From: an uncultured Spirochaetales bacterium
Lineage (GTDB): Bacteria; UBP6; UBA1177
Direction of reading: 5' to 3'
Assembly (NCBI GenBank): GCA_902774115.1
Contig: CACYHH010000004.1
Span: 248,001 to 312,000 of the forward strand
DNA length: 64,000 nucleotides
Program-made: the position numbers and the translations under genes
In this document: in pieces, positions 1-64,000 of the stretch
Position numbering within the stretch: position 1 is the first letter of the stretch
Layout: the number at the start of each line of letters is the position of its first letter
Notes under the pieces: model-generated
Told to the model about the DNA's origin: nothing
Database searches by the model: none
Seen by the model: only the letters and a program-made list of their open reading frames with translations

Positions 1-1344
1 CTGCATTGCAGTGAGAAGCTCGATGCAGATGATCTTTACGGTGTTTTCAACAACAGCGGTGCACTTTCTTGCAGCAGTAGTACCCATGCTGACGTGGTCT
101 TCCTTTCCGGCAGATGTCGGGATCGAATCGACTGTTGCGGGGAAAGACTGCGTTTTGTTTTCGCTTGCCAGACTTGCAGCCGCGACGTGAGCGATCATAA
201 AGCCGCTGTTGAGACCTTTGTTTTTAACCAAAAATGCCGGAGCTGAGTTGAAAACGGGGTTGATGAGCTGCTCGATTCTTCTTTCGGAAATGCTTCCGAG
301 CTCGGAAACAGCCGCAGTGAGATAGTCCATAACGAGTCCGATCGGCTCGCCGTGGAAGTTGCCGGCAGAGATCGTCTCTTTTTCGTCGGGGAAAATGAGC
401 GGGTTATCAGTCGAAGAATTGAGCTCTGTCGTGATGACTTTTTCGACGTGGCGAAGAGCATCACGAACCGCGCCGTGAACCTGCGGAGCGCAGCGGAGGC
501 TGTATGCGTCCTGGACTTTCGGGCAGTTGCGGTGGCTTTCGCGGATTTCAGAGTTTGCGATAAGTTTGAGAACGTTCTCGGAAACTTCCGCCTGTCCGGG
601 GTGAGCTCTGACGATATTTACTTTCTGGTCGAAAGCGCGGTCAGTTCCCATGATGCCTTCGATCGTCGAAGTAAGCGCGATATCTGCAAGTTTAAGAAGG
701 TTGTGGACTCTGTGGACTGCGAGAGCGCCGAGAGCCGTCATAACCTGCGTTCCGTTGATGAGAGCAAGTCCTTCTTTCGCCTTGAGGGTGATGGGTTTGA
801 TCTTTTTCGCTTTGAAAACTTCGGCTGTATCGACCATTTTTCCGTCGTTAGTCATTACGAAACCTTCTCCGCAGAGAACGATCGCGAGATGAGCCAGAGG
901 AGCAAGGTCGCCGCTTGCGCCGACACTGCCCTGCGACGGGATGAAAGGAATTATGTCTTTATTGAGGAGTTCAAGAAGTTTGTCGAAAGTCTCAAGTGAA
1001 ATTCCGCTGAAACCTTTCGCAAGAACGTTTGCGCGAAGAAGCATGATCGCTCTGACAGTCTCTTTGTTGAAAGGTGCGCCGACACCGATCGCGTGGCTGC
1101 GGATAAGGTTGATCTGAAGCGTTTCAAGGTCTTTGTGCTCGACTTTGACATCACTTAAGATTCCGAAACCGGTGTTGATACCGTAAACAGCCTTGTCATT
1201 TTTAAGAATCGAATCGACGAATTTGCGGCACTTCGCCATTTTAGCGCGCGTCTTTTCGTTGATCGCGACTTCCGCCTGACCTTTGGCAACTAAAACGACA
1301 TCATCGATCGTGAGATTTTCACCGTTAAGAAAAACTTTTTTCAT
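1..1344 (-). CDS. hutH: Histidine ammonia-lyase, C-terminus cut by window edge
   Basis: Non-oxidative deamination of L-histidine to urocanate and ammonia, the first step of histidine use, in the cytoplasm. Reading leftward from an ATG at 1344, preceded by a GAGAGGG ribosome site, the frame stays open to base 1 (448 codons; family members have about 500-510 residues, so some 60 are missing). The MIO-forming Ala-Ser-Gly triad lies at residues 143-145 inside GASGDLAPLAH, and the catalytic tyrosine region VYGINTGFG is near residue 54. A possible -10 (TATAAG, leftward) lies at 1386-1391. No other hut gene is visible because the gene runs off the window. The MIO and Tyr motifs make HutH more likely than phenylalanine or tyrosine ammonia-lyase; the exact substrate is inferred from overall similarity. 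Confidence 0.95.
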   Translation of the reverse strand, partial: MKKVFLNGENLTIDDVVLVAKGQAEVAINEKTRAKMAKCRKFVDSILKNDKAVYGINTGFGILSDVKVEHKDLETLQINLIRSHAIGVGAPFNKETVRAIMLLRANVLAKGFSGISLETFDKLLELLNKDIIPFIPSQGSVGASGDLAPLAHLAIVLCGEGFVMTNDGKMVDTAEVFKAKKIKPITLKAKEGLALINGTQVMTALGALAVHRVHNLLKLADIALTSTIEGIMGTDRAFDQKVNIVRAHPGQAEVSENVLKLIANSEIRESHRNCPKVQDAYSLRCAPQVHGAVRDALRHVEKVITTELNSSTDNPLIFPDEKETISAGNFHGEPIGLVMDYLTAAVSELGSISERRIEQLINPVFNSAPAFLVKNKGLNSGFMIAHVAAASLASENKTQSFPATVDSIPTSAGKEDHVSMGTTAARKCTAVVENTVKIICIELLTAMQ

Positions 1345-1503
1345 AATTCCCTCTCAATTCAAGTTTATAAAACAAAAAACGGATGCTTATAGCACAAAAA
1401 ACTGAAAAAAGAATTTTAAAAAGATTTTTTGCCAGATTCTGAAATAATTTTAATATTAGCGCTGTTTTTTGACCGTTTTGGTCGTCATTTGCAGGGAATT
1501 GCG

Positions 1504-2367
1504 ATGCTGAACGAGGAATTGCTCAAAAAAATCAGATACATAGAGTTGAATGTAAAAAAGAAGGTGGACAGCTATTTCCAGGGCTCGTACCAGACTCTGT
1601 TCAAAGGGCACGGTCTGGAGTTTCAGGAAGTGCGCGAATACACCGAAAACGATGATGCAAGACTCATCGACTGGAACGTTACGGCGAGAACGGGAAAGCC
1701 TTTCGTCAAACTTTACCAGGAGGAACGCGAGCTTACAGTTCTGATCGTAGCAGATATTTCGGGTTCGAGTATTTACGGGCAGAACGAAGGGATCCGCGAC
1801 GCGATGACAACGATAGCGGCGGCACTCACTTTCAGCGCGATAAAAAATTCGGATAAAGTCGGCCTTCTTCTTTTTTCGGATAAGGTCGAGGAATACATTC
1901 CGCCGAGAAAAGGAAAGAACCACCTGCTCACCGTAATCCGCTCGCTTCTTACAGCCGAACCGACAGGGCACGGGACTGATCCAGACGCGGCTTTTACGTT
2001 TCTCAACAAAATGATGAAGCGGAAAGCTCTCGTATTTTTCCTTTCCGACATGCTTTTCGACAAACTGCCCGATTCGATAAAAACGACCGCTTCAAAACAC
2101 GAAGTCGTCTCTGTCGGACTTATTGACGAAATGCTCTTTGCACCTTTTACCGACGGGGCTCTGCGTACAGTTGACCCGGAAAACGGAGAAACGGCGCTTC
2201 TTGATTTCACAAATGCAGCCCGGATCGGTGAAGAACGTTTCATTGCCGAAAAAAAGAGCGGATTCGACCGGCTCGGAATCTCGTCGATGTGGATAAGAAA
2301 CCGTGAAAACTACATGGATGACCTTGTAAACGAGTTCCAGAAACTCAACCGGATCAGAAAAAGATAA
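1504..2367 (+). CDS. DUF58 family protein (vWA-like)
   Basis: The 287-residue product matches DUF58: the signature HGLEFQEVREYTENDDARLIDW lies in the first third (given here as HGLEF...REY...DARLIDWN) and is followed by a vWA-like core with DISGS (MIDAS-like) and DKVGLLLFSD. These proteins usually act with MoxR-type AAA ATPases, often in envelope or chaperone roles, but the molecular function is unknown. The ATG at 1504 is chosen because AGGGAATT sits just upstream; an open frame extends to 1429 but lacks a site and would add 25 unlike residues. No moxR gene is adjacent, which is unusual. It lies between the divergent hutH and the yebC-ruv cluster. Confidence 0.85.
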   Translation: MLNEELLKKIRYIELNVKKKVDSYFQGSYQTLFKGHGLEFQEVREYTENDDARLIDWNVTARTGKPFVKLYQEERELTVLIVADISGSSIYGQNEGIRDAMTTIAAALTFSAIKNSDKVGLLLFSDKVEEYIPPRKGKNHLLTVIRSLLTAEPTGHGTDPDAAFTFLNKMMKRKALVFFLSDMLFDKLPDSIKTTASKHEVVSVGLIDEMLFAPFTDGALRTVDPENGETALLDFTNAARIGEERFIAEKKSGFDRLGISSMWIRNRENYMDDLVNEFQKLNRIRKR

Positions 2368-2460
2368 TTAAAGCACATCCTTATCTCAAAAAACTTGCAG
2401 ATTTATTCATTTTATGGTAAAGGGCGGCGGCTTTTTTTAACAACTCTCAGGAGGTTTTCT

Positions 2461-3207
2461 ATGTCAGGCCACAATAAGTGGAGCACGATTAAGCACAAAA
2501 AAGGTGCTGCAGATGCAAAAAGAGGCAAAATTTTCACGAAACTCATCAAGGAAATCACGATAGCTGCAAAAGGCGGCGGCGGAGACCCCGACGGCAACCC
2601 GCGTCTTAAAACCGCCATCCAGTCTGCTAAAGCGGCTAACATGCCTCTCGACAACATCACCCGTGCAATCAAAAAAGGAACAGGCGAGCTTGAAGGTTCG
2701 AGCTACGAAGAAGCAACATACGAGGGATACGGTCCGGGCGGAGTCGCAGTTATGGTTGACTGCCTTACCGACAACAAAAACAGAACCGTTTCCGAAATCA
2801 GAAGAATCTTCACGAAAGCCGGCGGCAATATGGGCAACAACGGCTGCGTAAACTGGATGTTCAGCCAGAAAGGCCAGATCATCATCCCGAAAGAGGGTGT
2901 TGACGAAGAAAAACTTATGGAAGACGCACTTGAAGCTGGTGCTGAAGACGTTATCGACAACGACGAAGTTTGGGAAATCAGAACTGAAATGGGCGATGTT
3001 TACGCTGTTTCCGGTGTTCTTACCGAAAAAGGATATCAGTTCGAAGAAGCTAAAATCGCACGTATCCCGCAGAATTTCGTAAAAGTCGAAGGAAAAGTCG
3101 CAGAGCAGGTTCTCAAACTCATGGAAGCGTTTGACGACAGCGACGACGTTCAGGATGTCTATGCAAACTACGACATAGACTTCAGCCAGCTGCCAGAGGA
3201 AGAATAG
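2461..3207 (+). CDS. yebC: YebC/TACO1-family transcriptional/translational regulator
   Basis: 248 residues starting [14 protein letters not shown], the invariant YebC N-terminus, followed by the [11 protein letters not shown] and [14 protein letters not shown] blocks. YebC proteins are cytoplasmic; some bind DNA, and others relieve ribosome stalling on proline-rich stretches. The ATG at 2461 has a strong CAGGAGG site seven bases upstream. It is the first gene of a run with ruvC, ruvA and ruvB, a synteny common in Gram-negative bacteria. The paralogue type (YebC or YeeN) cannot be settled here; the ruv synteny favours YebC. Confidence 0.96.
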
Positions 3208-3215
3208 TTTAAGTC

Positions 3216-3695
3216 TTGGATAACAAAGGCTACATCATTTTAGGAATCGACCCCGGCAGCATCAAAACGGGCTACGGACTCATCAATGCTGTCGGGCGTT
3301 CTTTTTTTCACATCGACAACGGTCTCATAATGCCGCCGAAAGGGCTAGATTTCAAAGACAGGATCGGTTTCATATTCCGCGGCGTATGCGACGTTATGGA
3401 TGAATTCAAGCCGAATGCAGTCGCTCTGGAAGACGTTTTTATCGCGAAAAACGCCCAGAGCGCTCTGAAATTAGGGCACGTCAGAGGTGCAGTAATGAGT
3501 GCCGCGGCGATTCACGGACTTCCCCTTTTCGAATATACTCCGACAAGGGTCAAGCAGTCGGTCACCGGTAACGGCAGAGCTGAAAAATTCCAGGTTCAGG
3601 AAATGATAAAAATCCTTCTCAGGCTCAAGGAAGCACCCTACGAAGATGCGGCAGACGCACTTGCAATAGCAATAACCCACGCATTTACGGTGTAA
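3216..3695 (+). CDS. ruvC: Crossover junction endodeoxyribonuclease RuvC
   Basis: Resolves Holliday junctions by paired symmetrical nicks, working with RuvAB. The 159-residue protein has the RNase H-like fold signature: Asp12 in GIDPGSIKTGYG, Glu72 in LEDVF, and Asp144/Asp147 in YEDAADALAIAITH, giving the full acidic catalytic set. The length is normal. The only sensible start is TTG at 3216, eight bases after the yebC stop, with no strong ribosome site, which suggests coupling to yebC. ruvA follows two bases after the stop. Confidence 0.95.
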   Translation: MDNKGYIILGIDPGSIKTGYGLINAVGRSFFHIDNGLIMPPKGLDFKDRIGFIFRGVCDVMDEFKPNAVALEDVFIAKNAQSALKLGHVRGAVMSAAAIHGLPLFEYTPTRVKQSVTGNGRAEKFQVQEMIKILLRLKEAPYEDAADALAIAITHAFTV

Positions 3696-3697
3696 AA

Positions 3698-4303
3698 ATG
3701 ATAGGCTACATCAAAGGAACAGTCGTTGCAAACGAAGACCGCGAGCTTACGATCCTCACTGAAGGCGGCGTAGGTTACGTTGTCGGCGTAACTCCGACTC
3801 TCAACGTAAAATACCCCGAAGGAGAGGCTGTTTCGCTTTTCGTCCAGACTTTTGTCCGCGAAGATGCAATAGACCTTTACGGATTCGAGAGGATAGAGGA
3901 GAAACATCTTTTCAATCTGCTCTGCGAAGTGAACAAAATCGGACCTAAAACAGCACTTTCGATCCTTGCTTTCGCCCCGATCGAAGAAATCGTCTCGGCT
4001 ATAATTTCCGCAAACTCCCAGTTCTTCAAAAAAATCAGCGGGGTAGGCGCAAAAACGGCAGAAAAGATAATTATTGATCTGAAAGACAAGACCGACAAAT
4101 TTTCTGCGATCGCCGCAGGTTCTTCGGAAACGGCCAAGGTCATTTCCAACGACAAGCAGATCCGCGAAGCTGCCGACGCGCTTGCCGCTCTGGGCTTCAA
4201 CCCGCTTCAGATCAGGCATGCAATGGCAAAAATAGAGGATAAGGAATCAAAGAGAGCAGAAGAAATCATCAGAGAGGCTCTCAAAGTTATCAGAAACCTC
4301 TGA
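3698..4303 (+). CDS. ruvA: Holliday junction branch migration protein RuvA
   Basis: RuvA tetramer subunit that binds the four-way junction and loads RuvB. The 201-residue protein begins MIGYIKGTV, as RuvA does, with the OB-fold domain, then helix-hairpin-helix motifs (NKIGPKTALSIL, and SGVGAKTAEKIIIDLKDK), and a C-terminal domain III that contacts RuvB (from about residue 150, EAADALAALGF). ATG at 3698, two bases after ruvC. Part of the ruvC-ruvA-ruvB operon. Confidence 0.96.
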   Translation: MIGYIKGTVVANEDRELTILTEGGVGYVVGVTPTLNVKYPEGEAVSLFVQTFVREDAIDLYGFERIEEKHLFNLLCEVNKIGPKTALSILAFAPIEEIVSAIISANSQFFKKISGVGAKTAEKIIIDLKDKTDKFSAIAAGSSETAKVISNDKQIREAADALAALGFNPLQIRHAMAKIEDKESKRAEEIIREALKVIRNL

Positions 4304-4319
4304 TTTACGGTGAAAAACT

Positions 4320-5339
4320 ATGAATGAAGAGAGATTGCTCAATTCGCAGGAGCTTCCTGAAGATTCATCGCTCGAAGGCGGTTTGAGACCGAAAAACCTG
4401 AGCGGTTACATCGGTCAGAAAGCGGTTGTCGACAATATTAAAATCTATATCGAAGCCGCTAAAAAAAACGGAAGGCAACTTGACCACATCCTTCTTGCCG
4501 GCCCTCCCGGACTCGGCAAAACCACTCTCAGCCAGATAATCGCCAATGAAATGGGTGTCAATATGTTTTCTACGTCAGGTCCTGTCATCGAAAAGAAAGG
4601 AGATCTGGCCGGTCTGCTCACCCCTCTTCAGGAAGGCGATGTCCTTTTTATTGATGAGATCCACAGACTCAATCCGGCAGTTGAAGAGAGCCTTTATCCC
4701 GCAATGGAGGATTTCCGTTTCGACATCATGCTCGGACAGGGACGGGAAGCCAACAGCGTACCTCTTCCGCTGCAGCCGTTCACGCTTATCGGCGCTACAA
4801 CAAAAACGGGGCTGCTTTCAAGCCCGCTTCGTGACAGATTCCAGATAGTTTTCAGAATGGATTACTACAATGTCGAAGACCTTGAAACGATAGTAAAACG
4901 TTCGGCGAAAGTGCTTGGAATAACAATTGACGATGCCGGGGCCCTCGAAATAGCGAGACGTTCGCGCGGAACTCCGCGAATCGCGAACAGGATTTTGAAG
5001 AGAGTCCGCGATTTCGCCCTTGTCAAAGGAAACGGAGACATCGACACCGCTATCGCGAAATTCGCTCTCAACCAGATGGAAATCGACGAGGACGGTCTTG
5101 ATCAGATGGACAGGACAATCCTTATGACAATAATCGAGTCTTTCCGCGGAGGCCCTGTCGGAATAGAGGCTATTGCGGCGAGTGTCAGCGAGGAAAGACG
5201 CACCCTTGAGGATGTTTACGAACCTTATCTCATCAAATCAGGCTTCATAGCAAGAACCGCGAAAGGAAGAATGGTCACGAAAAAGACTTTGGACAAGTTC
5301 GGAATCAAGGCGAACGAAATACAGGGAGACCTTTTTTGA
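4320..5339 (+). CDS. ruvB: Holliday junction branch migration ATPase RuvB
   Basis: AAA+ motor that drives branch migration with RuvA. 339 residues. Walker [10 protein letters not shown] at 61-69, Walker B LFIDEIH at about 109-115, sensor 1 GATTKTG, the arginine-finger region SPLRDRF, and a C-terminal winged-helix domain ending with the usual Tyr-Leu-Ile-Lys-Gly/Ser-Gly-Phe block. ATG at 4320, sixteen bases after ruvA. Its stop overlaps the TTG start of the next gene. Confidence 0.97.
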
Positions 5340-6556
5340 GAAAATATTACGAAGATTTGAAAAAAATCGAAGAATTTACCTCTTTTGACAGAAGTCAGCT
5401 GATAGATTACATACATCGTCAGAAATTCGAGGCGACGGCAATCTGTAATGTCGGACCTGATTTCTGGGTCGAACTCGACTACATCATCGCTCTTATGAAA
5501 TCTTCTTTAACAGATATCAACGATGCAAAAAAAGAGTTTTTTATAAAGAACGTCATTCCGTTCATGCAGAAAAAAATAAATTCTATAAAAAACTGCTGGA
5601 AAATTCTTCCGGAAAACGAGTTCTTCTACCTAAGAAAAGACCTGAAAACCTTTGATGACATTTTCTCGCACGCTTCCAACATATTGAACAAAAATCTTAA
5701 TTATTTCATGCCTTTCCCGCTTTTTCTCAATGCTTTAGACTCAATGACCGTGCTTTATCCGCTCCTTGAGAAGTCGTGTGACGCAAGAACGATAGTAAGA
5801 TACAACTACGACATTCTGCTGACACGCTATCTGGTCGGAGATTTTTCGTCACAGCTGGTAGAGATAATCGACTACCTCATCTGGGTTCAGGCAGTTTTCC
5901 ACACAGCTGTCGCTTCAGACCAGCAGGAATTCCGCAATCAAATCATCACCCGGCTCTCCGCGTTTATCAACACAGAATCCGATTTCAAGAACGGAACCGA
6001 ATATTCGGCAAAAAGTTTTGTTCTCGAACTGCACGAAGTGCTGACCGACATCAATATCAAAAGCAAGATTCAGGAACTTCTCAGCAGCATACTTGAAACT
6101 GACATAAGCATCGTTGAATGTCTGAGAAAAATCACTTCAATATTCATGGATCCCGACATTTCAGGTCAGGCCAATGTCGTAAGAGATCTGACAATAGCAT
6201 CAGATCTCGCTTCTTCGGTTATAAAACACATCAAAGAAAGCAACAACAGCGCGCTTTACGAAGATATAGCACTTTCAAAAGCTCTCAAACCTTACTTCAT
6301 GCAGGTATCAAGGTATATGTTCGATGTTCAGATCGACATGGAAGTATGCAGAATCTTTGAGATAATGTTCTATCTCGAAAAAACTCTGCCGTCGTTTATC
6401 ATGCACGACGACATCATCCCGCTGCTTGAAAACTCAATTGAAAAATTAAACACTCAGAAAGAACGCCTGACTAAAAATCTGAACGGAACTTTAGATACTG
6501 AAGCGGCAGAACTCTTCAAAGCCAAAATGAAGCAGGTCTACGCCGGCAAAAAGTAA
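5336..6556 (+). CDS. Hypothetical helical protein downstream of ruvB
   Basis: I do not recognise this 406-residue protein. It looks almost entirely alpha-helical, has no signal peptide, membrane span or enzyme motif that I can see, and has low Gly/Pro content. It starts with TTG at 5336, whose bases overlap the ruvB TGA, and AGGGAGA lies about eight bases upstream, so it is probably translated by coupling to ruvB. A structural or adaptor role is possible but not supported by any motif. It ends one base before the convergent nitroreductase gene. Confidence 0.75.
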
Positions 6557-6557
6557 T

Positions 6558-7160
6558 TTATTTTGCCTTTTTCGACCAGTGATTCCAGTGAATTTTTTCC
6601 TTATCGAACTTGTCTTTAGGTTTGTCGCTTCCAGCGGGTTTTCCTACCGGAATAAATGCGAGCGGAACGATATTTGAAGGAAGTCCGAGAGTTTCGATTA
6701 CAGGTTTCATTCTGTCAGGATTCGGATAAACCGCAGTCCAGACTGCCCCGAGACCAAGCGATTCAGCAGCCAGAAGAATGTTTTCGACAGCCGCGCTGCA
6801 GTCCATGATCCAGAAAGTGGAATCCTTTCCGCCGGCCTGTTTCTCGATATTTCCGGCAACGACTATCGCATACCCTGCCTTCTCAGCCATTTTTGCCGAA
6901 GGAAGGGCGTCGTTGAGCTTTTTTACAACGGCTTTATCGTTGATGATGATAAATTCCCACGGTCTTCTGTCGATAGCGGAAGGAGCCGCCATTCCCGCTT
7001 TTACCAGAAATTCGAGTGTTTCAGGCGAAATCTGCGCCTCGACATAGTTCCTGACACTCTTTCTGCTGAAAATGGTTTTCGTTGTCTCGTTGTCCATCTT
7101 TTCACCTCCGAAAACTGAGAAAAAACTCAGCAAAACTGCCAAAAAAACGATCTTTTTCAT
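6558..7160 (-). CDS. Nitroreductase-family flavoprotein, possible signal peptide
   Basis: FMN-dependent nitroreductase fold: SRKSVRNY near the N-terminus, APSAIDRRPWEFIIIND, and a GLGAVWTAVYP block. The partner and substrate are unknown. With the ATG at 7160 (GGAGGACAAC just before it) the product has 200 residues and starts with a convincing signal peptide (MKKIVFLAVLLSFFSVFGG). A second in-frame ATG at 7097 (MDNETTK) is preceded by GGAGGTGAAAAG, an even better ribosome site, and would give a 179-residue cytoplasmic form, the usual length for the family. Either one start is used, or both are, giving two locations. No lipobox cysteine is present. Convergent with the helical unknown gene. Confidence 0.88.
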   Translation of the reverse strand: MKKIVFLAVLLSFFSVFGGEKMDNETTKTIFSRKSVRNYVEAQISPETLEFLVKAGMAAPSAIDRRPWEFIIINDKAVVKKLNDALPSAKMAEKAGYAIVVAGNIEKQAGGKDSTFWIMDCSAAVENILLAAESLGLGAVWTAVYPNPDRMKPVIETLGLPSNIVPLAFIPVGKPAGSDKPKDKFDKEKIHWNHWSKKAK

Positions 7161-7289
7161 GTTGTCCTCCAAAAAAAGAATAATGACTTGTAAATTTAAT
7201 TTGTCACTGAATAATGTCAACAGACAAATTTGATTTTTGCACTGCAGATTTTTAAAATTCCGCGTTTTGCTTATTCTCTGCGGGGAATT

Positions 7290-8825
7290 ATGGGATACGC
7301 CGAAATAACTTTGAAACTTCCGACAGATTATTCGGAAAATCTGCTCAGAAAAAGGATCGCGGAAGAGATTACCGACAAAAATTTTTCATTCAAAATCATA
7401 AGACGAAGCCTTGACGCAAGAAACAAGCGCGACATCCACTTTCTGGCAAGGATCGGCGTAACTTCCGAAAATATCTCAGGAAATCCGCCAAAAATACAAA
7501 AGTTGGAAATTCCGGAAAGGCATACTGACAAAAAAGTCGTCGTCACCGGATGCGGTCCTGCAGGAATTTTCGCCGCTCTTATTCTGCAGAAAGCGGGATT
7601 TTCGGTCACGATCATCGAAAAAGGGGCTGAAGTCGCAAAAAGAAAAGAAAAAATTTCCGAATTCGAAAAAACGGGAACTTTCGACTTTTTCGGCGGCTAC
7701 TGCTTCGGAGAAGGAGGTGCAGGAACATTCAGCGACGGCAAGCTGACAAGCAGAACAAAAACCATAAGTCTTGAAAAAGATTTCATTTTTGACACTTTCA
7801 TAAAAGCAGGCGCGCCGGAGGAGATCGCTTACGAAACCTATCCGCATGTGGGAAGCGACAATCTCAAAAAAATCATTCCGGCAATAATTTCAGAGTTCAA
7901 GGAACTCGGCGGCAAAGTCATTTTCGAAAGCGAAGTCACTGAAATTTTCAAAAGCGGCGACAAAATAAAATCGCTCGGAATTTCTGGAAAATCGACCGGA
8001 AAAATCGAAGGAGACTACTTTATTTTTGCGAACGGACACAGTTCGTTCAAACTGTATAAGCTATTGATTTCAAACGGAGTTTTATTCTCGATAAAACCTT
8101 TTGCGATAGGTTTCAGAGTCGAGCATCTTCAGGAAGAACTCAACTTTTCGATGTGGAGGAAACGCTCTCTTCCCGGTGTAAAAGCGGCGGAATATCACCT
8201 CACAGCCGACTGCGATCCGGGCCACGCATTCACTTTCTGCATGTGCCCCGGCGGAAGAGTCGTTCAATCGGCACCGGATGAAATATCCTCAGTCGTAAAC
8301 GGCATGTCAAACTATGCCAGAAACGGCAGATTCGCAAACAGCGCAGTCGTCACACCGTTTTCGCTTGAAGAACTCGCAGGAAAGGAAATCTCAGCGGGAA
8401 CTGCACTGGATCTGCTTGAAAACATGGAGCACAAATTCTATAACTTCAGGAATTCATTCGACATTCCTGCCACTAGAATTTCAGACATGATCCACGGAAG
8501 AAAAACGGCAAAACTGCCTGAATCAAGCTTTTCCTTCGGCCTTATCCCGGCAGATTTGAGTGAATTTTTCCCGCAGACAGTTTTCGAAAGATTGAAAAAA
8601 GGGCTCGAAATCTTCTGCAAAAAACTCGACTGCTTTGAAAACGGAGTCGCAATGGGACTGGAAAGCAAAACTTCAGCTCCAATAAAATGCCTGAGAAATC
8701 AAGACCTTACAGCCGCACCGTTCACAAATCTCTACATCTGCGGCGAAGGAAGCGGATATTCCGGCGGAATAATCTCAAGCGCCGCCGACGGGATAAAAAT
8801 TGCGATGAAGATCGCGTCGATGTAA
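7290..8825 (+). CDS. FAD-dependent dehydrogenase, COG2509 type
   Basis: 511-residue cytoplasmic flavoprotein of the uncharacterised COG2509 group. An N-terminal domain of about 85 residues (KLPTDYSENLLRKRIAEE, then RSLDARNKRDIHF) precedes the dinucleotide-binding fold VVTGCGPAGIFAAL with the acidic strand end IIEKG, then the GEGGAGTFSDGKLTSR block typical of this group, and a C-terminal GEGSGYSGGIISSAADGIK closing the FAD site. The substrate is unknown. ATG at 7290 is preceded by GCGGGGAATT. It stands alone, divergent from the nitroreductase. Confidence 0.88.
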   Translation: MGYAEITLKLPTDYSENLLRKRIAEEITDKNFSFKIIRRSLDARNKRDIHFLARIGVTSENISGNPPKIQKLEIPERHTDKKVVVTGCGPAGIFAALILQKAGFSVTIIEKGAEVAKRKEKISEFEKTGTFDFFGGYCFGEGGAGTFSDGKLTSRTKTISLEKDFIFDTFIKAGAPEEIAYETYPHVGSDNLKKIIPAIISEFKELGGKVIFESEVTEIFKSGDKIKSLGISGKSTGKIEGDYFIFANGHSSFKLYKLLISNGVLFSIKPFAIGFRVEHLQEELNFSMWRKRSLPGVKAAEYHLTADCDPGHAFTFCMCPGGRVVQSAPDEISSVVNGMSNYARNGRFANSAVVTPFSLEELAGKEISAGTALDLLENMEHKFYNFRNSFDIPATRISDMIHGRKTAKLPESSFSFGLIPADLSEFFPQTVFERLKKGLEIFCKKLDCFENGVAMGLESKTSAPIKCLRNQDLTAAPFTNLYICGEGSGYSGGIISSAADGIKIAMKIASM

Positions 8826-8859
8826 CAAATTATTTTAAGATTTCAATAAATTATAGTTA

Positions 8860-8988
8860 TTAGAACCAGTCTTGAATCCGCAAATTCGGAATTTTCTCAA
8901 AATGTTTCGTATTGTGAGTGACAAGAATCATGTTTTCAGCGTTTTTCAGGCTGTATATAATGATGTTTGTATCAATCAAAAAGCGCAT
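8860..8988 (-). pseudogene. vapC: VapC-type PIN toxin, internally deleted
   Basis: The 42-residue frame joins a typical VapC N-terminus (MRFLIDTNIIIYSLK, with the first catalytic Asp at residue 6) directly to a typical VapC C-terminus (ILVTHNTKHFEKIPNLRIQDW). Normal VapC proteins have about 130 residues, so roughly 80-90 residues, including the other PIN acidic residues, are missing. The frame remains open, which suggests a clean in-frame deletion. It is very unlikely to be an active ribonuclease. Its ATG at 8988 overlaps the upstream antitoxin gene by 17 bases, the usual toxin-antitoxin arrangement. Confidence 0.8.
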
Positions 8989-9214
8989 TATTTTCTCCGA
9001 AGCGTTCTGAATTGACGCGGCTCTGCCCGATGTTTTCCAAAATTTCATCCGCGCTCTCGTTTCCATCCCATGATAATTTCAGGAATTTTTGAGCCGGAGT
9101 TTCATCGTCTTCTTTGGAATTCAGTTTTCCGAGCGAAACAATCAGGTTGTAAACAACTGTCTGCTGCTCTTTTGTGAGTGTATCCAGTGCTTTTTCAAAA
9201 ATTTCGTAGCTCAT
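8972..9214 (-). CDS. VapB-like antitoxin, now without a full toxin
   Basis: 80-residue protein with an N-terminal helical stretch (FEKALDTLTKEQQTVVYNLIVSLGK) and an acidic, disordered-looking C-terminal half, as in many antitoxins that wrap around PIN toxins. It is assigned as an antitoxin mainly from position: it overlaps the start of a VapC remnant. GGAGGTGCGAT precedes the ATG at 9214, and a good promoter lies at 9243-9270. I cannot name the antitoxin family. With the toxin degenerate it would be an orphan, possibly acting on another toxin. Confidence 0.65.
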   Translation of the reverse strand: MSYEIFEKALDTLTKEQQTVVYNLIVSLGKLNSKEDDETPAQKFLKLSWDGNESADEILENIGQSRVNSERFGENNALFD

Positions 9215-9242
9215 ATCGCACCTCCATTCAAAAAAACCGTTA

Positions 9243-9270
9243 ATTATATCATAAAATCAAATATTTTCAA
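9243..9270 (-). promoter_or_regulatory. Promoter of the VapB-like antitoxin
   Basis: Reading leftward: -35 TTGAAA (9270-9265), 16-bp spacer, -10 TATAAT (9248-9243). The start of transcription would fall near 9236, some 20 bases before the antitoxin ATG. Confidence 0.7.
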
Positions 9271-9355
9271 CCGGTTTTTATGACAGCAATATGTTCCTCA
9301 CAGAAATTTTTTACCGTTTCAGGCGTTTTTTCAATAGACGTGGGAAAAAGTAAAT

Positions 9356-9388
9356 AAAAAAGGCTCCCCGAAGGGAGCCCGTAAAATC
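9356..9388 (-). terminator. Rho-independent terminator, copy 1 of a 33-bp direct repeat
   Basis: Leftward strand reads a GGCTCCC stem, TTCG loop, GGGAGCC stem, then a run of six T. It lies just past the stop of the leftward cyclase-like gene. The whole 33-bp block recurs exactly, in the same orientation, at 22497-22529 at the other side of the defence island. Confidence 0.85.
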
Positions 9389-9408
9389 ACAAAAAGCTGA
9401 AATACCGC

Positions 9409-10338
9409 TTATTTTTTAGTTTCGAGAGGAAGCAAAAAACTTCTTTTTTTTGAAAAGTTCATTTTTGAGCATTCTTTGACGAACTTATTGATTTCGTCAG
9501 TTTTCTCCAATTCCTTATAGACATTTTCCAATTTATCAATTCTTTCCACTCTTTCGGACAAAACTCTCTCTGCAATCTCATTTTTTTTATGATCAGCATA
9601 AAAGAAGCCATACGGTTTGGTTTTCCAATCAGGGTAATACCATATAATCGGATAATACTGTTCGTTCCATACTCCTTTTAAAATCTCGAATGAAACAATT
9701 TGCAGTTTTTCATCTATGTCACAGTTTTCGGGCTTCGTTAAATGTAAGAAATATGCAAAATCCGCACTTAATACAATTTTGTGATGGAATGCGAACTTAG
9801 CAATACGGAAGCCTATATCCATATCAGGACCAAGGAAATCGACCTGATCTTGATCTTCAACATTTAATTTTACTTTCATATTCTTGTAAAATCTATTTGT
9901 TTTTGGAGCATTAGAAAGATTAAATTTTTTTGATTCTACCGTCCTTGCAGCAGCCATCCAAATGGTTGATTTCACATCAAGTTTTTTAGTTTTCGAAACT
10001 TTTTGAATTGCTTCTGCCACTTTCAGTTGAATAGAATAAACCGTGTCAGGAATCGTGTAAATTACAGAAGGAGAATCGAAATCGCAAATCGAAACATATA
10101 AAAGAATTTCATCTCCTAAATATTTCCAGACCTTAATCTGAGGGATTAAATATTTTAATTCCTTATAAACAGTATCGTAAAAATAAGGAATAACATACGG
10201 CCAATTTGTTTTTTCAGTCTTGAATTTAGTTGATCCAACCAGATCAAACGAAAAAAAGATATATATGTTCTTTTTTTCTATTATTTCTTCCGAACTTTTG
10301 AGGATGTCAGATAATTTTGTATCGAATTGAATGTTCAT
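9409..10338 (-). CDS. Class III nucleotide cyclase-like protein
   Basis: 309 residues, no signal peptide or membrane span. The N-terminal two thirds resemble a class III cyclase homology domain: FFSFDLVGST with the first metal-ligand Asp at residue 32, WKYLGDEILLY with the second at residue 76, and FLGPDMDIGFRIA at 169-180, where the position of the catalytic Asn appears to be Asp174 while the transition-state Arg (Arg178) is kept. The remaining 100 residues are charged and helical. The gene starts three bases after the stop of the ImmA/IrrE peptidase gene, so the two form an operon. Pycsar anti-phage cyclases belong to the same superfamily, but none of their usual effectors (TIR or 2TM with a cyclic-nucleotide domain) is adjacent. 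Nucleotide product and activity are unknown. Confidence 0.65.
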   Translation of the reverse strand: MNIQFDTKLSDILKSSEEIIEKKNIYIFFSFDLVGSTKFKTEKTNWPYVIPYFYDTVYKELKYLIPQIKVWKYLGDEILLYVSICDFDSPSVIYTIPDTVYSIQLKVAEAIQKVSKTKKLDVKSTIWMAAARTVESKKFNLSNAPKTNRFYKNMKVKLNVEDQDQVDFLGPDMDIGFRIAKFAFHHKIVLSADFAYFLHLTKPENCDIDEKLQIVSFEILKGVWNEQYYPIIWYYPDWKTKPYGFFYADHKKNEIAERVLSERVERIDKLENVYKELEKTDEINKFVKECSKMNFSKKRSFLLPLETKK

Positions 10339-10341
10339 TGA

Positions 10342-10872
10342 TTACCAGTCGAAGATGCCAAGCCACTTGCCTCGTGTCAATGCAGCGTCAAAAGAAACAT
10401 TAAAATGTTCAGCTATCAAGCTGATATCAATTTTGTTGTTGTGGCCATTCTCTCTAAGAAAATTCTCATAATCATCTTTAGGCATCAAGAATGCACCTGC
10501 AAAATGATTTGCCTCATATTCTTCCACAGAATATCCTTGCCGATATTTCGGAGAGTCACAATACTCGTTTATACTATCCCATTTTGCGGGGTCTATAATA
10601 TATCCCATGTGGAGAAATAAATGCCCGATTTCGTGAGCGATTGTAAATCCCGAACGCTGTGGAGAATGTTCTTTGTTATAGGAAATTTTAAAAGCATCAC
10701 CAACCTTCTCAATTTTTCCTGATATGGTTGAATCTTCAAAAGATTCTGCTTGCAAATCTCCATTGAGGCTTTTTACAACCTGTTCCATATCTATTGGAGT
10801 CTTAACCTCTAGCTTTACTCTAATATAGTCAGCTAACTCTTCAATTGCTTGATAGCGTTTAGAATAAGTCAT
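10342..10872 (-). CDS. ImmA/IrrE-family metallopeptidase paired with the cyclase
   Basis: 176-residue zinc peptidase of the ImmA/IrrE (DUF955) family. The active-site motif HEIGH is at 80-84 within FTIAHEIGHLFLH, and the downstream third ligand is probably Glu120 in EYEANHFAGAFLMP. Known family members cleave XRE-type or DdrO-type repressors in response to damage or phage signals. No repressor gene is next to it. ATG at 10872 has a strong GGAGGTGAAGC site, and a near-consensus promoter sits at 10912-10939. Three bases separate its stop from the cyclase start. Confidence 0.88.
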   Translation of the reverse strand: MTYSKRYQAIEELADYIRVKLEVKTPIDMEQVVKSLNGDLQAESFEDSTISGKIEKVGDAFKISYNKEHSPQRSGFTIAHEIGHLFLHMGYIIDPAKWDSINEYCDSPKYRQGYSVEEYEANHFAGAFLMPKDDYENFLRENGHNNKIDISLIAEHFNVSFDAALTRGKWLGIFDW

Positions 10873-10911
10873 GCTTCACCTCCAAAATATTTTTACCAAC
10901 GAAAGCACAAT

Positions 10912-10939
10912 ATATTATCACAGAATAAATTTTTGTCAA
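10912..10939 (-). promoter_or_regulatory. Promoter of the peptidase-cyclase operon
   Basis: Reading leftward: -35 TTGACA (10939-10934), 16-bp spacer, -10 TAATAT (10917-10912). It gives the two-gene unit a start independent of the restriction operon upstream. The leader would be about 35 bases. Confidence 0.75.
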
Positions 10940-11016
10940 ATACTACTGTAAAATTTTCTTTCATTTTTTCTTCATACATTAAAAAAATCCTAAATTCCTT
11001 AAAAAATATCCTCACT

Positions 11017-11616
11017 CTAAAAGTCAAATTTTGCTAATTGCAATCCTTGCAATCTAAATCTCAAAGCAGCTTCCGAAACACCATATCGCTTTGTTAAGTT
11101 GCTACAAATAGGCTTCCAAATGCCGAAAGTATAATCATTTTTGACATGTAAAAAATCTTTTATTTTTGCTTTATGCGAATTGCCCAGACATGCGAGAAAC
11201 GCACTTTTCACTGTTTCAGCAGGCATAAGAAGACAGGTGGCAAAGTAATTTGCCTCACGTTCAATAGGGTCTTTTAGATATTTATTTTCGGAAATAGCGT
11301 CTTCCGTGCAAAACAAGTTATTGCTATGTAAATCATGTTGTAAAAAATGATGTCCCAATTCATGCGCGATTGTAAAATTTTTACGGCCTTCATTATCTAT
11401 ATTCTTATTTATCATAATATATCGTGTTCCGTTATTTCCTGCTGTTAAAGCACCAAGAAAGGAATCTTCTGCAGTCGCAACTTCACGAAACTTTATCTGC
11501 ATTGCCGTCATTATTTCTTGAAATGCTTTATACGCTCCACCACGTTTCACGTATTTTGTAAGCACTTCAAAACTGACTGCTTCTACTTCTTCATTTGTCA
11601 TCATCATCCATCGCAT
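11017..11616 (-). CDS. Second ImmA/IrrE-family metallopeptidase, overlaps hsdS
   Basis: About 199 residues; the zinc motif HELGHHFLQH follows FTIA, and EREANYFATCLLMP carries the third ligand. It is clearly related in plan to the 176-residue peptidase next door but is not a close copy. Several ATG codons (11616, 11607, 11604, 11601) could serve as start, and all but the last two lie well inside the hsdS 3' end; the frame overlaps hsdS by up to 26 bases, so translation is coupled to the restriction operon. No repressor is adjacent. A role in controlling or sensing attack on the restriction system is conceivable but only inferred from position. Confidence 0.85.
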   Translation of the reverse strand: MRWMMMTNEEVEAVSFEVLTKYVKRGGAYKAFQEIMTAMQIKFREVATAEDSFLGALTAGNNGTRYIMINKNIDNEGRKNFTIAHELGHHFLQHDLHSNNLFCTEDAISENKYLKDPIEREANYFATCLLMPAETVKSAFLACLGNSHKAKIKDFLHVKNDYTFGIWKPICSNLTKRYGVSEAALRFRLQGLQLAKFDF

Positions 11617-12964
11617 CAAAAACGGCGCGTAATGTTTTCCTGGAAACAGTGCCGCGAGCAGCTAATCCTTGATTTTCTAACCAGAGCTCAAATTTTCGTT
11701 CGTAGTTATCTTTGAAAGGAATAACAACTTCATTCTGTTGTAAATTATCTTCCACCTTCACCTGTCCATTCATCAGCATGGGAAGAAGAAAATCGCGGAG
11801 AGAAGCAAGTTGTTTGTTTTCTTCTAGTGCATTCTGCTTCATGGCAAACATCTTATGGGATTGTTCATCGAATCTATCCAAAATTCCCTTTGGCGGTAAA
11901 ATTGTTTTCAATTCTTGCAGAACAGCAATGCGAATACCTTTGAAGACACTACCTGTTGAGCTTCCTTCGGCTTGCTTGATGAATCTTTCGCTTGTAAAAC
12001 ACATATAAAGGAATGACGATGTCATCTTATCGCTCTTTGGTCTTATGGAAAACACAGACTCATTAATATCCCAATCTTCCGGTTCATCCATAATGATATA
12101 GCATCTACCAAGTGGCGAAATACTCGCAAATAGTATGTCTCCGATTTTGATATCAGATCGCCGATGAACAATTGTTCTAGCTTCTTCATCGATATAATCA
12201 CATGATGTGAAATCAATCGTTCCGTCTTTTGTAAGGTTCTTTACAGTCAAATACTTGATGCTTCCACCCGTGTTTAGCGTGAAGTTGTCTCTCGGATTTA
12301 GTCCAGTATTGATGGATTCAATGCATTCACCAAATGATACTGCTTCCCACCCTTCAGGAATCTCCCTTTTCAGTTCCTCGTTCCAGACCATTTTTCCGCC
12401 GCTGGATTTATACGGTTTGCCGTTTTCATCGGGGAAGTCGAACTGCACGAACCAATAATCATAGAGCAGTTTTGCCATGGATTCTAGTTTAGAGCAAATA
12501 GCGCTATTATTTTCTTTTTTCTTATCTATAGAAGATAACACTTCTGCCACTTGGCATTGTATTGCATAATCAGGCAATTCCAATTCAATATTTGCTAAGT
12601 TCTCTTGATTCAATTTAGGTTGAGCTGAGCCAGTAATATATCCCCTTAAGTCCAACGAAGTAAGGAGGTAATAGATATATTTTAAGCAATATCCAGTTTT
12701 AGTTCCCAATATATGAGCATGATTGTTAACCCAAAACTTGCCTGTCGCCCACGTTGCAATACTTTCTGAGCAAGATTTTAAGTTATTACCATCTTCTGCA
12801 ACCAATATATATTCACCATCAAATATATATCTATCAACATAATCTACTATTCCTTGAGCTCCATAATATGGATAGATTTTGGAAAGACCCTTTCGTTCAG
12901 CAGATGAAAGGGGAATCCTTTTACTATCAAGGATTTCAACACAATTTTTAAGCTTTGTTTTCAT
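11591..12964 (-). CDS. hsdS: Type I restriction enzyme specificity subunit HsdS
   Basis: 457 residues with two target-recognition halves: TRD1 about 1-150 followed by the conserved helix (QVAEVLSSIDKKKENNSAI..LESMAKLLYDYWFVQFDF), TRD2 about 205-370 opening with IPEGWEAVSFGE, then the second helix ending LRDFLLPMLMNGQVKV. It sets the DNA sequence recognised by the HsdRMS complex. After the usual end there is an extra tail of about 55 residues finishing in an acidic DAMDDDDK. The start at 12964 overlaps the hsdM stop by 17 bases. Confidence 0.95.
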   Translation of the reverse strand: MKTKLKNCVEILDSKRIPLSSAERKGLSKIYPYYGAQGIVDYVDRYIFDGEYILVAEDGNNLKSCSESIATWATGKFWVNNHAHILGTKTGYCLKYIYYLLTSLDLRGYITGSAQPKLNQENLANIELELPDYAIQCQVAEVLSSIDKKKENNSAICSKLESMAKLLYDYWFVQFDFPDENGKPYKSSGGKMVWNEELKREIPEGWEAVSFGECIESINTGLNPRDNFTLNTGGSIKYLTVKNLTKDGTIDFTSCDYIDEEARTIVHRRSDIKIGDILFASISPLGRCYIIMDEPEDWDINESVFSIRPKSDKMTSSFLYMCFTSERFIKQAEGSSTGSVFKGIRIAVLQELKTILPPKGILDRFDEQSHKMFAMKQNALEENKQLASLRDFLLPMLMNGQVKVEDNLQQNEVVIPFKDNYERKFELWLENQGLAARGTVSRKTLRAVFDAMDDDDK

Positions 12965-14579
12965 AATTTAGCCCTTCCAACTGTTCCAAAATACTTTTTT
13001 CCAACTCTCGTCCTTTCTGGAATTTTTCAATCAGTTTTGCTTTATAGGCATCCATTTTGGCGTTGAACTCTTCTGGCGTAATATCCACATATTCGATTTT
13101 CACGTCAAAATATTGCCCTGCCGATAAGGAGTAATTCTTTTCTTTGATTTGATCGTAAGTAACCGCGACAGAAAAATCCTCGACTGTCTTTTTGTTTGCA
13201 AAAGTGTTAACTATCAAGTCGATTTCTTCAGGTGTTAAGCGGACTTTTTTATTGTTTCCTTCCTGATACTCTTCGCCGAGTTTCGAAGCATCAATCAGAA
13301 TAACATTATCGGAAGATTTTGAGTTATCGAAGAAAACAACTGAGACATTTGTTCCGGTGTTGGCAAAAACATTGGAAGGCATACTGATAACACCATAAAC
13401 AAGACAGTTTTCAACAATATGCTTAAGGATCTTTCCTTCGACACTGCTCTTGGCGGTTAAAAAGCCTGTAGGCAATACAATCGCCCCTTTGCCATTTGGT
13501 TTCAAAGAATTCAACAAATGTTGAATAAAACAGGTATAAATTGCCATACTTTCTTTTTTCTTAGCTGGCACTTTTGGTACACCTGCCCAAAATCTCGTAG
13601 GCATTGCATCGAGCTGCGCCCTTGTTTCCTCAAAATTAAGTTTAAATGGGGGATTGCAGACTATAAAATCGAACTGTCTCAGCGAGTTTCCATCATCACT
13701 CATGTGATATGGATCAGTCAGCGTGTCACCTTGAACTGCGTGGTCAAGTGAAGAAACAAGTCCGTTCAGAATCAGATTCAGTTTAAGCATTTTATTGCTC
13801 TTTTGCGAGCGGTCTTGAGCAAAAATCGTGCAACGGTCTTCGCCGACCTGATGAGCAAGAGCCATGAGTAGTGTGCCTGTTCCTGCGGACGGATCATAAC
13901 ATTCGATATTGTGCAGATCAGTTCTGTCGCCGACAAGCAGTCGTGCCATAATAACCGCAATCGCATGAGGCGTGTAATACTCTGCATACACATCCCCGCT
14001 GTTTGTGTTGTAATCCTTTATCAGATATTCAAAAATACCGGCAAAAAAGTCATAACTCTCAGCAAAGGCTTCCTCAAAGGAGAAATTCACCAGTTTATCT
14101 ATTAAAGCTCTGGCAAACGGAGCGCGTAGAGCGTCATCATCAACAAAATGTGTCAGTTTTTCAAACAAGGGAATTTTTGTATTTTTTGTTGTTTGTGTCG
14201 AAAAAATATTAATGTTTTTATCGGCAATATCTGTCATTGTGGCATCAAATATCACATCAAAATCGCCTTTTGCCTGTTGATTCCAAAGGAAAGAGATCGT
14301 GTGTTCCGGATTCAGACGAAGTACATCGGGCGAAAGAGAATCCAAAAGGTCAAGCCTTTCATTTTCAGACATTTCTGCATAAGCGATTTCCCATTTTTCC
14401 GCTGCGGCAATCTTTGAACTCTTCTTTTTGATTTCATAGCCGAATTTGTCATTCAGGAATTTATACAGAAAAATTTGCGTGATGACTTTGTATTCATTGC
14501 CGTCATTCCCCATGCCGTAATAATGGCAGACAGCTTTTAAATCATCAATCAATCTGTAAGTTTGCGTTTTAATATCCAT
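12948..14579 (-). CDS. hsdM: Type I restriction-modification DNA methyltransferase HsdM
   Basis: 543-residue N6-adenine methyltransferase. An N-terminal helical domain (HsdM_N, about 1-150) precedes the SAM-binding motif DPSAGTGTLLMA near residue 228 and the catalytic NPPF near residue 309. It modifies host DNA and is needed for HsdR recruitment. The ATG at 14579 lies nine bases after the hsdR stop, preceded by GGAGAAAACG, and the gene overlaps hsdS at its end. Confidence 0.96.
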   Translation of the reverse strand: MDIKTQTYRLIDDLKAVCHYYGMGNDGNEYKVITQIFLYKFLNDKFGYEIKKKSSKIAAAEKWEIAYAEMSENERLDLLDSLSPDVLRLNPEHTISFLWNQQAKGDFDVIFDATMTDIADKNINIFSTQTTKNTKIPLFEKLTHFVDDDALRAPFARALIDKLVNFSFEEAFAESYDFFAGIFEYLIKDYNTNSGDVYAEYYTPHAIAVIMARLLVGDRTDLHNIECYDPSAGTGTLLMALAHQVGEDRCTIFAQDRSQKSNKMLKLNLILNGLVSSLDHAVQGDTLTDPYHMSDDGNSLRQFDFIVCNPPFKLNFEETRAQLDAMPTRFWAGVPKVPAKKKESMAIYTCFIQHLLNSLKPNGKGAIVLPTGFLTAKSSVEGKILKHIVENCLVYGVISMPSNVFANTGTNVSVVFFDNSKSSDNVILIDASKLGEEYQEGNNKKVRLTPEEIDLIVNTFANKKTVEDFSVAVTYDQIKEKNYSLSAGQYFDVKIEYVDITPEEFNAKMDAYKAKLIEKFQKGRELEKSILEQLEGLNYENKA

Positions 14580-14588
14580 CGTTTTCTC

Positions 14589-17500
14589 CTATATTGAGGG
14601 ATAAGTTTCATTGTATTGTGCCAAATATTCCTTTGCAATCCTGCTCTGGATGAACAATCTATCATCTCTTTCAGCAGAAATTCCCAGAACATTTATGCTG
14701 TTTGAGATTTCAGTCATTACAGTTTGCTCGAAATATGCGTCCTTTTTGAGAATATCGTTACGGTCATAAACCTTTTGATCAATCTTTTCCTTGATGTTTG
14801 TCAGTGCGCGGACGATATCTTCATCATATCCTGAAATAATGATCGTTTCTCCTTCATTTTGTCTTTTGATGTTTTCTTCTCTAATACGCTTGTGAACCCT
14901 GGCAAATTTTGCATCATCGTTATAATGCCTTAATAAAGCTGCATTCTTTTTCTGCAACTCAGTAAGTTTTTGGAGAATTTCATCCATAACACGGGAAGAT
15001 TCATTAAACTCATCCATGTTTTTAGGTGTAAAACCGTGTTCATGAAAACGGGCGTAAAAAGCTTCTCTCAGCGTGATATATTCAGGATCTTCGTGATCAA
15101 TATTCTCGGTAAATTTTCTTACCAGTTTTTGCAGTTTTTCATTAAGTTCTGCCCCACCCGATACAATCTTCAACTCTTCATCTTTTAGTTTTTTGAAATT
15201 AAAAGTGATATCCTGCATAGCAGAATTTATCATAATGCGTGTTGCATCGTCGCTCGCAAAAGCCTCACGCTGGTTTACAATATTGATATGACGCTGAACC
15301 TCGGAAATAAGATCCTTGATTTTAGCAATCTCAAAAGTTCTGAAATACGATTTCAACTCATCATCGCCGAATGTCCTGACGATATTGCAGCAGTCACGGA
15401 CATCAATCAACGCTTTTTTTACTTCCAGCAAGACATTTTTGTCCTCTATATTTGAGATTTCCGTGCTGAACTCTTCCGCATTGTTAAGAGGATAATTGAA
15501 GAGTATCTGACGGGCTTTCTGAGTCCGTCGAATCAATTCCTCCGGATCTTCCATGACCTGAGCAACAATATTTACGACATTTTCTCCGCCAACTTCACCA
15601 GGATCGTTGAATTTGCTTAATTCCTCAAGATACGCGGCATTTGTCTCATCAAAATTGCGTTTTATATCTGCGAAGTCAACTATAAAGCCGTACCTGTTAT
15701 CTCCATAAGGCCTATTGACTCTTGTTATTGCCTGAAGCAGAGTGTGATCTTTCAGCTTACGCCCGAAGTAAAGCCGCTTCAGTCTTGGCGCATCAAAACC
15801 GGTAAGCAGCATGTTGTAGACAATTAAAATATCTATTTTCAAATTCTCTTTGAAATCGGTAATAACTTTTTCACGGAATTCCTTGTCATCGCTGTCATAA
15901 AGAATAAGACCCGCTTTAAAACAGCTTCTGTTTGAAGCATTGGCATTCAATTCACCTTGAATTTCGTCGAAATATGCGAACAACCTTCTTGCCTGCTCAC
16001 TTGTTTCGCAGATAACCATGCCACCCAAGGTGTTATCGCCCTGTCTCACGCGGAATTGCTTTAAATCGGTAATAACATATCGAAGCAGTGCTTTAACATA
16101 ATTTTCATGTTCGATGATACACTCTTTTTTTACATCCTTTTTCTGAACAAGATTTTCAAGAGAATCATAGATATCTGAAAGTTTTTCTTTCCACTGGGTT
16201 TCAATATCTTCGCGGATGATTTTCAACGTATATCCGTCTTGGACAGATTTGTCGTAGTAATAAGTGTGCAGATAATTACCGAAAACTCTCCACGACTCTC
16301 TTTCGCTCTTCAAAAGAGGAGTTCCGGTAAGAGCAATCTTGATCGAATTAGGATCTGCATTAAAAAGATTCGCCAGGAAAGAACCTTCAGGCTTATACCC
16401 TCTGTGCGCCTCGTCAACAATAAACACTCTCTGCAAATTTATCGCGTATGGAGGAATGACAACCTTTTCATGACTTTCAGCAAAACGCTGAATATTAACT
16501 ACTGTAATTTCAGCTTGACCAGATTTTCCCTCTTGGGAATTAGAGTTCTCGGGTTTAAATTGGTTCATCAGATCTTCGCGAGAATCAGCTGTTTTGACAA
16601 CTAAACCTCGCGCTTCGAACTCTTCTTTTGCCTGTTTCAAAAGATCAAGACGGTCAACAATAAAATAATATTTTGCGACCTTGTTTACGCTGGAAAAATA
16701 GTCTGTCAGCACATAGGAAAGATGATATGAAAGAGCTGTTTTTCCGCTGCCCTGCGTATGCCAGATAATGCCGGATTTGACTCCTTCAGAGATTTTCTTC
16801 CTGACAACCAGTGCAGCAAAAAATTGCTGGTAACGCATGATATGTTTTTGATCTATACGCTCAATGGTTCCATCTTCACGCTCTTTGTTCTTGTGATAAT
16901 ATGTAATTCCGTATTTAAGCAGGAACAAGAGCCTTTCCGGAGTGCACATGGAAGTCAAAACCCTGTTAGTAGGAGTGTTGGTACCAAGATTGGTCTGATA
17001 TTCAGGTGTTGTATGAATAACCTGATTGTTAAAATCCGACAAAATCCGTTTTTCCGTTTCAGGATCGATCTCTTTGTAAGGAAAATCTCTATTAAATGGA
17101 GCAATATTTTGATTCAGTGGATTTTCTTCTCGGAAACAGTTGAACGAAGTCTTTTTCTTTGCTCCGGTGCAGTAGAAAGCACCCTGAATAGGTACGATTC
17201 CACCGAGAGCATCATATTCCATGTTATTTGAGAAAATCATCAACTGCGTGATGTTGATAAAACGGCGAAATTTCTTATTTGGGAAGCGCTCATTATTCAT
17301 TCGATTCGCTTCTGCCACCATACCGCCTGGATTATTGGGCTTTTTGACCTCAACAAAAACCAGCGGAAGCCCGTTTACAAACAGCGTAATATCCGGTCTG
17401 AAATTATCTTCATCCCGTTTGCAGGTAAATTCAGCTGTGCAGTGAAAAGTGTTTTTCTTAGGATCATCAAAATCAACCAGTTTCACAGGAGATACGGATT

Positions 17501-17774
17501 TAAGTCTTTTGTAAAAACTTTCTCCAATGTCGTCATTGTCCAGTTCCTGTCTGATTGTACGAAGCATTGATTCAGCCTCATCTGCCCTATCAGGATTCAA
17601 TTTGGCAAATTGTTTTTTAAACACTTCAATAAGAATGTTTGTATCAGGATCATAAACAGTTTTCGACTTATCCTCTGTAATTTTTCCGAAGTATTCATAA
17701 CCAATGCGTGTCAAATGGACAAGAGCCGGCATCTGAACTCTTGTCGCTTCATTAAACCCAGATTCTTTCGACAT
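14589..17774 (-). CDS. hsdR: Type I restriction endonuclease/translocase HsdR
   Basis: 1061 residues. The N-terminal PD-ExK nuclease is seen as RPDITLFVNGLPLVFVEVK (Asp and ExK) near residues 125-145. The SF2 motor has Walker A TQGSGKTALS near residue 343 and the DEAH box VDEAHRGYK near 455, then helicase domain 2 (LLTGFDAPRL, QAITRVNRPY). It translocates and cuts unmodified DNA. The ATG at 17774 (MSKESGF) is preferred to an upstream start because AAAGGAGAAACT precedes it. A near-consensus promoter is at 17806-17833. First gene of the hsdR-hsdM-hsdS-peptidase operon. Confidence 0.96.
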   Translation of the reverse strand: MSKESGFNEATRVQMPALVHLTRIGYEYFGKITEDKSKTVYDPDTNILIEVFKKQFAKLNPDRADEAESMLRTIRQELDNDDIGESFYKRLKSVSPVKLVDFDDPKKNTFHCTAEFTCKRDEDNFRPDITLFVNGLPLVFVEVKKPNNPGGMVAEANRMNNERFPNKKFRRFINITQLMIFSNNMEYDALGGIVPIQGAFYCTGAKKKTSFNCFREENPLNQNIAPFNRDFPYKEIDPETEKRILSDFNNQVIHTTPEYQTNLGTNTPTNRVLTSMCTPERLLFLLKYGITYYHKNKEREDGTIERIDQKHIMRYQQFFAALVVRKKISEGVKSGIIWHTQGSGKTALSYHLSYVLTDYFSSVNKVAKYYFIVDRLDLLKQAKEEFEARGLVVKTADSREDLMNQFKPENSNSQEGKSGQAEITVVNIQRFAESHEKVVIPPYAINLQRVFIVDEAHRGYKPEGSFLANLFNADPNSIKIALTGTPLLKSERESWRVFGNYLHTYYYDKSVQDGYTLKIIREDIETQWKEKLSDIYDSLENLVQKKDVKKECIIEHENYVKALLRYVITDLKQFRVRQGDNTLGGMVICETSEQARRLFAYFDEIQGELNANASNRSCFKAGLILYDSDDKEFREKVITDFKENLKIDILIVYNMLLTGFDAPRLKRLYFGRKLKDHTLLQAITRVNRPYGDNRYGFIVDFADIKRNFDETNAAYLEELSKFNDPGEVGGENVVNIVAQVMEDPEELIRRTQKARQILFNYPLNNAEEFSTEISNIEDKNVLLEVKKALIDVRDCCNIVRTFGDDELKSYFRTFEIAKIKDLISEVQRHINIVNQREAFASDDATRIMINSAMQDITFNFKKLKDEELKIVSGGAELNEKLQKLVRKFTENIDHEDPEYITLREAFYARFHEHGFTPKNMDEFNESSRVMDEILQKLTELQKKNAALLRHYNDDAKFARVHKRIREENIKRQNEGETIIISGYDEDIVRALTNIKEKIDQKVYDRNDILKKDAYFEQTVMTEISNSINVLGISAERDDRLFIQSRIAKEYLAQYNETYPSI

Positions 17775-17805
17775 AGTTTCTCCTTTATTCATATGAACCA
17801 AGAGA

Positions 17806-17833
17806 ATAATACGGAAGCGCTCACACGTGTCAA
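17806..17833 (-). promoter_or_regulatory. Promoter of the hsdRMS operon
   Basis: Reading leftward: -35 TTGACA (17833-17828), 16-bp spacer, -10 TATTAT (17811-17806), about 32 bases before the hsdR ATG. Confidence 0.75.
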
Positions 17834-18025
17834 CTATTTGATTTTACTACACATTTTCAAATATCAATTAAACAAACAAATTAAAAAAACTGTGAAAAAA
17901 TTTATTTAAAATCCGACATCGTTCAAGACAAAACAAGGTTTTGTTTAGTTGTTTTTAGATTGGTAATGAAAAAAGAAATTCTGAATTATATCAGACAATA
18001 TTCGTAAATATCCTTTTAAAGCAAG

Positions 18026-18481
18026 TCATTTCTTTTGAGATTCATTCAAAGCTTTCTCTATCGCTACTTGGCGTAAGAAAAACTCACTTTCAATTTTTTC
18101 CTGCAAACTTAATGGATAATAATAACATTTTATACAATCCCATTTGACATTCTTGAGACGGAGTGCCGCAGCGATTTCTTCCAGTAGTTTAAGATACTTA
18201 TCCGCAGGCTGTGGATTTACCTCCTTTGTTTTAAGAGTCTCATTCCAAAAATTAGTGTAAGCCTCTCTAACACCTTTATCTGCATGAAAAATTACATCTA
18301 TAGTATTCAAGACTTTAACATTATCTTCACAAACAATATTATATCTATACGCCATAAGCGTCTCAAAGATTCTTAACTTGCTATCGTATATTTTTGATTT
18401 CCTTTGCCAGCACAAAGTAACTACAGTCGCTAACAATCCTGAAAATAACGCTGAAATTAAAATTGAACCAAGATTTTCCAT
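18026..18481 (-). CDS. DUF6680-like single-pass membrane protein
   Basis: 151 residues. One membrane span near the N-terminus (about residues 5-25, ISALFSGLLATVVTLCW) is followed by a cytoplasmic helical region with LRIFETLMAYRYN, then VLNTIDVIFHADKGVREAYTNFW, which fits the DUF6680 pattern as I remember it. Function unknown; such small membrane proteins occur in accessory and defence regions. The ATG at 18481 is chosen over 18535 because GGGAGAAATTTA precedes it. A possible promoter reads leftward TTGACT (18549-18544) and TACAAA (18528-18523). It lies between hsdR and the divergent NTPase and could be a separate defence gene. Confidence 0.65.
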   Translation of the reverse strand: MENLGSILISALFSGLLATVVTLCWQRKSKIYDSKLRIFETLMAYRYNIVCEDNVKVLNTIDVIFHADKGVREAYTNFWNETLKTKEVNPQPADKYLKLLEEIAAALRLKNVKWDCIKCYYYPLSLQEKIESEFFLRQVAIEKALNESQKK

Positions 18482-28218: not shown

Positions 28219-28246
28219 TTGCGTGAATTTCCGTTTTTTATATACT
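28219..28246 (+). promoter_or_regulatory. Candidate promoter of the ankyrin gene
   Basis: TTGCGT, 16-bp spacer, TATACT at 28241-28246, followed by a CGCCCGTTTATG start region like that of other promoters in the window. Transcription would start near 28254, some 30 bases before the GTG codon. Confidence 0.45.
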
Positions 28247-28284
28247 CGCCCGTTTATGTTTTTATGTTCTTGCGGGGTCATGCT

Positions 28285-29394
28285 GTGAAAAGACTTTTTC
28301 TGACATTTTTTATCCTTTTTGCTTTCGGAACACTTCTTTTTGCCGACCAACAGGCCAATAACAGGCTGTTTTTCGCGGTTCAGGCGATGAATGTCGAGAA
28401 GGCGCGCAATGCAGTCAAAGCCGGTGCTGACGTGAACGGAGTTGATGAAGACGGATGGCCTTACTTTATCACGGCGGTAAGCGGCGGAAACATCTACATG
28501 ATCGATGTTTTTATCCGCAAAGGGGTGAAAATCGATATCGCCGGCCCCGACGGAAAAACGGCGCTCATGCATGCTATTTCGGCAAAAAACAAAAAAGTTA
28601 TAAATTTTCTGCTTAAATCAAGAGCATCGCTCAAAGCAAAAGACAAATCGGGCAAAAATGTCCTCATGTACGCTGCCGAAGCCGGCAATCTCGAACTCGT
28701 CAACAAGGCTTTGAAAGCAAAAGCGAACCCGCTCGATGCCGACAGCAAAGGCATGAACGCCCTCAACTACGCGATGTCCGGCAGAAACAAGCAGATAATC
28801 AAAATGCTCGGCGCTTACGAAACGCAGCCTCACGATTTTATAATCGCAGTCGAAACGGGAAACGTCGCAAAAGCCCGCTCTCTGCTCAATAAAGGAATCG
28901 ACCCGAATCTCAAAAACGAATCGGGAGAGCCGCCCCTTTTCGTTGCGATAAGAAACAACGACAAGGCGATGCTCAAACTTCTCCTTGAAAAAAATGCCGA
29001 CGTAAACTTCAAAAACAGCAAAGGCTACACGATACTTATGTACTGCCTCGCTTCGAACAAGATAAAATTAGCTGAAGAGCTCCTCAAAAACGGCGCTCTC
29101 GGCGACTTCAACTTCAAATACGCGAAAGGCCGCACTGCTCTCATGATCGCGATTTTCACGAAAGACAGGCGTTTCATCCGCTCGATAGCTAAATTCCGTC
29201 AGGATTTCAACCTCACTGACGATGCAGGAAAAACCGCACTAATCTATGCAGTCCAAATGGGACTCGGGGATGTCGTCAAAGACCTTCTCGAAAAAGGAGC
29301 CGACAAATACATCGCGGGAAAAGACGGCAAAACCGCTCTTGATATCGCGGAAGAAAAAGATCTTGCATACATAACGATGCTGCTCAAAAAATAA
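28285..29394 (+). CDS. Exported ankyrin-repeat protein
   Basis: 369 residues: a signal peptide (VKRLFLTFFILFAFGTLLFA) and then ankyrin repeats through to the C-terminus (for example AVKAGADVNGVDEDGWPYFITA, and DLLEKGADKYIAGKDGKTALDIA with the usual DGKTAL turns). It is likely periplasmic and protein-binding; the partner is unknown. The GTG at 28285 is chosen because the signal peptide starts there and GCGGGG lies upstream; an ATG at 28264 would add seven residues. Its stop overlaps the fabZ start by one base. Confidence 0.88.
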   Translation: MKRLFLTFFILFAFGTLLFADQQANNRLFFAVQAMNVEKARNAVKAGADVNGVDEDGWPYFITAVSGGNIYMIDVFIRKGVKIDIAGPDGKTALMHAISAKNKKVINFLLKSRASLKAKDKSGKNVLMYAAEAGNLELVNKALKAKANPLDADSKGMNALNYAMSGRNKQIIKMLGAYETQPHDFIIAVETGNVAKARSLLNKGIDPNLKNESGEPPLFVAIRNNDKAMLKLLLEKNADVNFKNSKGYTILMYCLASNKIKLAEELLKNGALGDFNFKYAKGRTALMIAIFTKDRRFIRSIAKFRQDFNLTDDAGKTALIYAVQMGLGDVVKDLLEKGADKYIAGKDGKTALDIAEEKDLAYITMLLKK

Positions 29395-29816
29395 TGCTCA
29401 ACAAAGAAGAAATCATAAAAATCATCCCGCACAGAGATCCTTTTTTAATGATCGACTGTGCCGAAATAGTCGAGCCTGAAAAATCGGCGACAGGCACTAA
29501 AACACTGACAGGAAACGAAGATTTTTTCAAAGGTCACTTCCCTGACGAGCCTGTTATGCCGGGAGTTCTCATCATCGAATCTATGGCTCAGCTCGGAGCA
29601 GTCCTCATTCTGAGCATTGAGAAATACCGCGGCAAAAAGGTTTATTTCACATCAATCGACAACGCGAAATTCCGCAGAAAAGTCCTTCCCGGCGACACTC
29701 TGGAACTTTACGTCGAACTCATTTCTTTCCGGCATAATATCGGCAGAGGCTCGGCCCGCGCCGAAATCAACGGCGAAACAGTCTGCTCGGCGGAACTCGG
29801 TTTTGTGATCGCGTAA
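29394..29816 (+). CDS. fabZ: 3-hydroxyacyl-ACP dehydratase FabZ
   Basis: Hot-dog-fold dehydratase of fatty acid elongation. 140 residues with IPHRDPFLMID near the N-terminus, the active-site FFKGHFPDEPVMPGVL (catalytic His at about residue 49) and Glu in LIIESMAQLGA. The ATG overlaps the stop of the ankyrin gene, so the two are coupled. Confidence 0.95.
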   Translation: MLNKEEIIKIIPHRDPFLMIDCAEIVEPEKSATGTKTLTGNEDFFKGHFPDEPVMPGVLIIESMAQLGAVLILSIEKYRGKKVYFTSIDNAKFRRKVLPGDTLELYVELISFRHNIGRGSARAEINGETVCSAELGFVIA

Positions 29817-29852
29817 ACCTGAAACACATCTCGCTTTTCAGAAAAAACAGGC

Positions 29853-29858
29853 TATAAT
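29853..29858 (+). promoter_or_regulatory. -10 element before the ROK kinase gene
   Basis: TATAAT followed by AGGCAGGTTTTG; the -35 sixteen bases upstream (TCGCTT) is poor. Transcription would start near 29866. Confidence 0.4.
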
Positions 29859-29886
29859 AGGCAGGTTTTGATTTTTTGGAGAAGTC

Positions 29887-30768
29887 ATGAAAAACGAAGA
29901 TAAAAAAGGTTTTTATGCAGGAATCGACCTCGGCGGCACAAAAATCCTTACCGTCATCGAAGACAACGAAAGAAATGTTTTAGCAAAGACGAAAATCCCG
30001 ACAGAGGCAGCGCGCGGAGTCGGCATTGTAATGGATAACATTGTTAAATCACTGGAAATATCATGCAAAGAAATCGGTATTTCACCGAATGAACTTTCCG
30101 GAATCGGAATCGGCGTTCCCGGCCCTGTCAACCACGAAAAAGGGCTTGTTTACGACTGCCCGAATCTCAGCGGCTGGAAAAATATCGAAGTGAGAAAAAT
30201 GCTGGGCGAGCGCTGGGATGTTCCGGTTAAAGTCGAAAACGACGCGAGAGTCGCCGGGCTTGCCGAAACGAGACTCGGCGCGGCCAAAGGTTTCAGGCAC
30301 GTTTTTTATATCACAGTAAGCACGGGGATCGGCGCGGCGATAATAATTGACGGAAAAATCTACCACGGCGCGGACGGTGCGGCTGGCGAATTCGGGCAGA
30401 TGAAACTGCTTGACGGCTCTATTTTGGAGCAGAAGTTCGCAGGCCCGGCAATTGAAAGGCTTTTAGGACTTCCCACAACGCAACTCGCTGAACTTGTTGA
30501 CAAAAATGATCCTGGCGCAAAAAAAGCCGTTGAATATTTAACCGACGGAATCGGAACATTTTTAGCGAATATCGCAACCCTTCTCAACCCTCAGATCATC
30601 GTTGTCGGCGGCGGAGTTTCGCAGCTCGGAGACCTTATTTTAAACCCGATAAGGGAAAAAGTTTCGTCCCTCGCGTTTTCAATCAGCGCGAAAAACGTAA
30701 AAATAGTTCCTGCCGCCCTGCACACCGATTCAGGCGCAGTCGGTGCGGCTGAACTGCTTTTTGACTAA
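29887..30768 (+). CDS. ROK-family sugar kinase lacking the zinc motif
   Basis: 293 residues. ATP-binding phosphate loop YAGIDLGGTK at the start, GIGVPGPV, catalytic Asp in VENDARVAGLAE, STGIGAAIIIDG, and adenosine-site NPQIIVVGGGVSQ. The fold matches ROK glucokinases. ROK proteins normally carry GH..(x)..CxCGxxGCxE; here the region reads GEFGQMKLLDGSILEQKF with no cysteines, so zinc is not bound in the usual way and the substrate may differ from glucose. GGAGAAGTC precedes the ATG. Confidence 0.85.
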   Translation: MKNEDKKGFYAGIDLGGTKILTVIEDNERNVLAKTKIPTEAARGVGIVMDNIVKSLEISCKEIGISPNELSGIGIGVPGPVNHEKGLVYDCPNLSGWKNIEVRKMLGERWDVPVKVENDARVAGLAETRLGAAKGFRHVFYITVSTGIGAAIIIDGKIYHGADGAAGEFGQMKLLDGSILEQKFAGPAIERLLGLPTTQLAELVDKNDPGAKKAVEYLTDGIGTFLANIATLLNPQIIVVGGGVSQLGDLILNPIREKVSSLAFSISAKNVKIVPAALHTDSGAVGAAELLFD

Positions 30769-30781
30769 AACAGGAGGAAAA

Positions 30782-31975
30782 ATGTACCGTTTTATCAGTC
30801 TGCTCGGAATCGGAGTTTTCATCCTCATCGCATGGCTTTTGAGCGAAAACAGAAAAAAAGTGGACTTCAAGCTCGTAATTTACGGCCTGCTTGTCCAGTT
30901 TATCTTTGCTTTTTTCGTTCTCAAAACCTCGCCCGGAAAGACGATCTTCGACTTTCTCAACAAATGCTTCACGAAAGTCACGAGTTTTACAGGCGAAGGC
31001 TCCAGCTTTGTCTTCGGCGGCCTGCTTGACAAGTTCTCTTTCGCCCTTTCGGTGCTGCCGACTATCATCTTTTTCTCGTCGCTTTTCGCGGTCCTCTACT
31101 ACTTCGGAATTTTGCAGTTTTTTGTCCGTATTTTCGCGTGGATTTTCGTAAAATTCCTTAAAACAAGCGGTGCAGAAAGCCTTTCGGCCGCGGCTAACAT
31201 CTTCATCGGACAGACCGAAGCCCCGCTCATCGTCAAACCTTACATCAAAAACATGACGAGAAGCGAACTCATGTGCCTTATGACTGGCGGTCTCGCCACA
31301 GTCGCGGGCGGAGTTTTAGCCGCATACATCCAGATGGGGATCGACGCGGGACACTTGATCGCAGCAAGCGTTATGAGCGCTCCGGCAGCGATAGTCATGG
31401 CAAAAATCATGGTTCCCGAAACCGGAACTCCTCAGACCGTTTCACAGAGCGGGATAAAGATCGAAGTCACGGACAGAAACGTTCTCGACGCCGCGGCAAG
31501 AGGTGCGAGCGAAGGCGTTTTCCTTGCAATAAACGTTGTTGCAATGCTTGTTTCATTCATCGCTTTCGTCGCAATGTTCAACTACTTTTTCTCTCTTTTC
31601 GGCACCTCGATGGAAGAGATCTTAGGCTGGATTTTCAAGCCTCTCGCCTTTCTGATGGGCGTTCCCTGGGAAGAAACCTCGCAGGTCGGCACACTGCTCG
31701 GCCAGAAAACCGTTCTAAATGAGTTCATCGCCTACAGTTCTCTCACAAAAATGAATGCCGATGCCGCGACAATGCTTTCCGAAAGAAGCACTATTATTTC
31801 AATCTACGCCCTCTGCGGATTTTCCAATTTCGGTTCTATCGCGATACTTTTGGGCGGAATCGGAGCAATGATCCCCGAAAGAAGGAGCGAGATCGCCTCT
31901 CTCGGCATAAAGGCTCTTATCGGCGGCACATTCGCCTGCCTTCTAACTGCCAATATCGCAGGAATATTGATTTAA
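30782..31975 (+). CDS. Concentrative nucleoside transporter (NupC/CNT family)
   Basis: 397 residues, about ten membrane spans. The CNT signature is clear: AAANIFIGQTEAPLIVKPYI, TGGLATVAGGVLAAYI, SAPAAIVMAKIM, and near the end GTLLGQKTVLNEFIAY then YALCGFSNFGSIAILLGG. It imports nucleosides with Na+ or H+. A Na+ gradient could come from the decarboxylase pump encoded nearby, which is an inference. CAGGAGGAAAA precedes the ATG, thirteen bases after the ROK gene, so the two are probably one operon. Confidence 0.93.
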   Translation: MYRFISLLGIGVFILIAWLLSENRKKVDFKLVIYGLLVQFIFAFFVLKTSPGKTIFDFLNKCFTKVTSFTGEGSSFVFGGLLDKFSFALSVLPTIIFFSSLFAVLYYFGILQFFVRIFAWIFVKFLKTSGAESLSAAANIFIGQTEAPLIVKPYIKNMTRSELMCLMTGGLATVAGGVLAAYIQMGIDAGHLIAASVMSAPAAIVMAKIMVPETGTPQTVSQSGIKIEVTDRNVLDAAARGASEGVFLAINVVAMLVSFIAFVAMFNYFFSLFGTSMEEILGWIFKPLAFLMGVPWEETSQVGTLLGQKTVLNEFIAYSSLTKMNADAATMLSERSTIISIYALCGFSNFGSIAILLGGIGAMIPERRSEIASLGIKALIGGTFACLLTANIAGILI

Positions 31976-32022
31976 GTCGTCACATCTGTTTCCACTCTCC
32001 AATGTGGCGAGGGGAACTCGTT

Positions 32023-32796
32023 TCATTTGGAATGATGGTTGCTGAGCCTGTCACCGCCGTCTGTCCGCGGAAAAAGATTTTTTGTAATGCTGAGCGCCTC
32101 ACACCTGTTCCGTTCAGCTTCGGCAAGGATCCTCTTTCTTGTGAATTTAAAAAGCCTTGCGCAAAAAAGAACAAAAGCTGTCGTAACAAGGAAGGACCAT
32201 ACCGTGGCGATTTTTGACAAGAAAGCGAGTGTGTCGTAAGTCCCATGCAGAAAAACGGGGATCAGCCAGATCCTCAGCCTGCTCCAGAATGTGCTTTTGT
32301 GCCATGAGAAGTGGTTTTTGGAATAGTAATATCCCATCGCTATCGCAAACGCGAAATGTCCCGGCACAGCAAACAGGGCACGGGAAGCGCTCATGACAAG
32401 CCATGCGGAACCGGATGAAACCACATACATAAGGTTTTCAACACAGGCGAAACCCAGCCCTACGCTGGCAGCATAGACCATGCCGTCGTAACGTTCGTCA
32501 AATTCCGGATTTTTGCGAAGCAGAAGCCAGAGCATAAACAGTTTCGCGCTTTCTTCGGGAATCGCCGCTCCGAAAAAGGAGATCTTAGCCGCCTCAGCCA
32601 AACTTCCAGGATCTTTCGTAAACAGTCCGAGGAACATCAGCGGCGTTGAAATCAGGGTCGACACAAAAGTCGACAGGACTCCATAAAAAAAGCCCTTGAA
32701 AACCATGCGTTTCGGCTCGGGATTGAAGTCTTTGCTGTAAACATAGTAAAGCAGGATCAGTCCCGGCAATATCGCTGCAACTACGACTATCCACAT
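32023..32796 (-). CDS. PrsW-family intramembrane metalloprotease
   Basis: 257 residues, seven or eight membrane spans. Family motifs: EESAK at 81-85, VENLMY around 119-124, PGHFAFA with His147, and HGTYD at 184-188. PrsW-type proteases cut membrane proteins such as anti-sigma factors; the target here is unknown. It starts nine bases after the peptide transporter gene with only a weak ribosome site. It converges on the nucleoside transporter gene with about 47 bases between. Confidence 0.87.
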   Translation of the reverse strand: MWIVVVAAILPGLILLYYVYSKDFNPEPKRMVFKGFFYGVLSTFVSTLISTPLMFLGLFTKDPGSLAEAAKISFFGAAIPEESAKLFMLWLLLRKNPEFDERYDGMVYAASVGLGFACVENLMYVVSSGSAWLVMSASRALFAVPGHFAFAIAMGYYYSKNHFSWHKSTFWSRLRIWLIPVFLHGTYDTLAFLSKIATVWSFLVTTAFVLFCARLFKFTRKRILAEAERNRCEALSITKNLFPRTDGGDRLSNHHSK

Positions 32797-32805
32797 ATTA
32801 TTTAA

Positions 32806-34122
32806 CTATTCCGAAATATTTGCGATCTTATTGATTTTCGGAGCAACAATCATCAAAAGCGCGCCGAGAACGATCGTGAACGCGGCGATAAGAGAGAATA
32901 CCGAAAGTTCACCGAGAACATCGGCGAGAGTTCCGATTTTCGAAGCGAGCCATGCCGCAACGCCGGTGACTGCGAAGTACCAGCCCATGATCTGCGAAGT
33001 CATCCGTTTCGGAGCCATGTTCGTGATGAATGAAAGCGAAACGGGTGAAAGTGCGAGCTCGCCTATCGTGTTGAAGAAGTAAGCCATGCAGAGCCAGAGA
33101 GCGCTGCTTTTAACGGTTTCATCCCCGCCCCTTTCAAGCGACGCACCGACCATGAAGATGAATCCGACACCCAGAATTACCGTTCCGAGTCCCATTTTCA
33201 TGATTGCCGAAGGCTCCTTTTTGTGTTTTGCGAGAAATACCCAGAACGCCGCAACGACAGGTGCAAAAATCATGATGTAAAGCGGGTTGAGTGACTGGAA
33301 CCACGCTGTCGGGATCTCGAAACCGAGAACGTTGCGCTCGGTGTAGCGGTCAGTGTAGAGGTTGAGGAGTCCGCCAGCCTGCTCGTAAGCAGCCCAGAAG
33401 ATGATGACTATGAAAAATGAAAAGAGAACCAATCCGATTTTCCTTTTTTCGAGTGCCGTGAGAGGCTGTTTTTCTGCAACAGCACCGCTTTCAGCCTTGA
33501 TTTTAAGCTGTCCTGCAGTTCCGAGATATCTCTGACCGTATGCGTAGACTGCCTGACCGACTAACATTCCGACACCTGCAAGACCGAATCCCCAGTGCCA
33601 GCCGTATTTGTATGCAAGCCAGCCGACTGCGATCCCGGCTGCGAAAGCGCCGACATTGATACCCATGTAGAAAATCGTGAAACCGGCGTCTTTTTTCGGG
33701 TCTCCGTCAGGATAAAGCTCGCCTACCATGGTCGAAATGTTGGGTTTGAGCAGTCCGACACCTAAAATTATGAGGCCGAGAGCACCGTAGAACGCCCAGA
33801 CCGGCGGATAAGCCATGAGAAAGTGTCCCGCGCAGAGAAGAAGTCCGCCGAGATAAACGCTTTTGCGCTGTCCGAGCAGCTTATCGGCCACAAAACCTCC
33901 GGGAACCGACATCAGATAGACTAAAAGCTGGTAATAACCCAGAATCGCGAGCCCTTTCGCGTCGCTCCAGCCGAGGCCGCCCTCTTCAACCGAGGCAACC
34001 ATGTAAAGAACGAGGATCGCCTTCATTCCGTAAAACGAAAAGCGCTCCCAAAGTTCGGTGAAAAAAAGTACGAACAGCCCTTTCGGGTGTCCGAGAAAAG
34101 TTTCCTTGCTTCGATCGTTCAT
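32806..34122 (-). CDS. POT-family proton-dependent peptide transporter
   Basis: 438 residues, about twelve membrane spans. The PTR2 motif FFTELWERFSFYGMKAILVLYM (the ExxER segment near residue 17) and the second motif FTIFYMGINVGAFAAG mark the family, which imports di- and tripeptides. The C-terminal part has FFNTIGELALSPVSLSFI. CGAGAGGTTGT precedes the ATG. It lies 17 bases after guaB and nine before the PrsW gene. Confidence 0.94.
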   Translation of the reverse strand: MNDRSKETFLGHPKGLFVLFFTELWERFSFYGMKAILVLYMVASVEEGGLGWSDAKGLAILGYYQLLVYLMSVPGGFVADKLLGQRKSVYLGGLLLCAGHFLMAYPPVWAFYGALGLIILGVGLLKPNISTMVGELYPDGDPKKDAGFTIFYMGINVGAFAAGIAVGWLAYKYGWHWGFGLAGVGMLVGQAVYAYGQRYLGTAGQLKIKAESGAVAEKQPLTALEKRKIGLVLFSFFIVIIFWAAYEQAGGLLNLYTDRYTERNVLGFEIPTAWFQSLNPLYIMIFAPVVAAFWVFLAKHKKEPSAIMKMGLGTVILGVGFIFMVGASLERGGDETVKSSALWLCMAYFFNTIGELALSPVSLSFITNMAPKRMTSQIMGWYFAVTGVAAWLASKIGTLADVLGELSVFSLIAAFTIVLGALLMIVAPKINKIANISE

Positions 34123-34139
34123 ACAACCTCTCGATTTTA

Positions 34140-35627
<1,488 letters not shown>

Positions 35628-35645
35628 TTAGCAATCAGTTGCGGT

Positions 35646-35673
35646 ATTTTAATGAGTCGGATTTTTAAGTCAA
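35646..35673 (-). promoter_or_regulatory. Promoter of guaB
   Basis: Reading leftward: TTGACT (35673-35668), 16-bp spacer, TAAAAT (35651-35646), 37 bases before the ATG. Confidence 0.65.
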
Positions 35674-35705
35674 GAGAGCATCCTATTCTTTTTTTATCCA
35701 AACTT

Positions 35706-35733
35706 TTGATATTATTTAAATTTTATCTATAAT
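35706..35733 (+). promoter_or_regulatory. Promoter of the MalK-type ATPase operon
   Basis: TTGATA (35706-35711), 16-bp spacer, TATAAT (35728-35733). The start region AGCCGGATTTTTG leads to GGAGG and the ATG at 35761, giving a leader of about 20 bases. Confidence 0.75.
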
Positions 35734-35760
35734 AGCCGGATTTTTGTTGGAGGTGTAAGC

Positions 35761-36858
35761 ATGGCATCGGTTACTTTTGAAAAAGTCGTCAAAAAATACA
35801 ACGAGGAAACAACGATCCTCAAAGGGATCGATCTGACGGTGAGCGACGGCGAGTTTCTTGTTCTCGTAGGGCCGTCGGGCTGCGGTAAATCAACGCTTCT
35901 CCGCACTCTCGCAGGTCTTGAGACTATTACCGGCGGAAACATAAAGATCGGCGACAGAGTCGTCAACGACGTCGCTCCGAAAGACCGCGACATAGCGATG
36001 GTTTTTCAGAGTTACGCCCTTTATCCCCACATGACGGTGCGCGAAAACATGGCTTTCGCCCTCAAAATGAGAAAGATGCCGAAAGCGGAAATCGACAAAA
36101 AAGTCGAAGAAGCGGCTGCAATGCTCGACATCACTCACCTTCTCGACAGACTTCCGAAGCAGATGAGCGGCGGTCAGCGCCAGAGAGTCGCGATGGGCAG
36201 AGCGATCGTCAGAGATCCGAAGGTTTTTCTTTTCGACGAACCTCTTTCAAACCTTGACGCTTCTCTCAGAACGCAGATGAGAGTCGAACTTAAAAAGCTG
36301 CACGAACGGCTCAAAACCACGATAATATACGTCACGCACGATCAGGTCGAGGCTATGACGCTCGCAGACAGGATCGTAGTTCTCAACAAAGGCGTGCTGC
36401 AGCAGGTCGGAACTCCGGCTGAACTTTTTGACACTCCGCAGAACGTTTTTGTCGCCGGATTTATCGGCTCGCCTTCGATGAATCTGCTTGAACTTACTGC
36501 AAAAAGAGACGGCAGTGACCTTGTTTTGAACGGAGAAAACATAAAAATCAAAGTTCAGGCAGAAGAGGGTTTCAACCCCAAAAAAATAATCGTCGGAGCA
36601 CGTCCGCAGGATTTCGTTTTCGGCGCGGAAGAGCCTGAAATCACAGGAACAGTCGAAATCGTCGAAGCTTTGGGCAGAATGTCGCTGATTCACGTCGCAG
36701 TTTCTGAAAATGTGAAAATCACTGTTGAAACAGAATCGGAAACAGCCCGCAGATACGACATCGGAGATAAAATATCACTCTCAATGAAACACGAAAAACT
36801 GCACTTCTTCGACCCTGCGGCTCAGACAAGAATATCCGATAAAATCAACACGTTATGA
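35761..36858 (+). CDS. ABC transporter ATPase, MalK/UgpC type
   Basis: 365 residues. Walker A GPSGCGKST at 37-45, Q-loop VFQSYALYPHMTV, signature MSGGQRQRVAMGRA from 135, Walker B FLFDEP at 156-161, His in VTHDQ, and a C-terminal TOBE/MalK regulatory domain from about 235. These ATPases energise sugar or glycerol-phosphate importers and can serve several permeases. No permease or binding protein is beside it, so it may be shared. Its stop overlaps the M23 gene start (ATGA). Confidence 0.92.
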   Translation: MASVTFEKVVKKYNEETTILKGIDLTVSDGEFLVLVGPSGCGKSTLLRTLAGLETITGGNIKIGDRVVNDVAPKDRDIAMVFQSYALYPHMTVRENMAFALKMRKMPKAEIDKKVEEAAAMLDITHLLDRLPKQMSGGQRQRVAMGRAIVRDPKVFLFDEPLSNLDASLRTQMRVELKKLHERLKTTIIYVTHDQVEAMTLADRIVVLNKGVLQQVGTPAELFDTPQNVFVAGFIGSPSMNLLELTAKRDGSDLVLNGENIKIKVQAEEGFNPKKIIVGARPQDFVFGAEEPEITGTVEIVEALGRMSLIHVAVSENVKITVETESETARRYDIGDKISLSMKHEKLHFFDPAAQTRISDKINTL

Positions 36859-38105
36859 AATCAAAGATTGTTCTGGCGGCTCTACTGGTGCTAATTGCGG
36901 CACTTTCGGGATACGCATACAATGAATCCCTGAAAAAAGACGTAAACATCAATGTCGGCTGGGACAATACAAAAAGCAAAAAACTCAAAGAAACCGTTCA
37001 TCTTCAGGTTCCTGAAGCCAAATACGACGATTTTTTCGCCGAAATTTTAGGCAGTGACAACTGGGAAAACGCAAAAAAGCTCTACCGCAAACAGGCCGGA
37101 CTGACAAAATTCATGAACGGCGACGTTTTTTCGGTGACGACCGCCGGAAACAAAACGGTTTCATACGATCTTCACCACTATGCAAACAATTCGAAAGGGG
37201 AAAAAATATCGTTTGTCCGGCACGGAAAGGAGTATGTCAGAAAAAACGAGCCGATAGTCCTTGAAGAAAAGACGATGATCCGCTTTTACACCATAAAGAA
37301 ATCGCTCGCGGAGGACGATCCTCAGTTTTACGGCATCGCAAAAGAGCGCCTTATCTGGGACTGGGGGATTCTGGACAAACTGAAACCGGGCGATTCGATA
37401 GCCTTTATGATAAAAGGGATCTTTGACCGAGATATTCTCGTGAAAACCTACGGGATACTCGGTTTTTCCGTCAAAAGCGAAAATATCGGAGACTTCACGA
37501 TGACCGCTTTCCGCGACTACATTTACGGCGATTACTTCGTTTCGGGGCACACGGTCGTCCTTTCGCCTCCCGGATTTTTCCGGGCTCCGATAGACAGCGG
37601 CAGAATAACGAGCTACTACGGCACGCGCAAAGACCCTTTCAACAAACACAAAAAATTCCACAGCGGAGTAGATATCTTAGCGAAAATAGATACTTCCGTC
37701 CGCGCAGCCGAAAGCGGAACTGTCATATTTGCAGGTGAAAAAGGGGGATTGGGAAAAGCGATCGTAATCGATCACGGCAACGGTCTTCGCACTGTTTACG
37801 GACATTTGAACAGATTTCTGACGACAAACGGAAGAAAAGTCACCCGCGGAGAAATCATAGCCGGAGCCGGCAACACCGGCAGATCAACGGCGCCGCACCT
37901 TCACTTCACCGTGATGCAGGACGGAAAAACCGTCGATCCTCTGCTTTACACCTACGAAAGAGTCTGGACTGCCCCGTTCGACATATCAGGAAATTTCAGA
38001 ACTCTGTCGGCAGAGAGAACGATCCAGCTTGAAAAAGCGGTCGACAACAAAAAAAGTTTTTTCATAAAAGAGAATAAATTATCATCAGCAGACAAAAAAA
38101 GATGA
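36855..38105 (+). CDS. M23 (LytM-type) peptidoglycan endopeptidase
   Basis: 416 residues: a signal anchor or signal peptide (MKSKIVLAALLVLIAALSGYA), a long OapA/LysM-like beta region, and the M23 domain from about 235 with HSGVD at 269-273 and HLHF at 348-351, the zinc ligands. It likely cuts cross-links in the periplasm during growth or division. ATG at 36855 overlaps the ABC gene stop; the next lipoprotein gene overlaps its own stop by four bases, giving a coupled operon. Confidence 0.93.
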   Translation: MKSKIVLAALLVLIAALSGYAYNESLKKDVNINVGWDNTKSKKLKETVHLQVPEAKYDDFFAEILGSDNWENAKKLYRKQAGLTKFMNGDVFSVTTAGNKTVSYDLHHYANNSKGEKISFVRHGKEYVRKNEPIVLEEKTMIRFYTIKKSLAEDDPQFYGIAKERLIWDWGILDKLKPGDSIAFMIKGIFDRDILVKTYGILGFSVKSENIGDFTMTAFRDYIYGDYFVSGHTVVLSPPGFFRAPIDSGRITSYYGTRKDPFNKHKKFHSGVDILAKIDTSVRAAESGTVIFAGEKGGLGKAIVIDHGNGLRTVYGHLNRFLTTNGRKVTRGEIIAGAGNTGRSTAPHLHFTVMQDGKTVDPLLYTYERVWTAPFDISGNFRTLSAERTIQLEKAVDNKKSFFIKENKLSSADKKR

Positions 38106-39481
38106 AAAAAGAATTGCTTTCACACAAATTATTTTTGATTTCATTAGTAATTTCGCTGTTTTTCTGTATTTCGTGCAGCGAGACTTTCCACAAAAACGGA
38201 AAAATGCTCTTCTACACTTCCGAAAAAGACACAATGTACATCATCTACCAGAAAGATCAGCAGAATTACCTTTTCGCTTCAACCGTTTCACCGTTTTCGG
38301 AAAAGTGGGAAAAAAACATTTCCGGTCATCCCGGCACTCCGGTCGTGGAGATTTTCGGAGACCTTCTCGCCTGCAACTGCAAGAAAGATTTTGTGTGTCT
38401 TCTTGACAGAGAAACGGGAAAAACAGTTTTCGAAACCGAATCAAAACTTGTTTTTTCACCAGAATCCACAGGTTTTATCGTCGAAAACGGCAAAGTTTAC
38501 ACTCTTTGCGGAGAAAATTCGGTCTGTGCATTCGATATCGGAAGCGGTGAAAAAATCTGGGAAACCGCTCTGGATGCGGAAGAAACTCTTGCCGCGGAGT
38601 TCGAAATCGAGGAAAACCTGTTTTTCTACGGCACCGGAACAAACGGAATAACTGCGCTGAATTTGTCTGACGGCAAAAAGACATGGCAAACCGATCCGTT
38701 AGAAAATCTCAATAATTTTCACACGTTTCCCAAAACACTGCTCGCCGATTACGATTTTATAAACGGATACGAGATTTCAAGCGGCGAAAGCGAGTGGCTC
38801 CAACCCTACTCCGGAAAAATCCGCTGCATAAACGACGGTTTCGTGATCGCGCAGAGTGACGAATTCTTCTCGGTTCTTTTTGTAAAAAACGGCCAGAAAT
38901 ACTGGGATTATCCGAGAACAGGAACAACGATACTTTCATGCAACGAAGAAGTTTCGCTCGCAGCATTCACAGTCAGGAATTTAGAGCCGTCCGATTCAGG
39001 AACAGCGGAAAATTACTTCGACAAAGTCTACATTTTCGATATTTCAACCGGCGAAAGAGTTTTCGACCACTCTTCCGACATCAACGTGAAAGTTATCAAC
39101 ATAACAGGTTTTTCAGGCAGCACTTTCTATATCGCGACAGAATCGGGCGAACCGGGATCAAAAAAGATAACAGTCGAAAAATATTCAACAAATTCTCTAG
39201 AGAAAGAGCTGAGTTTCACCTTTCCTAAAGAAAACGACGATCCGGAAATATTCATAACTCTCGTCCACAGAGACACAGCTTACACCGTTTTCAAAAAAAC
39301 GAATATCCTGACACCGTCCGACATATCGTTCTACCTTTTTGAAACGGAAAGCGGCGAACTTTTGGGAAAAATGAAGGGATTTCCGGAAGTTATCTACGGC
39401 GGCAAAGCCGTTGACATCATCGATTACGACGACTATTTCAACATAAAAGAAAAAACTCTCACCGATTTTCTGGAAAAGTAA
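38102..39481 (+). CDS. PQQ-like beta-propeller lipoprotein
   Basis: 459 residues with a lipoprotein signal peptide (VISLFFCISC, Cys near residue 24). The mature part has repeats of the type DRETGKTVFET, FDIGSGEKIWETAL and NLSDGKKTWQTDPL, the WD/PQQ pattern of BamB-like propellers. It could be an outer-membrane assembly scaffold or an envelope sensor; the family is not certain. ATG at 38102 overlaps the M23 stop, and its own stop is next to the CBM9-like start. Confidence 0.82.
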   Translation: MKKELLSHKLFLISLVISLFFCISCSETFHKNGKMLFYTSEKDTMYIIYQKDQQNYLFASTVSPFSEKWEKNISGHPGTPVVEIFGDLLACNCKKDFVCLLDRETGKTVFETESKLVFSPESTGFIVENGKVYTLCGENSVCAFDIGSGEKIWETALDAEETLAAEFEIEENLFFYGTGTNGITALNLSDGKKTWQTDPLENLNNFHTFPKTLLADYDFINGYEISSGESEWLQPYSGKIRCINDGFVIAQSDEFFSVLFVKNGQKYWDYPRTGTTILSCNEEVSLAAFTVRNLEPSDSGTAENYFDKVYIFDISTGERVFDHSSDINVKVINITGFSGSTFYIATESGEPGSKKITVEKYSTNSLEKELSFTFPKENDDPEIFITLVHRDTAYTVFKKTNILTPSDISFYLFETESGELLGKMKGFPEVIYGGKAVDIIDYDDYFNIKEKTLTDFLEK

Positions 39482-40035
39482 TGACTTTATACTTTTTAAA
39501 GCAGGCATGGACTCAGAAACCGCTTGAAAATCTTGAAGTTTCCTGCGATTTCAATACATCGCCGGAAGAAATTTCAGCAGTTTTCCACATAACCGAGCCG
39601 AGTGTCAAGGCAGAATATTCGGAAATAAATTCAAGGGTTTACGAAGAAAGCTGCTCCGAACTTTTTTTGTCATTCGGCAGCGGATCCTACTACAATTTTG
39701 AGATCAGCTGTATCGGCTGCATACTCGCCGAACACGGAAAAGACCGCTTCAACCGCGAACTCCTTAAACCTGAAATTATTGAAAACATTAAAGTTTCTTC
39801 AACTTTAGGAAACAAGCCCTTCGGAATCAGAAACGAAAAAACAACTTACGAACTTTCGGTAAAAATCCCGAAAGAAGTCTTTGTTTCCGACGGCTGCAAA
39901 ATCGACACGATGTCACTCACAGGCAACATTTACAAGTGCGCCGACAAATCTCCGACACCGCACTACATGACCCTTTTTGAAATCAAAACCGGAAAACCTG
40001 ACTTCCACAGACCTGAATTTTTTAAAAAACTATAA
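39481..40035 (+). CDS. CBM9-like domain protein
   Basis: 184 residues with no signal peptide. The length, beta-rich pattern and C-terminal PHYMTLFEIKTGKPDFHRPEFF resemble CBM9-like (DOMON-related) domains of the type found in cellulases and stand-alone proteins. Ligand unknown. ATG overlaps the last base of the propeller gene stop. The next gene starts about 112 bases on, after a separate promoter-like site. Confidence 0.7.
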   Translation: MTLYFLKQAWTQKPLENLEVSCDFNTSPEEISAVFHITEPSVKAEYSEINSRVYEESCSELFLSFGSGSYYNFEISCIGCILAEHGKDRFNRELLKPEIIENIKVSSTLGNKPFGIRNEKTTYELSVKIPKEVFVSDGCKIDTMSLTGNIYKCADKSPTPHYMTLFEIKTGKPDFHRPEFFKKL

Positions 40036-40043
40036 TTTTTTAA

Positions 40044-40147
40044 TTGACATTTATATATAATTTTAATACTTTCCCGCCAAGTTCATCCGGCAATGGTCGG
40101 ATGTTTACATATATTTTCCCGGAGGAGCCGCAAGGCTTTTATATAAT
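40044..40147 (+). promoter_or_regulatory. Promoter and structured leader of the cyclo-ligase gene
   Basis: TTGACA at 40044-40049 with a -10 near 40066-40072 (TACTTT, spacer 17). The transcript would carry a CATCCG/CGGATG stem at about 40083-40103, then CCCGGAGGAG at 40118-40127 and a short AGCC-GCAA-GGCT hairpin just after it. The Shine-Dalgarno lies about 20 bases from the TTG start, too far unless the hairpin brings it closer. No known riboswitch was recognised. Confidence 0.5.
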
Positions 40148-40705
40148 TTGGAAAAATCTGCTTTACGTAAACAGATTCTTTCGCTCAGGAAAAAGCTGAG
40201 TGCTGAAGAAATCACAGTTTTAAGCAATAAAATAAATAATCAACTGATTTCATTGGATATTTTCAAAAAATCCAATTTTATTGCGCTCTATATCCCGATA
40301 AAAAACGAGGTCGATGTCAGACCCCTTCTGGATTGCGAAGGGAAACATTTTCTCTTTCCGAGAGTCGAAAACGGAACGAAAAAACTCTCGTTTTACGAAG
40401 CAGAAAATATGGACGATTTTGAAAAAGGAAGTTTCAGCATTCCGGAACCGAAAACAACATTGAACAAAATCGAAATAGAAAATATCGACCTTTTCATTGT
40501 TCCGGGAGTCGCTTTTTCGGAAAAATGCGAGCGTATCGGTTACGGCGGCGGTTTTTACGACTCGACGCTTAAATATAAAAACAAGAATTCGTACACTCTC
40601 GGTGTCGCTTTTGACTTTCAGATCGTGGAAAAAGGCTTTTCGGAGCCTTTTGACGAACGTTTGGACGCAGTCGCGACTCCGGAGAGGATTATTATAAACA
40701 GTTAA
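40148..40705 (+). CDS. 5-formyltetrahydrofolate cyclo-ligase
   Basis: 185 residues. Family blocks: EKSALRKQILSLRKKLS at the N-terminus, IALYIPIKNEVD, the substrate and ATP site in IVPGVAFSEKCERIGYGGGFYD, and AVATPERII at the end. It converts 5-formyl-THF to 5,10-methenyl-THF using ATP. The TTG at 40148 is the only start that fits the family N-terminus. The next gene, rny, starts thirteen bases after the stop. Confidence 0.9.
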   Translation: MEKSALRKQILSLRKKLSAEEITVLSNKINNQLISLDIFKKSNFIALYIPIKNEVDVRPLLDCEGKHFLFPRVENGTKKLSFYEAENMDDFEKGSFSIPEPKTTLNKIEIENIDLFIVPGVAFSEKCERIGYGGGFYDSTLKYKNKNSYTLGVAFDFQIVEKGFSEPFDERLDAVATPERIIINS

Positions 40706-40718
40706 AAGGGAGAACAAA

Positions 40719-42272
40719 ATGCTTAATTCAATAATTTTTCTTATTATTGGAATTTTGCTCGGTGCCGTACTTTGGGCGATGTCCAGATCGCTCGTTTTCA
40801 AAGAAAAAATGGAAAAAGCCAACAAAGAGCTCAGCAACGCCAAAGACGATGCTGCAAAAGTTGTGAAAGAAGCTGAAATCAAGGCTCAGGAAATCATTCT
40901 TGAGGGCAAAAAAGAAACTGAAAATTCAAAAAACGAACTTCTGAAGGAGTTCAAAGAGCGTGAAAGAAGGCTCAACAAACGCGAGGAACAGCTCACCCAG
41001 CGCGACGAACTCAACATCGTCAAAGAGAAAGAGCTGAAAACTATTGAGAAAAAACAGAAAGATGATGAAATTTTCTTAGACAATCAGCGTGTTCAGCTTG
41101 AAGAAAAGCTCACCGAAGTCAATACCGAGCTTGAAAAAATCGCCGGAATGACCCAGGACGAGGCAAAAGAAGTTCTCATTCAGAAAATCGAGGACGAAGC
41201 GAAACACGACGCCGCGAAAAAGATCAAGGCGATCGAAGACGCGATGGTCGAAGATGCCGAAAAGAAGAGCAAAGAGATCCTTTCGACCGCAATACAACGC
41301 TATGCAGGCGAATATGTCGTTGAAAACACCGTCACGACAGTCAGCCTTCCGAATGACGAAATGAAAGGCAGGATCATCGGCCGTGAAGGAAGGAACATCC
41401 GCGCGATCGAAGCTGTTACAGGCGTTGACCTTATCATTGACGATACACCTGAAGCTGTAGTCATCAGCAACTTCAATCCGATCAGACGTCAGATCGCTTC
41501 TCTCACTCTTCAGAAACTCATCGCCGACGGCAGGATCCACCCCGGCAGAATCGAAGAAGTTTTCGATGCCTGCACGAAAGAAGTCTGGAAGGCGATCAAA
41601 GAGGCGGGTGATCAGGCTGTTTTTGACCTCGGGATCCACAAGCTCCATCCGGAACTCGTTCTTCTTGTCGGTCGTCTGAGATACAGAACGAGCTACGGTC
41701 AGAATGTCTGGAAACACTCTGTTGAAGCGGCTTTCCTCGCAGGAGAAATCGCAGCTGAACTCGGCTGCAGCGCAAACAGCATCAAAAACGCGAAACGCGC
41801 GGGACTTCTTCACGATATCGGAAAAGCTGTTGATCACGAAATCGAAGGAAGCCACGCTTCGATCGGTGCGAAACTTGCGGAAAAATACGGCGAGCAGCAC
41901 AGGATCGTTGCTGCGATCGCGGCTCACCACGGCGAAGTAAAGCCTGAAACCGTTCTTGACTTCATCGTTTCGGCTGCCGATGCTTTGAGCGGCGCAAGAC
42001 CCGGAGCAAGAAGAGAGATGACCGAAGCTTACGTTCAGAGACTTGCAGACCTTGAAAATATCGCAAACTCCTTCCCGGGCGTTGACAAATCGTTCGCGAT
42101 CCAGGCCGGAAGAGAGCTCAGAGTCATGGTCGACACAGCAAAAGTCAACGACGACGACGCTTACACCCTTGCAACCGATATCGCGAAAAAGATCGAAACA
42201 GACCTTTCATATCCGGGTCAGATAAAAGTCATCGTTATCAGAGAAACCAGAGTTATAGCTACCGCGCAGTAA
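40719..42272 (+). CDS. rny: Ribonuclease Y
   Basis: Endoribonuclease that starts mRNA decay at the membrane. 517 residues: an N-terminal membrane span (LNSIIFLIIGILLGAVLWAM), a long charged coiled coil (about 25-190), a KH domain with GRIIGREGRNIRAIE near 215, and an HD domain with LLHDIGKAVDHE (His365-Asp366). AAAGGGAGAACAAA precedes the ATG. ymdB follows two bases later. Confidence 0.97.
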   Translation: MLNSIIFLIIGILLGAVLWAMSRSLVFKEKMEKANKELSNAKDDAAKVVKEAEIKAQEIILEGKKETENSKNELLKEFKERERRLNKREEQLTQRDELNIVKEKELKTIEKKQKDDEIFLDNQRVQLEEKLTEVNTELEKIAGMTQDEAKEVLIQKIEDEAKHDAAKKIKAIEDAMVEDAEKKSKEILSTAIQRYAGEYVVENTVTTVSLPNDEMKGRIIGREGRNIRAIEAVTGVDLIIDDTPEAVVISNFNPIRRQIASLTLQKLIADGRIHPGRIEEVFDACTKEVWKAIKEAGDQAVFDLGIHKLHPELVLLVGRLRYRTSYGQNVWKHSVEAAFLAGEIAAELGCSANSIKNAKRAGLLHDIGKAVDHEIEGSHASIGAKLAEKYGEQHRIVAAIAAHHGEVKPETVLDFIVSAADALSGARPGARREMTEAYVQRLADLENIANSFPGVDKSFAIQAGRELRVMVDTAKVNDDDAYTLATDIAKKIETDLSYPGQIKVIVIRETRVIATAQ

Positions 42273-42273
42273 A

Positions 42274-43059
42274 ATGAGTTTCAGAATCCTCGCTTTAGGC
42301 GACATCGTAGGCAGACACGCAAGAAATTTTGTAAAAGAGCAACTTCCTAAAGTTATTGAAGAAAACTCTATAAATTTTGTCATTGCAAACGGAGAGAATA
42401 CTTCCGGAGGAATGGGACTTCTCGAAAAGCACGCGACTCTTCTGCACTCATGCGGAATAGATGTCATAACTTCGGGAAACCACATCTGGAACAGAAACGA
42501 AATTTATTCATTCATCGACAGAATGCCTTACGTTCTGCGTCCGGCCAACTATCCTGACGATCTTCCGGGAAAAGGTTCCGTCGTCATAACCCACGAAAAA
42601 ACAGGAATAAAAATCGGCGTTCTCAACCTTTTGGGAACAGTTTTCATGCCGCCTATCGACAACCCTTTCAAAAAAGCGCTGACTGAGATCGAAAAAATGC
42701 GCTCAGACGGCGCTGACATAATCGTTCTTGACTTTCACGCCGAAGCAACCGCCGAAAAAGAGGCTTTCGGGCTTTATCTTGCCGATAAAATTGAACTTTT
42801 CTTCGGCACGCACACCCATGTCCAGACTTCGGACGAGAAAATAATCAACGAAAGAATGGGCTACATCACCGATCTCGGCCGCTGCGGCGCATTTTTTTCA
42901 GTCATCGGTTTCAACGAAAAAGAGAGCATTGCAGGCTATCTCACGAACATCCCGCAGCATTTCGTCCCGGCGAAAAACGACATAAAAATCGAAGGGATCA
43001 TCGCCGGTTTCGAACTGAATCCGGCAAGATGCGTATCTATTGAAAGGATCAGGATTTAA
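42274..43059 (+). CDS. ymdB: YmdB-family metallophosphoesterase
   Basis: 261 residues (TIGR00282). Metal-site blocks: ALGDIVGRHAR, ANGENTSGGMG, TSGNHIWN, and GTHTHVQTSDEKI. B. subtilis YmdB is a 2',3'-cyclic nucleotide phosphodiesterase and likewise follows rny, where it may help process RNA ends. ATG at 42274, directly after the rny stop. It converges on the glycosidase lipoprotein gene. Confidence 0.93.
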   Translation: MSFRILALGDIVGRHARNFVKEQLPKVIEENSINFVIANGENTSGGMGLLEKHATLLHSCGIDVITSGNHIWNRNEIYSFIDRMPYVLRPANYPDDLPGKGSVVITHEKTGIKIGVLNLLGTVFMPPIDNPFKKALTEIEKMRSDGADIIVLDFHAEATAEKEAFGLYLADKIELFFGTHTHVQTSDEKIINERMGYITDLGRCGAFFSVIGFNEKESIAGYLTNIPQHFVPAKNDIKIEGIIAGFELNPARCVSIERIRI

Positions 43060-43062
43060 AAT

Positions 43063-45843
43063 CTACTTTATCTCTTTAAGCAAAAACTTGAGTGTCGAGA
43101 TATTCGCTCTGTTGTAAACATCGTTTCCGCCGCCGGCACCGGCAGTGTATGGAACGAAGTGCTCGAAATAGGACATGTTGAAAGCGTCACGGATTTCTGC
43201 TTTATAAATTTTTTCGTTCGAGAGTTCGACCTTGACGAAAGAAGATTCTCCCCATATATCCCAGTTATCGCCCAAATGAGGCATGAAAACCATTTTTTCC
43301 AGAACAACATTAGAATTTTCATCAGTAATTTTAACTATTTTGTTACATGAAGTAATGCCTGTGTTTATCGGTCGTCCGCTGCCGTATTCCAAAGAAACGA
43401 GATATGTTCCGCTATCCTTGGGCTTAATATTTGAAACCGAAAGAACTGCTTCCGGTATACCCCAGTCGCCGAAATGCGGTTTATTGTGGTCATAATGCGT
43501 TGCAAACTGATCAAAACGGTATTCATACGACGCATTTTCTTCCGCCACAGCCGAAAACTGCATCTTTGTCCGTTCATAGTCGGTACCCCAGTAGCAGACG
43601 GGATCCGAGTGGTGGCTTTCCCAACCTTCGGAATTTACTGCCGAAACACTGTAGCAGTATGAATTATGCACATAGTCAGGATTTTCAAAGTCATCGCGCC
43701 ATGAAGTCTCGGTCAGGTTTTCCTTGACCTTCTTTCCGTCACGGTAAACATTGTAGGAAACCGCATTGACTGAAGGATCGAAAGAGATTCCGAGCCTTTT
43801 TCCGTCCACTCCGACCGAAACATTCGTAACAGGAAGCGGCGCCCAGCATTTGTTGGGATTAGCGTTGCAGTCAACAAGATTGAGTGTTCCCGTTTCGTCC
43901 GAAAGTTCAAGTTCCATTTCGATTTTACTCTCCGCTTTCAAGTCACCGGCACTGAACGGATTTGTCTTTTCCGCGCCGTCAAGTTTCAGCGATTTGAGAA
44001 CGTAAAAACCGCTGTTTTCGCTGTTTTTTTGCGGAAGAATGACCTTCAGCTCAATAGTTTTTCCTTTGAATTTCAGGTTTTTAAGAACAATTTCGGAACT
44101 TCCGGCAAAGAAAGTGTTTCTCAGATTTACAGGAATTTTCGGGGAAAACCAGAGTGTTTTCAAAGTCTGCTCTCTGCCGAAAATTGAGTCAATGACCATC
44201 GAAAGGAATCCCGCAACACTCCAAAGCTGCCGCCTTGAATTTACTTCCGGGCCGCTCAACTGCGGGTATGTAGCGTCATCGTACCATGCGCTGAGAGTCG
44301 TAAACTCGAAATTTTCCATGTTCGAGAGGTTGAGCGCTGCACCGCGGACTAAACTCATGAATGCGTTTTCATAGAATTTGTCGTTGCCCGCTTTTGCCGC
44401 AGCACGAAGTCCGTAAGAAGTAACGAAAGGCCAGACCGCGCGGTTGTGATAGATTTTCGTATCGGGCTCCTGCGGGAAAATTACAGCCGGCCCTGCTTCA
44501 GTTACAGGATATTCTCCAATAATTTCAGCAGTCTGCGCATTGTCAGCAACACCTGAAAGAACGGTCAGAGCTTCACCGAGAAGATCTCTTTTGTCAACGG
44601 CAGAACTATCAAGAAAAGTCGTTTTCATAGTTGAAAAAGTCTTTTTGCCAGCAAGATAAAACGCTGATTTTATTGCATTTTTAAGACTTTCAGCCTGAAT
44701 TGTAAATTGAGACGCCTCGGTCGTTTTTCCGAGTTCTTCCGCCATAGCTGCTGCGATTGTCATAGCCATATAGTGAAGAACATTCGTCGAAAGAGTTTTC
44801 GACATTCCGATGTGCTTCGTATTATCGGCAGTCCATTTCGGATAAGTCTGCTCTCTCCAGTCAAGGAAAGACTGCTCGCCGCGATAGAGCCCGTCTTCAG
44901 AATCATAAACGTGAAGTCTGTCGGCTTCCAAAGTGTTCTTTATCGCTTCGTAAGAGTCCGACAAAAAGCTGTCATAGTCGCTTCCTTCAAGGTTTTTGAG
45001 CGTTTCCATTGCTCCCAAAGCCCAGACGACACGGTCAGTGCTTACAGGCCACGAGCCGCCTGAACCTGTATCCTGAACTATCTGCATATTTCCGCCGCCG
45101 ACTGCACTTTTGCGCTCCGAAATCTTGAATTTAAGTGAGTTTTTCGATTTCTGAGGTTCTAAAAAAGCAACCGATGAATGAACTGCATAAGCGGTGTCGC
45201 GCGTCCAGACGTAATGCCAGTTCGCGCCGGTCTCAAAGCAGTCGCACGGAACCGATTCACCGTTATTCATGCTGTAATCGCTTATCGCCGAGACTTTGTT
45301 TTCGTTGAGTTCCGTTACCGCTAAAGCAAAAAGTGCGTCGAACATGTTGTTTCCGCTGCGGAGAAGAGGACTTTCGGCACTCTCGGTTATAGTTCTCTCT
45401 TTCGATGCCGGATAATTGTCGCGAAGTTCGGCATCTGTTGTCAGAGTGTAGGTTTTAAGCTCGTCACCGGAAACCGAAACTGTTCCGGTTTTACCGTTCC
45501 ACTCTACTTTTGAAGTATCGGAAACTATCGGATCATCGTCGCATTCGAGCTCACATGTCTCATCTTCAGGCTCATAGTCGGAATCATCGTCGTTTTCAGG
45601 GATATCGTCATCTGATTCCGCCGGTTCAGTGTCAGGATCATTGTCGTTTTCCGGAATGTCGGTATCTGAGATATCGTTATCCGTTATATCGGTATTCGAT
45701 ACATCGTTATCCGAGACATCGGTATCCGACACATCGGCACCCGAATCTGTATCATCGGTAATTTCATTTTTGTTGTCGTTTTTTCCGCCGTCGCAGCTGA
45801 ACACAAAAAGTGCGGCAAGAACAAGTAAAAAAAGTTTTTTCAT
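43063..45843 (-). CDS. Lipoprotein with six-hairpin glycosidase domain, Fn3 and CBM-like modules
   Basis: 926 residues. A lipoprotein signal (LALAALFVFSC-like; Cys near residue 17) is followed by an Asp-rich linker of repeated S/N-D-T/N-D-[IV] units (about 30-105). The catalytic region resembles (alpha/alpha)6 glycosidases such as amylo-1,6-glucosidases and GH63 (NWHYVWTRDTAYAV near 210, LDWREQTYPKW, NRAVWPFVTSYGLRAAAKAG). Then comes a fibronectin III domain (VTNVSVGVDGKRLGISFDP) and a C-terminal beta domain that may bind carbohydrate. It likely trims a polysaccharide at the cell surface. ATG at 45843 fits the signal peptide; a GTG at 45852 overlaps the upstream stop. Last gene of a long operon. 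Confidence 0.82.
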   Translation of the reverse strand: MKKLFLLVLAALFVFSCDGGKNDNKNEITDDTDSGADVSDTDVSDNDVSNTDITDNDISDTDIPENDNDPDTEPAESDDDIPENDDDSDYEPEDETCELECDDDPIVSDTSKVEWNGKTGTVSVSGDELKTYTLTTDAELRDNYPASKERTITESAESPLLRSGNNMFDALFALAVTELNENKVSAISDYSMNNGESVPCDCFETGANWHYVWTRDTAYAVHSSVAFLEPQKSKNSLKFKISERKSAVGGGNMQIVQDTGSGGSWPVSTDRVVWALGAMETLKNLEGSDYDSFLSDSYEAIKNTLEADRLHVYDSEDGLYRGEQSFLDWREQTYPKWTADNTKHIGMSKTLSTNVLHYMAMTIAAAMAEELGKTTEASQFTIQAESLKNAIKSAFYLAGKKTFSTMKTTFLDSSAVDKRDLLGEALTVLSGVADNAQTAEIIGEYPVTEAGPAVIFPQEPDTKIYHNRAVWPFVTSYGLRAAAKAGNDKFYENAFMSLVRGAALNLSNMENFEFTTLSAWYDDATYPQLSGPEVNSRRQLWSVAGFLSMVIDSIFGREQTLKTLWFSPKIPVNLRNTFFAGSSEIVLKNLKFKGKTIELKVILPQKNSENSGFYVLKSLKLDGAEKTNPFSAGDLKAESKIEMELELSDETGTLNLVDCNANPNKCWAPLPVTNVSVGVDGKRLGISFDPSVNAVSYNVYRDGKKVKENLTETSWRDDFENPDYVHNSYCYSVSAVNSEGWESHHSDPVCYWGTDYERTKMQFSAVAEENASYEYRFDQFATHYDHNKPHFGDWGIPEAVLSVSNIKPKDSGTYLVSLEYGSGRPINTGITSCNKIVKITDENSNVVLEKMVFMPHLGDNWDIWGESSFVKVELSNEKIYKAEIRDAFNMSYFEHFVPYTAGAGGGNDVYNRANISTLKFLLKEIK

Positions 45844-45848
45844 GGCGT

Positions 45849-46148
45849 TCACTTATTGCTGTTGATAAAAAAATTGAAGTTGAAACTGCCGCTGTTTTCG
45901 TCGGCTGAAGTACCGAAGAATCCGTCTTTGACAATAAAAACAAGTACCAAGACCAGAATCATAATGCCGATAAAGATGTAAGCACGTTTGATGAAAATTC
46001 CAAGGCAGAGAAAAAGTGCGGCAACAATCCCGTAAAAAAGAGGTCCGACCTCTGAATTGATAAGCACAAAAGAAAGAACCGTCATTAAAAGCAAAGTTAT
46101 AAGATTCCACCAGACTATCTGACGTTCTTCACTTTTTTTCCCGATCAT
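45849..46148 (-). CDS. Small membrane protein
   Basis: 99 residues with three membrane spans (about 12-32, 36-53, 55-72) and a polar Asn/Phe-rich tail. No family recognised. It lies two bases after the cyclic-nucleotide-binding gene and its stop overlaps a possible GTG of the glycosidase gene, so it is a member of the operon. Confidence 0.7.
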   Translation of the reverse strand: MIGKKSEERQIVWWNLITLLLMTVLSFVLINSEVGPLFYGIVAALFLCLGIFIKRAYIFIGIMILVLVLVFIVKDGFFGTSADENSGSFNFNFFINSNK

Positions 46149-46150
46149 TT

Positions 46151-46591
46151 CTATTTTTTACCCGATTTTTCGGCAAGTTTTGCATTCAGTTCCCTGATGC
46201 GGCCGGTAAGAACCCTGATGACTCCGAGAGCGACTTCGTCACGCTGTTTGAGGATCTCAAGAAAGTCATCGCTTTCCATTTTCAGAACCAGGACATCGTT
46301 CCGCGCGATGATGTCAGCACTTCGCGGCTGGCTGTCGATAAGCGCCATTTCTCCGAATCCGGCGCCTTCTTTCATAACGGCTACGACATTTCCGCCGACA
46401 ACGACTTCGACTTCGCCTTTAACTATCATGAAAAGCTCTTTTCCGAGGTCGCCTTCGTTAACGATATACTGCCCTTTTTCAAAATTTTCCTCTTCGAGAA
46501 GTGCGGCTATATCGGCAAGAACTTCACCGGGGATGTCGTGAAAAAGCTCGATATTTTTGAGTGCAAGCACCCTTTCTACTCGTGTCAGCAT
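46151..46591 (-). CDS. Cyclic nucleotide-binding domain protein
   Basis: 146 residues, a single CNB/Crp-like domain: GEVLADIAALLEEENFEKGQ, then YIVNEGDLGKELFMIVKGEVEV, and the phosphate-binding cassette GFGEMALIDSQPRSADIIA with the Glu and Arg that hold the cyclic phosphate. There is no DNA-binding domain, so it should act by protein contact. It starts eight bases after the ATP/ADP-carrier-like gene; in other bacteria such domains can be fused to these carriers, which suggests it gates the transporter. Confidence 0.88.
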   Translation of the reverse strand: MLTRVERVLALKNIELFHDIPGEVLADIAALLEEENFEKGQYIVNEGDLGKELFMIVKGEVEVVVGGNVVAVMKEGAGFGEMALIDSQPRSADIIARNDVLVLKMESDDFLEILKQRDEVALGVIRVLTGRIRELNAKLAEKSGKK

Positions 46592-46599
46592 CTTTCCTC

Positions 46600-49479
46600 C
46601 TATGCTTCCGGTTGCAAAACAGAGCGGGAATATTCGCAGAGATACTTGTCCGTATCGTTCAAAAGATAGTGCGCGTCTGTTTTGGATATTACTATTTTGA
46701 TGTAATTCATCGCATAAAGTGCCGCTTCGCGGACTATAGGACTCGGATCATAAAGAAACATCTGGATCCTGCCGTAAATTCCGTTGATGTGTTCATGGGC
46801 AACCGCGTAAAGCGCTACCGAACGGACCCACTCTGAATCGTCGGAAAGCAGCGTTTCGATAATATCGTTGATTTTAAGCCTTTTTACGCTGAAGAACTGA
46901 TAACCCAGATTAAGTTTTTCCTCCTCGGTTTTGCTCTCGATCAGAGGAACGATTATCGGCCGGATATCCTTGTCTACAATGTTGTCGATAATTTCCAGAG
47001 CGTTGGCGCGCTGCGACGGCAGGACGAATTTTCTGGTTATATTGAAGTAGATGTTGTCAAAGAGCGTATTGCCGTACATCAGAGAAAGTATTGAGAAAAT
47101 TCGCTGATAGCAGTTGTCGAGCTTTGTTGACATGACATCAAGGAGACAGTCTGTCTTCAAATTCTTGCGAATCTGAACTGAGAAGTAAAGTGTCTGGAAA
47201 TATTGATAAATTTCTCTAAGAAGCAGAACTTTGAGCGCCTCTTTGTCGAGATTGACCTTTTCGAGTTTGGCAACAAGTTTCTTCATGCTGTTGAGAGCGA
47301 TATTCCGCATTTCATCACTTTCGATATCAATAGACGATGCGAGCAGCATGAAGGATTCGGGCGTATATATATCGCCGAGCATTTTTGCAACTTCGCTTTT
47401 AAGACGGTAGCTTTCAAGTTTGTTCGAAAGAATGTCGGCAGCTGGTTCCAGAATCTTTTCTCCGAACTTCGAAAGCACTTTTGCGACATCGAAACTGACT
47501 TCGCGGTCAAAAAGCATATAGAAAAGTTTGGGAATAAAGACATTGGAATTTATTTTAAAAGCAGCATTTACCGCGGCACGTCTGACAGTCGGGCTGGAAT
47601 CGTTCAAAAGAGCGAAAAGCTGCTGATCCATGTTCTTCTGTCCGAGTTCACCGAGAATATATGCCGCGGCAGCGCGGTCTGTCGCGTTTTCCGATTCAAT
47701 GAACGCTTTGAGATACGAGCCTGCGGTCATTGCACCTACGACTCCGGCATATTTGATAAGCGCGATAACGGCAGCCTCCCTTATCGAAATCTTTTCGCTT
47801 TCAAGGAAGGGAGCGATAAACTTAACCGATTTGTCCATCTGGATATAGCCGTAAGTCAGGATCGCCTCACGGACAACGTCTTCATCAGGTTCTTTAAATA
47901 ATTTCAATATGTTATAAGTGTTATACCTGCTTTCCATACGACGCATGAGTGAAAGGATTTTGACCTTGATTTTCGGCGTCGCCTTTGAAAGAAGCGAAAC
48001 GAAATCGCGCCCAAGAGCCGAATTGCCGGAACTTTCGACCATGTCGATCGCCATCGAAAGATCTTCGTCGTCACCGCTTTCTATCGCCTTCTGAACTATG
48101 CTCTGAAGGACGTTGGACTGCATCGTGAGCTGGTTCGTTCCGAAACGTTTTTTCTTGATGTTGTCAATAAGGACAGAAAGATAACGGCTTCTGATCCCGA
48201 CTATCGTAAGAAGCCACGAAATACCGATGACGGTGACAATCCACGAAATAAGTTTGACGTCCGAAGGAACGATCCCTGCCTTCCCGAGATAGCTGACGGC
48301 AAGAAGGATAAAGCCCGAAACGCCGATGAAAATCGGTTTGACCATACCGTCGATTATCGCTTTCGTTCTGCTTTTTACCTTCGGATCAAGCGGAATATAC
48401 AAAAGCTGGATAGCAGCGTCGTTTATCGTGTAGCGGAAGGCACTGTCGCCCGATTTCGCCATCGTTATAGCGACAAGAGGCGCCGCAAAACCGAATATCA
48501 TGAGTTCAGGCGGAACCGCGATAAAGAAAATCGAACTCAAAGTAAGTATCGCCGGAAGAATTCCGAGACTCATGAAAATGCTGAACTTAAGCAGCCGTGA
48601 AGTTGCAACAAGCTGGAAGAAAAGCGAGAAAACACCGCCGAAAACGGAGTATACGAAACCGAAGTAAGCGGCAAGTTTCTGAGGATCGGTGATTTTGTCG
48701 GAAGCGACGACCTTGAACTGATAGTCGACGAGCGTTACAACGACATAAATCAATGCAATCATTATCGCGATGTATTTGACATACGGCGTTTTCGTGATGC
48801 TTACCTGGGAAGCCGCGGCTGCCGCAGCCTGTTTCGGAGTGAGGGTTTTCGAAACGACACCTCTCTGAAGGCGGCTCTGATACTTTTTTCCCATGAAACG
48901 GACTATCAGAATGCAGCACAACATGCACAGAGCGTTTATGAAGAGGAGATACTGGACTTTTCCGAGCAGAGCGGCAAGTTTTCCGACCGAGCCGCCGACA
49001 GCCATACTCGCGATGATTCCGCCGCACCCGACAAAACCGAGGACACGCTTTGCCTCGCGGGAATCAAGAAGTTCGTTCGTAAACGACCAGAACTGGAACA
49101 TCATGAACGCGCCTAAAAGCTCGATAAAAATGTAAAGCGCCGAAAAAGCGGCGGAAATTTCATTGTTGACAAGCCCCACAAATATCAGGACGAACACTAT
49201 GCCGATCGTGAAAGTCACCGTTATGAGCTTGTCCAGCCGGTAGTACGAACTTCTTTTGGTGTAAAGGAACGTCGCCGTCGAAACAAGGATCGCGACGCCG
49301 ATATACATGAACGAAAGCATCAGCCTGTCGCCTTTGTACTTGTTCAGGAAAAGTGTATCCCTGACGATTCTTCCCATGACCATTATCGAAGTCGCCAGAA
49401 AGTTGTATGCAAAAAGCAGAAGTGCCCGGTTTCTTTCATCCGGATTGTTCATGCTGAAAGCTGCCAAAAGCCTTTTCAT
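46600..49479 (-). CDS. ATP/ADP-carrier-like membrane protein with HEAT repeats
   Basis: 959 residues. The first 440 form about twelve membrane spans of the NTT/TLC-type carrier superfamily (AYNFLATSIMVMGRIVRDTLFL, FWSFTNELLDSREAKRVLGFVGCGGI). The rest is soluble and built of HEAT-like helical repeats (FLESEKISIREAAVIALIKYAG, LLNDSSPTVRRAAVNAAFKI). Family members exchange ATP for ADP in intracellular parasites, but free-living versions with HEAT repeats have unknown substrates. ATG at 49479 is preceded by GAGGGATAAT. It starts one base after trmL. Confidence 0.85.
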   Translation of the reverse strand: MKRLLAAFSMNNPDERNRALLLFAYNFLATSIMVMGRIVRDTLFLNKYKGDRLMLSFMYIGVAILVSTATFLYTKRSSYYRLDKLITVTFTIGIVFVLIFVGLVNNEISAAFSALYIFIELLGAFMMFQFWSFTNELLDSREAKRVLGFVGCGGIIASMAVGGSVGKLAALLGKVQYLLFINALCMLCCILIVRFMGKKYQSRLQRGVVSKTLTPKQAAAAAASQVSITKTPYVKYIAIMIALIYVVVTLVDYQFKVVASDKITDPQKLAAYFGFVYSVFGGVFSLFFQLVATSRLLKFSIFMSLGILPAILTLSSIFFIAVPPELMIFGFAAPLVAITMAKSGDSAFRYTINDAAIQLLYIPLDPKVKSRTKAIIDGMVKPIFIGVSGFILLAVSYLGKAGIVPSDVKLISWIVTVIGISWLLTIVGIRSRYLSVLIDNIKKKRFGTNQLTMQSNVLQSIVQKAIESGDDEDLSMAIDMVESSGNSALGRDFVSLLSKATPKIKVKILSLMRRMESRYNTYNILKLFKEPDEDVVREAILTYGYIQMDKSVKFIAPFLESEKISIREAAVIALIKYAGVVGAMTAGSYLKAFIESENATDRAAAAYILGELGQKNMDQQLFALLNDSSPTVRRAAVNAAFKINSNVFIPKLFYMLFDREVSFDVAKVLSKFGEKILEPAADILSNKLESYRLKSEVAKMLGDIYTPESFMLLASSIDIESDEMRNIALNSMKKLVAKLEKVNLDKEALKVLLLREIYQYFQTLYFSVQIRKNLKTDCLLDVMSTKLDNCYQRIFSILSLMYGNTLFDNIYFNITRKFVLPSQRANALEIIDNIVDKDIRPIIVPLIESKTEEEKLNLGYQFFSVKRLKINDIIETLLSDDSEWVRSVALYAVAHEHINGIYGRIQMFLYDPSPIVREAALYAMNYIKIVISKTDAHYLLNDTDKYLCEYSRSVLQPEA

Positions 49480-49480
49480 A

Positions 49481-49942
49481 TTATCCCTCAAAAAAATCTG
49501 TCTGTTTCATCGCTTCAAAAATTACAGCCGTAGCCGCACTTGCAAGGTTGAGACTGCGCACCCTGCCGTCAAGCATAGGAAGAAAGCGCGTCTGATCCTC
49601 GTATTTTCCTAAAATTTCTTCTCCTAGTCCTGCCGATTCGCACCCGAAAATCAGGAAATCGCCGTTTTTGTAGCTGACTTTGTCGTATCTGACTTTTCCT
49701 TTCTGCGAAAAGAAGTGCATTTTCAAAGTGTCGTTTGCCGCAAAAAATTCGTCGGCAGAGTCCCACTCGGTTATTTCGACAAATTTCCAGTAATCGACAC
49801 CTGCCCGTTTGACCGCAGCGGTATCGAGCTTGAAGCCGTACGGTCTGACAAGGTGCAGCCTGCATTTCTGCGAAAGCACGGTACGCGCGATATTGCCTGT
49901 ATTCTGCGGAATTTCCGGATTTATGAGCACAATTTCGAACAT
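49481..49942 (-). CDS. trmL: tRNA (cytidine/uridine-34 2'-O)-methyltransferase TrmL
   Basis: 153-residue SPOUT methyltransferase: motif 1 LINPEIPQNTGNIARTV, motif 2 FGCESAGLGEEIL, and motif 3 RSLNLASAATAVIFEAMKQ forming the SAM knot. It methylates the wobble base of leucine tRNAs. The ATG at 49942 (MFEIVLINPE) fits the family start; the longer upstream frame does not. It lies 48 bases after the suhB-like gene. Confidence 0.94.
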   Translation of the reverse strand: MFEIVLINPEIPQNTGNIARTVLSQKCRLHLVRPYGFKLDTAAVKRAGVDYWKFVEITEWDSADEFFAANDTLKMHFFSQKGKVRYDKVSYKNGDFLIFGCESAGLGEEILGKYEDQTRFLPMLDGRVRSLNLASAATAVIFEAMKQTDFFEG

Positions 49943-49990
49943 GAATCCAAACTCAAAAATCAAAAACGCTATATTATAGTGTTTTTCTTA

Positions 49991-50791
49991 TTAAAAACAA
50001 TTTTTGGAAAGGGAATTTCTGATCTCGTTTTTGACAAAATCATACATTTTCGGGTTTGAAGCGATTATCGTTTTTCCAAGAATGTAATTTTCTCCGCCGG
50101 AAAAATCGGTTACGATTCCGCCGGACTCTTTCACGATCAGCGATCCCGCCGCGACATCCCACGGAGAAAGCCCTGCTTCGTAAAAAAACGCGAACTTTCC
50201 GCATGCCGTATAGACCAGATCGGTAACTGCCGAGCCTAAACGCCTCATCGCACGGGTTTTCTGAACCATACTGCAGAAAACAGGCAGAGTTCCGGTGCCG
50301 CCGTGCTGCGTTATGTCGGCAAAACCTGTGGCTCCGACACAATTTATCGCAGCATCTTCGCCGTTGACACTTATTTTTTCACCGTTCAGCCATGAACCTA
50401 ACCCTTTTCCGGCTGAAAACATTTCATCAGTCACAGGAAGAAAACAGACCGCAAGATCGACTTCCGTGCCGTCATAGTGCGCGATTGAAATCGCAAAAGG
50501 GGCGATTCCCGCGATAAAATTGGTCGTTCCGTCAATCGGATCGACTATCCAGCACGGCTTTGCAAGTCCGGTTTCCGGATTAAACTCTTCGCTTAAAAAA
50601 TCAATATTATCAACAGTTTTCAGTTTTTCGAGCAGCATTTTTTCGACAGTGATGTCGGCCTCGGTCACAAGATCGCACTTCGATTTGAAAGACTTTTTAA
50701 GTTCAGGTGAACAAAAAAACTTCAGAGCGGTATTTCCTGCCGATTTTGCGATTTCTACGACTTGTGAAAGCCTGTCAGAGCGAGTGTTCAC
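49991..50791 (-). CDS. suhB: Inositol monophosphatase-family phosphatase
   Basis: 266 residues. Metal-binding blocks: VTEADITVEKML, SEEFNPETG, WIVDPIDGTTNFIAG, and LSPWDVAAGSLIVKESGG. Members act on inositol phosphate, fructose-1,6-bisphosphate or related sugars, and SuhB also assists rRNA transcription; which applies here cannot be told. It begins with GTG at 50791, overlapping the DUF1844 gene stop by 17 bases. Confidence 0.92.
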   Translation of the reverse strand: MNTRSDRLSQVVEIAKSAGNTALKFFCSPELKKSFKSKCDLVTEADITVEKMLLEKLKTVDNIDFLSEEFNPETGLAKPCWIVDPIDGTTNFIAGIAPFAISIAHYDGTEVDLAVCFLPVTDEMFSAGKGLGSWLNGEKISVNGEDAAINCVGATGFADITQHGGTGTLPVFCSMVQKTRAMRRLGSAVTDLVYTACGKFAFFYEAGLSPWDVAAGSLIVKESGGIVTDFSGGENYILGKTIIASNPKMYDFVKNEIRNSLSKNCF

Positions 50792-51053
50792 GCAGCTTTT
50801 CCATTGAATTGAGTATAACGCCGTGAAGATAGGAATCTTCTTCGTCAGTCAGATTTCCTTTGGTTTTTTCTTCAAGCATTTTGAGAAGTCCGATGTTGAA
50901 TTTCGCGATTTCGAGATTTTCGCTCACCTCGCCCGCGCCTTTGACCTTGATTTCGCCCAGATTCAGCAGAATTGCCGAATAGACTGACGAAACAAGACTT
51001 TCAAACGACGGACTGACTATCGACGAAAGTTCAGCTTTGCTTTCGTTATCCAT
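50775..51053 (-). CDS. DUF1844 protein
   Basis: 92 residues with the DUF1844 pattern: SFESLVSSVYSAILLNLGEI, then NLEIAKFNIGLLKMLEEKTKGNLTDEED. Small helical protein, function unknown, common in deltaproteobacteria and related groups. It starts eight bases after the 64-residue gene and overlaps suhB. Confidence 0.85.
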   Translation of the reverse strand: MDNESKAELSSIVSPSFESLVSSVYSAILLNLGEIKVKGAGEVSENLEIAKFNIGLLKMLEEKTKGNLTDEEDSYLHGVILNSMEKLREHSL

Positions 51054-51061
51054 ACAGACCT

Positions 51062-51256
51062 CTAATAATTTCTTTTGATATTGGCTTCTTTGATGAGTGC
51101 AGCTTCGTTGACTGTGTCATAATCGGTGCACTCTTCAAGGCTGTCGAGATATTTTTTGTATTCTTCTTCTGTGATTTCGCCGCTTTTGAGTTTTCTTTCG
51201 ATCGTTCTCGTATCGATCTCAGGAATAACGATATTTTCTTTATTTTCCTTAGCCAT
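51062..51256 (-). CDS. Small hypothetical protein
   Basis: 64 residues, charged, with ERKLKSGEITEEEYKKYLDSLEE, a short helical SHOCT-like pattern. AACGGAGGAAACA precedes the ATG at 51256, eleven bases after the PEGA gene, so it is likely translated. No function assigned. Confidence 0.75.
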   Translation of the reverse strand: MAKENKENIVIPEIDTRTIERKLKSGEITEEEYKKYLDSLEECTDYDTVNEAALIKEANIKRNY

Positions 51257-51267
51257 TGTTTCCTCCG

Positions 51268-52815
51268 TTACTGAAAATTGATATCCAAACTTGCACCGCT
51301 GCTGCTGCCGCCCGTGCATTTTCCTAATCCGCAAACTACTCCGGCCGCTACGCCGCCAGCAACAACAACGCCGACAACAGTCCACAGCCACCACTCTTTG
51401 TAAACAGGTTTCTTTTCCTTATCATCCTTCTGGGTTTCAGCAGGTTTGTCGGAAAGTCCGAGAAGATCAGCCTCTTCCATGAGGAGATCGGATATCGGCT
51501 TATATTCGTAAGGATCTTCTACAAGCGCCTTATTGAACTGATTGAGAGATACAGATTTGGCTGCCGCGCCTTTTTCGGGAAGATCGAAAACCGCTTCCGA
51601 TTTTTTGAATTCTTTCTTGTCGCAGTCGATCATGTAAGCCTGATATTTGAGTCTTTCGTCAGCACCGAGCGACGCCTTGACTACAAAAACATTGCTGAGA
51701 TTGTTGTCCTCTGCCAGATCGGTTGCTTTGCGGATCATCGCGAGGCTGCCGAATCCGGACTTCATCTCTTCTTCAAGCTCTGCCACAGCCGAAGCGGAGG
51801 AATTTTTCGTCAGCGTTTCATTGATGGTAGCGGTTTTTCCGCCGCGCACGGAAACAGAACCGCCGGCAGCACGGAAACCGTTTTTGTGTATGCGGTAGTA
51901 GTGCTTTCCTTCACTGACGCCGCGAAGAGTGGCAGGTGTCATTCCCGCAATTCTGCCGTCAATGAAAACAAGCGCGCCGTCAGTATTGCTCTGAACTTTG
52001 ACAGAACCTTTTCCGGCACTTTTACGATCGCGTTTCACTCCGTCGAAAGCCGACACGACTTCTTCCGAAAACGAATCACCCGGCTGACCGTCGGGATTGA
52101 TTGAAAGATAGAGTGAAAAATAGGATGCAGCCTGTTCTTCCTCGTCAATGAGTTCGTAGCTTGCGCCGAGATAGAAGATAATCTCGCTCATCAAGGTCAT
52201 GTCACTGACATTCTCGATGTTGTCTTCAAAGTATTTGAGAGCCGATTTGAACTTTTCCGCAGCCTCTTCGATACCGAGATCGTTATAAAGCGCTTTTCCT
52301 TCTTCAAAATTCTTTTTAGCGTTTTTCAGCCACGAAGATGAGGACGATGAAACAGCCGCTTCTGTTCCGACATAGTCGTAATCCTTGGATGCGGCAAGGT
52401 ATGAAGCCGTTTCTGCGACGACATGAGATGCGGCTTTTACCGTATGCGAATCTTCGAATACGTAAAACGCCATGATTTTTTTGCCGGAAGCAGCATACTC
52501 TTCATCGTCGGCATCTTTTGCCGATTTTTTCGGAGCCGGAGACTCTTCCTCGTCTTCGGAATCTTCAGAACCCTCGGAATCCTCAGAATCTTCGGAACTC
52601 TCTTCCTCGTCAAGTTCCTCGTCTTCCGATTTTTTGTCTTTTTTAGAGGCAGACTCCTCTTCTTCAGACTCTTCCTCGTCCTCTTCAAGTCCGAGATCAA
52701 GCTCGTCGAGTTCGAAACCGTCATCCGCACGAAGCTCTGCAAGCGATACGCCGGCAGGTGTCAGCGAAAGGAACGTAAAGGAGACAAGAATCAAATAAAT
52801 TACTGTAAATCTCAT
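51268..52815 (-). CDS. PEGA-domain envelope protein with acidic-serine tract
   Basis: 515 residues. A signal peptide (about 1-25) is followed by a long Glu/Asp/Ser tract (about 35-100), a TPR-like helical region (LKNAKKNFEEGKALYNDLGIEEAAEKFKSA and following), a PEGA domain (GSVKVQSNTDGALVFIDGRIAG, near 270-340), and near the C-terminus a membrane span (WWLWTVVGVVVAGGVAAGVVCG) with a short Gly/Ser tail. This plan is frequent in Myxococcota-like genomes, where such proteins sit in the envelope. The function is unknown. It is first in a leftward run of nine genes. Confidence 0.85.
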   Translation of the reverse strand: MRFTVIYLILVSFTFLSLTPAGVSLAELRADDGFELDELDLGLEEDEEESEEEESASKKDKKSEDEELDEEESSEDSEDSEGSEDSEDEEESPAPKKSAKDADDEEYAASGKKIMAFYVFEDSHTVKAASHVVAETASYLAASKDYDYVGTEAAVSSSSSSWLKNAKKNFEEGKALYNDLGIEEAAEKFKSALKYFEDNIENVSDMTLMSEIIFYLGASYELIDEEEQAASYFSLYLSINPDGQPGDSFSEEVVSAFDGVKRDRKSAGKGSVKVQSNTDGALVFIDGRIAGMTPATLRGVSEGKHYYRIHKNGFRAAGGSVSVRGGKTATINETLTKNSSASAVAELEEEMKSGFGSLAMIRKATDLAEDNNLSNVFVVKASLGADERLKYQAYMIDCDKKEFKKSEAVFDLPEKGAAAKSVSLNQFNKALVEDPYEYKPISDLLMEEADLLGLSDKPAETQKDDKEKKPVYKEWWLWTVVGVVVAGGVAAGVVCGLGKCTGGSSSGASLDINFQ

Positions 52816-52886
52816 TTTTTATTCCTCAAAACATCAAAAAAACCAATTGTCTATACTTAAAAATTTTAAAGAGTCAATACAGCGCA

Positions 52887-52914
52887 TGGATTTTCCCGAA
52901 AAATCGGGTATGAT
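52887..52914 (+). promoter_or_regulatory. Promoter with an inverted repeat, GlcD-type oxidase gene
   Basis: TGGATT (52887-52892), 16-bp spacer, TATGAT (52909-52914). CCCGA at 52895-52899 and TCGGG at 52904-52908 form an inverted repeat that fills the spacer and could be a repressor or activator site. The promoter of rsmE at 54498-54525 has nearly the same -35 region but no inverted repeat. Confidence 0.55.
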
Positions 52915-52943
52915 CGCCCGTTTTTGTTTTGGAAGGTGAAAAA

Positions 52944-54485
52944 ATGAATAAAATCGGATTTATTGAACGCAGACAGATCACGGAAGACGACAGGTTTCTG
53001 CGCGATGAAAGCAAGATGGGCGGCGGATATGCCGACGAAGTGTTTTTTCCCGAAAATGAAGAGGAAATTTCAGCAGTTTTAAAATACTGTGCCGAAAAAA
53101 AGCTCAAAGCGACCGTTGCGGGCGGAGGAACAGGAATAACAGGGGCTGCGGTTCCTTTCGGCGGCATCGTGATTTCAATGGAAAAATTCAATAAAATCAT
53201 CGGATTAGGTTTCGAAAACGACAGGTTTTTTCTGAAAGTTCAGGCTGCCGTGACGCTTTCGAAAATCGCCGAAACCCTGCGGGCAAAAGATATATCGGCT
53301 CTTGAAGATCTCACCGAAAATGCCAGGAAGTCACTCGAAGATTCGCCTGATTTGTGGCTTTACCCCGTTGATCCGACAGAAATGAGCGCGCAGATAGGCG
53401 GTACCGCGGCTACAAATGCGAGCGGAGCGGCGACTTACAGATTCGGTCCCACGAGGAACTGGATAAAATCGCTGACAGTCGTTCTTCCCGACGGTTCGGT
53501 GCAGAAAATAGAACGCGGAAAGTGTTTTGCGGACGCTTCGGGAGAATTCGATTTCGCAGGGAAAAAATTCAGAATTCCCGGTTACACGATGCCGGAATGC
53601 AAAAACGCCTCCGGCCTTTATTCGAAAAAAGGCATGGATATTATTGATCTTTTTATCGGATCAGAAGGAATTTTGGGTATCATCACAACTCTGGAAATAT
53701 ACCTTGAAAAACAAAAACCGGCTCTCAGCGTAGTACAGTTTTTCAGATCGGCCGATGAATCGCTCGATTTCGTGAAAAAACTGAAAAAAAGTGCCTTGAA
53801 ACCGGATTTTATCGAATTTATCGGAACATCCGGGCTCGAACTCATCAGAAACAGAATGAACTCCGGCTGTGTCAGCCTCGACATTCCGAAACTTGACGCA
53901 GATTTTGCCGCAGCCGTCTTTTTCGACATAGCCTTCGACAGAAGCGCTATTCCTGAAATCGCAGAAAAAACGGCGGAACTCACACACGGAAACGAAAATT
54001 CGTGGTGCGCATGGGAAAACTGTGAAATCGAGCGGATCAAGGCTTTCCGCCACGCCGTTCCGGAAAGCGTCAACGCAACAATCGCCGAAATCAAAAAGAA
54101 TTATCCGAAAATCCACAAACTCGGAACCGATTTCGCGGTGAGTGACGAAAATTTCGACGAACTCGTAGCGTTCTACAGAAAAACCCTTGAAAGCTGCGGC
54201 ATAAAACACGCCGTTTTCGGTCACATCGGAAACAACCATCTTCACATAAACATGCTGCCTTCAAACTACGAAGAACTTGAAAAAGCCAAGGAAATCTATG
54301 TGCTTATCGCAAAAAAAGTAATCAGTCTCGGAGGCACCGTTTCAGCAGAGCACGGAATCGGAAAAATCAAACACAAATACCTTGAAACAATGTTCGGAGA
54401 ACACGGTATAAACGAAATGAAACGCATCAAAAAAACGTTCGATCCCGACCTTATCCTGAACATCGGGAACATGTTTGAAATTTAG
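52944..54485 (+). CDS. FAD-binding oxidoreductase, glycolate oxidase/D-lactate dehydrogenase type
   Basis: 513 residues. The PCMH FAD-binding domain has TVAGGGTGITGAAVPFGGIVIS and IGGTAATNASGAATYRFG; the C-terminal FAD-oxidase domain has HIGNNHLHINMLP and AEHGIGKIKHKYLE. It oxidises a 2-hydroxy acid such as D-lactate or glycolate; the electron partner is not encoded nearby. GGAAGGTGAAAAA precedes the ATG at 52944, and the upstream in-frame codon at 52929 is less likely. Confidence 0.9.
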   Translation: MNKIGFIERRQITEDDRFLRDESKMGGGYADEVFFPENEEEISAVLKYCAEKKLKATVAGGGTGITGAAVPFGGIVISMEKFNKIIGLGFENDRFFLKVQAAVTLSKIAETLRAKDISALEDLTENARKSLEDSPDLWLYPVDPTEMSAQIGGTAATNASGAATYRFGPTRNWIKSLTVVLPDGSVQKIERGKCFADASGEFDFAGKKFRIPGYTMPECKNASGLYSKKGMDIIDLFIGSEGILGIITTLEIYLEKQKPALSVVQFFRSADESLDFVKKLKKSALKPDFIEFIGTSGLELIRNRMNSGCVSLDIPKLDADFAAAVFFDIAFDRSAIPEIAEKTAELTHGNENSWCAWENCEIERIKAFRHAVPESVNATIAEIKKNYPKIHKLGTDFAVSDENFDELVAFYRKTLESCGIKHAVFGHIGNNHLHINMLPSNYEELEKAKEIYVLIAKKVISLGGTVSAEHGIGKIKHKYLETMFGEHGINEMKRIKKTFDPDLILNIGNMFEI

Positions 54486-54497
54486 CAGACATCCGCG

Positions 54498-54525
54498 TGG
54501 ATTTTCCAAAAAAATTGTGTATAGT
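54498..54525 (+). promoter_or_regulatory. Promoter of rsmE-dxs
   Basis: TGGATT (54498-54503), 16-bp spacer, TATAGT (54520-54525), then a TTCCATGTTTTTG start region. The region from -40 to the spacer start closely matches the promoter at 52887. Confidence 0.6.
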
Positions 54526-54565
54526 TCCATGTTTTTGATTTTTGTAAACGGAAAAGTTTGTTGAA

Positions 54566-55273
54566 ATGATCCATTTAGTCAGAGAAAAACTTAATATTGC
54601 AGACGATCTGATCGTTCCGGATACAGAAGATCTGCATTATTTAGTCAAAGTGCGGAGGATCCGCAGCGGAGAAAAAATCTCTTTTGCATCCGCAGGAGAC
54701 GTTTTCGAAACCGAATGCCTTATTTCAGGCAAAGATGTCACATTTAAAATAACCAATAAATACAGCGATTTGCAGAACAAGCCGAAACTTTTTGCAGCTC
54801 TTGCGTCAGCCGATATTTCGGCTCTTGAAGAGTGCCTGCGCAACGGAGTCGAAGCGGGTGCGGACGCCTTTTTTATTTTCAGAAGCGACTATTCGAACAC
54901 CGACATGAAACTTATTGAAAAAAAGATGCCGCGCCTTAAAACCATAATCGCTTCGGCGGCATCGCAGTCGCGCCGTACATTTCTGCCTGAAATAACTCTG
55001 AAAACAATGGAAGAGCTTGCCGGAACAGATTGCGAGCACATTTTGCTTCATCCGTATTCACCTGAGAATTTAAGCAGTTATGACTGTGAAAGTAAAAAAG
55101 ACAAAATGCTCTGGATCGGTGCCGAAGGGGGATTTTCCGAAAAAGAGACAACTTTTTTTGAAGGGAAGAATTTCAGGATGTTTTCCCTCAAAACTCCGAT
55201 ACTACGAATGGAAAACGCCGTCACGGCAACGATCGCTTTCGTCAGAAACCTGATAAATATGCGTGGAGAATAA
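54566..55273 (+). CDS. rsmE: 16S rRNA (uracil-1498-N3)-methyltransferase
   Basis: 235-residue SPOUT enzyme. An N-terminal PUA-like domain (HYLVKVRRIRSGEKI-type; here LHYLVKVRRIRSGEKI) precedes the knot with IIASAASQSRRTFLPEI, WIGAEGGFSEKE and LKTPILRMENAVTATI. It methylates U1498 of 16S rRNA. Its stop is one base before the dxs ATG and lies inside the dxs ribosome site. Confidence 0.94.
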   Translation: MIHLVREKLNIADDLIVPDTEDLHYLVKVRRIRSGEKISFASAGDVFETECLISGKDVTFKITNKYSDLQNKPKLFAALASADISALEECLRNGVEAGADAFFIFRSDYSNTDMKLIEKKMPRLKTIIASAASQSRRTFLPEITLKTMEELAGTDCEHILLHPYSPENLSSYDCESKKDKMLWIGAEGGFSEKETTFFEGKNFRMFSLKTPILRMENAVTATIAFVRNLINMRGE

Positions 55274-55274
55274 A

Positions 55275-57119
55275 ATGATCGAAAAAATAAAAAACGCCGA
55301 TTTGAAAGAGCTTGAAAAAATAGCCGCCGAAACCCGTAAAAAAATGGTCGAAACAGTCTCGAAAAGAGGCGGACACCTCGCTTCGTCACTCGGGACGGTC
55401 GAACTGACGATCGCGCTGCTCAAAGTTTTCGACCTGCCGAAAGACAAGGTGATCTGGGATGTCGGGCATCAGTCTTACGCCTACAAAATGCTCACCGACA
55501 GAAGCGAAAATTTCGACACGCTCAGAACTTTAGGGGGTATTTCAGGATTTCCCAAAATTTCGGAATCGAAATACGACTTTTTCGGCACCGGTCACGGCGG
55601 AACTTCGATTTCTGCGGGGCTCGGAATGCGCGAGGCTATGCGGATGAAAAACGACTCTTCCAAAGTGATTTCGGTGATAGGCGACGGCGCGATAACGAGC
55701 GGTCTCGCCCTTGAAGCGATGAACAACGTCGACCGCTTCGGCAGAAACACGATAACGATCCTCAACGACAACGACATGTTCATTTCGACTTCCGTCGGAG
55801 CTCTTTCGAAGTGGTTCAGCCGCAAACTTTCAGGGCAGAAATATTCAACTGCAAGAACCGAGATAAAGCAGCTCATTTCAAAACTTCCGCCCATTTTTCA
55901 CGGTGACAAAATAGTTGATATTATTAGAAAAACCATAAACTCTTCAAAATCTTTGCTCACTCCGGGAATCCTTTTCGAAGGGTTCGGATACCAGTATGTC
56001 GGTCCTGTCGACGGTCACAACATCGGAGAGCTTGTCGAAACGCTTCAGGATCTGAAACACAACAACGAACCGGTGCTGCTGCATATCCACACGATGAAAG
56101 GGAAAGGCTACAGGTTTGCCGAAGAAAATCCCAGAAAATTTCACGGAATAGCTCCTTTCGACATCAAAACCGGAGAGATAAAAAAACCGTCATCGCCGTC
56201 GTTCACGGCATACCTTGCCGACTATCTGCCGCGCCTTTTCAGAAGACATTCGAATCTGGTCGCGATAACTGCCGCGATGCCGGACGGAACGGGGCTTTGG
56301 AAACTTCAGGAAACTTATCCGTCGAGAGTTTTTGACGTCGGAATGTCGGAAGGGCACGCCGTGACGTTCGCTTCCGGGCTTGCCGCCGGCGGTTTACGCC
56401 CGATAGTCGCGATATATTCGACATTTCTGCAGCGAGCTTTTGACAACATCGTCCACGATGTAGCGCTCCAGAATCTGCCGGTCGTTTTCCTTACCGACAG
56501 AGCGGGTCTTGTCGGCGAGGACGGAGCGACACACCACGGGCTTTTCGATCTCGCTTACTTCAGAATGATACCGAATATGACAGTAATGGCACCGCGCGAT
56601 GAATCGGAAATGGCGAGAATGATTGAATTTTCGCTTACCCTTCACTCGCCTGTCGCGATACGTTATCCGAGAGGAAGCGGTAGCGGAAAGCGGGCTTCAA
56701 ACCGCCTGACCCCGCTCAAAAGCTGCACGGGTGAACTTCTGAAAACCGGAAAAGACAAAATTATGATCGTCGGTGCAGGCATAACCACCATTTTCGCACT
56801 TGAGGCGGCTGAAAAACTCGAAAAAGCAGGAATTTCGCCTTTTGTCTATGACCTGAAATTCGTAAAACCGCTGCCGGATGAGCTTTCCAAACTTATCAAA
56901 AAACACGGAATAACGCGCATCGTCACAGTCGAAGACGGCATTGCGTCAGGCGGCGCAGGAAGTGCAGTACTTGAAAAACTGAGCGAGCTCAAAATGAATA
57001 TACCGTGCACGATTCTCGGAGTGAAAGACACTTTCTCGACCCACGGAACCCAGAAAGAACTGAGAAGAATCGAAGGGATCGACACTGACAGCATTATCGA
57101 AGCAGTTAAGAACATCTGA
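55275..57119 (+). CDS. dxs: 1-Deoxy-D-xylulose-5-phosphate synthase
   Basis: First enzyme of the MEP isoprenoid pathway, TPP-dependent. 614 residues with DVGHQSYAYKMLT, the TPP motif GDGAITSGLALEAMNN, catalytic Glu in SEGHAVTFASGLA, and DRAGLVGEDGATHHGLFDL. Two usual features differ: GHSSTSIS reads GHGGTSIS, and EQHAVT reads EGHAVT. A DXS-like function is still likely, though a related transketolase is possible. The ATG at 55275 follows GTGGAGAATAAA and fits better than GTG at 55263. Confidence 0.9.
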   Translation: MIEKIKNADLKELEKIAAETRKKMVETVSKRGGHLASSLGTVELTIALLKVFDLPKDKVIWDVGHQSYAYKMLTDRSENFDTLRTLGGISGFPKISESKYDFFGTGHGGTSISAGLGMREAMRMKNDSSKVISVIGDGAITSGLALEAMNNVDRFGRNTITILNDNDMFISTSVGALSKWFSRKLSGQKYSTARTEIKQLISKLPPIFHGDKIVDIIRKTINSSKSLLTPGILFEGFGYQYVGPVDGHNIGELVETLQDLKHNNEPVLLHIHTMKGKGYRFAEENPRKFHGIAPFDIKTGEIKKPSSPSFTAYLADYLPRLFRRHSNLVAITAAMPDGTGLWKLQETYPSRVFDVGMSEGHAVTFASGLAAGGLRPIVAIYSTFLQRAFDNIVHDVALQNLPVVFLTDRAGLVGEDGATHHGLFDLAYFRMIPNMTVMAPRDESEMARMIEFSLTLHSPVAIRYPRGSGSGKRASNRLTPLKSCTGELLKTGKDKIMIVGAGITTIFALEAAEKLEKAGISPFVYDLKFVKPLPDELSKLIKKHGITRIVTVEDGIASGGAGSAVLEKLSELKMNIPCTILGVKDTFSTHGTQKELRRIEGIDTDSIIEAVKNI

Positions 57120-57195
57120 CCTTAATATTATTGACAAAAAAAATTGAGAATATTTATTGCTAACAGTTTTAAGTTTGTTTTTTTAGGAGATGAAA

Positions 57196-59505
57196 ATGAA
57201 AAAATTAGTTGCTGCACTCGCGATTCTCTTCGCGGCTTTCGCTCTTTTCGGTGAAAAACCGAAATTTGACGTGATTAAACCCGCAAAACCTCTTGCCGTC
57301 AAAAATATGTCTGCTTTCGTAGAGCAGAAACTTCCGGCAATGATATCGCTCAAAAGCCCGCTTTTCAAAGGGGAAATCCAGAATTCGAACACGATCTCAG
57401 GAACCGCTATCCACAGAGTTTCATGGAATTACAACGGTCTTCCGGTCGTAGGCAAATTCACCGTAATCAAAGAGAAAGACGGAAAAATTTTCAGCATTGT
57501 CAACGGCTTGAGAAATTTTTCAATTGACACGAAACCGGCTATTTCGGCTGAACAGGCTGCTCTCACGCTGAACGGAAAACATTTCGGCGATCCGGCAAAA
57601 AAACCCGATTTCGCAGCAAAACTCGTGATACTCGAAGACTCGGGAAACTACAGACTTGCATACCGCATCCGCTTCCGCCCGATGAGCCCTGTTGACGGCA
57701 GATTTTTCTTTGTCGATGCACAAAACGGCAGACTTCTCCGCACAGGCAACCTCGTAAAGTTTGCGACAAACAAGGCTAAAGTTTTCGATATGAACCCGAT
57801 CAGCACTCCTGATCCGATAGAAGTCGACCTTCTCTGGGTCGGTGACGACGCTGACGGAAAACTTTCCGCGGCAGCCGATGAAAACGGACTCAGAAAAGTC
57901 ATTGCGGCAAACTGCCCTGACGAAGGCGAAACTTTTGAATATTACAATTACCAGATCCCGCGCTGCACGATCAGACAGATCGCCAATAAAGAGGAAAACG
58001 GCAGCTTCATCTACGAAGACTGGACCAACGGCCTCAACTACAAACTCGACTCCGAGGATGTTTATCCCGAAATCGCGCTTTACTACCACATGACGAAGAT
58101 CTACAACTATCTTGCAGGACTCGGTCTCAAGGAATACACCGAACTTCCGAACCACAAGGGAACGAACCCGATCATGGGTATCGCAAACTTCCAGATGATG
58201 GCTTACAGCGGCCGCAACATTACGCTTCAGCCGATGGACAACGCTTTCTTCAGCAAATACGATCCTGCTTTCGCCGAAATGTTCTACGGTGATTTCGAAT
58301 ACAACGAGAGCGACGCTCTTGTTTTCGGTCAGGGAACCAAAGCCGATTTTTCTTACGACGGTGATGTCGTTTATCACGAATTCGGTCACGGCGTAGTTGA
58401 CGGTATCGCGCAGTTCGCCTACGAAGGCTGGGCTGACAAATACGGATTTTCCAACGAAATCATGGGAATGAACGAAGGCATGGCTGACGTTTTCTCGTTC
58501 ATAATCACAGAGGATCCCTGTCTTGCCGAGTATGTTGCGAAAGGGACCGGTCAGATGGGCGGAGCTGTAAACCTTGACGGGCAGCTTTGTCTGAGAACTA
58601 CGACAAACCCGAATAAGGTAAACGAGGATTTCAACGGTGAAAGTCACAACGACGGTCTTCCGCTTGTCGGAGCTCACTGGGAAATTTATCAGAAAATGCT
58701 TGAAAACGGCTTCACGAGAGACGATTTCGCGAAAATTTTCCTTACCGCCCTCATGTCAGTTCCGCACAGCGAGATCGGTTACAAGGAGTGGGGAGAACTC
58801 ATGCTCGAAGCTGCCGCATCAAGCCCGGCATCGGCTCTGAAGGACGATTTCGAACAAATTCTCACCGACAGAGGTTACTTCGAAGAAATCAGGGCAAGAA
58901 ACGCAATGAATCCAGCTGACTACTTCTATTTCGGCGGTGTCGGCGACGGATACTACTCGGCTTCCACCAACACTGTCTATCTTGAAAACGAAGACGGCGA
59001 TGTTGAGGAAGTAAGCCCGATGTATGTCCAGCTTTACTACGATGTTCCTGAATGTATCGACACTCTCACCATCACAGGAACTCCTGTCAGCGAAACAGGC
59101 GAGCAGAGCCAGAGATACGCTCCCAAACTGAGCGCTTTTGTCCGCGAAGGCAAACCGGTAATCTGGACTGTCGACTATCCGAGCACTGTAAAATATGACT
59201 CGATCGTCGAAAGCGACGGCGGAAAATCATGGACTTTCACGAATCTCGAACCCGGCAAAAGATACTACTTCGACTTTATAAACAAAGGACCTGCAGGTCT
59301 CCTGTACATGCCGAAAGCAAAAGCTTCGTGGCAATCGGATGCGGAATGCACTCCGTCAGAGCCCGAACCGGGAGAAAACGATGACGAAGAAGTCGTCAGC
59401 GATGCAGATGAAGAAACTCCCGAAAACGTCGACGATGATATTTACAGCGACGACGAACCGAAGAAAGAAAAGAAAAGCAGCGGCTGCTCGATGACCGTTT
59501 TCTAA
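57196..59505 (+). CDS. Secreted M4/M36-type metalloprotease
   Basis: 769 residues. A signal peptide (MKKLVAALAILFAAFALFG) is followed by an FTP-type inhibitory propeptide (WNYNGLPVVGKFTVI), a PepSY-like part, and the gluzincin domain with HEFGH at 394-398 and the third ligand Glu427 in MNEGMADVFSF. The 29-residue gap between the last His and Glu is closer to fungalysins (M36) than to thermolysin (M4). The C-terminal end has an Asp/Glu-rich tract and the terminal peptide SSGCSMTVF. AGGAGATGAAA supports the ATG at 57196. The stop TAA overlaps the start of the serine hydrolase gene. Confidence 0.9.
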   Translation: MKKLVAALAILFAAFALFGEKPKFDVIKPAKPLAVKNMSAFVEQKLPAMISLKSPLFKGEIQNSNTISGTAIHRVSWNYNGLPVVGKFTVIKEKDGKIFSIVNGLRNFSIDTKPAISAEQAALTLNGKHFGDPAKKPDFAAKLVILEDSGNYRLAYRIRFRPMSPVDGRFFFVDAQNGRLLRTGNLVKFATNKAKVFDMNPISTPDPIEVDLLWVGDDADGKLSAAADENGLRKVIAANCPDEGETFEYYNYQIPRCTIRQIANKEENGSFIYEDWTNGLNYKLDSEDVYPEIALYYHMTKIYNYLAGLGLKEYTELPNHKGTNPIMGIANFQMMAYSGRNITLQPMDNAFFSKYDPAFAEMFYGDFEYNESDALVFGQGTKADFSYDGDVVYHEFGHGVVDGIAQFAYEGWADKYGFSNEIMGMNEGMADVFSFIITEDPCLAEYVAKGTGQMGGAVNLDGQLCLRTTTNPNKVNEDFNGESHNDGLPLVGAHWEIYQKMLENGFTRDDFAKIFLTALMSVPHSEIGYKEWGELMLEAAASSPASALKDDFEQILTDRGYFEEIRARNAMNPADYFYFGGVGDGYYSASTNTVYLENEDGDVEEVSPMYVQLYYDVPECIDTLTITGTPVSETGEQSQRYAPKLSAFVREGKPVIWTVDYPSTVKYDSIVESDGGKSWTFTNLEPGKRYYFDFINKGPAGLLYMPKAKASWQSDAECTPSEPEPGENDDEEVVSDADEETPENVDDDIYSDDEPKKEKKSSGCSMTVF

Positions 59506-60476
59506 TGGATTTTCTGCAGAAAAATATCGATTCAGGACTTTATTCCGCATATCAATATGCCTTTTTGAAAGACGGTCGCCTTTCGTGCGGATGCGGCGGA
59601 ACATTTAGTTTCGACTCAACTGAAAAAATCAGCGACACCACGCTGTTCGACCTGGCTTCGCTGACAAAGGCGATTGTAACAGTTCCGCTCTTCTACAGCC
59701 TTTTTGCATCAGAAAAACTTTCGCCTGATGAGAAAATTTTCAGTTTTTTCAAGGATTTTAAAAGCGATATAACAATTCTGGAACTTCTGAGCCACATATC
59801 CGGATTTCCGGCATGGCTTCCGTTTTACGAACTTGTTTCTGCAGAAAAATCTTCGGAAGAGAGAAAAAAAGAGGTCGAAACAATCATTTTTCAGCATGAA
59901 ACCGCAGACAAAACGAAGTGCTACAGCGATCTCAACTATATTCTCCTCGGATTTATCCTTGAAAAAATATTCAGCCGGCCGGTTGACGCCGCCTTTAAAA
60001 ACTTCAAAGAAATCAATAAGTTAAATTTCAATCTCACATACAGCCCGAAAGAAAAGACTCCGAAAACAGCTTTCTCGAAGACGCGCGACACCTTTCCCGA
60101 AAGAGAAGTTGAAGATGAAAACTGCTGGTTTTTAGGCGGAAAAACAGGCCATGCAGGACTTTTCGGAAGCGCCGCCGATGTCGTTCTCTATTTCGACAGT
60201 CTGCTGAAAACACCGTGGTGCATGCCAACGGCAGAAAAACTCGGCTTTGCAGGTTTCGACCGGCCGGAAGGAGATGATTCAAACTACGGCAAATCGGCAA
60301 AAAGCAGATATATAGGACATCTGGGATTCACCGGAACGGCTTTTCTCGTCGATCCCGAAACAAAAACGATCGCGGCGCTTCTCACAAATTCGACCCATCC
60401 GGATCCCGACAAATCCGAAAGAAAAGAGCGGATAAAAAGAGTGAGACAGAATTTTTTTGACAGCGTGTTCTGCTGA
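59505..60476 (+). CDS. Beta-lactamase/serine hydrolase-family protein
   Basis: 323 residues, no clear signal peptide. Penicillin-binding-like active-site motifs: SLTK (Ser52-Lys55) in LASLTKAIVTVP, YSDLNYILLG (Tyr and Asn), and a late GHLGFTGTAF (in place of KTG). Related proteins are esterases, beta-lactamases or D-Ala-D-Ala enzymes; the substrate here is unknown. The start overlaps the metalloprotease stop by one base, so it is coupled to it. Confidence 0.85.
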   Translation: MDFLQKNIDSGLYSAYQYAFLKDGRLSCGCGGTFSFDSTEKISDTTLFDLASLTKAIVTVPLFYSLFASEKLSPDEKIFSFFKDFKSDITILELLSHISGFPAWLPFYELVSAEKSSEERKKEVETIIFQHETADKTKCYSDLNYILLGFILEKIFSRPVDAAFKNFKEINKLNFNLTYSPKEKTPKTAFSKTRDTFPEREVEDENCWFLGGKTGHAGLFGSAADVVLYFDSLLKTPWCMPTAEKLGFAGFDRPEGDDSNYGKSAKSRYIGHLGFTGTAFLVDPETKTIAALLTNSTHPDPDKSERKERIKRVRQNFFDSVFC

Positions 60477-60518
60477 CCGCTACGACCGCAGCCGTTCCGT
60501 GAAATAAAAAAACAGCTC

Positions 60519-60546
60519 TTGATTTTGATTTTTTTGAGGCTACAAT
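60519..60546 (+). promoter_or_regulatory. Promoter of the subtilisin-like protease gene
   Basis: TTGATT (60519-60524), 16-bp spacer, TACAAT (60541-60546), then a GTTGGTTTTTGCG start region. The leader is about 105 bases, longer than at other genes here, and carries no stem that I can see. Confidence 0.6.
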
Positions 60547-60660
60547 TGTTGGTTTTTGCGTGCTTTGAAAAATGTGCCGATTTTATTAGACATTTTTCTA
60601 AGGTATTGTTTTTGCTTAGGTTTTGAGTTTTTTGTTTTGATAATTTTCGGAGGTGAAAAA

Positions 60661-63243
60661 ATGCCTGCTTTCAGGAAAACACTTACTCTTCTTTTGTTTC
60701 TCTGTCTTTTTTCAATTCTTTTTGCAGAAAATGAAAAACCGGTTCTCGGTAAACTTATCGAAAGAAACGGTAGGCTTTACGACACTTTTTACTACCACAT
60801 GGACGGTGAACCGCAGTATCTTTTGCAGAAATATGACGAGATCGCGATCCCTCACTCTGTCGATCTGAACTCTCTGCGAGGTCTTGAATTTAACGGCATC
60901 CAGATCACGGACATGATTTCAAATGTTACTTTCGATTATCAGAATTTCAGGGCTTTCAGAATAAATCTTGACGAGTTCGACCGCAACAACTGGATCCAGG
61001 TACGCAATATTCTTGCGAAAAACGGAGTCCAGGCATGGCCGGTTCTCACATATCACGCAGCTGATGCGCCGATCGTTCTCGACGGAACCATGAACATTGT
61101 TTTCACGAAATACACCAGCAGAGAAGAACAGGAGAAAACTCTTGAGCTTTTCGGTCTGAAAGTTGTTGAAATCGATGAAGATATGAATTTCTACACGGTT
61201 TCACTGCCTGCAGGAAGCGATCCTTTCGCAATCGCGAATTCGCTTTATGAAAGACAGCTTGTCCGCTGGGCTCAGCCGAACTGGCTCTGGAGAATGATAC
61301 CACTTTCGACGAATCCGAACGACACCTATTTTTCAAAGCAGTGGCACTTGACGCAGATCAACGCACCTGAAGCATGGGACACCGAAACCGCCGACGGAAA
61401 AGATGTCAGGATCGCAATCGTCGATACAGGCGTTGATCTTACTCATCCCGACCTTAATGTCCTCACAAGTCTCGGCAAAGATTATATCGGCAATTTGAAA
61501 GGTGCTCCGAACACTTCCGGAAACGGCAATGACCACGAAGGTGTTCCGCACGGAACTGCATGTGCCGGTCTTGCAGCAGCAAAGACAAATAACGGAATGG
61601 GCGTTTCGGCTTCATGCTGGGGCTGCCCGATCATTCCGATAAGACTTATTTCCGACAGCTGGAGAGAATATGCCGGAGCAGGTGCTACCCTTGAAGCCCT
61701 TAAATACGCCGTAGACAACGGTGCATGGGTTGTAAGCAACAGCTGGGGAGCACAGGATACCGACAATTGGGGCAACTGCACAAACGTTCCGGCAGACAAC
61801 AACAGTTCTCAAGGTGTCGATTACGGCCGCAATAACGGCAGAAACGGCAAAGGAACAATTTTTCTCTGGGCTGCAGGAAACTCTCACTGCAACACTAACC
61901 AGAACGCTTTCCTCAAAGACAACGATTTCCTGACAATCAGCGCACTCGGACAGTCAGGTTCTCTGGAAAGCTACTCTAATTACGGTACTGAAATCGATCT
62001 CGGAGCCGGTGCCGGAAACAATACGACTGATATTCAGGGCAAAACCTACGGTTACGCATACAACGGCATGTACAGCCTTGACAACAACGGCGACTATACA
62101 AGCATGATGAGCGGAACGAGTGCGGCCACACCGGTTGCGGCAGGAGCGGTAGCACTTATGCTTGCGGCAAATCCTGAACTCACCTTCTCTGGGGCAATGA
62201 ACTGCATCAAATCTTCCGCACGCAAACCTTCAAACAACTGTTCCGAAGGTGCATGGACAATGCAGAGCGACGAATGGATCGACGGCGGTTCGAAAGAACA
62301 CTCGCCATGTTACGGATTCGGTATAGTTGACGCCAATGCAATGGTTGTCGGTGCAAAGAACGGAACATGCGGTGCATGCGTTGCAACGGCTAAGGTTGAC
62401 GGATGTTTCGGCAACAGCTACGACAAGGACGACGACTGTGACGGAACAGTTGACAACGGCTGTCCTGACAACGGAAAAGGAAAAGCCGGTGATGCATGTT
62501 CCGAAGCATCAGAATGCATAAATACTGCGGCAAATCCAAAGTGTATAACCGATGAAGGCTGGACCGGCGGCTACTGCTCCGCTGAATGCACGAAAAACAA
62601 CGACTGCTACAACGGCAACAGCAAAGTTGAATGTTACCAGGGCCAGTGCATTGCGAAATGCAGCTACAACACCGTCCGTTCGGGTTATGCATGCATTTCA
62701 AACAAAATCCTTCCTAAAGGAACCGAAACCGTTGCAAACTGCGGAAACGACATTAAGGAAGAAGGTGAAAAATGCGACGGCGGCTACAAATCATGCACAT
62801 CCATCGACGACCGTTTCACCGGCGGAATCGCTTACTGCAACAAAAACTGCACAGGTTATGACACAAGCACCTGCGAAGGCGGCGGCGGAGTTCTCTGCGG
62901 CAACAACAATGTAGATCCGAACGAAATCTGCGACGGCGACACCATACCGTGCAACCAGCTTGCAGGAGCACCCGAAAACGGAACTGCAAAATGTGCGGCA
63001 AACTGCCTTGGCTGGGACAAATCGGGATGCTATTCAGGCGGAAACAATTCCGGCAACGACAACGGCGGCAACAGTTCTTCCGACAACGGCGGTAATAGCG
63101 ACAGCTGCGGAAACGGTCTGCTTGATCCGGGCGAACAGTGCGATGACGGCAACAGAATGGACGGCGACGGCTGCTCCAAATACTGCATGAAGGAGGTCGG
63201 AGGAAAATCATCCTCATCCGGCTGCTCCGTAACGGTTTTCTAA
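60661..63243 (+). CDS. Secreted subtilisin-family protease with Cys-rich tail
   Basis: 860 residues. A signal peptide (MPAFRKTLTLLLFLCLFSILFA), a propeptide of about 200, and the S8 catalytic domain with Asp255 (IVDTGVDLTHPDL), His297 (HGTACAGLAAA) and Ser487 (SGTSAATPVAAGAV). The C-terminal 280 residues are Cys-rich and repeat CGN..xxGExCDDG/CDGG units, including a DUF4215 repeat (NGLLDPGEQCDDGNRMDGDG). The final peptide SSGCSVTVF is almost identical to the end of the metalloprotease at 57196. A CGGAGGTGAAAAA site precedes the ATG at 60661, and the frame upstream is not used. Confidence 0.94.
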   Translation: MPAFRKTLTLLLFLCLFSILFAENEKPVLGKLIERNGRLYDTFYYHMDGEPQYLLQKYDEIAIPHSVDLNSLRGLEFNGIQITDMISNVTFDYQNFRAFRINLDEFDRNNWIQVRNILAKNGVQAWPVLTYHAADAPIVLDGTMNIVFTKYTSREEQEKTLELFGLKVVEIDEDMNFYTVSLPAGSDPFAIANSLYERQLVRWAQPNWLWRMIPLSTNPNDTYFSKQWHLTQINAPEAWDTETADGKDVRIAIVDTGVDLTHPDLNVLTSLGKDYIGNLKGAPNTSGNGNDHEGVPHGTACAGLAAAKTNNGMGVSASCWGCPIIPIRLISDSWREYAGAGATLEALKYAVDNGAWVVSNSWGAQDTDNWGNCTNVPADNNSSQGVDYGRNNGRNGKGTIFLWAAGNSHCNTNQNAFLKDNDFLTISALGQSGSLESYSNYGTEIDLGAGAGNNTTDIQGKTYGYAYNGMYSLDNNGDYTSMMSGTSAATPVAAGAVALMLAANPELTFSGAMNCIKSSARKPSNNCSEGAWTMQSDEWIDGGSKEHSPCYGFGIVDANAMVVGAKNGTCGACVATAKVDGCFGNSYDKDDDCDGTVDNGCPDNGKGKAGDACSEASECINTAANPKCITDEGWTGGYCSAECTKNNDCYNGNSKVECYQGQCIAKCSYNTVRSGYACISNKILPKGTETVANCGNDIKEEGEKCDGGYKSCTSIDDRFTGGIAYCNKNCTGYDTSTCEGGGGVLCGNNNVDPNEICDGDTIPCNQLAGAPENGTAKCAANCLGWDKSGCYSGGNNSGNDNGGNSSSDNGGNSDSCGNGLLDPGEQCDDGNRMDGDGCSKYCMKEVGGKSSSSGCSVTVF

Positions 63244-63294
63244 GTTTTGTGTTTTTCTTTTCAATAAAATCAATAACTTAATCGGGAGATCAGA

Positions 63295-64000
63295 ATGAAA
63301 CTCAAAAAGTTCCACTTTATCCTTTTTATTGTTTTTTTTATTTTTGCGGCATGTTCCGAAAGCAAAAAAACAGAAGAACCGAATAGCGACGACGATATCC
63401 TGAACGATCATGATGCAGAAGAGATATATCCTGATCAAGATCAGACGGTCGATCCTGATGAAGACAGCGTGGAACCGACGGACGAAAAAGCGAAAAGCCC
63501 CGATTTTGAAGATCTCGAATGCGGAACTTCTTTCGGAGACTACGCCTGCGATTTCACTCTTCCGCTGGATTCCGGAGAGTGGAACTTCGCGGAAAATTAC
63601 TCGAAAGACGAAAACTACCTTTTTGTATTTTACCGCGGAACGAACTCGACGAGTAAAAAGATCTGGTCAACGCGGCTCTACAATCTGTTCGACAAAGCTC
63701 CTGAAAACATTCACTTTTTCTTTTTGGTAGACAACGATCAGGCAGACATCGTCGAAGAAAAAATCCAGATAATAAAAGATTCTGTTGCAGATGCTTTCGA
63801 TATGGTCGGGAACTCCGATATTATGAAAAAAATCCATATTGTTTCGGAGTCTGCTTCGAAAACCGACCCGTGGATAGCTGAACTGCTGAAAAACAATTCC
63901 GACTTTTTCTTCGGAATAGACAGATTCCGCAGAATAAGACAGGGCGGCTCCTTTTCAAGCTGGAATTCGAGCACTCTCCCGCCGGAATTCGACAACCTCT
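63295..64000 (+). CDS. Hypothetical lipoprotein with Asp-rich linker, truncated by window edge
   Basis: Partial: 235 codons are visible and the frame continues past the window. A lipoprotein signal (FIVFFIFAACSES, Cys near residue 20) is followed by an Asp/Glu-rich linker (about 25-70) and a domain with SLFVFYRG-like LFVFYRGTN and IHFFFLVDNDQ. I do not recognise the family. ATCGGGAGATCAG precedes the ATG at 63295. Confidence 0.8.
   Translation, partial: MKLKKFHFILFIVFFIFAACSESKKTEEPNSDDDILNDHDAEEIYPDQDQTVDPDEDSVEPTDEKAKSPDFEDLECGTSFGDYACDFTLPLDSGEWNFAENYSKDENYLFVFYRGTNSTSKKIWSTRLYNLFDKAPENIHFFFLVDNDQADIVEEKIQIIKDSVADAFDMVGNSDIMKKIHIVSESASKTDPWIAELLKNNSDFFFGIDRFRRIRQGGSFSSWNSSTLPPEFDNL

Follow-up and report, generated by a model that had tools for sequence, protein, structure and literature searches.

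A conserved and mobile gene pair encoding a minimal M78 peptidase and a protein with a predicted class III cyclase fold

Introduction

To our knowledge, IrrE-type proteolysis and cyclic mononucleotide signalling are known only apart. Among the closest described systems on the nucleotide side is Pycsar, in which operons of a cyclase and an effector are the rule and the base-contact residues of the cyclase PycC vary between clades, according to the accessible text of PMC11224242. On the protease side, the accessible part of the work on PprI assigns residues 177–277 to a GAF-like domain that is required for activation by single-stranded DNA (ssDNA) and dispensable for basal cleavage (PMC10904395), and the ICEBs1 repressor is described as being controlled by ImmA in the accessible text of Makarova 2009 (PMC2701414). 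The same text lists phiC2 and LE1 among the phages in which COG2856 operons occur, reports the pairing of COG2856 with Xre, RelE and PIN, and proposes that COG2856 is associated with toxin–antitoxin systems. A toxin–antitoxin screen in Geobacillus linked Xre–COG2856, as a hypothesis, to a diadenylate cyclase encoded elsewhere (PMC6929052, accessible text); this is not the pair of M78 peptidase and class III cyclase considered here. No description of an operon of an IrrE-type protease and a cyclase was found in the accessible text of the open-access literature.

Here, we analyse such a gene pair in a 64,000-nucleotide stretch of DNA from an uncultured Spirochaetales bacterium (hereafter the window, meaning the whole stretch). 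The original prediction, made from this DNA, had described two genes three bases apart under their own promoter inside a defence island, the first encoding an HEIGH zinc peptidase and the second a protein with class III cyclase marks (Asp32, Asp76 and Arg178, with Asp174 for the usual Asn), and had compared them with Pycsar.

Results

The layout given by the original prediction held in each respect (Table 1). Inspection of the open reading frames confirmed both genes, with 3 nt separating the peptidase stop from the cyclase ATG, and the promoter and the adjacent type I restriction-modification (R-M) operon were recovered. A promoter scan found seven promoter-like sites where 6.6 were expected from shuffles, and the promoter match by itself is thus no better than chance; among the seven, only the site before the pair has an extended −10. 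The promoter call therefore rests on conservation in the sister genome and not on the scan. From promoter to terminator, the unit forms a block of about 1.6 kb in the window's genus, and the DNA upstream of the block differs between the window and its sister. A second, separate M78 gene, absent from the original prediction, is a neighbour that probably belongs to the R-M operon; its best PADLOC matches are capP and RmrA. On the Mycolicibacterium plasmid (locus L007), too, the pair is preceded by an additional M78 gene.

Table 1 Coordinates of the gene pair, its surroundings and related features. Positions are those of the window unless another locus is named.
Feature	Position	Strand	Remarks
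M78 peptidase gene	10342–10872	−	176 aa; Pfam PF06114
Class III cyclase-like gene	9409–10338	−	309 aa; fold from AF2 model
Promoter	10939–10912	−	TTGACA-16-TAATAT, extended −10; kept in sister genome
Intrinsic terminator	9380–9361	−	GC hairpin with 8-bp stem, TTCG loop, T-run
Promoter-to-terminator block	9345–10969	−	87.8% identical (blastn) to sister copy
Sister copy of block	L070 7341–8966		87.8% identical
Second M78 peptidase gene	11017–11619	−	overlaps hsdS by 29 bp
Type I R-M operon	11591–17801	−	PADLOC, NCBIfam
hsdS	11591–12964	−	
hsdM	12948–14579	−	
hsdR	14589–17801	−	
Variable island	8826–22494		between FAD-protein gene (7230–8825) and OAD_beta gene (22549–24441)
Terminator-region repeat, about 60 bp	9352–9411	−	one island edge
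Related repeat	22493–22551	−	other island edge, same orientation
Small antitoxin-like gene	8972–9214		by eye; no Pfam match
DUF6680 gene	18026–18535		beside R-M operon
SMEK-domain protein with WD40 repeats	18741–22430		closely similar repeats, 123-bp units
cNMP-binding domain (PF00027)	46244–46489	−	about 35 kb from pair
Antitoxin-like gene, then PIN-domain-like start	L087 (G021), about 12840–13400		by eye; behind the pair's promoter region
Cyclase phiC2p41	L008 3824–5410		Nudix-like C-terminal domain, Nudix box degenerate by eye
Cyclase of L012	L012 3917–5359		Nudix-like C-terminal domain, Nudix box degenerate by eye

In the window and in its sister genome alike, the pair follows a type I R-M operon on the 3′ side of the same OAD_beta gene. 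The HsdR proteins of these two pair-bearing genomes have different best PADLOC families (PDLC03044 and PDLC03049), which indicates that the R-M systems of the two sister species differ while the pair stays. Site contents, compared in G024, G018, G016, G021, G019 and G026, also vary across the genus, in keeping with the predicted defence island. G024 and G018 have an empty site, in which the flanking genes are separated by a terminator and nothing else; in G016 the site is occupied by a Bro-N gene and a further type I system; in G021 only the promoter region of the pair is left, now before a small antitoxin-like gene; G019 and G026 have other genes there, and in G015 and G027 the flanking gene found no match. 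Seen by species, the hotspot loci L087, L088, L089, L092, L094 and L095 are empty or contain restriction systems or other cargo. In both pair-bearing genomes, repeats of about 60 bp stand at the edges of the island; the same hairpin is found in empty sites, and these edge repeats may therefore be mere copies of the terminator.

Several other genes lie in this hotspot. The small antitoxin-like gene of the window lies within the island; the one in G021 is followed by a PIN-domain-like start. The DUF6680 gene has a relative in the G016 version of the hotspot. In the gene for the SMEK-domain protein, the repeat coding runs on in other frames past a stop at 21680, so that the gene looks broken or variable in its array.

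By sequence, the predicted cyclase is a distant member of its class. It scores 12.8 bits against Pfam PF00211, under the curated cut-off of 21.9, has no PADLOC match at E ≤ 1 and nothing relevant in NCBIfam, and matched no PDB chain with either phmmer or a 27-row profile. It does match PHROG 18024 (3.8e-47) and PHROG 6174 (5.6e-20), which contain the same proteins as the cyclase family and are both listed with unknown function. An AF2 model made from the 27-row family alignment (pLDDT 79.6, pTM 0.82) gave 177 Foldseek matches in the PDB at E ≤ 0.001, supporting the fold at 5.8e-9, and the 50 listed are all class III cyclases. Using VIA-align, the model was superimposed on CyaB (3r5g) with a Z of 16.6 (186 of 195 residues aligned, rmsd 2.9) and on Rv1900c (1ybu) with a Z of 16.1. 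The modelled protein thus has the class III catalytic fold. This comparison of predicted structures is stronger evidence than hhalign against 21 ordinary PF00211 domains (taken from 30 loci, near-copies left out), which placed the motifs in register at E 0.0006 with a probability of only 28.7.

The catalytic domain occupies about residues 20–240 and is followed by a variable C-terminal tail, 79 to 257 residues long in the 27 rows, in which no shared cleavage motif was apparent by eye in the family alignment. Two tails contain a Nudix-like domain (Table 1). Scanned alone, that of L012 matches Pfam NUDIX with 25.2 bits (cut-off 21.1); for the phiC2p41 protein, Pfam yields no Nudix hit up to an E of 1, and both tails match the same PADLOC candidate model, PDC-S07.

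The two metal-binding Asp residues and the Arg of class III cyclases are present, and D32, D76, Asp174 and R178 are invariant in both family alignments (25/25 and 27/27 rows), in agreement with the marks originally read from the single sequence. Further invariants are W46, W71, GFR and YP; E77 is otherwise invariant and is lost in L068. K72 and D167, conserved in 24/25 and 26/27 rows, occupy what we take to be the positions of the adenine-selecting Lys and Asp of mammalian adenylyl cyclase, an assignment with which the hhalign register agrees (a weak alignment, probability 28.7). No row has the transition-state Asn of the class; Asp174 stands in its place, and ordinary PF00211 domains keep this Asn in 20 of 21 cases (L105 and L100 read by eye). 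The viral loci were picked by the conserved peptides GPxxDxGFR and WKxxGDE, which biases the invariance of those residues there. Because most viral members came from a pattern that contains Asp174, the fair count for this residue is 16/16, namely the members found without that motif (the window, L002–L009, L061, L063–L066, L067 and L068, with L061 and L063 being close kin of L004). Since Asp replaces the transition-state Asn in all 16, activity could be altered or lost. We nonetheless consider it likely that the window cyclase is catalytically active, and propose an adenine-type cyclic nucleotide as its product.

The upstream gene encodes the HEIGH zinc peptidase that had been predicted. It scores 62.6 bits against Pfam M78 (cut-off 22), has its HExxH motif, HEIGH, at residues 80–84 and the third ligand at Glu118, and its AF2 model (pLDDT 89) has the M78 fold. 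Z values against IrrE/PprI and CapP structures range from 12.8 to 16.9, the best structural match being CapP (7t5t; Z 16.9, rmsd 3.3, 153 residues aligned), with PprI 8sln at Z 13.6. The structural alignments cover residues 6–202 of the CapP chain and 22–213 of the PprI chain, and the window peptidase aligns with both only through the helix-turn-helix (HTH). As modelled, it consists of a peptidase domain and C-terminal HTH-like helices, without the GAF-like domain, and it shows no recognisable domain for sensing ssDNA or nucleotides. The partner proteases are alike in this respect: in an alignment of 21 of them (A6; L055, L066, L003, L004 and L006–L009 left out), all 21 retain HExxH and the third Glu, beyond which their chains run for another 49–61 residues.

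These features bear on which protein acts upon which. The cyclase could be the sensor and the M78 protease the effector, turned on by the cyclase or its product and cutting host or phage proteins in the way that other nucleotide-driven immune proteases cut proteins when switched on. Such an arrangement would suit the protease-first order found in 23/26 clusters (see below) and the cyclase-plus-effector operons that the accessible text of PMC11224242 gives as the rule in Pycsar. However, the protease has no recognisable ligand-binding domain, the 21 aligned proteases end just past the HTH, beyond which the best structural matches cover nothing, and solo cyclases exist, so that we regard a sensing cyclase with an effector protease as rather unlikely.

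Relatives are scattered across unrelated hosts. Searches with tblastn found them on plasmids of Leptospira, Sphingomonas, Tistrella and Mycolicibacterium, in the C. difficile phages phiC2 and phiCD27 and in the Leptospira phage LE1, and pattern scans yielded 45 loci on viral contigs in one case and 28 in the other, with 22 common to both. Adjacency was counted over 64 loci, which form 26 cyclase clusters at 70% identity (27 at 90%, 22 at 50%), after removal of L001 and L011 (the window again), L010 and L070 (L002 again), L057, L059, L060 and L058 (the same stretches as L067, L068 and L069) and matches weaker than 1e-20. In 23 of the 26 clusters, among which clustering at 70% leaves deeper relatedness, the cyclase gene is immediately preceded by an M78 gene in the same orientation. 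By script the count was 21/26 (22/27 at 90%, 17/22 at 50%), to which L066 (overlap beyond the script limit) and L067 (split cyclase) were added by eye; L053 and L054 fall into a single cluster, of which only L054 is cut at a contig start. The exceptions are L005 from Sphingomonas, L013, where the cyclase sits beside an integrase and is apparently cut off, and L068, which is divergent and solo. The two genes overlap by up to 28 nt or are separated by up to 34 nt in the 25 distinct cyclases, out of 28, that were scored using the cyclase start nearest the protease stop. M78 matches are rare in the genomes concerned, with three in that of the window, two in the sister and one to three per mobile record (22 records).

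The partner proteins also share their history. Their tree distances correlate with r 0.85 (n = 22), a value reached by none of 10,000 permutations (highest 0.42); the permutation test ignores phylogeny and therefore shows co-inheritance, not physical contact. That the protease–cyclase pair is a conserved two-gene module across unrelated hosts is accordingly well supported. Chance neighbours or decayed genes without joint function might account for the sub-threshold PF00211 score and the replaced Asn, but hardly for adjacency in 23/26 clusters, congruent trees and conserved catalytic columns, which together make this explanation extremely improbable.

The family is uncommon. In a broad sample, 4/193 genomes matched (that of the window, its sister, G107 and G132), and 3/193 contain family members; the match in G132 (L069, E 1e-5) represents a class III cyclase of the ordinary kind, outside the family. 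Within the phylum of the window 2/28 genomes matched, its own and the sister, and within that of G107 2/52, namely G107 and the solo G243. In G107 an intact protease lies beside a frameshifted cyclase, the frameshift being possibly a sequencing error. One Leptospira contig has two divergent copies of the pair (L015 and L061). The solo cyclases L005 and L068 keep the catalytic residues, and the protease is therefore not strictly needed.

Two small, adjacent or overlapping genes in near-fixed order, patchily distributed, mobile and present twice on that Leptospira contig, recall a toxin–antitoxin-like addiction pair, in which a nucleotide-consuming or signalling cyclase would be the toxin checked by the protease, or the reverse; the proposed toxin–antitoxin association of COG2856, with phiC2 and LE1 named, points the same way (PMC2701414, accessible text). 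This reading is weakened by the occurrence of each gene without a working partner, as in L005 and L068 and, if its frameshift is real, in G107, since a lone toxin should not survive. We judge an addiction pair to be distinctly unlikely.

The module is self-contained and mobile, being cargo of prophages, plasmids and a chromosomal defence island. A tyrosine integrase lies at most 3.1 kb from the pair (in L013, from the lone cyclase) in 8 of 24 mobile records; any tyrosine integrase (PF00589) is present in 11/24 and none in 13/24, and in L046 and L056 the integrase is more than 36 kb away on a linear contig. The phiC2 pair has the integrase on one side and the endolysin on the other, with an AbiF-like gene nearby, and this region is proposed to be a lysogenic conversion module in the accessible text of a review (PMC4009436). 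The phiC2 protein phiC2p41 belongs to the cyclase family (PHROG 6174; alignment with the window protein) and appears to be the gene called tcdB-like in that text.

Given such carriers, the pair might control lysogeny, with the protease as an ImmA-like anti-repressor and the cyclase as an induction regulator of the carrier element. Integrases nearby in 8/24 records, an immunity-region protein annotation in LE1 and the control of the ICEBs1 repressor by ImmA (PMC2701414, accessible text) are in line with this. LE1, however, has its own, separate CI-annotated gene, the partner is not an HTH repressor, and the copies of the window and its sister sit, and are kept, in a chromosomal R-M island; lysogeny control thus appears improbable.

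No PF00027 receptor domain was found in any of 22 mobile records (18 virus contigs, which may be fragments, and 4 plasmid or phage records, LE1 being in both groups). The genomes of the window and its sister have five PF00027 matches each, none beside the pair; one of the five lies in the window itself (Table 1). As this domain is missing from 22/22 mobile records and the cyclase is unmatched in PADLOC, a classical Pycsar system is rejected and the comparison with Pycsar made in the original prediction is weak.

Discussion

We propose that the pair is an infection- or damage-triggered two-gene switch in which the protease acts on the cyclase and the cyclase is the output, a reading to which we give a probability of roughly 0.4. 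The pair would sense infection or DNA damage, and the protease would then act on its operon partner, by analogy with relatives whose known substrate is the partner repressor. It may cut or unlock the cyclase at the variable arm or the C-terminal tail, and the freed cyclase would make an adenine-type cyclic nucleotide. This nucleotide could act via the host's own cAMP-type receptors, or its synthesis could drain nucleotide, and the infected cell would stop growing. The direction of control, from protease to cyclase rather than the reverse, is a tentative choice. We lean towards a role in defence or inter-element conflict, and infer anti-phage activity from genomic context.

A more elaborate form of the proposed switch is possible, if somewhat doubtful when all of its parts are taken together: a sensorless IrrE-type protease and an Asp-for-Asn class III cyclase would form a mutual lock and a phage-borne immune switch of a new type, the cyclase would be a separate-protein stand-in for the GAF-like sensor, proteolysis and cyclic-nucleotide synthesis would gate each other without a dedicated receptor, and temperate phages and plasmids would use the switch against competing elements.

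Of the original interpretation, the conserved pair and the class III fold, for each of which a refuting outcome had been named, stand, and the likeness to Pycsar is weak. The two directions of signalling that it offered, a nucleotide switching the protease or the protease releasing the cyclase, are both hypotheses. As a conserved module the pair is stronger than had been claimed, while its mechanism is a hypothesis. The analysis gives a structure-based identity to PHROG 18024 and 6174, both of unknown function, and to genes of LE1, phiC2 and Leptospira plasmids, and what began as a guess about a single locus becomes a two-gene system that is defined, testable and present in distant hosts. Should the pair be an immune switch, it would join IrrE-type proteolysis with cyclic mononucleotide signalling. 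It also provides a simple case in which to study how a class III cyclase functions when Asp replaces the Asn and a dedicated receptor is lacking.

With Pycsar the module shares the two-gene unit, the class III cyclase and the defence context. It differs in its partner, a minimal M78 protease instead of a cNMP-binding effector such as PycTIR, and in K72/D167, which resemble the adenine-type pair of mammalian adenylyl cyclase. Neither of the PycC structures 7R65 and 6YII appears in the list of 50 structural matches, which is simply an absence from that list, and no CBASS cyclase model is among the PADLOC matches listed for eight island proteins. Type II toxin–antitoxin systems are similar in having two small adjacent genes in fixed order on mobile elements. 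The catalytic domain resembles CyaB, Rv1900c and CyaC in its predicted fold over residues 20–240, the two metal Asp, the Lys/Asp pair, the Arg and a C-terminal LKG element, and is set apart from them by Asp for Asn, a score below the Pfam threshold and the extra invariants W46, W71, GFR and YP.

On the protease side, CapP is the closest structure, but its chain of 291 aa has a further C-terminal part and its partner CapH is a transcription factor, whereas the partner here is a cyclase. PprI/IrrE–DdrO and ImmA–ImmR share the M78 fold, HExxH...E and the HTH-like C-terminal helices; the window protease differs from PprI in lacking the GAF-like domain, and the pair differs from ImmA–ImmR, IrrE–DdrO and CapP–CapH in that the adjacent partner has a predicted class III cyclase fold instead of being an HTH repressor. 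The arrangement thus resembles an IrrE-type protease in which a separate cyclase has taken over from the sensor part.
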